Source of the DNA: Anadara kagoshimensis
Lineage: Eukaryota; Mollusca; Bivalvia; Arcoida; Arcidae
DNA length: 64,000 nucleotides
NCBI GenBank assembly: GCA_021292105.1
Contig: CM037864.1
Location: 41,530,514-41,594,513 of the forward strand
Direction: 5' to 3'
Position numbers and translations under genes: made by a program. Position 1 is the first letter of the stretch. Each line of letters starts with the position of its first letter. Under the pieces are notes generated by a model that did not search any database, was not told the DNA's origin, and saw only the letters and a list, made by a program, of their open reading frames with translations. Positions 1 through 64,000 of this stretch are shown one piece after another.

Positions 1-557
1 TTAAATCAAGTGTGCAAATTCAATAACAACATGTGGAAATAGTTTTATTTCATATACATGTATAGTATATATAAACTGTATGTGATCGAATATACAGACG
101 CTCATAAAACAGAAACATATACACGTTTTACAGTCTCAATGTATCGTGATTTTTGATTTAGTAATCAAACACACGTCAGTTCATGTTCAAATCATAATAA
201 CAAAATCAAGATAAAAACGTGCAAATTAAGTAAATACACGCAAACTTCTTCTAGGAAGGTGAGACTGGGTGTTTCGAAATGTAATGAAATGACAGTCTAT
301 ATTCTACATCCTCCTTGCGTTAAATCATTAAAAAGTGGGCGAAGAAAATTATTTTTCTTTCCCGGTTACAAGTGCTTTGCTGAGCAAGAACACTGCTTGC
401 GTTACCCTTAAAGAGCAGAATTTAGGACAAATTGCAATAACGAAATCAACTTTTGTCTAAACAGACATATCTTCGTTGACTTCTGAAAAAGTGATGACAT
501 TCTAGTGCAATATGACATATTCTTTGCAGATAACAATACGAGGCTGCATAGACATGT

Positions 558-558
<1 letters not shown>

Positions 559-628
<70 letters not shown>

Positions 629-639
629 ATATATATATA
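559..639. repeat. CATA/TA microsatellite
   Basis: About six CATA units (559-582) are followed by a nearly pure TA tract to 639. Open frames over it are low-complexity artefacts. Confidence 0.95.
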
Positions 640-1369
640 GATGAGGTTAATTGTTTCAAAGGTCAAGGTCACAAATGCATAAGAATACTGAAATTGTTAA
701 TTATTTAGAAAACTATAAACTTTGTAAAGATATGTATATTAGAATTGTAGATATTGATATAACGATAATTTTGATATATAGATGAATGTGATGGGTTCAA
801 AGGTCAAGGCAACAGATGCATTAGCATATTGAAATTGTTAATTATCTAACCCGAAAGTCCATTGTAATATACACTCCCTTATGTTACACTAATCATTATA
901 CCGTGACCACCCACTAATCAATTATTTACTGCGTGTTAATCCTTTATATTATCTACGCATCCAATTTTATCATTTAACGGATGCAACAGTTTGAAATCAG
1001 AATCGCGCTATGTCGAAAACTCCTCCATTTCTATCTGATAAAAATTGTTTGATCCGCTTCAACAAAACATTTTATTATTTGTTTTATGACAAAAGATTGA
1101 TTAACAATCAATTTGATGATCATCTGGCTATCAAAAATACTGTTTCATAAAATGAGATTGAGTGATTAAGAAAATGGTTTTTTTTTCTCGTGTGCGATTG
1201 TTTAAAAAACATCCATTCAACTCTTCTTATAACATTAGTTGTTATTAATTTTTTTTAATATAATTTTTATTATACACCACAAAACAACAATAAACCTCCC
1301 ACAATGGAGGTAACAACATGTGGTTGGGAAAAGGAGAATAAGTGTCGTTTTGTGGCGACCAGGAAAAAA

Positions 1370-1760
1370 TGTAATAAAACAAAAACAAACATACCAACCA
1401 ATGTCGAAATAACAAAATAACAATCTAAAGGCAAATTAAAACTTTGAAAACTTATTCACACATTAAGTTAAACGTGCGAACTTCCGCCGGAGAAGTGAGT
1501 GCTATAGAAAATAAAGCACCTCCTGTTTAGCTAGCTACACCCCCACATGTGTAATCAAACTTGAGAATGAAAGGAACATGGAACTTTCGGATGTCAAATA
1601 TATCCAGGGTAATTTTAGATATATAGACATCATAATTTTGAACAATATTGTGATGACAACAATAAGACCTTTTTGAGGATCTTAATAAGCCTAGTCTTGC
1701 AATATCCCTGCGTCCAAATTTTTTTTAAGTATCTTGCTTTTTACATTTTCCATATTGGGA
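1370..1760 (-). mobile_element. Decayed retroelement tail plus RT-derived fragment
   Basis: Reverse complement of the same sequence seen at 14230-14600 and 21740-22110. It includes the segment equivalent to the RT C-terminal motif QGYCxxRxIKALK and the downstream ~100 bp tail that reads TTTGCTTCTGGATTGTGATT in better copies. Heavily mutated, with no open frame. Confidence 0.6.
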
Positions 1761-2216
1761 ACAATCTCCACAAAAGCGTATTAATATCCCCACAGTCATA
1801 TTTTTTATCGATTTCTTTTGTTCACTACAACAAGGATTTCCTAGTTACCACACCACTTCTGTAAAAAGACAACCAGTTCGTTAGGTTCATTATTCAAAGT
1901 TTCTTTTGTTCCCGTTTCAACCAATAAGAATATTTATATAAATTGAACCTAGATCTGGCATTTTTGAAAGTTGAATAATTTTGTTAGTTTTCAAGATATA
2001 TATGAATTTAGGGTATCTTTTTGGGGATAGTTCTTACCTTATTACACATGTAGTGTGAGGTTTTGTTTGTGGTGCTATAAAAACGTCAATATTGTCAGAT
2101 TTAAGTTAAGGAAAATCTTAGTTGAGGAATGGTTGTGAAATTGGAGCCTGAAGTCCAAATTCTTTAGGTCTTGTGGGTTATCTTCATACATATGTTTTAC
2201 TGTATATTTGGTTTAG

Positions 2217-5200
2217 GAACAAACAAGAGTTGAAGCTGCTAAAGCATCACTGAAGAGAGAAGTTGAAAAAGAAATAAGCTCACTACAGCAAAATCTTACC
2301 AGACTTCAACAAGTAAGTTTTCCTGTCTGTAGATAGATGACGCATTCAAACAACCAGCTACAACGTAAACGTTTTAATTTCTTTTCGGCTTAATGGTTAT
2401 TGAAATCAGTTATATTCAATTTTAATGATTAAAATATTTTCTTTTAGCTGAGTCTTAGTTAAGTTTTTGTAAAATGAAAAACAGACTTACCAATCTATGT
2501 CCAAATCACAATTCCAAAGCAAAGTAAAAACTTTGAAACTGGCAAACTATCAGTTTAAGTTCAATAGCGAGGCCAGGTGCTCTGGTGCTAAGTTTATTGG
2601 TATAAATGATACAAACACAAAAAGTAAATGTAGAGTTCTATCATATATAGATTAATGCTTTCTCCGTTTGTGTATTAGAACCCTTCATAAATGTGATTCT
2701 ATTTTACGATTTGCAACCAGTGAATCGAAGGGTCAATAAAACACGTTTGCAAAGCGTACAGCTAAAACACAATGTGAAAGGTGTCGCACCAAATAATCTG
2801 TGATATTAGCGAGTTAATCATACATATAACTATGAATTTTATTTTTTAACATTTTAGGAAGGTCTAGGATCGCAATCTGAAGAATTAGAACATCAATTAA
2901 TAGGTCTTAGAAATAAATTAGAAGAAATAAATGTTGAAAATAGACAATTAAAAAGTGAATTAACTGATGCAACAACAAACTTAGCTGTAGTTAAAAGTGA
3001 ACTAGTGACAGTAAAACAACAGTATGGCGACAAATGTAGAGAATTACACTCGTAAGTACTGCTTCTTACAAAGCGTTCATTTTGGTGGTGACCAATGGAG
3101 TTCGCCTGCGTAACATGTGATCCATACTAGTACCCCTTTATATTTTGAAAAAACGTTAACGTCGAAAGTTCCCGGAGTAAAGCCATTTTACGGGAAAACT
3201 GAATCAATTCTATCTCCATTGCAATGCTCCGCAGAAAACGGTAATCTGGTATCATGTGGTACACTGGCGAACCCAATTTTCGTTATTTAAAGAAAAAAAT
3301 ACCATTTCGTGAGACGATAATTTCGTGGTTAATAGTAACCGTTTAAGGAAGATTTTTCGCTAGCACTATTTTGTTACACGTTAATTCGTGAATAAGGATG
3401 TAAGCGAAAACAACGATAATTGAGACACCACTGAAATTAATGCTTTAACAATAAATACGTAATGCAATGAAATAGTGCTGTACAAATAAAACTGGTATAA
3501 TATGTAATTTAAACTCCTGAGCTAATATCTTTGCTGATGGCTAGTGCCCCGAGGATATCACAATCTCAGTTTGCAATAATTTTGTGTTATTGTTAGAAAT
3601 ATACTATTGTTTAAATTTGCTGCAAATTAAAATTTGAAATTCCTTAACAAAACTAGGGAATACTCCCTTATGCAAAGTATTTCCTTGGCTACATTTGGTA
3701 AAATTTATTTTGGACCTTAGGTTATCTTATCAACATCTTTGAAATGATATTGGTTTCATAATTTTGGTCCAAGCACTACTCATGAGGAATTGTATTCCGA
3801 AACGGCCGCTTAGTGCTGTAAAAATAACATTGCATAATATGAAATACAATGGAATATGTAATAGAAAATTGCAGCGATAAGCATGTGCTCAATAAAAGTA
3901 AGATAAACCGAAAGTACATTTACTACAACAAAATGTATGAATACAATAGGAAAACCATACAGAGAGCATGCACATATTGAAACAATCTTAAAATGGCGGT
4001 GAAAGACGGGAATGGATATAATGACAAAGAGTCATCCAGTGATATGGTTTCAAATACTTTTGTAGATCAATTACCATGTGTAATTATTTTACATTAGGTC
4101 CCCAAACAATAACGAAACAAAAAATAAAGCACTATTACTTTGGATCTAATTGATCATTATAACTGGTATCTATCCATCCAAAGTTGAAGTATTACAGTCA
4201 GTGGTATCATTATGTTTTATCTTGTGTCTTTCATTTTGGTTTTATCCAGCTTTCCTGCAACAACTTTTCATATTTTAGGAATTTTAAAATTTAAGAAGCG
4301 GATCATTTTAATTAAAAGTGTTTATCTGACAATATTCTGTAATTTGGCGTAAGAAAACAAATGCCACCGTCGATTACGTATGCCATTCGCGAATCACATA
4401 TTATACCGGTCTTAATTTCACAGCACTAGACGGCCGTTCCGGAATACAATTCCTCATCAGTAGTGCTTGGACCAAAACTATGAAACCAAAACTTTTTTCC
4501 AAAATGTTGAAAAGAAACCAAAAGGACAAAAATCAGCTAAAGAAATACTTTGCATGGGGAGTATACCTTAGATTTTGGGGAATATCAAATTTTAAAGCGT
4601 CATTTAATGCGGGGGCTAATATCATCGATTGTTTTTGTACCCGGAAATCGCTTAAACCCACACTGGACCCATGGGGAGACTTACACAGACCTTATTGATT
4701 ATATTTCGTGTCAAAAGTTTGAAAAATGTCAAAATACTATTGCGTATATGTTACATGCATTAAAAACAAGTAGTCATCAAAATCATTGATTAAATAGATT
4801 AAATGGAAAATTCCGTTTGTCAAAATTACATTATAGTTTAGATAAACGAGATGCACATGCCAACAATTTTAGTAAAAGATTCTCTTACATAACTTGTATC
4901 GATTTCATATATACATTCTAGTATAGAGCACAGACCTGTCAAAAAGTTTAACACTAAGATAACCAATAAATACTGCACTGGTAGCTAATTTTTATCCTTC
5001 GTTAGCTATATCTCGATAGCTTTTTCGGCAGCTACTACCAATATTTCGGCAGCTTTTTGGTTACCAACTTTTAATATCTCGACCAACACTGACCATCAAC
5101 TCCTTTTCCTTAGCTTCTGTTAACTTTTGACCGATTTGTACTGTATTTATATATAAATATATTTATAACATTTCAATTCTATTTTTTTTGTATCATTTAC

Positions 5201-8200
5201 GTTCAGCCGGTTTATTTTGAATCAATAGACATATTTTTTTTATTTCTTTAGGATTTACCCTCTAGCCTATTGTCTGTGTCAACACATATGTTGCTTTATG
5301 TATGACAAATTATCAAGTTATTTTGTTATTTCTTACATAAAGAAGATAATTTTCTATTCTCTGAAATGTCAGACAAATTACATATTATACCAGTTTTAAT
5401 TTTACAGTACTAGACGGCCGTTTCGGAATACAAAATATTATTTTATATCGCTGTTCCTTGATTCGAAAGTCCTTTTCTTTCAAATATTACAAAACTATTG
5501 CATTTGCGTGTAAATCATTAGAAAAAGATGCAGCTAAAAGGGTTTGATGCAATAGAAATATATCTAATAATTCAAACTTAATAGCTTATCATCTCTTGTT
5601 TGATCGGAGATGTTCATCTGGTTGTTCACCGTGAAATCTTAAAGGTAACATTAGTCGACTGTTTGGGATCTACCAACACCATTATAGCCAGATAGTTATA
5701 CATCATTTAATGGTTATATCCAGCGCCCTTCTTCAATCAAATGTTCCAATGTATATTTATTTTGAATTTTGTCGGTTCTTGTTCATGAATGCATTAGCTC
5801 TTGTCAAGCAGATATTTACTACAACTTTATTTCTTCGCTTTCGAAGAATACCATTCCCCACTTGAGATTTTACAATTATGATCATCTTTCCGTTATATTA
5901 TTTTTATCAATGTCTACAATTCCATAAAAACTAAAAGTTAAGCACTTGTCATATGGAATGTAAAGAAACACCTTACTGTAAAAGACAATCAAAAATATTA
6001 CACACCACACAAAAGGTTACGGTATACTCCCTTTTGCAAGTATTTCCTTACCTAAATTTGATTAAATATATTTTGAGCCTTTGGAAATTTTAACAACCCC
6101 TTGGAAAAAAATTGTTTTTACAAATTTGCTTCAAGCACTACTGATGAGGAATTGTATTTCGAAACAAAACGGCCGTCTTAGTGATGTCAAATAAAGACAA
6201 GTATATATGTTATTGCGACAATAACATTATAAATTATTTTCTTGTCATTTTTGGTAAATAAAAAGCTGTAAATATGCTTTCTTATTATCTTAAAGTTTTC
6301 GACCCTACTGGAATGAACAATTTATTAGTTATTTACAGTATAGGTGTTTTGCTGATCCTATTAATGAGATATTTTTGCTACTTTTGGTATTTTAAGGTAA
6401 AAACATTTCAATATGTAAATCAACCGCCCTTTTCTTCATATTTTGTGACAAACTTATTTCAATTTATAACAAGTCTTTTGTTTTATGTAAACCTTTTGTA
6501 TTCCTACATTGCAGACAAAAGACAACAGTTATGGATTGTATTAAAGAACAAGACAAACTTACAAGGCAGCTTCATTTATTACAGTAAGTGTCGCATTATG
6601 TATATTTTCTCCTCGTAAATATCTTATTCATAGAAACTTCAAATTTTCTAAACGTTCTCACAAATGCTGTGGAATTTTGATAAAATGGTATCTAAATGTA
6701 TTTTATTCAAAGTGAATTTTTGCGTCTGATGTTTGTACGTATATAAATATAACTAAAAACGTTTTACCAACAAAACAGCTAGTATGCGGGTATTTTGATT
6801 TTCCTTCCTTTTATTTCAGTAATGCCAATAGGCAGTTACATGATACCAATGATGATCTCCGAGAGGTTATTGAAAAACAATCACCAAATTCAACACCAGC
6901 ACCCGTAAGTATAACATAAAGACAATAACACTTAAGTTTGCTCCCATAAAACATTTAACAAGCTCTATCATAGCGTATTAATTGTGAATTAAGTATATCA
7001 TAAGCAGGAAAAGCAGGTATATTGTTGTATAGAAAAGAATAGATGTCAATAGAAAAAATGAAATCATCACTTTTGTCATACAGTTTCAAATGTAGCATTT
7101 CGTGTGCGTTGTGATTCAGGTATAAGTTTCAATATGAAGAACAAGTTATTTTATTTTAAACCTTTGAAGTTTGTGAATTTTATACTTTTTTGCATAGTGT
7201 TTTTTTGTTTGATCATTAACTAGTATTATTTTCTGTCCGTTGTTACCAAAAACCAAATACCTTCTTTTTATTTTGAATTTGTTTTATGATATTTGGTCAG
7301 GTATATATTATTCAACAAAATTTTTTAAAACACGCCCATGAACTATTGATTTTCAACTATATCTCTCATCTCTGCTATTAATCAGCATAAACTGTTATTT
7401 CACAATAAAAAGTGTAATTATTGACTTTATAATTTCAGTCCATAGTGGGTACTGTACTGGATGACATTTATAGAGAACGACGAGGATCTATTATGAGTGA
7501 TTATGTTCACAGTGGTCCAGCATCGTAAGTATTCCATAAGACTAACCTATGAACCCTTCGATAAAGTTATACACAGTGGTCCAGCATCGTAAGTATTCTA
7601 TAAGACTAACCTGTGAACCCTTCGATAGAGTTATACACAGTGGTCCAGCATCGTAAGTATTCTATAAGACTAACCTGTGAACCCTTCGATAAAGTTATAC
7701 ACAGTGGTCCAGCATCGTAAGTATTCTATAAGACTAACCTGTGAACCCTTCGATAAAGTTATACACAGTGGTCCAGCATCGTAAGTATTCCATAAGACTA
7801 ACCTATGAACCCTTCGATAAAGTTATACACAGTGGTCCAGCATCGTCAGTATTCCATAAGACTAACCTGTGAACCCTTCGATAAAGTTATACACAGTGGT
7901 CCAGCATCGTAAGTATTCTATAAGACTAACCTGTGAACCCTTTCATAAAGTTATACACATTGGTCCAGCATCGTAAGTATTCTGTAAGACTAACCTGTGA
8001 ACCCTTAGATAAAGTTATACACAGTGGTCCAGCATCGTAAGTATTCCATAAGACTAACCTGTGAACCCTTCGATAAAGTTATACACAGTGGTCCAGCATC
8101 GTAAGTATTCCATAAGACTAACCTATGAACCCTTCGATAAAGTTATACACAGTGGTCCAGCATCGTAAGTATTCCATAAGACTAACCTGTGAACCCTTCG

Positions 8201-11200
8201 ATAAAGTTATACACAGTGGTCCAGCATCGTAAGTATTCCATAAGACTAACCTGCGGGTCCTTCGATAAAGTTATACACAGTGGTCCAGCATCGTAAGTAT
8301 TCCATACGACTAACCTGTCAACCCTTCGATAAAGTTATACACAGTGGTCCAGCATCGTAAGTATTCCATAAGACTAACCTGTGAACCCTTCGATAAAGTT
8401 ATACACAGTGGTCCAGCATCGTAAGTATTCCATAAGACTAACCTGCGGGTCCTTCGATAAAGTTATACACAGTGGTCCAGCATCGTAAGTATTCCATAAG
8501 ACTAACCTGTGAACCCTTTCATAAAGTTATACACATTGGTCCAGCATCGTAAGTATTCCATAAGACTAACCTGTGAACCCTTCGATAAAGTTATACCCAG
8601 TGGTCCAGCATCGTAAGTATTCCATAAGACTAACCTGTGAACCCTTTCATAAAGTTATACACAGTGGTCCAGCATCGTAAGTATTCCATGAGACTAACCT
8701 GTGAACCCTTTCATAAAGTTATACACAGTGGTCCAGCATCGTAAGTATTCCATAAGACTAACCTGTGAACCCTTCGATAAAGTTATACACATTGGTCCAG
8801 CATCGTAAGTATTCCATAAGACTAACCTGTGAACCATTCAGATTGATAGTTAGTTTTGGGTTTGTTCAACAAATATGTAAAAATGGTAACCGTGGTATAT
8901 AAGTGGAGAAAAATATAAATGCAAGGGAAATGTGTTACATAACAACTCGGTGCCTAGAAAAAGAAAGCTGAATACAAATATCAGGTGGTCAAGAAAAGTA
9001 GCAAAATATGTATGCAAGAGAAATGTTGTAAAGTTAAAACTTTGACGAAATGTGTTACATAAAAACTCAATGTCTCGATAAAAGACGACTGGATAAAAAT
9101 ACCAGGTGTTCAAAATAGGTAGCAAGTGCTTAAATTGTTGGTAACATTGTTATTGCCAACACATATATCGACTGCAACGCCAACTGCTACTGCATCTTTA
9201 AAAAGATGACTGCACATTAAAGCATTGAAAAATTAGAAAAAAACAAACGCATGTAAGCTCCATAACAAGACATCAGTTTTAAAACAAAGGGTGCATTTTT
9301 GCAACCCAGCATAAAGTGAAAGTCCTTATGTTCAATTTGTACCAATTTGACCTTTAGAATTAAAGTTTATAAAGTCGACCATCAGACTATAGCTCCTTTC
9401 TTCATTATTTTATATACAGAGTTCGTTCCCTAAACTTTGGACCATCATTATCATTAGTGGAAGATTTGGACACCGCATTGTGTACCACAACTCCATCACC
9501 ACGTATGTTAACTGCTAAACTCCCTGTTGATGAGACTTGTGAGGAGGATAATTATGATATAGGTTTGTATATATTTCATAATTCATTCATGTTTATGTAA
9601 ATTGTAAGACAATATAATTTGACAGTTAAATAAAAGGTAGTTGGTTTTGTTATAGTTTATCTGTAGTTCTGGTGCATCAAACATCAATTTTTACAAACTA
9701 TTTTATTCTTAATGATTGACTATTAAGTTGTGTTACTTTTTATTATATTTTTACAAAAGAAATATATACAGAGTTTTTGTTCACATTCTACAACGTCGTG
9801 CAATTAAAACTAGTACCCATTAAAGGAATATATATACGATATCTTGCCTCCTATATTGGTAATAAATTTGTAATATTTCCCGCTTTTTGTGAGTAACGAA
9901 TTAAATATTGTTTATAAGTAAGGAAAGTATGATGTTAATTTTTAAATCAAAATCTTTAAACCAAATATTGAAAATTATCAAATTTATCGATTCTGACAAT
10001 CTGTTCTCTATTTTCCCAAATTAGCAGACAGTGGACATTCCACTTTGAGAGATCAGAATGATATAGATACAGAAAATGAAATACCAGTATTTGATTTGGA
10101 TAATGGAAGAGGCAGTGGTCGACGGCGGAGGAGGTACAAAGGCAATTATATACCAGAAACGGATGTAAGTACAGTAATTGTTATAGATATATTCTTAAGA
10201 TAATGGGGAAAGTCTATTATGAAACACAAAATACAACAACACTTAGAGTTAGTTCACTCTAAAATATATCTGCTATGAGATTAAACGATCTGAGAAAAGT
10301 AATGCGATGTAACAGTATAGGCAAACAATTTTGACCTGTCCGCTGTGGAAGAGTGCATTTGTGTTTAAGAATCACATGGGTTTATTTTGTCTACATAATG
10401 CGAGCACTAATTATTATTAGTGAATTCTGCTCTCCGGAGCACCCGGCCTCACTTCCCTGGTTGAAGTTAACGTGTCTAACCTAACTTGTCAGTTCCAAAG
10501 TTTTTACTTTGCTTCTGGATTGTGATTCGGAAATGGATTAGTATGTTTGTTTTTGATAAGCTATTAATAGGGCGGGTCCTTCTATTAGCTATTAATAGGG
10601 CGGATCCTTCTATATGGATATTCCTAATAAAAGGTCGAGCGGACAGGTCAATGTTGTTTTCCCATAACTATAATATTGAAATAATGAATATCAAACACAA
10701 AATCCAAATATTGATCACTCATTGTTTGATACAAAATATAGTTTTACATCAGATGGTGATCATGTTCCGAAATTTCTTTGACAAAACCTGTATGTAATGT
10801 TTCTTTTCTGGCCATTGGTGTACTATAATGTACTGCGATGTTTTGTTTTTTTTGCAATTTGTTTCACGACACTATTTATTTATTGATCTACAGAAACAAA
10901 ATTATCTTGCACGATAATCACATTTTAGTTATATAGTCCGTCAGTGATATAGTGGCAGAGTGTTTATAAACACAGGCGAGTTTATTATACACAAAAGGTA
11001 TTAATACCGTGTTATCATATACAGTCAAACCTGTCTATAAAGGCCACCCAAGGGAACCAGTAAAAGTGGCCTTTATGAGCAGGTGGCCTTTATATACAGG
11101 TTCAAATAATAAAAATAAAGAACAGTTGGGATACAATTAAACTGGCCTTTATAAGCAGGTGGCCCTTATATAGAGGTGGCCTTTAAGGCAGGTTGGACTG

Positions 11201-14200
11201 TACGTATATTCACGCCTTTATGCGTTTATTTGTCAACTCCACTTTTATAAATCACTATCTTAGGTACATTATATGCACTCTTCCATGTTTATAAACACTC
11301 TGCCACAATATCGCTGACGGACTATAGCTTTCTATGTTTATAATGTCTTGTCGTCTTTGCTTTCTTTATCAGACTCTTTTCAAAAGTATTGCAACTGTCT
11401 GTTTTTTTCTTTTTATAAGTAAACCTATCAACTTTAGCTTTATTCCTCTACGTAGAATACCTACATAGAAACTAGCTATTTACAAATACGTTTTGACACT
11501 AGACCACTGCAAGCAAAAGCTTATCAATGTCCTAAAAAACTCCACACAATATTGGTGATTAATATGATGTGTATATATCCAAAATTATCTTAGATTTATT
11601 TGACGTCGCATTGTTCCATGTTCCTTTCATTCTCAATTGCTATTATTACACGAGTAGCTGTAGTAAACTAAACAGGGGAAAATTACACACTGCCTTACTT
11701 TCCTAGTGGAAGTTCGTGTGTTTGACTAAATAAGCCATCTTTCAAAGTTTTTGGGGATGCGGATGGGTTGTGATATTAACATGAGGGAAATATTACCAAA
11801 ATATGAAATGCGCATCTTAAATCTTTATTAGTTGCAATACTTTTGAAAAAAATGTGACTTTGGGTGTAATTGATTTCTGACCGGTTTGAACTTGTACATT
11901 AGGATCCAGAATCTCATGATGAAATGGAGACAGAAACAGAAACAAATATGGATCCAAAAGATGCTAAAATGTACAAAATGATTGAACATAATAGATTTGG
12001 TTCTGCTGTAACCAGACGGTCAGGGTCAAGGTCACGCACGAGGGACGGGAAAGACTCACCAACGCACAAATCATCCAAACGATCATCTAAAAGAGAAGTA
12101 AGTCATGCAACGAAGTCATTAATTTGACCACTCTATTTAGAAATTTTATTCACAGTTTTAGAATATTCGCGTTAATATTTATGGTTGCATGGGTGGAAAT
12201 TTTTTTCCGTCACCTAACTTATACTTTTTATTTACAACATTTTCTTGACAACCAACTTATAACATTTTCTTCAACATTGCTTTGCTATGATATATTGTAA
12301 ATAATGCATTTATGTTCCTTTCAATAACTCCAGCATGAGTAATTTGATTTAAGATATTTCTACACTTTTGAGGGTTCTGGATATTGCCTAATATACAATA
12401 TTGATTTGCAACTTTCTATTATTCTTACTTATACACTTGCCAAAAAATACCTGTGCTTTCTCTAAGAGAAATGCATTGAACTTTTTTTCAATATCTACAT
12501 TGTATATTTCTTATGTGTCTCCATTTATTTCCAGTCTCCAACTGTTATTACTAAAGCTCCAGAACGTATATATAAAGTTGTGTTAGCTGGGGATGCTGCA
12601 GTTGGAAAGTCCAGTTTTATAATGAGGCTATGTAAAGGGAAATTCGTCAGCAATCTCAGTTCTACATTAGGTAAATAATTTAATTTGATCTAAAAAGTCG
12701 TTCAGCATTGATGCTTCCATACCTATGAAAGTATGCCACGATTTTAATTAATGGTTTTAGGCTTGATTTTCATGTTATGGCTATATACAGATGCACTTTA
12801 CGTTACTAAATTTGCTGCTAGTTAAAATTTGAAATGGTATACTCCCTCATGCAAAGTATTTCCTTAGCTAAATTGGGTAAAATAGATTTTGGTCCTTTGA
12901 AAAAAAAATTGGTTCAAGCACTACTGATGAGTTATTGTATTTCAAAACGGCTGTCTAGTGCTGTAAAATTAAAACCGATATAATATGTACCTACACGTAC
13001 AGAGCATTTTATTCCATTGCATTTATCTATTGAGATATTTAGCCGCATGTATTTCTTAATTATTTACAAGTACAGCAAATCTGCACATATAACTCGTGGA
13101 CATAAGAAGAACAGACTTTATAGATAGGTGACCTTCATATGTAGATTAATTTTGTTTAAATATGAAGCAAAATGGACCTTTAAAACTGACCATAGTGGAC
13201 AGATCAACTTTATCAGAGGTGGTTTTACTGTATATGAATCAATTAACACTGATCATAAGAGACACCTGTATATCGTTATACGCAAAAATAAGTATATTAT
13301 GTATCATTCTTAAACGACTCTCCTTTTTAATGTTATAGGTGTTGATTTCCAGACCAAATTATTAGAAGTAGATAATAAAACAATAGCTTTACAGTTGTGG
13401 GATACCGCAGGCCAGGAAAGGTATGTGTTACACTTGTACCTCTTTTTAAAGAGACCGTTTTAATCTTTTAAAGTATATTTCCATGTAAGACAACATGCAT
13501 GATAATAATTACAGCTTAAAACTTGTTTTTGTGATGTTAACTGCGTTGTGCTTTTATTTGCTCTGTCTATGCTGTTGACAAAAAATATTATTCAGCATTT
13601 CAACTTTTTCTTCAGTAATACTAACACGATTTATACTATACTATTAATAATTTAAAAAAAATAAGGACCAGTGTACCTTTAAGAACATTTGTGAAAATAC
13701 TATTTCACTGTAAAATAGATGAAACATCATGTTAATTCATTTTATGCTGGCTCTAAATACTATTTACAGTCCATCTTGCCTTAAAGGCCACCTCTATATA
13801 AGGGCCACCTGCTTATAAAGGCCAGAAGAATTCTATTCCAATTGTTCTTTATTCATATTAATTGTACCTGTATATAAAGGCCACCTGCCCATAAAGACTA
13901 CTGTTACTGGTTCCATTGATTGGTCTTTATAGACAGGTTTGACTGTATTCTTATGTTTAACGACATGAATTCTTTTTTTCCTAAAAGGTTTAGAAGCATC
14001 GCCAAATCCTACTTCAGACGAGCAGATGGTGTGTTTCTGTTGTATGATTGTACATATGAGAGATCATTCTTAAACATTAGAGAATGGGTGGAGTCTATTG
14101 AGGTAATTTACGTCAGTTGTAACAGCATGTGCTAAAGGAAATGAATGATTTATCATAGAAGAGTCAATACTTTTCTATTCTTATACGCAGTATAATTGTA

Positions 14201-16153
14201 TTAGAAACGTCTACGTAAGACAATAATTTCGGCAACTTTTGACAACGAAGCAGACTGCTTGCAAATAAATTGTTGACCCAGCGATATTGCAAGCCTAGGG
14301 TTATCAAGGCCCTCAAAAAATGTATAGCCGTCATCACAGTATTGTTGATAAGTTTGATGTCTCTGCGCCCAGGATTGCCCTTGATATATTTGGCGTCCCA
14401 TAGTCTGATGTTCCATTCACACAATTTTGATTACACGTGTAGTGGGTATAGCTATCTTGACAGGAGGTGCTTACCCTTCTGGAGAATCCAGTCTCGCTTC
14501 TCTGGTGGATGTTCGCGTGTCTAACCAAACTTGTCAGTTCCGAAGTTTTTACTTTGCTTCTGCATTGTGATTCGTACATGGATTAGTATGTTTATATTTT
14601 TCATTTGATGACATACTGTACACATGTCAATGTTTCAATTTTGTTTTTATTACATGTGCAAACATGCTACAAAAATAAAATGACGTTTTTTTCTGTTGAT
14701 CATTCAACGAATCATTCAACGAATCATTCAACACAGGTACAACTATTCCTTGAAAATTTGCATGTAATCACAGGGGCGCGAGAGTAAGCACATCCTGTTT
14801 AACTAGCTATACCCTCCACGAGTAAAATCAAATTTGAGAATTGAAGAAATGAACATGAAACGATGAGATGATAAATATTTCCAGGATAATTTTATACAGA
14901 TATTATTACGAGCAGCAAACCTTTTTGTATCATACAGTTATGTATTCATTAAGTATTCCAAAAGTCTATGCATGTTTTAATGCTTATTTGTAGGAAAGTT
15001 CACATAAAAGGATACCAATCATGTTTGTTGGCAATAAAACAGATTTAAGAGAAGAATCTCAGAAGCAAGGTCGTAGAATAGTCAAATATGAAGACGGACA
15101 AAGACTAGCAAGAGTATGTTGGGTTTTTGTTTTGTTTAATTCCATTATATATTTTTATAGGTCCATGTTAAAGAGACACACCATGTTTATGTACAGCAAA
15201 CATTAAGAATATAATCCTATTACATCATTGCCTATTTATCAACTCAAAAAATAGCAGTAAATTTAAACTTGAATCCGTAGTCAAAGTTTTTGCACACCAC
15301 TGGTCATTTACTCAAGTGCCTTTCCAAAGTCGAGCGTTTTATAGCCAGTGGACCCACTCTGTCTATTTCTTTTTTAATTGTTTCATTCTTCGGTAAACTT
15401 GTATTGTGTAATGCGTCGACTGTGGTTATCAGTTACAAATGTTATCTCTTTTATTGTAAACACATTGGTATTGTCTTCATTAATGTTATATTATGTTGTT
15501 ATAAGGTAATTTTAGTTCAAATAATTGTTTTGCGTTATATGAGTAGAAGGTTTTACTGTTAATATTTTATTTTAGGAATATGCAGGTCTTTTCATAGAAA
15601 CAAGTGCTAAAGATGGATCCAACATTACAGAGGCTGTGACAGAATTATCCAGGTAAATTGAAATTGTTTTTTAAAATAAACATGTTTTTAGTAGATTTTG
15701 GATAATTCTACCAAAATATTTACATTGCGAAGCATATATTTCTTGGAAAAACATGTTCAAATTCCTGGTGGCATTTTACGTGTTTAATGTATTTGCCAGT
15801 TTCAAAGTTTTAACGTTGCTTATAGGATTATGATTTAGACATGGGCCGGTATGTTTGTTTATGATGTAAAATTAAGTCAGAAGGTTCTTAAAATGTTGCA
15901 CAAGAACCAATATAAAATGTAAAACATCTTCAGTTTGGTTGATGTTGAGTTGGTATCTATGAAGTCTTCAATTACACCTCAGTGCATTCCATAACAAGTT
16001 AATCAAGGTCATTAACCATTAAAATTATTTGTTGTATTCTTTTTGTTATATAGATTGTTGAGTGCTAATGAGGACCTTGAAGTAAAGACTGTAGGATTAC
16101 AACTACATGACGGTTCCGGCAGCGAAAAGAAATCTGGATGTTGTGGAAAGTAA
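2217..16153 (+). CDS. RASEF: RASEF (Rab45-like) Ras and EF-hand domain protein, 3' 14 coding exons
   Basis: Fourteen exons join in one frame with canonical GT/AG junctions: 2217-2312, 2858-3051, 6515-6583, 6820-6904, 7439-7524, 9420-9562, 10025-10164, 11903-12097, 12535-12670, 13339-13420, 13988-14102, 14994-15113, 15576-15652 and 16054-16153. They total 1,638 nt, or 545 residues plus TAA. Residues 1-150 are a charged heptad-like coiled coil, and 150-345 a Ser/Arg-rich linker. A Rab-type GTPase follows: P-loop GDAAVGKSS (355-363), TLGVDF switch I, WDTAGQE (402-408), NKTDL (461-465) and ETSAK (495-499). The C-terminus is CCGK, a CCXX geranylgeranylation signal implying membrane attachment. Known RASEF proteins place EF-hands before the coiled coil; those must lie upstream of base 1, so this is the 3' part of the gene. 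Family members are large Rab GTPases on perinuclear and vesicle membranes. The sister family CRACR2A shares this architecture, but the GTPase core ([27 protein letters not shown]) fits RASEF better. Confidence 0.95.
2470..2580 (-). repeat. Retroelement tail repeat (reverse copy)
   Basis: Reverse copy of the ~100 bp tail sequence (AGTAAAAACTTTGAAACTGG core) that also occurs near 10450, 14510, 15790, 20020, 20985, 22020, 22790 and 24480. It sits just 3' of RASEF exon 2217-2312. Confidence 0.65.
3772..3818 (+). ncRNA. Hammerhead-ribozyme-like motif, core mutated
   Basis: Stem I AGCACTA pairs with TAGTGCT. Between them are CTCATGA (consensus CTGATGA, so one core base is changed), stem II GGAAT-TGT-ATTCC, GAAA, and a tiny stem III made from CGGCCG. 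The cleavage-site TC is scrambled to CT. A decayed, probably inactive type I hammerhead with minimal stem III. Confidence 0.7.
4422..4467 (-). ncRNA. Hammerhead-ribozyme-like motif, GAAA changed to GGAA
   Basis: On the minus strand: AGCACTA, intact CTGATGA, stem II GGAAT-TGT-ATTCC, then GGAA in place of GAAA, CGGCCG, GTC cleavage triplet and TAGTGCT closing a perfect 7-bp stem I. One essential core base is altered, so it is probably inactive. Confidence 0.75.
4930..5138. mobile_element. TIR element, ACAGACCTGTCAAAA family (decayed copy)
   Basis: Begins CAGACCTGTCAAAAAG-TTTAACAC and ends with the degraded inverse TTAACTTTTGACCGATTTGT. Similar length, termini and interior (repeated GCAGCT/TAGCT words) to the better copy at 56300-56498. 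Non-coding MITE-like element in a RASEF intron. Confidence 0.7.
5405..5432 (-). ncRNA. Hammerhead 3' half fragment
   Basis: Minus strand reads GTATTCCGAAACGGCCGTC then TAGTACTG. This is the 3' half of the same ribozyme motif (half of stem II, GAAA, stem III, GTC); the 5' half with CTGATGA is missing. Confidence 0.65.
6134..6185 (+). ncRNA. Hammerhead-ribozyme-like motif with intact core and enlarged stem III loop
   Basis: AGCACTA, intact CTGATGA, stem II GGAAT-TGT-ATTTC (one wobble), intact GAAA, then ACAAAACGGCC and a GTC cleavage triplet followed by TTAGTGAT. Both catalytic boxes are consensus. A 4-5 nt insertion enlarges stem/loop III and stem I carries a mismatch. Of the five, this copy has the least core damage. 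Confidence 0.75.
6985..7145 (-). mobile_element. Decayed reverse-transcriptase fragment
   Basis: Minus strand resembles the segment YDKRDD.IFSIV..FLC.NIPA that is better preserved at 23159-23494. Heavily mutated, without an open frame. It lies in the RASEF intron between exons 6820-6904 and 7439-7524. Confidence 0.5.
7511..8836 (+). repeat. 64-bp tandem array (~20.7 copies) carrying an exon end and its 5' splice site
   Basis: The array starts in RASEF exon 7439-7524 and runs 1.3 kb into the next intron. The string CATCGT recurs at 7521, 7585, 7649 and every 64 bases on to 8801, giving 21 occurrences with no register slip. Each unit contains CAGTGGTCCAGCATC|GTAAGTATT (exon end plus donor), ACTAAC, and ATACACAG. 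One copy (7841) has GTCAGT in place of GTAAGT. Variant units recur at multi-unit spacing; for example CTGCGGGTCC occurs at 8251 and 8443, three units apart. Units are nearly identical, so the expansion is recent or homogenised. Confidence 0.97.
8837..9419 (+). other. Remainder of RASEF intron, nothing recognised
   Basis: AT-rich intron sequence between the 64-bp array and the exon at 9420. A weak internal repetition occurs (AAATGTGTTACATAA..AACTC near 8930 and 9050). No coding signal was found. Confidence 0.4.
10025..10027 (+). promoter_or_regulatory. RASEF: NAGNAG tandem 3' splice acceptor
   Basis: The intron ends TTAGCAG, so splicing after the first AG (exon from 10025) or the second (exon from 10028) are both possible. 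Either choice keeps frame; the difference is one alanine codon at the junction. Confidence 0.6.
10315..10666. mobile_element. TIR element, GCAAACAACATTGACCTGTCC-type family, interrupted by retroelement tail
   Basis: Left end TATAGGCAAACAATTTTGAC and right end GTCAATGTTGTTTTCCCATA are inverted repeats. The interior (about 10405-10600) is occupied by the retroelement tail repeat, so this copy appears to have been invaded. The same TIR family occurs at 42047-42272 and 59239-59478. Confidence 0.65.
10932..11326. mobile_element. ~395 bp TIR element with ~40 bp arms, hosting a nested MITE
   Basis: The left arm TATAGTCCGTCAGTGATATA, followed by GTGGCAGAGTGTTTATAAAC, is matched by its reverse complement ending at 11326. 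The interior carries a complete 179-bp MITE (11022-11200). Only one copy is recognised in the window. Confidence 0.85.
11022..11200 (+). mobile_element. 179-bp TA-flanked MITE, copy 1
   Basis: Starts CAGTCAAACCTGTCTATAAA and ends AGGCAGGTTGGACTG, flanked by TA on both sides, as expected for Tc1/mariner-type integration. The sub-terminal GGCCACC/GGTGGCC words are also inverted. No coding capacity. Confidence 0.9.
12917..12962 (+). ncRNA. Hammerhead-ribozyme-like motif, GAAA changed to AAAA
   Basis: AGCACTA, intact CTGATGA, a weakened stem II, AAAA in place of GAAA, CGGCTGTC, and TAGTGCT closing a perfect 7-bp stem I. It lies in the RASEF intron after exon 12535-12670, with the same flanks as the copies at 3.8-6.2 kb. 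Probably inactive. Confidence 0.7.
13767..13945 (-). mobile_element. 179-bp TA-flanked MITE, copy 2
   Basis: Same family as 11022-11200 in the opposite orientation. It is again exactly 179 bp between TA dinucleotides, and lies in the RASEF intron just before the exon at 13988. Confidence 0.9.
14225..14610 (+). mobile_element. Decayed RT C-terminal fragment plus element tail
   Basis: A plus-strand frame reads [16 protein letters not shown], matching the RT C-terminal stretch seen better at 22907-23089 (minus). The recurring tail with GTTTTTACTTTGCTTCTG follows. Several out-of-phase short ORFs overlap it; none is a gene. Inside a RASEF intron. Confidence 0.65.
15780..15880 (+). repeat. Retroelement tail repeat, diverged copy
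   Basis: Matches the tail sequence (GCCAGTTTCAAAGTTTTAAC, then a diverged GGATTATGATTT and GTATGTTTGTTT). It lies in the last RASEF intron. Confidence 0.55.
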
Positions 16154-16730
16154 ATCATATCTGCCAGTTAATACCAAAGTTTTATAATGAATGTTGTGGT
16201 ATGCTTTCAGGGATTTCAAATTAATCGACTTCTGTCTCAGCTACGCCCTCGTTGCCATGACATCAAACTAACCATATTTATTTAAATTCAATTTTGCTAA
16301 AACATTGCATAATGAAACTTCAACCAAAACCATGCATGGTTCATGCAATATCAATCTAATGTTAAGTTTGTATCAATTTTTGCATTGCTGTATACATTAT
16401 AAAAGCTTAGAATTTTAGAAACCATTACATTTTATAAGAAAATGGATTAATAAGTGTATGTATATTTTGCAATTTTGAGTAAAATACGATCTTTGCCCAG
16501 CAGGCATCGTGTTTTTGGTTTTCTGTCCCTTTCGCACCAAAGAATTATCGTATTTGATTCAAAATTTATTTATTTCATGTTGTATATATTAAACATATTT
16601 TTTTCACGTTAAATTCAATCTCAGTTGTAAAGTGTGTAAATTTGTACTTTTTCGAAGAATTTGCAGTTTGTATTAAATACAGTTGTTTTGTTGTTCGAGT
16701 TAAATAAACTGAGGTGAATAGAATGATGCA
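16154..16730 (+). other. RASEF: RASEF 3' untranslated region
   Basis: AT-rich non-coding sequence follows the TAA at 16151-16153. The clearest polyadenylation signal is AATAAA at 16703-16708, so the 3' UTR is probably about 570-580 nt. The exact cleavage site cannot be fixed from sequence; further A-rich stretches downstream leave longer forms possible. Confidence 0.55.
16703..16708 (+). terminator. Candidate polyadenylation signal of RASEF
   Basis: Canonical AATAAA about 550 nt after the stop codon, followed by T/G-rich sequence. This is the first canonical hexamer noticed after the stop. Confidence 0.5.
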
Positions 16731-19700
16731 TTATGTTGACCAAGGTAATTTTTGTTTATTCCTTACTTGAAATTTTAACCAAATTTACTTGAATTAGTTT
16801 CCAGGCAATTTCAATGAATTATTCAGTGTAGTATTTAACAATTTTATTCAATTTCATGTACAGAATTTTTAATTTTATTTTTGCAGATTTTCGAATATTT
16901 GTTTAAGTAAAATATTTTAACATGACATTAGTCTTAGATCCATGAACATAAATACAGTTTGGAATTAATAGGAAACATTAACCAAATTTTGTAACGTATT
17001 GCATAAATTTTTGTATTCTGCCCAAACTGATTCAAAACAGACTTTTATTTTTTCTAAGTAATGCGTATAGTTTTTCTATTTTCATACTGGAACACTAGAA
17101 AAAACATTTGGTAAAAAAGCATCAAATTCTTTCTTGGTATTCATATACATGTATATATTTCTGAATTGAAAAATGATAGAAGTTAATAATATAAAATAAA
17201 TGAATTGGAAATCCAACACAAGCATACCAATCCATGCCCAAATCGCAAATTGATAAAAATAAATAATTGACGAATAACTCTTGTTAACATTTTGCTGTGA
17301 TCATGACATACCAAATATTTAGCTTTTTACGAATCGTTTTATACATTATTCAAATGGCTGTTGCTTTGATCTCGGCTACATTAGCTATTGCAAAGTACTT
17401 GTTTTCAGCTACAAGTTGTTTTGCTTTATTTTAAGGTCATATGGGTTTTTAAAAGCTTATATTTACCTCTTTGCAATACATTCATAGCAAACTTACGTTA
17501 GTCGTGCTTTGCTTTTGAGGTTGTACATTTTAGATATTCCAGTCTTGGTTAGAACCAATAGTGTAAATAAGCAATAAATATAATAAATGTAAATAATTCT
17601 CTAACTTATGAATCTCTTTTAACCTGTTGATCGGGTTTTATTATGTATATCTTATGTTGTTTATTGTTCAAGCAGAATTTCTATTTTCATTTTACATCTA
17701 TTTAATTTATTTATATAATTTTTAATAAGACATATCATTAATGGTAGATTCTAAATGATTTGAAGTTGAAATGGCAAAAGGTTACATATTTGGATCCACT
17801 TGCCTAAGTCAGTGTCAAATTAGTGTTGGTATTTGTGATAATGATATTTTTTCAGTTGACGTTTATTCCAAACGGGATCCATATTCAGAGAAAACATGGC
17901 ATTGCAAATGTCACTAAACCTGATTTTAGAGGTATGAGCTTAGTTATGACGCTCGATAAGGGTAGAATTAAAATGTAAATTTGGAAGAACGCATACTAGT
18001 AGATATACATGTATAATGTTTGTGATACTTGACTACTTTTATATTTTTCCAGTTTCCATTCATCATACTTAGAATTTTGCCAGTAACTAGTCATTCAAAT
18101 ATTACATATGTGCGGTACATGTAAATGCCTCATTGAAGATTTTGTCATAACTGAATTAAAACCCTGAATTGGAGGTGGTAAAGGCAAAATGACATTCATG
18201 ATTGTTGATATTTTTCTAAAAAAATAACAAAAAAATAAAAATTATTATATGTTTATAATCTTTATGCATGAATTATACATGTAAAGTTTTATGGTTCATT
18301 GGCTAAATGGATTTTGTTTTATTTTTTGGGTTGGCATACTTATGGACCATTGCTTGTAATACCGGTTGGCTGGTTTGGACACTAGAAGTTCCTAAACCAC
18401 GATATTCCAACCAGTGTCCGTCACAAGTCGGCAATTTCATAATCTGAGGCTTCAATATGTGTTTGCCCTTTCTTGATTTTTTTTCTTTTCATTGTTTGGC
18501 TGTTTCCATCATTTGCTGTATTTTGGCATATTTTTACAAAATTTTTATTTTACTAAAACTATTTGAGCTGAACAATAACCAAAATTCATAACACGTCATC
18601 CAAAAAACTTACCATCTCCTATTTCCTTGGAATTTTTTTTTATATATTTGGTCATTAGGGGGATCTTCATTTTTTGTAAGTGTATTTCTAGACAAATTCA
18701 ATTTAATTATCATTTACTCTATGCCTTAACTCTTTAACAAGTGCTATATTCCATTATCTTATTTTAAAATGGTTGTGGTTTTTATTATCATAAGACAGTT
18801 ATCCCTCATTTACGTGTAAACTTGTTGGCTTTTAATTGTGATATAACAATTTCAGAGATTCAACGTTCCATACATCTATTAATTATTATTAATTTCTTGG
18901 AATAACTATTTTATTAGGTTTTATTTTCACTTTTGGTTTTTAAAGAATATATTATCCCAGCCCTTATTTTGTTAATTTCCTGTTTGTTTTTAACAAAATA
19001 TATAGACTTTACAAGTTTGTGTTATCTAGTCAAAAAATGTGAGCAATTTATCCATAGCGTAATGAAAATACTTTAGCTTATTGGTAGTTTTCATTTTAAT
19101 TTGTTTTGTTTTAATAAAAGTATGTATTACATATTGCGATAATTGTGTAACTTTGAAACTAAATCTGTATTTGAAATCAAGATTTCTGTTACCAAACAAA
19201 ATATTGCCAATACAAATAAACCATCCATCCACAAAACATAAAACAGTGGTTGGTGGAATTCTTGTCTGTAAATAATAAAGAATGCTCTAAAAATATTTGT
19301 GGAACCAAATCCTTTCAAAAGAAGCTTTAATGTTAAAGTTAATTGTTCTATTGGTACAAACATTGTTAAATTGTTAAGTTTTTTGTTTGTATATGTGTTT
19401 TATTAATGAATTCTGGCCAGATTCTGTGATCCCTTATTCATTCAAAGTTTCTTCAAAATTAATTAACAAAAATTGCTGCATTTTGACTTGTTTACATAGG
19501 TTAAAATGTATGTATTAGTCTTATTTTCATACAATTCTGTTATACTGATCTGGTGTCTTTTCCAAAAACTCCGGGTTCAAATATTATTACTAGTATATGT
19601 CAACTGTTCTGCTAAATTTTATGTTAAATTTGGCGTGTTGAAAATGTATTGTTTATTTATGTTATTTATTAAGATTTGTTTTAAGTTTGGTCGTTTAATA

Positions 19701-19770
19701 TTTGATCAATCTGAAATAAACATTAATGATGAGCTAAGTGTTTGTCTTTTCTTGTCTTCCTTCTTTAACT
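16731..19770. other. Intergenic AT-rich stretch, nothing recognised
   Basis: About 3 kb after RASEF with no conserved coding exon, no tRNA-like box pair and no clear TIR. The reading frames near 19026-19363 and 19506-19847 overlap one another on both strands and have AT-driven composition (Phe, Leu, Ile, Tyr, Lys), so I do not call them genes. Confidence 0.4.
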
Positions 19771-19774
19771 TACT

Positions 19775-20310
19775 TAATCAGGGATATTGCAATCCTAGAC
19801 TTATCAGGGCCCTCAAGTGTTCAGCTGTCACCACAGTATCGTTTTAAAAGTTCGATGTTTCTGTGTCCAGGATTGAACTGGATATACTTGACGTTCCATA
19901 GTTCCATATTCCTTTTACTCAATTTTGATTACACGCGTGGCGAGTGTAGCTAGTTAAACTGGAAGTACTTACTTTTCTGCAGCTCCTGGCCTCATTTCCC
20001 TGGTGTAAGATCGCGTATTTAACCTTACTTGTCAGTTTCAAAGTTTTTTACTTTGTTTCTGGATTGTGAATCCGACATGGATTAGTGTTTGTTTTTTATT
20101 TGTTTATTAGGTTACATAAGCTGTTTTCAAGCAGATTCTTTTCGGTAACAAATGTCTTCTGTTACAAGGACAGAAGCACTAACCCTTCTTTTAAAGGTCA
20201 TAAATGTGTAGTACGAATATATATCAATATTCTGAAACTGAAGCATGTGGCGTTAACTACACTTCTGTGAGCGGGTAACACATTTCCCTCGTATTGGTTT
20301 CAATATTTAT
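19775..20310 (+). mobile_element. RT C-terminal fragment and tail, left copy of an inverted pair
   Basis: Contains NQGYCNPRLIRALK (RT C-terminal fragment), the recurring tail, then a segment whose frame reads SFKGHKCVVRIYINILKLKH. That segment recurs almost unchanged on the minus strand at 22595-22780, about 58 of 61 residues identical by eye. Not a functional ORF. Confidence 0.6.
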
Positions 20311-20539
20311 ATATGTCACTATTACTTCCTCACATTACCAGACGTAAGAATTGAGGCGATCTGTGGCCTACACGTTACACAACAAAATTGCACAACAGAT
20401 AAAACATCCCTTTTCGTCAGTTTTCAAAGTTTTTACTTTTCTTTAAGGATTATGTTTTGGACAATTACTGGTTGGTCTGTTTGTGTTTAGATTAGTAATG
20501 TGTTTGTAATAAATTCTTTACTTGTTAAATCTGAAGAAA

Positions 20540-20800
20540 AGAATGTCGCCAAATCATTCAACTCCACATATAGATTATGGAAATGACGTTCTATCTCTTA
20601 ACAATAAATTTGGGGACTGTGAATGTCATCTATCCTGGTGAGCTTGAAATAAAGATACGACTGATTCTTCAAGTTCTGATTCATATTTAGGCTTATGCCT
20701 CAATTATGACGCCCCTGAAAAGCTACATTTGAAGCTTTATGACTTCGATTTTCTATTGTCAACTTCCGTTATCTATGCAGCAATATACCTGCTTCTCTTA
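20540..20800 (+). mobile_element. Decayed reverse-transcriptase fragment with broken YIDD region
   Basis: Plus-strand sequence corresponds to the RT segment KSFNSTYR through SIVNF, with stops and frame changes throughout. It is the opposite-strand counterpart of 23159-23494. Confidence 0.6.
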
Positions 20801-21371
20801 ATTTTCATTCTAATGAACAATTATTTCTCAGTATTTCAATTAAACCAAATTTTATCAATTTTCTTTTTTGTAAACTTTTAAGATTATCAAAACTGATGGC
20901 CTCGTTATTAAACTTGAAAACATGACACCACTCCAGTTTATATTGAAATTAACCATTATCATCGGTCCATGTTAAAATCTCAATCCCAAATCAAAATAAA
21001 ACTTTGAAAACTGGCAAATAAGTCAAATGCGTAAACTACCACCAGGACAAGTGAAGTCGTATGCTCCGGAAGGGTAAGTGTAACGGTTTATTTAATCCCC
21101 CATGAAATATTTTTTCTAGGATAATCTTTTCTTGTGAAATTTGTTCCATGGATAATATTTAACGGAATAAGCTATGACATGTATTCTACTAGAAAGACTG
21201 TGCTATGACATTATATATCTTCCCGGACACATTTTCACCCAGATGAAATCATCGATTACATAGGCACAGATCTTCTTTCTAGCTGGTTAATCCAACCGCA
21301 TGTGTAATAAAAATTGAGAATGAAAGCAAAATGGAACTATGCGACGTCAAATACATCAAACATATTTGGGT

Positions 21372-21600
21372 ACAGAGAGATCATACTTATTTTGGCATCC
21401 ATAAGAAAGAGGGGAAAAGAAAAAGGGGAGACCTAAGTCAACATAGAGGAGAACAACGAAATCCTGCTGGATTGACTAGTGAAACAGAGTCAAAGTAGCA
21501 GCGAAGGACAAACAAAAATTGAAAGATAGCATTGCGGACTTCGTGTGTTTTCTGGCGAGAAGACAATTAAGGTAAGGTAAGGTAAGGTAAGGTAAGGAAA
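21372..21600 (+). mobile_element. Decayed LINE 3' end with (GGTAA)n tail
   Basis: Encodes remnants of KRKRGDLSQHRGEQR, resembling the C-terminal tail of non-LTR retrotransposon reverse transcriptases (GKRKRGRP-like motif), ending in a GGTAA microsatellite at 21571-21597. A second copy faces it on the minus strand at 23664-23998. Confidence 0.6.
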
Positions 21601-21739
21601 CTGGTCCATGTTTAAATTACAGTTAAAACTATGAAAACGGAAACATTTAACCAAAAGACGTAAATTGATATTGCTTCTCCTGTCATATCCCATTTTTTGA
21701 ATGTATTTTATGATTAAATTCAAAAAATAGGATATAACA

Positions 21740-23140
21740 CCACTATTGGTCTTTTGTACAACGAAGCAAGCTTCTTGTAAGTAAATTGTTGACCCAGGGA
21801 TATTGCAGGCTTAGGTTTTTTTAAGGCCCTGAAACGTTTTTTATAGTTGTCATCACAGTAATCTTGATAAGTATTATGTCTCTGTGTCCCTGGATATATA
21901 TGATGTCCCATAGTTCCATGTACCTTTCACCCAATTTTCATTACACACGTGACAGGTGTAGCTAGATATATATAGGTGCTTACTCTTCCGGAGCACACGG
22001 TCTCACTTTCCTGATGGAAGTTCACGCGTTAACCTAACTTGGCAGTTTTAAAGTTTTTCCTTTGCTTCTGGATTGTGATTTAAAAATGGATTAGTATGTT
22101 TGTTTTTGATTTGCTTTGTTCAAGAAGTGGGAACAAGCTTTGCCATAGCGTAGATGTTTGTTAAATTAGCAATCTAGTTTCCTATTGGTACAAACTATGC
22201 ACCATTGCTTGCCTTCGTTCTCTTATGAGGCAGAATTTATACATACACGTTTCAAACTTGGAGAGAAGAATTTCGTTAAACCATTATTACTCCTGTCGTA
22301 ACCAGTCCGTGGAGCAGTATCGTATCACCAATAAGGATTGGTGATAGGGTACTGCCCCACGGACTGGTTACGACAGGAGTAATTCCGTCTACATGTACAG
22401 TTTAATTCTGCCTCATAAGAAAACGGAAGCAAGCAATGGTGCACCCATAGAAAACCCATAGAGATTATGAATTTATCAAACATCTACGCTATGGCAAAGC
22501 TTGTTCTCACTTCTTGAACAAAGCAAATCAAAAACATCTGCTAATGTGAAGAATATAAATATTAAATCCAATACGAAGGAAATGTGTTACCCGCTCACAG
22601 AAGTGTAGTTAACGCCACATGCTTCAGTTTCAGAATATTGATATATATTCGTACTACACATTTGTGACCTTTAAAAGAAGGGTTAGTGCTTCCGTCCTTG
22701 TAACAGAAGAAATTTGTTACCGAAAAGAATCTGCTTGAAAACAGCTTATGTAACCTAATAAACAAATAAAAAACAAACATACTAGTCCATGTCGGAATCA
22801 CAATCCAGAAGCAAAGGAAAAACTTTGAAACTGCCAAGTTATGTTAACACGTTAACTTCGACCAGGGAAGTGAGACCGGGTGCCGCGGAAAAGTAAGCAC
22901 TTTTATTTATCTAGCTACACCTGTCACGTGTGTAATAAAATTGGGTGGAAGGTACATGGAACTATGGGGCATCATACAAATATCCAGGGACAGAGAGACA
23001 TCAAACTTATCAACATCACTGTGATGACGACCATAAAAACGTTTCAGGGCCTTGATAAACCTAAGCCTGCAATATCCCTGGGTCAACAATTTACTTACAA
23101 GCAGCGTGCTTCGTTGTACAAAAGTCCCATAGTGGGAACA
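21740..23140. repeat. Large imperfect palindrome built from RT C-terminus and tail sequence
   Basis: Sequence from about 21740 to 22330 is repeated in inverse from about 22340 to 23130. The right arm carries an extra segment (about 22540-22790) that itself pairs with 20100-20310. The RT stretch QGYC..IKALK appears plus-strand at 21790 and minus-strand at 23070. The centre is the hairpin at 22287-22382. Confidence 0.85.
22287..22382. repeat. Perfect-looking 46-bp arm hairpin at palindrome centre
   Basis: Two 46-nt arms (TTACTCCTGTCGTAACCAGT... and its reverse complement) are separated by only AAGG. A few mismatches lie near GAGCAGTATCG/GGTACTGCCCC. Such a tight hairpin is prone to instability or assembly artefact. 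Confidence 0.85.
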
Positions 23141-23500
23141 AGCTCTACCACAGCGTATTTATTTGGAAACAAATACACAATAAGCAGAAGAAGCAGATAT
23201 ATTGCTGCATAGAAAAGTGAAATTGACAATAGAAAAAATTAAGTCATCACGTTTGTCATAAAGATTGAAATGTAGACTTTCGTGGGCTAAGGGATTTTTG
23301 TAGGTATAAGTCCAAATATGAACATAACTTAAGAGAGAAGTCGTATCATTTATTTTAAGCTCACTAGAATAGATCACATTTACATAGTCCCCAAATTTAG
23401 GATTGTCAAGAGACAGAACGTCATCTATATATCTGTATGTGGAGTTCAATGAGTTGGCGACAGTCTTCTCTCCAGATTTAACAAGGTTCTGCATAAATTC
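22907..23500 (-). pseudogene. Reverse-transcriptase fragment (YIDD box) of an undetermined retroelement
   Basis: Minus strand 23494-23159 reads STYRYIDDVLSLDNPKFGDY, then SELKINDTTS, LYDKRDD, SIVNFTFLCSNI. After a broken stretch, 23089-22907 continues QGYCRLRFIKALKRFYGRHH. YIDD is the catalytic RT box. The order YIDD - LYDKRDD - SNI - FYGRHH matches a repeat-encoded RT common in invertebrate genomes. I cannot say from the fragment whether it is Penelope-like or another class. Truncated at both ends and frame-broken. Confidence 0.75.
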
Positions 23501-23663
23501 TGTTTCATAACATTAAAGAAAGAATTCAGCAATCAATGGCACATAGTGTGTATTAATTAAGAAGCAAATACACCATAAGCAGGAGAAGCAGTATCAATTT
23601 ACGTCTTTTGGTTAAATGTTTCCGTTTTCAAAGTTTTAACTGTGATTTAAACATGGACCAGTT

Positions 23664-23998
23664 TCCTTACCTTACCTTACCTTAATTGTCTTCTCGCCAG
23701 AAAACACATGCAAGTCAGCAATGCTATCTCTCAATTTTTGTTTTTCCTTCGCTGCAGCTTTGGCTGTGTTCCAGTTAGTCCATCCAGGGGCATTTTTTTC
23801 CCTTTTTCGTTGTTCTCCTCTATGTTGACTTAGGTCTCCCCTTTTTCTTTTTCCCTCTGGTTGCCACCCTAGTGCTGTCTTGCAGTTATTTCCCTCTTTC
23901 CTTAGTATGTGTCCAAGTTCATGGACCAGTTTGGATTTGGTTATTTTTATGTTCAGTTTGCATTGGCTATTGCAAAGTATGTGCTTATTTAGTTGCAA
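23664..23998 (-). pseudogene. LINE RT C-terminal fragment with (GGTAA)n tail, minus copy
   Basis: Frame 23998-23672 contains ALGWQPEGKRKRGDL and GWTNWNTAKAAAKEKQKLRD, followed by FSGEKTIKVR and the TTACC (reverse GGTAA) tract at 23664-23684. The ALxWxPxGKRKRG pattern is typical of the C-terminal end of RTE/CR1-type non-LTR retrotransposons. The 5' part is missing. Confidence 0.7.
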
Positions 23999-24429
23999 AT
24001 ATCTTTTGTCTATTCAAAAATCACAATTGCTTATTGAATAAAATTATTTAGCTATTTTTAAGACAGGGAAAACAAGTTTTTAAACTTGCTAAACAAACTG
24101 GAATACTGTCAATTTTTTCCTTAAACATTGTTATACACTGTATAAAGAAAGAAGTGCTTAAAAAAGAAAGTTTGTAGCTGAAAGGCATGTATTATGCAAA
24201 CAGCCAATGGCTTTGTTTTCTTTTTTTTCATGTTCTTGTTTGTTATTGCCAAATACTTGTATGTGGAGAAATGCTGTACATAAGCCCAAGGCAAGAAAAT
24301 CTCTTGCTGTAAGGCAGTCAGTTCATAATTGGTGGAAGAAACCAATGTTCAGAAAAAACACTGACCTTCCAAAAGCAAACTGATAACACCTTTCCCACTT
24401 ACATGTGTCGACTAGCTAGTTAGTCAAAA

Positions 24430-24580
24430 GGTACGTGCCCTTCCAGAGAACATGGTCTTACTTTCATGGTGGAAGTTCACATGTTTCAGATTATTTTCTA
24501 GTTTTCAATGAATTTTTTTTTTACTTTGCTTTTGGGATTGTGATTTGAACATGGATCAGTATGTTAGCCGTTGATCACAC
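24430..24580 (+). repeat. Retroelement tail repeat, right-most copy
   Basis: Begins GTGCCCTTCCAGAGAACATGG, less its last base in other copies, and continues to TTTGCTTTTGGGATTGTGATT-like sequence. I see no further copy of this family to the right of about 24.6 kb. Confidence 0.6.
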
Positions 24581-24754
24581 TAAGATCTGTTAGAATGGAT
24601 TGGAACCTAAGCAGTGATAAAACTTGTTAGAAAGAGCTTTACATTCTCTATCTTATCAACACAAACACCAGAAAGTAGTGTGTAAGCTGGAAATGGCAAC
24701 AATAAATAATAGAGACAGGACATGGTTCAATTGTTTCCTTATTTCACCAAGATA

Positions 24755-25095
24755 GTTGAGTTGAGTAATGGTGTTTAATGTCCTGGTCAAGGATATTCCA
24801 CTTATATCTAGACTTCCCCAGCTATAAGTGAAGGTGCAAAAATTTTGCCTGTATATTGTGCTGATGGTATTATAAAACAGAGTTCTTTATTGTGCCATGC
24901 CTACCGTCACATGGGACCTCATTTATTTTATGTTTCCATCCGAAAAAAATGTGACTTTCATTTCATAATGCCGAGTGCTTGGCAGAAAACAGTTATTACC
25001 AACTTTCAAGTCTTGGGTGAGACTCCGTCAGATTTCAAACCCACGACCTCCCACTTATGGAGTGTGCACTCTACCAACTGAGCTACCACAGTGTT
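24755..25095 (-). mobile_element. tRNA-derived SINE, near full length
   Basis: The reverse strand starts with a tRNA-like head: A box TGGTAGCTCAGTTGGTAGAG and B box GTGGGTTTGAAATC. A conserved ~200 bp body follows, ending in the tail word CATTAAACACCATTACTC. The same body recurs at least nine times in the window. Pol III-type promoter boxes are visible; no coding capacity. Confidence 0.8.
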
Positions 25096-25189
25096 TTATT
25101 CACCAATTCAAGCGAGCAGTTCAAATATTTTGGGTATATGTGTATGTTTTTCAAATTTAACATATATCATTAAAGACTATACTTTTATA

Positions 25190-26389
25190 CAAAGAAAAAT
25201 GTTTATTTCTTTGTAAAATATCAGTAATTAAAATTTACGATGTTACACAATAATTAAACAATGTCAATCTATACATAATGTACATCTCTCAAACACACAA
25301 ATTTCTCACCAAAACAAACCTTATTTGCTTATTTACAACATACATACAAACACATTCTCTCTCTTTCTCTCTCACACACACACACATTCACTCTCATTTC
25401 ATATAACACATTTTATAATATACTTTAAAACACATTCTAACATAGACTGGCAACATGATGATTACAATAAATAGAAAAATACTGATAATATGATACGAGA
25501 ACCATTATAAATAAAGTATTTGATGATTTCTCCCCCCCCCCCATATCTGTCAGATAAATTTAAATTCTAATTTTACTGAAGACTGTATACATGTAATTAG
25601 AATATAATAAGCATAAACATCCGGACCTCAATAATGCCACTGAACAAGTACACTTTTCCACTGAAAGAATTTTGGAGGATAGAATGACCAGTTAAGAGAC
25701 TGAATGAGTGGAAATTTCTTGTCATATGTATAAAATGACCAAAGAAATTGCTGAAAGCACCATACTGCTTCTAAAAGAATATGTTGTTCCGTTTAGATGA
25801 TGTAGTCAGAATATTACCTTTTACTACTATAAATCTATTCTTTTGATGAAAGAATAAAATCTATCAAATTATCCTAAACGGAAAATCATTTCAAAATCAA
25901 TTTCACTCGATGGGTTTCATTGGTTTACCATTTGATGTTTTATTTAAAAGATTTTAAATTTAATTTTAACAAAACCATACAGGATCCAAACCTGCATCAC
26001 ATGGGCATTGTTACCTGTGTTGCCAGAGGCAACAGCAGATCTAGAGATCACTCTGTAAGTCATTTAATCTGTCGACAAAATAAGAGGCGCACATCACTAA
26101 AATGTGCAAAATGCCTTGGTTAATTACATTTAATTTGGGAAAACTTCACAAAGGTTACAGGTTCCACAAACTATACACCATTCAGATGGGATGGATGAAA
26201 ATGGTTAGAGTCAAGCCTCTGGTGATGGAGGTTAAAATATGATTATTTATCCAATGAAAATAAATTTTTGACAACTTGTGATACATGAGTGAAGCCCATT
26301 TAAAACTTATGTTATATGTATTACATACATAGTATTAAATTCTAACAGTCACAATGTCAATATAAAACACAGACAAACATGAAATCCCG
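25190..26389 (-). other. GID8: Probable GID8 3' untranslated region
   Basis: Low-complexity AT-rich sequence follows the GID8 stop on the minus strand. Reverse-strand AATAAA hexamers occur at 25939-25944 and 25202-25207, giving a 3' UTR of roughly 0.45 or 1.2 kb. The stretch also holds a CT/CA microsatellite (25366-25386) and an 11-base C run (25532-25542). The end is not determined. Confidence 0.35.
25366..25386. repeat. CT/CA microsatellite
   Basis: An interrupted CT run passes directly into a CA run. Confidence 0.9.
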
Positions 26390-29300
26390 TTATTTATTCT
26401 CCTCTAATGTTCCTCTCGCAAGGTCTGTCATCTTTGGATATTTAACTTTTTTCTTATCGAGTTCTTCTTGAGACCATAGTAAATGTCTTAATAAATTAGC
26501 TAACTTTGGGTTTGCATCAACTTCTAAAATTGCTGCATTTAATTCACTAGCCACCTGAAATATAAAAGAAAACATTTTACTTTCAAATAAAACATTAAGT
26601 TTCATAACTTCACGCTAATCCAACTATCAGTATATTTAAGAAATAATCAACATTTACCTGTGGTACATCGTTGATTAATACATGGGCAGAGTTCACATGC
26701 ATGTTAACAACATAAGATAAGCAAGGGAGTACATCATTAAAATGGAACAGCGAAGGGTATATCATTTGTTATAACACTGCTGGATCTCTTCACATTTCAT
26801 ATGAAGGAAAACGCAGGTCATATTAGAATATACCCTTTTATTTAGGTTTTACAGTGCTTCTTGTCACCTAGGTTCAAATCACACTCTGACAGGCCCTAGT
26901 GTGAGAAAGTTTGTCAGTTCCCTTGTCAAAGGTTGGTTTTTTTTTTGGACATCTTGGTTTTCTTCACTATCCAAGAACTGACTGTCCAAAAAACTGTGAA
27001 ATACTTTTGACTGGTGTATAAAACATCATAACTCTGCCTTTCATTAAGTTGAGGGTTCTCAAAGGAAAACAATTGAAAAGTATAACAGTTACCTCCCCTT
27101 CAACCAGAGTAAGGCATATGCCAAAAACCCCCATATACTAGTATAACATAAAATAGACGTTTCGCCGACCACGCCCACAATGTTCCGACACTGGCCGCCA
27201 TCACGGAACCAAAGCAGCAAAGTCATGGCAACTAATGACGTACTAGTGTCAGTGACATCATTAAATGGCGCTATTCAGGCCGAGTTTTCATTCTTTTTGT
27301 GTGTAAATCAAGCATCCGGCCATTTTGACGGAACATTGTGGTCGTAGCCGGCAATACGTCAATTGTGTACATTAAATTTGTTAACAATGACCTTGTTGTT
27401 TGATTTATTAACTCTTAACATAAACAGGGATCTTCTTTTCAAGAATATAGATCATCTGTAGTCAAGTAGACTAAAGAGTGGACTTATTGAGGACAACATC
27501 TATAAATGCCTGTGGTAAATCCTAGTGCAAAAAAGTTGTTAGTTCTCAGACTACTTAAACTCCTCCACCATTCGAAAACTTACACCTTCATATATTTACA
27601 GTCACAGAAAGTGACCTTGACCTTCTTACTCTGAAAGTAGTTATGAATTAATTGTGTCTGCATGATTTACACTATATTTCTTTTGAAACAAATTTACTCA
27701 CATGTATCTCAATCAACTATTTCACATATACTGATTTTGAAAATTTATTTTGTAACACACAAACACTACATGTATATCACATTTAATTACCGTTATTCCA
27801 CAAATACTATCTCAATAAACTAAATGAAATTATAGAAAACAAAGAAAATTGGAATTTGGTATTTTAAAACATGTCAAGATAAAATATCCTTGTGGCATTA
27901 TAAAGATATCTTTATTCATGTTACCTTTTGTCTTTGAGATGGATGTAAAAGTTCTCCAAATGGAGATTGCTCTGGATTGTCAAAAGCTAATAAAGCCAGT
28001 GTACGTTCCAGTTCTGACAATATTTCGGATTTTCCTCTCCTCTCTCGGCTAGGTGTGTTGTGCATACTCTAAAGCTTCTTCAACATTCTTTTCTCTGATT
28101 ATCAATCAACTGTTGTTGCTGAAATGTAATTAGATTTTAAATGAATAATAATAACAGTAACAAATCTATTAATTGCCAGCATTTGTTCATTTAGATGTTG
28201 GTATCAATTAAGGTAAAGCAATTAACAGAGAAAGGCTGATATATAAAATAACACTTATATACCTTAAACCAAACAAATTTAATTTGGACATTAAACACTA
28301 TTATGCCACTTCACTTTTATGATGTCATAAGATTGTAACTGTGTAACTACTCATTATGTCTTACCAAGAAATAATAACCAAAGATAAAGATTGGAATAAT
28401 CTATCAACAAATTTCATAAAACCCTCAGCACAGTGGCATTGAAAACATACAGTGCAATAAGTCCATTTTTAAATATCTGATTTTATAAAATTTGGCACAT
28501 CAGGATTTTATTTTTACTACTTCTTCAAGTGTTTCTGTCTTGTCAGTTATTAAGTAAAAACTAAAGGATGTGCTCAAGAAAAATTTAACTACTTTCATTT
28601 TCATTACTAATCTTTACAATTCTGTTTATCTTTCAAGATTATGTGGAATTTTAGTGACTTACAATAAAAAGCACTTTTTCAATGTAACAGACTAGATAAA
28701 CATCTCCAATAAAGCTGTAGGTGATAAGCTTTTTGGAAAAAATACAGGAATTCAAAATATAGGCTATTCCAGCACCCCAAGACATGTTACTTTTCAGTCA
28801 CATCTGTAATACTGGTATGTGTATATTTGTATTGCCACTGTGGTAGCTCAGTTGCAAGAGTTCTCACTCTGTTAGTGGAAGGTTGTGGGTTCAATCCCCA
28901 GCTAGGTCTGATCAAAGACTTGAAAGTGGGTATTACAGTTCTTTTCCCAAGCACTCTGCATTACGAAATTATTCTTTTAGATGGGAACTTTAAATAAACA
29001 AGGTCCCCTGTCAGACATTTATAAATTTAAGGTATCATTTTGAAGATAACTTAAGCTTATTATACCTCTATTCTAATTTTCACAAAAATTTTTGATTTGT
29101 AATATAAAATATGGCCAAAAAATGCCAGATTTATGTCCAGGGAAATCTTAGTTAAAGAATGATTGTGAAACTGGAGACAGGTTGATCACAACTTTTCCAA
29201 AGATTTACTTGTTTTGAATACCAGTACTGGCATTTAATAATAAACATAAAATTTTATTTTATTTTAAAACTCATCCCTCATACCTGTAGATGGAAATATA

Positions 29301-30431
29301 AGTATCTGTCATTATCCAAAAGTTCTGGATGTAAATTATTGACTAGTGATATTGCTTCTTGTATTCTACCATTCTGAATTGCATCCCGTATTTTGATGCG
29401 TTCATCCAATTCATCTAAATCAATAGATGGGTGTATTCCTGACTCAACTCTAAACTTCTCAGCAGCCTCCTTGAAACCCTCTGAAAATACAACACAGTAT
29501 TTAATTTAATGGATTTGTTGATGTGCATCATGAACTTTCCTGCTGGTCAAGATAAAAATGCTAGGAAAAAACACCACAAAAACAAAAACAAACCATGAAA
29601 TAATAATTGGGTTCCACCGTTAATACAGAAAGGCTTTTTATTGAATTCTGAGGTATTGTATGCTTTGAATTCATATTCATTTCTAACACAGCTAAATATT
29701 AATAGTACATATACTTTATGACGATTTTTATCTTTTCTTGGGAGCATTCTTGTTCATCTAGCACAATTCTATTTGAGTTCTTAATTTAAAATTTATTTTT
29801 CAAAACCATAAAACACTGAATTTTTATAAACTTTCTTAAAAATCTTTTAAAACTTGCTATTTGACTTGTATGTTTATTTGTATAAAAAAAATATAGAATT
29901 ACGGTTTTTGAATTATGTCATGAAATATGTATATTATTTAATCCCTGTTTATTTTTCTATTCTCTTAGTTTGCTAGACAAAACTATGACAAGTATGAAAG
30001 ATGAAATGAAAAGTATCTAGAAATACTTAGGCCAAAAAAGGAAACATATGTTTCCACAAGTGTTCTTAGGAAAATTAGAGTTGGTAGGTGGGCCATTTTC
30101 AATTCTTTTTTTACATAAAACTTAATTACTTATGTGGCAAAGGTGCCAACTTTAACAGTGATGGTCCAAATATTGTCAAAAAAACTTTAGAGTACTCAGT
30201 AGGCATGAAAATTTTGGGTTGGTCGGGTTAGCAGAAACATGCTTATTTTAAGGCCTCAGGAGATGATAAAGGATAAAGACAGTACCTGTTACAAGATAAT
30301 TCATGACCAGTTGGTTCATATCTGCTCTCCGTACATGAATGCCGTGCAACCTATCCATCCATTCTTCCTGAGATATCTCCTCTGGTTTTTCTACATTTCC
30401 TGAACCGAAGTTCATCTTAAATGACATAAGA
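26390..30431 (-). CDS. GID8: GID8/TWA1, CTLH (GID) E3 ligase subunit, one exon frame-broken
   Basis: Four coding exons on the minus strand: 30286-30431 (ATG at 30427-30425), 29284-29480, 27925-28118 and 26390-26554 (TAA at 26392-26390). The protein opens [20 protein letters not shown] LisH motif follows (about residues 30-62, [17 protein letters not shown]), then CTLH (about 68-125) and a C-terminal CRA region ending [21 protein letters not shown] without its last residue shown here to vary in GID8 proteins. Expected length is about 233 residues, against 228 in human. GID8 is a scaffold subunit of the CTLH/GID ubiquitin ligase in nucleus and cytoplasm. All splice junctions are canonical. The third coding exon is 194 nt where homology predicts 198 and needs three frame changes, so the window as given does not encode an intact protein. 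It is head to head with ARHGAP39 and convergent with RASEF. Confidence 0.93.
26860..27010 (+). mobile_element. SINE body fragment
   Basis: Contains the B-box-like AGGTTCAAATC and the family words CCTAGTGTGAG, AAGTTTGTCAGT and CAAGAACTGAC. The A-box end is missing. Located in a GID8 intron. Confidence 0.6.
27925..28118 (-). other. GID8: GID8 third coding exon with three frameshifting gaps
   Basis: Reading on the minus strand, the exon opens as QQQLI, moves to a second frame for [12 protein letters not shown], then to a third for LAERGEE, and to a fourth segment for [16 protein letters not shown] through QRQK. Homology to GID8 places a 2-nt loss near 28103, a 1-nt loss near 28052-28057 and a 1-nt loss near 28027, a net loss of 4 nt from the expected 66 codons. 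Frame 1 meets TGA after 12 codons. Both splice sites are canonical, and every matched residue outside the gaps is conserved. That pattern fits local consensus errors or very recent damage better than an old pseudogene. Confidence 0.85.
28845..29010 (+). mobile_element. tRNA-derived SINE, 5' half
   Basis: A box TGGTAGCTCAGTTGCAAGAG, B box GTGGGTTCAATCC, then the family body GTCTGATCAAAGACTTGAAA. Inserted in the GID8 intron between coding exons 2 and 3. Not a tRNA gene: there is no closing acceptor stem. Confidence 0.8.
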
Positions 30432-30979
30432 CTACAACAAAAAATATTTATAAATTAATTTGACAACAAATAATTTTATGAACATTTTGAATTCTTTTAA
30501 GGATTTTGCTTTAGAAAAAGGTGTTAACACTTTGGTTATACATGTACCAGAGTCTTTGAAATAACAAAATTGGAAAATAGCCTATCAAAAATCTGGTAAC
30601 ATTGTTTGGGAATTGAATCAAATGGTAGGAAGCACACATCACCATAATTGAGATTAATCATTTCTCTGCTATAAACAAAACATAGATTCTTATGACAGAA
30701 ATACACATTCATAAATGTGGTTATGAACTATTTTTAACAAAAAAAAACATGAAGCAGCCAAACCATGACTCAAATCCTGGACCGTCTCAATACTTGCAGG
30801 ATGCTCTTCTAAATGGGCTACCGGACCACCTTATGAGCATCATTCCTCCTGTCTTTCTTTTCAATTAGACTACCTTCAATCAAGACCATTAGGTTCCATT
30901 CTGGTACCAACCTACTGGTCCACCAATTCCCAGGGTTGAACAAACCACCAAAAGTAACAGAAAATGGAAAAATGCAACA

Positions 30980-31045
30980 GCCAATCTGTGACTTGAACCC
31001 TGGACCTTCTTAAACTAGCTCTACCAACTGAACTGCCTGGTCAAC
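30980..31045 (-). mobile_element. tRNA-like SINE head
   Basis: The reverse strand reads AGTTGGTAGAGCTAG (A box) and CCAGGGTTCAAGTC (B box). The body is diverged. Upstream of GID8 coding exon 1, in its presumed 5' UTR intron. Confidence 0.55.
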
Positions 31046-31049
31046 TATC

Positions 31050-32099
31050 AAGCTTGGCCTGCTTATGATTGATTTTGACAAAACTGGAATGGCCTAAACT
31101 GATGCAATAAACTTTTCACTATATTACTTTATAAATTCAATTAAGGCCACCCCAGTAATGCCAATATCAATCTGTCTTTAAATTGCACTAACTTATGTAA
31201 ATAGGCAATTCTTCAGAACTCATTCCATCAAATAAAAAACACAGACATTTTGTCAAAATATGTGAGGGTCATGAGCCCAGAATCCCAGCTTGGCCACTAC
31301 ATTTTTATCTTTTACATTACATTTAGATGTTCTCTGACCTGGAAGATTTGTTGCCCAACAAATTGGTCACATGGTGGAACCTGATTATATCTAGAGAATG
31401 TAGCAGACAGTGCTCAATGGATGGCCAAGTAGTTAAATTTATAGAGCATGCTATTAGTAGTGGGAGCATCCTGTGTTTGAGTTTCTGTTTTGTTGCTGCA
31501 TTTTTCCTTTTCCTGTTCAATTTGGGGCTCATCCAACCCTGGGAAGTGGCCAAACAACTGGCTGTTCACAGGGTGGAACTTTCTGGGTTTTTTTATTCAA
31601 GGTAGCTGAATCGAAAAGGGAGAAATGTGAAGGTACCAGTTCAATAAGTGTCTTAGTAGCAGAATGGGTAGATCAACCACTAGTACAAAATATATTGGGA
31701 AAGTCCATGCTTGGCCGCTGCATTTTTTTCTTTTCCTGTTACAAACATATTCAAACATCTAGTCAAATATGATTAAATTCTCTCCATAGTTGGAATCTAA
31801 CACAGATCAAGTATACATCATGACTTAACTGACATGATATATTCTTGCCATGTATTGATTTATAACATCTGATCTAAATGATTTACTTTTTGTCTTCTTG
31901 TCACCAAAGTTTTTTGGAGTGAAATTAGACTCAAGTTTATGAATGCTTAAGTACAAAAAATCTTATTATACCTCATCAGAATATTTGGTTGTGGTACTGT
32001 TATCACATATAAATAATTTCAGTAATTAATCTGAGTTAGATCTGGTAAATATCTGTAGTTTCTTCAGCATCAACTTTCACATGTTTTGTTTTCTTTCAA
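31050..32099. other. GID8 upstream intron or flank, weak SINE-like remnants only
   Basis: Two partly similar segments (31418-31520 and 31660-31745, sharing GCTGCATTTTTxCTTTTCCTGTT) look like decayed SINE-related repeats. The overlapping frames at 31323-31772 come from these and are not called genes. Confidence 0.35.
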
Positions 32100-32409
32100 C
32101 AGGAAGTGCATAGCACAAAACCGGAAGCGATTCTTACAAAAGATAAATATTTAGAAAGCACAAATTCAAACAATATTTTTAAGTCTTATCAAGAAAATAC
32201 TTTATTTATTGTCATTTTACAACAATGATGGTTAAGTAAAATCAAATTAAATTTATTCGGCAATTTCCGATTTGCTTCGTGACAACGCCTCGAGAAAACA
32301 AGATGGATGCCTAGCCGTCATGCAAATTAGATTGGGATTGTTAAAATGTAAATTAAGGCGTTTATTGCCATTCCTTGGCTAAGGATTTTCCTTTTCATAA
32401 AAGGATAAC
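32100..32409. promoter_or_regulatory. Candidate bidirectional promoter between GID8 and ARHGAP39
   Basis: This lies between the first coding exon of GID8 (minus, starting 30431, with an acceptor in front implying an upstream 5' UTR exon) and the ARHGAP39 start codon at 32410. Local motifs are ACCGGAAGCG (ETS-type) at about 32119-32129, the octamer ATGCAAAT at 32320-32327, and ATTGG (inverted CCAAT box) at 32331-32335. No TATA box is obvious. The GID8 5' UTR exon itself could not be fixed. Promoter function is inferred from position and motifs. Confidence 0.4.
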
Positions 32410-49121
<16,712 letters not shown>

Positions 49122-49617
49122 TAAGTACCTCATTTTATTTACTATGGTTACCAGAAGGTTATGTAATACAGCTACATGTTTTTGTATGTCTCAAACTCTT
49201 GATTTGAGACATAAGAGTGGTGTTACTTTTTCGGTGTCAGAGTACCCCATTTTATTTACCATGGTAACTATAGGGTGTATGTGTTACAGCTACGTTTTTA
49301 TATGTCTCAAACTTTTGATTAGTGACATAATAAAGCTGTTACTTTTTCGTTGTCATGGTTTTTGCCATTATTGTGATTTAACTCTAACCCATTGTGCCTT
49401 GCGGTCAAAAAAAATGTTTTAAAAATGTGTTTTAATATCATCAAAACTTTTCTGCAAAATTGCTTATGATTAGAATACTTTTCATCTACAACTGAATTGA
49501 ATTAGTAAATATAAACTATGTCCTGTCCCAAGAATCGGCTTCAACACTGCAAAAGAATTCTGATATCTCTTGTTAGCATGCTAGAATAATAGCCTCAACA
49601 ACTTGATCAGTGTTCAG

Positions 49618-49776
49618 TCTTAGATTGTTCAGAAGGAGCTATTTTCAAAAATTTGTCTCTTAAACACCATAACATTTTTTGTATTTATGAAATTTTTAAT
49701 ATGGCCAACTAAGGCCTTAACAATGGGGTTGTTTGGCAAAATAAGAGATAAATGGCTCCTTCTAGAATGGACACTG
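49618..49776. mobile_element. MITE, CAGTGTTCATTC family, copy 4
   Basis: CAGTGTTCAGTCTTAGATTG to TCTAGAATGGACACTG, with the shared interior TAAGGCCTTAACAATGGGG. Confidence 0.6.
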
Positions 49777-50364
49777 CTTGATCATTTTGTCCTAAAACAA
49801 ATACTGATCTAGACACTGCACTAGTTCCCAGGGCCCACACTGGCTCAATTTTTTTGTCACAATTTAAGGAGAAATTTTAGTCTTCTAGGACATTATTTTT
49901 ATTTGAAGATGATGTTTTGTCGCAATCCATAAAAAGTGTTGCAAATTGTGACGTTTGGGACTGGCAGTGTGAGTCCTGAGTTCCATATAAGACACTTGCT
50001 TCGTCATTGTTCTACAGACTACAGCTTAGTTGGTAGTGTGTAGGATGTAACTGAGTAATACCAGTAGTTAACAATCACTGTATAATCTACTGTAAAGGAA
50101 ATAATAGTAATCTAAGTTATATAACCAATCTTAAACTAGGCAAACATTTGTCATGTATATATATAAACAAGTAATGTTTAAACCATTCAGTTTATGACAT
50201 TTGTCTGCCAGATATTAATACCTGTGTTAGCAATAAGAATATTTGAAGTATATGATAGCTTACTCAGATTAATATTTACCTTACAAAAGTCCTTATTTTT
50301 AACTTTCTCACAATTTTTAGTATTGACACCTACGTTTGAATTCTATTCAGGCAGATCCTAGTTT

Positions 50365-50600
50365 AAAGAGTTCAGTTGAGTAATGGTGTTTTATGCCCCA
50401 GTCAAGATTGTCTTATATCGAGGCAGTCAGTTTAGGAATAGTGCCTACGATGCCAGGAAAAATCAACAACCTTCAGCAAGTGAACTGACAAACTTTCTTA
50501 TATTAGGTTCTGTCCTGAGTCAGATAAAACCAAGGCAGTGAGAGGCACTGTGAGCAGTAAGCACAGGCTGTTGACCACTCAGCCACCAAGGCCACGCTAG
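50365..50600 (-). mobile_element. tRNA-derived SINE (minus) followed by a SINE body (plus)
   Basis: Minus-strand tail word GTTGAGTAATGGTGTTTTAT, body with CTGACAAACTTTCT, head ending near GTTGACCACTCAGCCACC. A plus-strand SINE body remnant (GTGTGCAAAGTTTGTCAGTT to CTTGACTAAGGCA) abuts it at 50602-50730, forming an inverted pair. Confidence 0.65.
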
Positions 50601-51231
50601 TGTGCAAAGTTTGTCAGTTTGATTGCTAAAGATTTGTGGTTTTATCGAGGCACTCTGGGTTTCCTCCACCATTTTCTAACTGACCATCTTGATATAAGTG
50701 ATATAATCTTGACTAAGGCACATGAACAATCATTACTTTACTCCACTGTTTTTAACATTGATCTGTCTTTACAATTTGTGGCCTTTTCTTTATAAACTGT
50801 AGAGGTGTTATCATATATTTAACCACAGGATAATGGTCTTGCTCAACTGTAATGGTGAGCTTTTTTACACCTCTATATTGTTATCAGAGATGAAAATTGC
50901 CACTTAAAAGCTCCAAGCAACAAGTGAAACTTAAAATTAATGATTTGGCCTTAAAAGATTTTATTTTCATACATTGTTTAAACATTATGTTGACAAGATT
51001 TTAGATAAAATTTCCAAACAGAAAATTAACATTTAGACCTTAAAAGATTTCGTTTCTACATTATTTAAAGCTTATGTTGATAAGTTTTCTAGATAAAGTT
51101 TAAAATTTTCAAACTTACACGAAATAAAGTCACATGTTTATTTGCAGTAGGATAGAGAGAGGCGGAAGGAAAAAGGGGAATCTGTTATATAGAATTTGTT
51201 GTTTAGTAAACACATACTATACATGTACTAG

Positions 51232-51455
51232 TATAGTGCATCAAGTTTGACCTGGTCGTTTGACCTTTAATTTGAATATTAGATTAGGCTTATAGACTGT
51301 GTGATTTAGGTAAGACAGCATTTTCATTACCATGAACACACGGTACCCAGTATCACTATCATCTGTCCTTATATATCAACTTTATATAGCCCCTAAATCA
51401 CACAATGGATACATGAATTAAAGGTCAAATGGCCAGGTCAAACTTGATTCAGTAT
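51232..51455. mobile_element. MITE with TCAAGTTTGACCTGG termini
   Basis: TCAAGTTTGACCTGGTCGTT with TTTGACCTTTAAT at the left is inverted at the right as ATTAAAGGTCAAATGGCCAG with GTCAAACTTGA. Interior GTGATTTAGG/CCTAAATCAC is also inverted. Single copy in the window. Confidence 0.85.
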
Positions 51456-51894
51456 ACTCTTATATAGTCATCCTGAGTCATTGACTGTGATAGAGTATTT
51501 CCTATTGTACTTCTGTCTGTACATACTTGATAAAGCTCAGCTGTTAAGTAGCCACTTGTAAAGGGCTATGTTACAATGTGTTTTCTCTCATAAAAGATAT
51601 TTATCAAGTTACAAAGTGTCAATATAATATTGATACTACAGTTTTAAATGCTTAAATGGTCAAGTTGTGATTCATTTAATAGTTCTTCCTTATTGGTGAA
51701 GAGAAGAGACAGCAAAAGATCGCTCTTACAGAGTGTACTGACTGTACTCCTAAGTGGTTATAAAAACAGTTGTTGGCAAATCCTGATTGTTTCAAATGAT
51801 ACTCGAGATATTTTTTGTCCATTCTCAACTTTAGATATATGCCTCCTACTCTTTTAATTTTAGAAAGATGTAATGAAAAACATTTATTGAAACA

Positions 51895-52185
51895 TTGCTC
51901 AAAGGCAAAAAGCCTAAAGAAGACACCTAAGGGAGACAACTTTAGTTAACCCCCTTGTCTGAAAAAAGAATGTTTGATTACCAGTATTTCATTTCAAGGC
52001 AAATGAAAATTAAATATAATTCAATATGCTCTCAACTATTCTGATTTTATCAAATGTTTTGTATAACATCTATAGCAAAAAATAATCAAAGGCAAATAAA
52101 GCTTAAAGAAGAACCCTACAGGAGACAGCTTCAGTTATCTCCCTTCTTTTTAAGAAAGGAATATGTTTAATTATTCTATTTGAAG
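51895..52185 (+). repeat. Diverged tandem duplication (~190 bp period)
   Basis: CAAAGGCAAAAAGCCTAAAG at about 51899 and CAAAGGCAAATAAAGCTTAA at about 52088 begin similar ~100 bp blocks, both with GGAGACA and TTATCTCCC/TTAACCCCC words. Confidence 0.6.
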
Positions 52186-53040
52186 TTAACTGGAAATTTT
52201 TTTATTGAGTTTAGCAATGAAACGGCTAGATTAAGCAATTTATTGTCAGACTCGAAAACACAAAACTGCTGTCAGACATACTGGTATATACTGTATAAAA
52301 GCTTGTCGTCTCATAATGAGTGCGAACAGAAACAGTTTTTCAGACGTAATCATTAAGATTTAGTAATACCATGGTGATAGAAATAAAAGTAATTATTTTA
52401 TTTTATTTGTTTTATTGTTTCCAGCCTTTGCACATATGTACATAGGCTTTTGAAGCTCAAAATAGTACTTAGACATAATCTAAGGCCTTGTTTAAATTAC
52501 CACTACATGGAATAAGTTAAGTTTTAATTTTCTTATACAGTCTGCAAACATAGACTGTTACCTTTGAAGAGGATTTCTAAATGAGAACCCTTCAGAAGTA
52601 ACTCTCCACATTGCACTGTACAAACATTGTAAAAATAGTAATAAAAGAATGTTGTTTTTAATTTTAGCGAGTTTGTAATGCCGATATTGAACAGAGTCTA
52701 AACCTTGGCTGATAACAACTATATTATGTAAACATTTTAATGCTATTTATGTTAACCATTGATAAATTATGTACCGGTAATCTGGATAACTTTGTTACTA
52801 TTCTTAGTTACTTAACAGATGTTGAAATAAGAATTTGAGAATTTTGATATTTACCAGGAAAAACAAATTTCTGTCATCACTTCGTCATTTTTGTAAAAAA
52901 GAACAAATTATGATAACGCTGTTGTAATGATTTTAGGATAAAAAATATGAAAGCATTAAATGATTGTTGATGTTGGAAGTTATTTATGATAATCGGTGGC
53001 ATATAAATATCATTTTGATCAAATTCCCATGTGTTAGAGT

Positions 53041-53460
53041 CAGTGTTAGGATCAGTTTTTGTGCAATAAAAGATTGGCAAAATGGCAACAATGAATTTAC
53101 GAACTTGTTACATGATTATATAATTACACACCATGGAGAGAGTGTAATTTAAAAAAAACAACAAAAACCAAAACAACCTGTTTTTCCACAATAGTAGGTT
53201 ATGATCAGTTTTTGTGCAGTAAAAGATTGGCAAAATGGCAACAATGAATTTACGAACTTGTTACATGATTATATAATTACACACCATGGAGAGAGTGTAA
53301 TTTAAAAAAAAACAACAACAAAAACCAAAAACAACCTGTTTTTCCACATTAGTTGGTTATGATCAGTTTTTGTGCAATAAAAGATAAGCAAAATGGCAAC
53401 ATTGAAGTCAAAAACTTGTTACTTGATTATATAGTTACACTCCATGGAGGGATTGTTGAT
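53041..53460 (+). repeat. ~155-bp tandem repeat, three copies
   Basis: ATCAGTTTTTGTGCAATAAA starts units at 53051, 53204 and 53362 (periods 153 and 158). Units share GGCAAAATGGCAACA and ACACCATGGAGAG. The first two are almost identical; the third is diverged and truncated. Confidence 0.92.
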
Positions 53461-53788
53461 TTAAAATAAAAATATTTGGTTTTAAGTTTTGAATGTTCAA
53501 TGGGTTGTGGGTTAAATTAATTGCTGGATTTGTATTGAAACTGAAAAAATGCTGCAATATTCGCTTTGTGGAATGCTTGGCATAACGCTGAAACTAAAAG
53601 ATTTGATGAAACCTTTTATATTCTTCCTATAGAATGGGTTGTCATGACAAATTATAAAATATAAATGCATATGATGCATTAGATAGGTCAACAATACCAT
53701 AATAATCTACTATACTACCAGCATAACTGTTACAGATCTGATTATAGAACATATAGGAAATTTTCATCATGATAAGTGATATTTACCA

Positions 53789-53952
53789 GGTTTCTACAAA
53801 TTTTAAATTTATAAGTAGCTAAATTTCTCAAATTTGAAAATGTAATCCTTTTAAAAGTATTTTCTCACAAATTTGCTAAAATAGGTTACTTTTTGAAAGA
53901 ATTTCTCAGAAATTAGTAGCCAATGGCAATTTTAGCTACCAGGAATGAAAAC
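53789..53952 (-). repeat. GTAGCCAA interspersed repeat, copy 5
   Basis: Close to 40121-40289 in the same orientation (AGAATTTCTCAGAAATTAGT, then AGCCAATGGCAATTTTAGCT). Confidence 0.7.
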
Positions 53953-54229
53953 ATGGACTTATTTATATGATATTAATTAATATACATATGTAATTCAATT
54001 AATACAAACTGCATTTTATATTCTAATTTGATGGCATTGCTTTCAGTCGAAAGCTGAAATAAGCCAAGTTGTTTAATTTTGCAGATGAAACATTGATGGC
54101 TGCTGATATAATTGGTTAATTACTAGGTGTGAGCTTGCACTTTTAAGAGACTTAATATATTACCTAGTAAATCATTTACATTGATTTATGTTTTTTCTAA
54201 TTCACCAGGGGATATAAATCCCAGCATGG

Positions 54230-54545
54230 ATTTAAAAGGACTTCCCTGTAAAGGCCACCCAGACCTCACACAATATTAAGATGCCCAAAGTCAAGGGCCA
54301 CCCTTGAGCTTCAGGAAATTGATATATTAAAAGTGCTGAACACCTTTGAACTCATAATTTCTAGAAAATTTTCTATAAGGCCCATCCAGAACCTCCAAAA
54401 GGTAGCCCATAGTCTATGGTTCATACACCTTAGTGTAAGGTCCAAGCAGGATCTCCAAAAGGTGTTCCATAATCTATGATTCGGTGACCTTTGTAAGGCC
54501 CAAACAGGACCCCCAAAAGGTGGCTCATATATGGGTCAATGGCCT
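54230..54545 (+). repeat. Short imperfect repeats with CTCCAAAAGGT
   Basis: Blocks containing AAGGCC(C)A, a CAGGA/CAGAA word, CTCCAAAAGGT(A/G/T) and CCCATA/CCATAATCTATG recur three to four times at roughly 60-bp spacing. Function unknown. Confidence 0.5.
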
Positions 54546-56299
54546 CAGTGGCAATGGAAGAAAAAAGGAGTATGGTGCCTTGTATCTGTCTGGAAGAAAC
54601 TTGAATGGGGTCAACAGTGTATATAGAATAAACATATAGTGTTGACAACTATTTCAATTACTTAATACTATACAAATGATTGTGCAATCTTAAGAAAACA
54701 ACCACTATTTAGATTGAGCTCAACTGAAATTTCAGCTAACAGTTCTAGTCTGTTGTGAATTAGAAATTTCTTTACCACTTGTTCACAAAGGATTCTTGAA
54801 CTAGTCATTATTAGGGTATTACATGTTGAACACTATTCTAACAGAGCCCTATATTGAGTTGTATTTGTTATAGACTTGTCTAGTTCAAACTGTTCTTTGT
54901 TGAAAGCAAACAGTAGCTGTCTGTTGAAGGTTACCGTACCTTAAAGAGATTTTAAGGAATGCATGTCAAAATTTCAGTTACTCCTCAGATATAGGACAAA
55001 TTTCATTACATGTATATATAATAAAGGTTTATATAATATATACAAGATATATGAAAGATATAACTTAATTGATTTATCTGTGATCTGTTATTAAGTTATG
55101 TGGCTCTGCTGACACTCATCTTTCATGTATACCATTACATTTAATCTTAATTTATGCAAATTTATTCATATGAAAAAGTGAGTATTAAGAAACAAGATAG
55201 TGTTTCATATTACACTTTGATATGACATGTTAAGAATGTCACTTAGTTCTAATTTGGGAATCTTTTTATAGCATATACTTCAATCAGTTTCACTGCAGGT
55301 TTCTGGAAAAATTAATTGTGTTAAGGAACTTTAAAATTCCTCTCCCCTGATAAACCACAACTCAACACATGGCAGTTTTCATGTCTGATGTTGGATAGTA
55401 TCTTTATATATCTCTGATGTCTAATATTGTACTTTTTATGCATCATTTCATCAGTTCCAGACCTAGCTAAACTGGTAACTTTTGGGAAGGGCTGGTTACT
55501 GTTTCAGTAGTCAAAGGACTTTTTGTACTCCCTACAAATGAAGTTTAGGGGGTATATATGAAATATCCACCAGTCTGTCTCAATATTATGTCAGCTCCAT
55601 ATCTCCCATGTTTATGGGTGAATTTTGATCAAACTTGACACAAATTTAAACCAACCTGAGCCAATGTATCTAATACCAAATTTAGTGTCTATCTGTCTGG
55701 GCAATATTGGGAATGGAAGGGCGAGTTGTCTCTCAAGAGGCTGCTTAGTTTGTTCTGATATTCCATATGATTGCAGCGATAAAGCATTTATACAAGTATA
55801 TCCAAGTACATGTATAGGTATGGGGATATTGTTTTTGTTACCTTCATAGAATTTATAAGGTCACAAGGTTGGGGGTCAAGGTCAGTCTGTTCTAAAGGAC
55901 ACTTTCTATTATTCCCAGCATATTATGACCTTCTACTTGATCAATTGTTCTGTTTTAAATGAGAGTGCTTGTTGATCTCCTATCCTTAATGGTCATCAAG
56001 AACAGGTACATGGCTATAAAACTATCTCAAGTTGTTTGTATACAGATAAGTTACTAAGTTGTGGTCAGTTTTACACGATGTTGATATAGCTGGAGAAAAC
56101 CATGGTATCTATAACATACAAATTATATATCCGTGAAAACCATGATATCTACTTTATAATCAGGCATTCTTTTGTTTAATGAATTTCTGATTCATTTATA
56201 AAAAGTGTAAATATGCTAATAATTTCTCCATGTTACCTATCAGCTTGATAACACTGTCAGATGCCTGATAAATCAATTGATACCAGCTCTATATATAGT

Positions 56300-56498
56300 A
56301 CAGACCTATCAAAAGTTTAACACTAAAAACCTTACAAATTAGTCCTGAATTAGCAGCTCGTCTTGGCCTCTTGTTAGCTTTTTGGCAGTTTCTATATATT
56401 CCTCAGCAGTTTTGCGACTACATGTATATCTTGGCCAATCGTCAGCCAAGCTTCATTTCCTTTTCATTAGCTCAGTGTTAAACTTTTGACAGGTCTGT
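56300..56498. mobile_element. TIR element, ACAGACCTGTCAAAA family, better copy
   Basis: ACAGACCTATCAAAAGTTTA with ACACT at the left is inverted as AGTGT and TAAACTTTTGACAGGTCTGT at the right. 199 bp. Same family as 4930-5138. Confidence 0.85.
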
Positions 56499-56904
56499 GC
56501 GGTATAATGGGTAATAAATGATATTGGTATTGGGTTCATGGCTAATTGGTTGCCAAAATAGCAGTGCTTCACATTGTAACTTCTCAGTTCATACTGAAGT
56601 TGTTATTCAATGAAAGTGTTATCTACCATGTACTTTTAATGTAAAGAAAACAGTTTGTATTTTGTTTAGTACACCTTATCAAATTTTAGACATTGCCTAC
56701 TGTATGCATAGTGCAATAAGTAAAATATTCCTCACTGATTGGGTTTTTGATACAGAAAATATTATGCAAAATCCTGCATAAACAAATTTTCAACTCGATC
56801 CAGTGTAATTTATTGAGTTAAAGAGTTTAGAGTTATGCCTGTGGTACCAGGGAGGTACATAGGCCACTGATAATTTATTGAAATAACATTTTATTGTCTT
56901 CCAA

Positions 56905-57380
56905 CTGGATATAGGTGAACAGTTAAACCTGTAAATAAAACCAAATTAAACCAAATATTTATTAAAGGATTATAGATCACTGTACCACTATAATAATTGT
57001 AGATTTAGAAATGCCTGATTTTCAAAAATTTTGAGTGACAGGCCTACTTACTATGGCATTATTTAAGGTCAACCTGGTCTTTAGCTGGTGTCATCTTGAT
57101 ATAAGTGAACCTGTAAAATCAAACCAAATTAAATCAAATTTTTATTAAAGGATCACAGATCACTGTACCACTCTGATAAATGGAGATTCAGAAATACATT
57201 TGTACCTGGTTTTCAAAATTTTTTAATGATAGCCCAACTTACTACCACAAATTGGCCTTTAGCTGGTGACATCTAGATATAGGTGAAGATTTAAACCTGC
57301 ATCATCAAAACCAAATTAAATCAATTTTTTATTAAGCCCATATTATGTCCCAAATCAAATTTTTATTAAAGGATCACGGA
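56905..57380 (+). repeat. ~175-bp tandem repeat, about three copies
   Basis: Blocks containing TTTATTAAAGGAT(T/C)A, AGATCACTGTACCACT, GCTGGTGTCATCTTGATATA and ACCAAATTAAA recur near 56945, 57125 and 57305, with increasing truncation. Confidence 0.75.
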
Positions 57381-58050
57381 TCAATGTCCCACTCTGATAG
57401 TGATAATTGCAGATTCATAAAGAATGGAGTTGATCACTTGATGATGTTGATCACTTGATGTGGGACTGTTGTATTTAATCCTCAGCCATTGATGTATCCT
57501 ATTATAAATGTTACATTGATCAATCCCTTTTATAATTTCCAATGCCATTCTCTGTGTTTTACCATATAACCTAGCTGGTCTTCCCATAAATTCTCTCTCT
57601 TTATAGGATTTGTATTGCCATGTGGTTGTGTTTCTAATGAAAAGAGTTAATATTTAAATCATGATTTATAATTATGTATACACCTTGATACTGGCTACTA
57701 TAACCATGTTCTCAATTTATTACTCAAATTCATCAGATTTTATTTGAATAAGAATCTTTTTATGACAACATGAAAGGATTAGGGACCTTGTATAAACAGA
57801 ATTCAGAATGTGTGAAAATTGTTTTATATGTCTAATATAAGGTGAACATGAAAGGGAAAGGTCAGATAAAGGTACAAAACACTTGTATACCATTTATATA
57901 AAACAGTTAATTGACAGTTGTTGAACAACAAGAAAATCAGAGTTATTTCTGTTAATTACTGTGGAGAGACCTACCTGGTGGCCAAGTGGACTAAAGTACC
58001 AGCTATTAAATCACATACCGTAGGCCTCCCATGACCTATGTTTGATTATA

Positions 58051-58562
58051 CAGTCAAACCTGTCTATACAGGTCATATAAGGGAACCAGGAAATGTGGCC
58101 TTTATGGGAAGGTGGCCTTTATATACAGGTACACCAGGGATTTATCAAAGACCTATTTAGGGCCGAAATTCGGCCCCATTCCCAATGGTAAAAACTTTGA
58201 TTTTTTCCCAAAACCGGCTGAGAAAATTCCCAATTAGAAAATTGTGTTGTTTTTAAACGAAAATGAAAGTAAATTTTGTGTAATTTTGAAGACTTTGTAA
58301 AATTTGTTGCCAATCTTTGTGTCCAAGACATTGCTGAGCACCTTCAGCATTAGATTTAATCATTAATGGCATCAAAAATGATGTTGAAGTTTTCCCAAAA
58401 TGAGCAAACAGTTGATAGTTTTTCCCAACTTTTAATTTAGGGCCTTTTCCCAAAAGACCCTGATAAATCCCTGGGAGTAAAGAACAATTGGGATACAAGT
58501 TTACTGGCAACTATAAGCAGATGGCCCTTATATAGAGGTAGCCTTTAAGGCAGGTTGGACTG
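58051..58562 (+). mobile_element. 179-bp MITE family, copy 4, interrupted
   Basis: Starts CAGTCAAACCTGTCTATACA after TA and ends GGCAGGTTGGACTG before TA. It is 512 bp because a 339-bp CAGGGATTTATCA element (58135-58473) sits inside; without it about 173 bp remain. Confidence 0.88.
58135..58473. mobile_element. hAT-like MITE with CAGGGATTTATCA termini, copy 2
   Basis: Same termini and interior as 43239-43550. It lies inside a TA-flanked MITE, so it is the younger insertion. No clean 8-bp target duplication is visible. Confidence 0.78.
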
Positions 58563-58649
58563 TACCCATTCAAACAGGTTTTACTATAATAAGAAATTTG
58601 TCAGTTTGCTTGTTGAATCCTGATGATTTTCTCTTTGCTTACTACCCTG

Positions 58650-58860
58650 GGGGACTTGGTGGTCAGGTTGATCACAGTGCCCCTCACCACCTAGGTTCAA
58701 ATCCTACCTGAGCAGCTCCTAGTGCTAAAAATTTTGTCAGTTTGCTTGCCGAAGGCCAATGGTTTCCTCCACCATCCCAGAACTCACTGCCTCAATATAA
58801 GAGAAATAATCTTGATTAGGGATTGGGGTGTGAAACATTTTTCTTCCACTCCACCCGACC
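58650..58860 (+). mobile_element. tRNA-derived SINE
   Basis: Head TTGGTGGTCAGGTTGATCAC, B-box-like AGGTTCAAATCCTA, body CTCCTAGTGCTAAAAATTTT with GTCAGTTTGCTTGCC, and tail CACTGCCTCAATATAA. Confidence 0.7.
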
Positions 58861-59238
58861 CACCAAATGTTGTATTGTTCTTTACATGAAAATTGCCTCT
58901 TACAGATGGGATCTTTAAGATTGGTTTAATGTAACCACTTATTAGTCAGGTTTTTGTTTTATAAATTTATTCAACACTTGTTTTAATGTTTTAAGAAATA
59001 GTTGTATAAATCTTGAAATAGACTGTATACCAATCCTTGTTATATAACAATTGTGTAAAAGTTTCTGACTGCCAAACAGATTAGATTTTATGTGGTTTTC
59101 ATGTAAATGTCTTCCTCTGGGAGTTACAGTTTGAATCTATATTTTACTAGTCTGTAGTCTTGACTTACAACGTATATTAACATATTTAGTGCAGATATGA
59201 CTATAAAATTATCATTTAATACTGTTGTATTATAAAAA

Positions 59239-59478
59239 TATGTATATAGAAAGCCAAACAACATTGGCCTGTCTGCTTGACCTTTCTTTAGGAATATTCA
59301 TACATGCGGATCGGCCAAATACTTGGGTAGTAACAGGATTTGTAGTTTTACATAAACAATGCATGTTTTCCATAAGGTACACAGAATAAACACCTGTGTT
59401 TCCAATAATAAATGTGTCCATAATAAAAAATTAAGTTAAAGGTCAAGAGGACAGAACAATGTTGTTTGCCCATACATA
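59239..59478. mobile_element. MITE, GCAAACAACATTGACCTGTCC-type family, copy 3
   Basis: TATGTATATAGAAAGCCAAA at the left and GTTGTTTGCCCATACATA at the right are inverted, with sub-terminal TTGACCTTT/AAAGGTCAA. Confidence 0.8.
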
Positions 59479-59839
59479 TTGTTGTTTGTTTCAAAATCTA
59501 TATGATGTTGGGGTTTAATTTCTATATTAAGTTGTAATACATGTGTACTCATAATATTAATGTAAAATGAACACTGATGTCGTAATTATTTTGGAATTTA
59601 CTTCATAAATATTGTATTGTTTCTTCATTATTAATATACTTAGTAACATTTCGGGTTGCCATGAACACCTAGATACGTGAAAAATTTATGAAGTGCATCA
59701 AAAATATTTACAGAAAATTATATTGATCATCTAGAGTGAAAATCTTTAATTTGAAGTTAGCGATCCATTAACAGATAATCAATACATTGGTGGATCGTGA
59801 ATCCTGAGTCGTCAGTTATAAGCTGAATTTGTAAAACAT

Positions 59840-59950
59840 GGACTGGATTGGGTTAGTAAAATGTGGATTATTGGGTTGGACCATTTGACTGGACTCGGGC
59901 TGGATTGGGCTAGTAAAATGTGGGTTATTGGGTTGGACCATTTGACTCAA
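59840..59950 (+). repeat. ~55-bp tandem duplication
   Basis: GGATTGGGTTAGTAAAATGT and GGATTGGGCTAGTAAAATGT each start a unit ending GGTTGGACCATTTGACT. Confidence 0.88.
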
Positions 59951-61396
59951 CTTTTAGATTGGAACACTGATGTGACTAGATTTTTGAGGTTACGGCTTAT
60001 ATATGCATATATTTCTTTAAAATAGCAGATTTATTTGAATTGGACCATAAGAATATTGAATCATGAGGTAGACCATTTGAATGAACTCATGGATTGTAAT
60101 TGATTGAACTAGATCTATTAGAATGCCATTTCGATATGCATATATTTTCCAGACTTAACAGTTCTATCATATTGTTGCAAATTTGTAAACTGCAGAAGTT
60201 TAATCTTGAAGTCGATTCAAATCCCAAAATTCAGTTTGAGTCCAATTAGGTCCATATTTTACACAGTGCCGTTCAAAAGGTTTATAAAAAGCGGATTGAA
60301 AATACAATATATCAGGATTTTATAGACAGACATATCAGGGTTATCCATTTGTTTTATTTCAATTTTAACACATATTGCATGTATTCTTTAAATCAATATT
60401 CACCTTATTAGACTTTAATGAGAAGGAATGAAATGTACAGGAAAATATTGATCCAGTTAGAAAACAGAATGACATTTTTCAACCCTTCATTTGAGCAAAA
60501 CACACCCAAACATTAAACATTAAGCAAAAAACCCACCTAGTCATTATTATGTCATTGTTTTAGGAGACATGGTATTGGTTTGTAGGGAATCTGACATTGC
60601 ACAATTTTATATCCGCTACAAACGTCCATTTATCATCATTAAAATGATATAAGCACTATGTACCAGCAGGGTTGTTGATGTATTCCTTGCCGCCACTTGG
60701 GATACCTTGTATATTGTCCCGAAAAATGTAAGGCTCTCGTACATGGACCTTATTTTTAAACTTTTTCTTGCCAGCCCTAGCTTACCCTGCTCCATGGTAA
60801 TTGCAGGTGTGCACAACTACTTTGGTTATGGCTATGCTATGGTAAAGTAAAACATAACAAAATTGAAGTTTGAAAATTATGCAGCAAACACAGTGACTAT
60901 CAAAAGTAGACATGTTAGTTTGTAATAAACATTAAGATAATAAGTGATAGATTATCCTTTTAATCCTTTCAAAGCTTTGACCGACACATTTTATGTTTTA
61001 CTAATTAATGATATATTTATACAAGTTCATTACTCATCATAGTTAGAGGTGAAGCGATTAAGTCTTTTAAACTTTATATATACATGTACTTGTATAAAGA
61101 TGTTAAGCAAATGATACACTTGTCTCTACCTGCCAGATGACTGGTCATCCTCTTTCATGCTTCTGAAATAATGCCATCAACTCATTACTCAACCAGTAGG
61201 ATTAAGCCGTAATTAAGGCTTTTAAAACTTAATAATTATTAGTATAAAGAGCGATACAGATAAATGTTAGATGTTGAAGATGGTGTGTATAAACAAATAT
61301 AAAGATGTTGTTAAGAGATGTTATGTTTTGCCTCCCCCTCCCCCAGATGTTATGATGATAACCTGTTTACCTACAGGCCTATCACCTTTCTTCAAA

Positions 61397-61745
61397 CAGA
61401 CTACACTGGTAAAGTGGAAAATCTTGACTAGACTCTGACTCCTTATGAAGAAGATCGGGGTTGAACAACAGACTACACTGGTAAAGTGGAAAATCTTGAC
61501 TAGACTCTGACTCTGTATTAGACTAGAACCCTTGTTAGAGTGTTCACTCCTTATGAAGAAGGTCGGGGTTGAACAACAGACTACACTGGTAAAGTGGAAA
61601 ATTTGGACTAGACTCTGACTCCTTATATAGAAGATCGGGGTTGAACAACAGACTACACTGGTAAAGTGGAAAATCTTGACTAGACTCTGACTCTGTATTA
61701 GACTAGAACCCTTGTTAGAGTGTTCACTCCTTATGAAGGTCGGAG
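61397..61745 (+). repeat. Higher-order tandem repeat of 72- and 108-bp units inside a SINE head
   Basis: CAGACTACACTGGTAAAGTG starts units at 61397, 61469, 61577 and 61649 (spacings 72, 108, 72). The longer units carry an extra TCTGTATTAGACTAGAACCC stretch. The last long unit runs into an ordinary SINE B box (GGAGTTGAACCCC) and body (61740-61890). Confidence 0.9.
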
Positions 61746-61902
61746 TTGAACCCCTTCCAGGCCCAACAAAGACTTGAAAATAGGAAATGACTGTTCTTTC
61801 GCCAAGTCCTTGGCATTTAGGAAAGAGAATAAATATCTGATGCCTCGTGTGATGTTAGTCATAGTATGCTAAAGAACCTTCCCTGAAAATACTGCAAAGG
61901 TA

Positions 61903-62089
61903 CAGTAAAACCTCGATTCATCACCACCATTTGTTTAGTCAAATTTTGGCGTTATAAAGGGGTTTGGCAATAAATCGAGGGAGGCCCATAAAGAAAAACA
62001 TAAAGAAAATGGATTTTTGGACTTCAAAATAGTGTGGCGATAAGCGAGGTGGCAAAGTTATCAAGGGGCATTATAACGAGGTTTTACTG
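61903..62089 (+). mobile_element. 187-bp TA-flanked MITE, CAGTAAAACCTCG family
   Basis: CAGTAAAACCTCGATTCATC at the left, and CATTATAACGAGGTTTTACT plus G at the right, are inverted and flanked by TA. Termini resemble pogo/Tigger-type Tc1-mariner elements. No transposase. Confidence 0.85.
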
Positions 62090-63357
62090 TACTTACAGTA
62101 CCTTTACATGTATCTGGTGATGTCTCAATATACACAGAATATTCTTGAATGGAAGTTTTAATCATAATTCAGCAATTTAATCACCCTTACTCTAGATTTT
62201 GATTTTGAACTTTACATTCTGGATTTTAACTTAAAATCTCTTAAAATATGGGATTTTATTTAGACAATGAACTTGGGGTTTTTGACTTGGATTCTGAACT
62301 AAGGATTCCAAAAATCTGCCTGGATTCTGAGCTCCGGATTTCGACTTACTGGTAGGCGCTAACTCTTCTAAATTTGAAGATTACAATAAAACATTTATGA
62401 TAAATTCCAGGGTCAGAGTTATCGTCCAGACCTCATGGCCAGTTCATGTTTTCCAATATAACAACTACACAAGACCACCTTAAAACAGTAGCTTGCAGCA
62501 TCAGCTAAAATTATTTACCTTATATATTTTCTTTTAAAGATAATGAAATTGTATCAGGTTTAAGTTTGGTTATTGTTTCTTACAATTTAATAAATATCAA
62601 ATCACGACTTTGTATAATAAAGTTGGTCATAAATTGTAAAAGATTTAAATGAGTCAAGTGTGTTAGGCATCACTGAGATATGGTAGATCAAAGGGGTTAT
62701 CTTGATTTGGAGGGTCACTTGATAAACCTCCTCTAATTTATACAATAATTGAAACATTTATGTGAAACAGAATCTGCTCGTTAGAATGTTTGGTTACAAA
62801 GAAACGTTTTGTACTGGTGCATTGTTTTATTAAAATAATCCATAAATTTAGGCTAATTTAAATTAAGAAAAAAAAAACTTTTTAAGATAAAAAGAACTTT
62901 GAATAAGGATTTTAAGTTTTCAAGTCATATATCACCAGATTATCAGTGTAAATAAAATTGTATTTACATAGTGATAAATAAAACCACTAACAGGCGTTTA
63001 ATATTTTTAACGAATATGTCAAGACATTAAGATGATGAAATACATGCAGTAATAATATTACATAATGCAGACATATAGTTTACATAAAAACTGAACTTAA
63101 AAAACTTTTTCCCTCCCTCTTGACTGATGTCTACATGTATTGTTTGATTTAACAGCTGAAAAAAGATATTTTGTACCAGATTGAACTGTTCAAAGTAGCT
63201 ATTTTAAATTAAATTTGAATTTTATGAGTTGAGTAGGCTTGAGAAATAAGATAAGTCATGTAGCAGAGCAACAGCAATTTTTTTTGTCATGAAGAATGAA
63301 AATTCTATAGATTCTTAGATTTGTTTTAGATTTGATATTGTCCATGTCTATTGTTAG

Positions 63358-63600
63358 GTGGCAGTGGAATAAAATAATGGTGGTTTATATCCTCAAGATT
63401 CTTTCACTTATTTGATACAGTCAGTTCTGGAATGGTAGAGGAAACCAGAGTACCTAGAAAGAACCAGCCTTCTGAAAGAAAATTGACAAACTTATTAGGA
63501 TCTGCCTAATTGAAATTAAAATCTAGCTTTTAATAATCTGTGATCTGGAACCATGTGCTTTTGACAATTCAGTCACCTACGTTGCTTGCTATTTGTTGTT
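63358..63600 (-). mobile_element. SINE body and tail, head degraded
   Basis: Minus strand holds CACTGCCACC at the tail end and the family words TTTCAGAAGGCTGGTT, AAGTTTGTCAATTT and GGCAGATCCTAATAAG in order. Confidence 0.6.
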
Positions 63601-64000
63601 AGAAACTTGGTTTCCCTTACTTTGATGTACTTAATGTATAATTTATTGTTGTGAAAGTTAAAGTATTGTGGCTTTCCATGCTGCAAATAAATTGGGCTGC
63701 ATAAGGCATAACTATTTTAGATACTGAGACATGCAAGTCTAGTTGCTTTTTTTTAGCACTGTGGCTTTCCATCACAGGAACCATTTTTACATTGGATACA
63801 GGTTTTTGCAAGTGAATTTGAAACCTTGTGTAGATTTTAATTTTCTCTTTCATTTTGGGAGCACTTGAACTAAATAAACATGGTTATTAAACATGTTTAT
63901 AAGGTTAAGGCCAAGTTTTACAGTATTCATTAAAATTCAAATGAAACCATTTGGCATTAAGCACAGACAAAATGACAAATCATCGTTATCCAGAACTGAG

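Follow-up and report, generated by a model that had tools for sequence, protein, structure and literature searches.

The 64-bp minisatellite in the RASEF gene of the bivalve Anadara kagoshimensis belongs to a known class of boundary-spanning minisatellites, the "mirages" of amphioxus. It probably arose as a tandem duplication of an exon-intron junction, with nearly all splicing from the first donor and with the later copies as mostly neutral decoys. What is new is the recurrence of such exon-border donor arrays across genes of one genome.

Within the window, i.e., the whole 64,000-nucleotide stretch analysed (G+C about one third, from a genome of 1.1 Gb, values that do not fit amphioxus), 13 RASEF exons were placed, which encode a coiled coil, a linker, a Rab domain and a C-terminal GCCGK followed by a stop (Table 1). 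Their joins at AG/GT borders give a single frame of 523 codons including one terminal stop. The best PDB match of the product is RASEF itself (2p5s, 4.9e-68, 233 bits versus 140 for the runner-up), which bears out the gene identity given in the initial annotation, and a Pfam search returned Ras (9.1e-51). Neither a start codon nor an EF-hand exon was located in the window, and the 5' part of the gene probably lies outside it. The 11 measured introns are all at least 437 nt long, and a twelfth (15653-16053, from inferred exon ends) comprises 401 nt.

Tandem Repeats Finder describes the array with a period of 64, 20.8 copies, 95% matches, 0% indels and a score of 2412, while unit-by-unit reading gives 20 full copies and a partial 21st, which matches the unit to about column 48 before unique intron follows. 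Each unit consists of the last 17 nt of the upstream exon (CACAGTGGTCCAGCATC) and 47 nt starting GTAAGTATTC. Since the array starts 17 nt within this exon, the true donor sits in copy 1. The array previously placed at 7511..8836 is real, with its 64-bp spacing and, as assembled, 21 copies (the last partial), but starts at 7508. By eye, the intron past copy 21 still resembles the unit end, as would be expected if the unit is exon end plus ancestral intron. A genome search with the array sequence found one locus (at least 21 matches) and no second locus or haplotype in this single assembly, on which ground a dispersed satellite family chancing on the RASEF intron was rejected; the exact unit pattern gave 0 matches in each of genome_contigs and viral_contigs. 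A structured RNA was also rejected, given that Rfam returned no match at gathering score in the 64-kb window and that the fold of 7439-7716 was no better than that of shuffled sequences (z +1.29; 177 of 200 shuffled versions reached an equal or better fold).

The exon end and donor are copied in register, as originally observed, and 20 of the 21 donors are intact GTAAGTAT. Copy 6 reads GTCAGTAT, and its computed U1 duplex is much weaker (-3.5 versus -7.6 kcal/mol for the intact copies), so that the 20 decoys first counted come down to 19 intact ones. In this computation the intact copies equal the true donor and fall within the range of the 12 inferred RASEF donors (-4.6 to -8.7 kcal/mol). On its + strand, the window holds the word GTAAGTAT 21 times, 20 of these in the array and one at the preceding RASEF donor at 6905, whereas the - strand lacks it. 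When donor 2, 3, 7 or 21 is joined to the next exon, translation ends ...HSGPAS* every time; an immediate stop follows for any later donor because identical bases follow exon end 7524 in each case. The acceptor given earlier as 9419 is the AG at 9418-9419, with the exon itself beginning at 9420. The immediate stop claimed for later donors holds in these translations, but a later donor need not always lead to it, as removal of the intervening 52 nt keeps the frame. Also supported is the earlier conclusion that the transcript must be shielded by position-dependent donor choice or by quality control.

Table 1. Features of the RASEF locus (positions in the window) and related arrays in other genes of the same genome.
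Feature	Position	Strand	Unit and copies	Basis or remark
RASEF (Rab45-like) gene, 13 exons placed in the window	2217..16153	+		AG/GT exon joins, homology
Exon with copied last 17 nt, ending ...HSGPA-S in phase 2	7439..7524	+		frame joins
Minisatellite over exon end and intron start	7508..8839	+	64 bp, 20.8 copies	
Copy 1 donor, authentic: GTAAGTAT	7525..7532	+		frame joins to 9420
Hypothetical 52-nt mini-intron, donor 1 to CAG of copy 2	7525..7576	+		sequence layout
ACTAAC branch-point match, copy 1	7541..7546	+		in all 21 copies
Copy 2 of a hypothetical in-frame exon of 12 nt, TGGTCCAGCATC	7577..7588	+		same in all 21 copies
Copy 6 donor, broken: GTCAGTAT (GTCAGT)	7845..7852	+		sequence
Last donor copy, copy 21	8805..8812	+		sequence
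Next RASEF exon, acceptor AG 9418-9419	9420..9562	+		frame joins
DCLRE1A internal exon array			69 bp x 9	PDB 5nzw, E 3.9e-6, residues 1-39 of 40
NOA1 array			44 bp	PDB 8csp, E 5.8e-15, residues 1-44 of 44
SCG5/7B2 array			60 bp	Pfam PF05281, E 1e-11, residues 1-34 of 35
AUP1 array			67 bp x 14	CUE, G2BR and acyltransferase matches, weak and each under its curated cut-off

Amphioxus mirages are described as minisatellite-like tandem duplications over an exon-intron boundary that copy splice signals (PMC3087553). They are documented in Adh3, the globins BflGb6 and BflGb9, troponin C (TnC) and PGBD5 (PMC3087553, PMC3902484). Adh3 units are reported to measure 10-72 bp and globin units 150-160 bp, and 5' as well as 3' boundaries are affected (PMC3087553). 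The RASEF array shares these traits, being a tandem array of minisatellite size that crosses the exon-intron boundary of a real gene and carries copied splice signals. It differs in that BflGb6 is reported to have 6 and 3 copies in its two haplotypes versus 21 in RASEF, where all donors save one are intact and the unit also bears a branch-point match. Mirages are reported or suggested to leave regular splicing and normal mRNA undisturbed (PMC3087553, PMC3902484), and donor 1 would therefore be expected to dominate in RASEF. In a literature search, the matches listed included amphioxus mirages and human IFI6, and none of their titles dealt with arrays of this kind in molluscs.

The IFI6 (6-16, G1P3) minisatellite was reportedly described by Turri et al. 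in 1995 as supplying multiple splice donors. Its unit is 12 bp long, so that use of a later donor inserts 4 residues without a frameshift, whereas the 64-bp RASEF unit leads to an immediate stop from each of donors 2, 3, 7 and 21. As in RASEF, a tandem repeat at an exon end provides several donors, and two downstream units are reported to be used in IFI6, giving three mRNA species (PMC4526556); exclusive use of donor 1 in RASEF is thus not assured. New splice signals also arise by tandem duplication in intron gain as set out in the Rogers model, with vertebrate ATP2A1, fission yeast 24-bp AGGT repeats (several copies) and potato RdRp as published cases of duplication across or near a splice site (PMC4974935). 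Unlike these cases, the segment duplicated in RASEF enlarges an old intron, and no new intron is demonstrated.

We propose that a segment of 17 exonic and 47 intronic nt around the RASEF 5' splice site was duplicated in tandem, followed by rightward expansion into the intron to 21 copies and partial homogenisation by unequal exchange or conversion. Because the expansion would run into the intron, copy 1 would remain the exon-joined authentic donor, and the later copies would be decoys, 19 of 20 bearing the same donor word. Two properties would make donor 1 the choice in nearly every case: the exon that it ends is the shortest (86 nt versus at least 150 nt, counted from one common acceptor), and its transcription precedes that of the other copies. 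The few transcripts from later donors would meet the immediate stop and be destroyed.

Arrays of the same anatomy occur in other genes of this genome. Of 10 donor-word arrays examined besides the one in RASEF, 5 start within an exon whose donor they copy. They lie in DCLRE1A, NOA1 and SCG5, where homology reaches the donor, in AUP1 on weaker evidence, and in one unconfirmed exon. In RASEF and the four named genes, the array begins within the exon and copy 1 is the true donor. If the next donor were used, the added unit would contain a stop in four of these genes, immediately in RASEF and DCLRE1A and also in SCG5 and AUP1; in NOA1 it would add 44 nt free of stops and shift the frame. PDB searches were uninformative for the AUP1-like, ARMH3-like and SCG5 exons, as were Pfam searches for the AUP1-like exon, apart from the weak matches of Table 1, and for the ARMH3-like exon, which drew only an actin match (E 0.14). 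The sample comprised 10 donor and 11 control arrays on contigs C1 and C2 among the matches listed; at least four AAGGTAAGT arrays and at least 16 reversed-word arrays were listed outside it. Exon contact was called from translations at array edges and then by homology. Pfam searches covered, in part, the edge ORFs of donor arrays other than L039, L040 and L041, and 20 of 22 control edge ORFs over the 11 arrays (one shortened from 90 to 74 residues), while PDB searches were confined to donor-array ORFs. By Pfam alone, exon contact was found in 3/10 donor arrays (DCLRE1A last exon, NOA1 and SCG5) versus 1/11 control arrays (PRT6_C, under its curated cut-off), numbers too few to separate the two groups. 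The case for each candidate mirage is made by its homology and does not depend on this comparison. Another control ORF, repetitive in sequence, had a sub-cut-off phage match (E 0.0039).

The initial suggestion of an exceptional, possibly regulatory device is not supported, given the published arrays of amphioxus and IFI6 and several more in the same genome. In such a regulatory scheme, 20 identical donors would compete so that a fixed share of transcripts became stop-bearing, decayed forms and copy number tuned RASEF output. The immediate stop and the equal computed U1 pairing of the intact donors are consistent with it, as is the uniformity of certain unit columns: only 1 of 27 columns of the RASEF exon tail, donor and branch point is variable versus 15 of 37 elsewhere (hypergeometric P 0.0005, regions chosen post hoc), a pattern not predicted under neutrality. 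When the four arrays with usable units are pooled, variation is likewise lower in exon and donor columns than in those of the intron (Fisher P 0.0001). RASEF drives this signal, and without it donor versus intron gives P 1.0 with few variable columns. These pooled figures are rough (a negative AUP1 intron count, a DCLRE1A donor set one base off), with NOA1 left out and the ARMH3-like array yielding no usable units. General selection on the donor copies was rejected, the uniform donor columns being a post hoc observation in RASEF alone. Mirages are described in the published accounts as harmless (PMC3087553, PMC3902484), and the occurrence of such arrays in several unrelated genes here fits recurrent mutation better than special control, which makes tuning of RASEF output unlikely. 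Assembly error, in the form of an artefact or a strongly wrong copy number, is very unlikely: tandem arrays are often misassembled, and one amphioxus mirage is reported as apparently misassembled in the draft genome (PMC3087553), but the 20 full RASEF units comprise 13 distinct sequences with scattered private variants and no indels, which argues against simple assembly stutter, and the assembly consists of 36 contigs, some above 50 Mb. U1 protects introns from premature cleavage and polyadenylation, and the array might collect U1 snRNP on nascent RNA to shield its intron in this way; 20 sites within 1.3 kb match, at +1 to +8, the complement of what we take to be the U1 end sequence, although we consider such a platform highly improbable.

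The initial annotation had missed the branch-point and mostly acceptor-like sequence within each unit; the hexamer ACTAAC occurs 28 times on the + strand of the window. Donor, ACTAAC and CAG stand in intron order, and the sequence permits a 52-nt intron with both borders derived from the duplication, which together with a 12-nt exon makes up the 64-nt unit. Splicing could then add variable Ser-Gly-Pro-Ala blocks to the RASEF linker, one S-G-P-A per 12-nt block, and joins carrying 1, 2, 3 or 20 blocks preserve the entire reading frame. The block is invariant across the copies, and CAG is retained in 17 of the 20 copies from 2 to 21. Against such use, the putative acceptor is weak, with 8/17 pyrimidines in three scored copies versus 9-16 in the 12 inferred RASEF acceptors, and an earlier AG (ATAAAG) lies between the branch point and CAG. 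Exons of 12 nt need help for recognition, and the RASEF introns are all far longer than 52 nt. Furthermore, the SCG5, AUP1 and DCLRE1A units hold at most 23 nt of intron by unit length, too little for this layout. Use of the 52-nt intron and 12-nt exon in RASEF is hence unlikely, and variable in-frame repeats generated in this way are extremely so. If true, a repeat in the RASEF intron would be expressed as variable in-frame Ser-Gly-Pro-Ala blocks, and the array would equal intron gain by tandem duplication caught part-way, an intron birth in progress in which as many as twenty nascent introns adjoin one another.

For gene annotation, arrays of this type imply that a naive predictor could pick any copied donor. 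The choice of 5' splice site by position is usually studied in built minigenes, whereas the RASEF donors, alike in their near context, would compete for a single acceptor and differ mainly in position; such arrays are therefore natural assays of position and exon length in 5' splice-site choice. Few recent intron gains by tandem duplication are described as proven (PMC4974935), and should the small sample reflect how common these arrays are, this animal would be suited to watching intron gain by tandem duplication.

The array that the initial annotation had placed in RASEF, a 64-bp unit carrying an exon end and its donor in 21 in-register copies, was recovered at that position by TRF (7508-8839; period 64, 20.8 copies, 95% match, no indels) and by in-register alignment, in which 20 full units are followed by a 21st that matches over ~48 columns before unique intron begins. 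Each unit joins the last 17 nt of exon 7439-7524 (phase 2 at its end) across the donor to 47 nt of intron. The 20 full units represent 13 distinct sequences, units 1, 5 and 10 being identical, and GTAAGTAT occurs 21 times on the plus strand of the window (20 inside the array) and never on the other strand; chance is out of the question as an explanation. The host gene comprises 13 exons (2217-16153) with AG/GT borders, which join into a single frame of 523 codons including the sole stop, and its C-terminal end, GCCGK, looks like a prenylation signal. The best PDB match of the Rab domain is RASEF itself (2p5s, 233 bits), followed by Rab26 (140 bits), and the linker that separates the coiled coil from this domain holds the array.

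With the U1 5' end sequence that we assume, computed pairing is -7.6 kcal/mol for every array donor except that of copy 6 (-3.5 kcal/mol); the 12 inferred donors of RASEF range from -4.6 to -8.7 kcal/mol. Translations using donors 2, 3, 7 and 21 each stop directly after ...HSGPAS, bearing out the further claim that a later donor brings an immediate stop.

What had been overlooked is that the units also contain a branch-point match and a CAG followed by a 12-nt in-frame block. ACTAAC is present in each copy (21 of the 28 such hexamers on the plus strand of the window), and most copies read ...TATACACAG plus 12 nt before the next donor, with 52 nt from donor to CAG and 12 nt from CAG to the next donor. 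The 12-nt block, TGGTCCAGCATC, is invariant across all 21 copies, and CAG is retained in 17 of the 20 copies from 2 to 21, being CAT in copies 8, 17 and 21. Removal of the 52 nt adds Ser-Gly-Pro-Ala in frame per copy, and constructs with 1, 2, 3 or 20 such blocks maintain the full frame. Use of these putative 52-nt introns and 12-nt exons in RASEF splicing is possible but unlikely: the 17 nt ahead of CAG contain 8 pyrimidines in each of three scored copies, versus 9-16 in the 12 acceptors of the gene, another AG precedes the CAG within the putative mini-intron, and RASEF introns are longer (11 measured, all at least 437 nt; the twelfth 401 nt by inferred exon ends). Most likely, the first donor would be chosen over its downstream copies, and mis-spliced transcripts would decay.

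The array is most simply explained as a tandem duplication that took in the exon end with the adjoining intron, after which unequal exchange would have expanded the repeat; because growth would go into the intron, the true donor would be left in copy 1. A mobile satellite was also considered as the source, but a search of the 1.115-Gb assembly (counts being lower bounds) matched the unit at the RASEF locus only, which makes such a source look unlikely. Variable columns number 1 of 27 in the exon tail, donor and branch-point match versus 15 of 37 elsewhere (P 0.0005), for regions picked after looking at the data. Pooling four arrays gives P 0.0001, driven by RASEF; with RASEF removed, donor versus intron variation gives P 1.0, with few variable columns. 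This uniformity is not put forward as selection.

Donor words occurring in threes, at a repeat spacing of ~40-70 bases, were sought across the whole assembly. Such triples gave 1500 + 1948 matches for GTAAGTAT (355 + 416 for the word backwards), 469 + 488 for CAGGTAAGT (85 + 106), 143 + 655 for AAGGTAAGT (202 + 55), and 553 + 816 for GTATAAGT, a control word with the same letters as GTAAGTAT (289 + 236); a few long arrays dominate these counts, which therefore do not give array numbers. Ten donor-word arrays among the matches listed were examined, five each for GTAAGTAT and CAGGTAAGT. Half of them start within an exon and copy its donor, one more runs over the last exon of DCLRE1A, and in four (L039, L040/L041, L065 and L066) no exon was recognized by eye, one ORF from each of two having been searched in Pfam. 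At the edges of 10 of the 11 control arrays no credible match was found. By Pfam alone, exon contact was seen in 3/10 donor-word versus 1/11 control arrays, too few to tell apart, so exon ends may or may not be hot spots. The control array beside a UBR-like exon begins at intron position +2, so that the donor is not copied, spared by one base.

Donor-copying arrays recur across unrelated genes of the A. kagoshimensis genome. Two lie within the first 16.7 Mb (GTAAGTAT) and three within the first 70.8 Mb (CAGGTAAGT); a crude extrapolation from these five, two of them without firm identity, would put the genome-wide total at roughly a hundred or above. Moving to the next donor would bring an immediate stop in DCLRE1A, matching RASEF. 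For SCG5, AUP1 and the ARMH3-like exon the stop would fall within the unit that is added, and for NOA1 the extra 44 nt would hold no stop but shift the frame.

Arrays and other features (coordinates refer to the window unless prefixed; L, excerpted locus; G000, genome assembly; C1 and C2, contigs)
Feature	Location	Description
DCLRE1A internal exon	L016:1446-2064, G000:C1 ~10.650 Mb	69 bp x 9, copies internal donor
DCLRE1A last exon	L021:1445 onward, G000:C1 ~10.670 Mb	64 bp, >26 copies; starts before stop, donor word past stop; 20 kb from the other DCLRE1A array
AUP1		starts in exon, copies donor; identity weaker
NOA1	G000:C1:15781236-15784203	44-bp unit, starts in exon, copies donor; ~60 rows of overlapping CAGGTAAGT triples, donor run far longer than in RASEF
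SCG5/7B2		starts in exon, copies donor
ARMH3-like exon		starts in exon, copies donor; name assumed, no confirmation in databases searched
UBR-like exon, control array	L047:344-1798, G000:C2	40 bp x 33, adjoins exon; exon matches Pfam PRT6_C (PF18995), E 7.7e-5, under curated cut-off
AAGGTAAGT array	G000:C2:17005838-17013958	>8 kb, spacing ~65 bp
Tandem array	46950-47921	separate; periods 169 and 181 bp, 87-92% matches
Nested tandem array	61395-61738	periods 72 and 180 bp, 93-97% matches
GID8-like gene, CTLH	29281-29505 (-)	Pfam E 1e-9; gene presumably GID8
GID8-like gene, further ORF	26393-26614 (-)	no Pfam match
GID8-like gene, further ORF	30251-30454 (-)	
WW-domain-like exon	48921-49121	Pfam E 0.005, under curated cut-off
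Mobile-element fragment	23162-23512 (-)	presumably reverse-transcriptase-like

Mirages are minisatellite-like duplications of exon-intron borders in amphioxus; their copy number differs between haplotypes and, for Adh3, also within somatic cells, and by RT-PCR normal splicing seems to continue (PMC3087553). Troponin C and PGBD5 also carry mirages, and those of Adh and TnC are reported to give no aberrant mRNAs (PMC3902484). In human IFI6, two downstream repeat units act as donors (PMC4526556). Compared by genome sequence alone, the RASEF array has every testable feature of the amphioxus mirages; the initial observation is correct, and the array belongs to an already known class. With a bivalve as host, to which mobile-element fragments, base composition and genome size also appear to point, mirages would occur well outside lancelets, and among the literature matches listed no earlier report of mollusc mirages was found. 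IFI6 differs from RASEF in that later RASEF donors break the frame, whereas those of IFI6 presumably keep it. The value of the RASEF array lies in competition among donors with identical near context, to which the signs of more donor-copying arrays in the A. kagoshimensis genome add.
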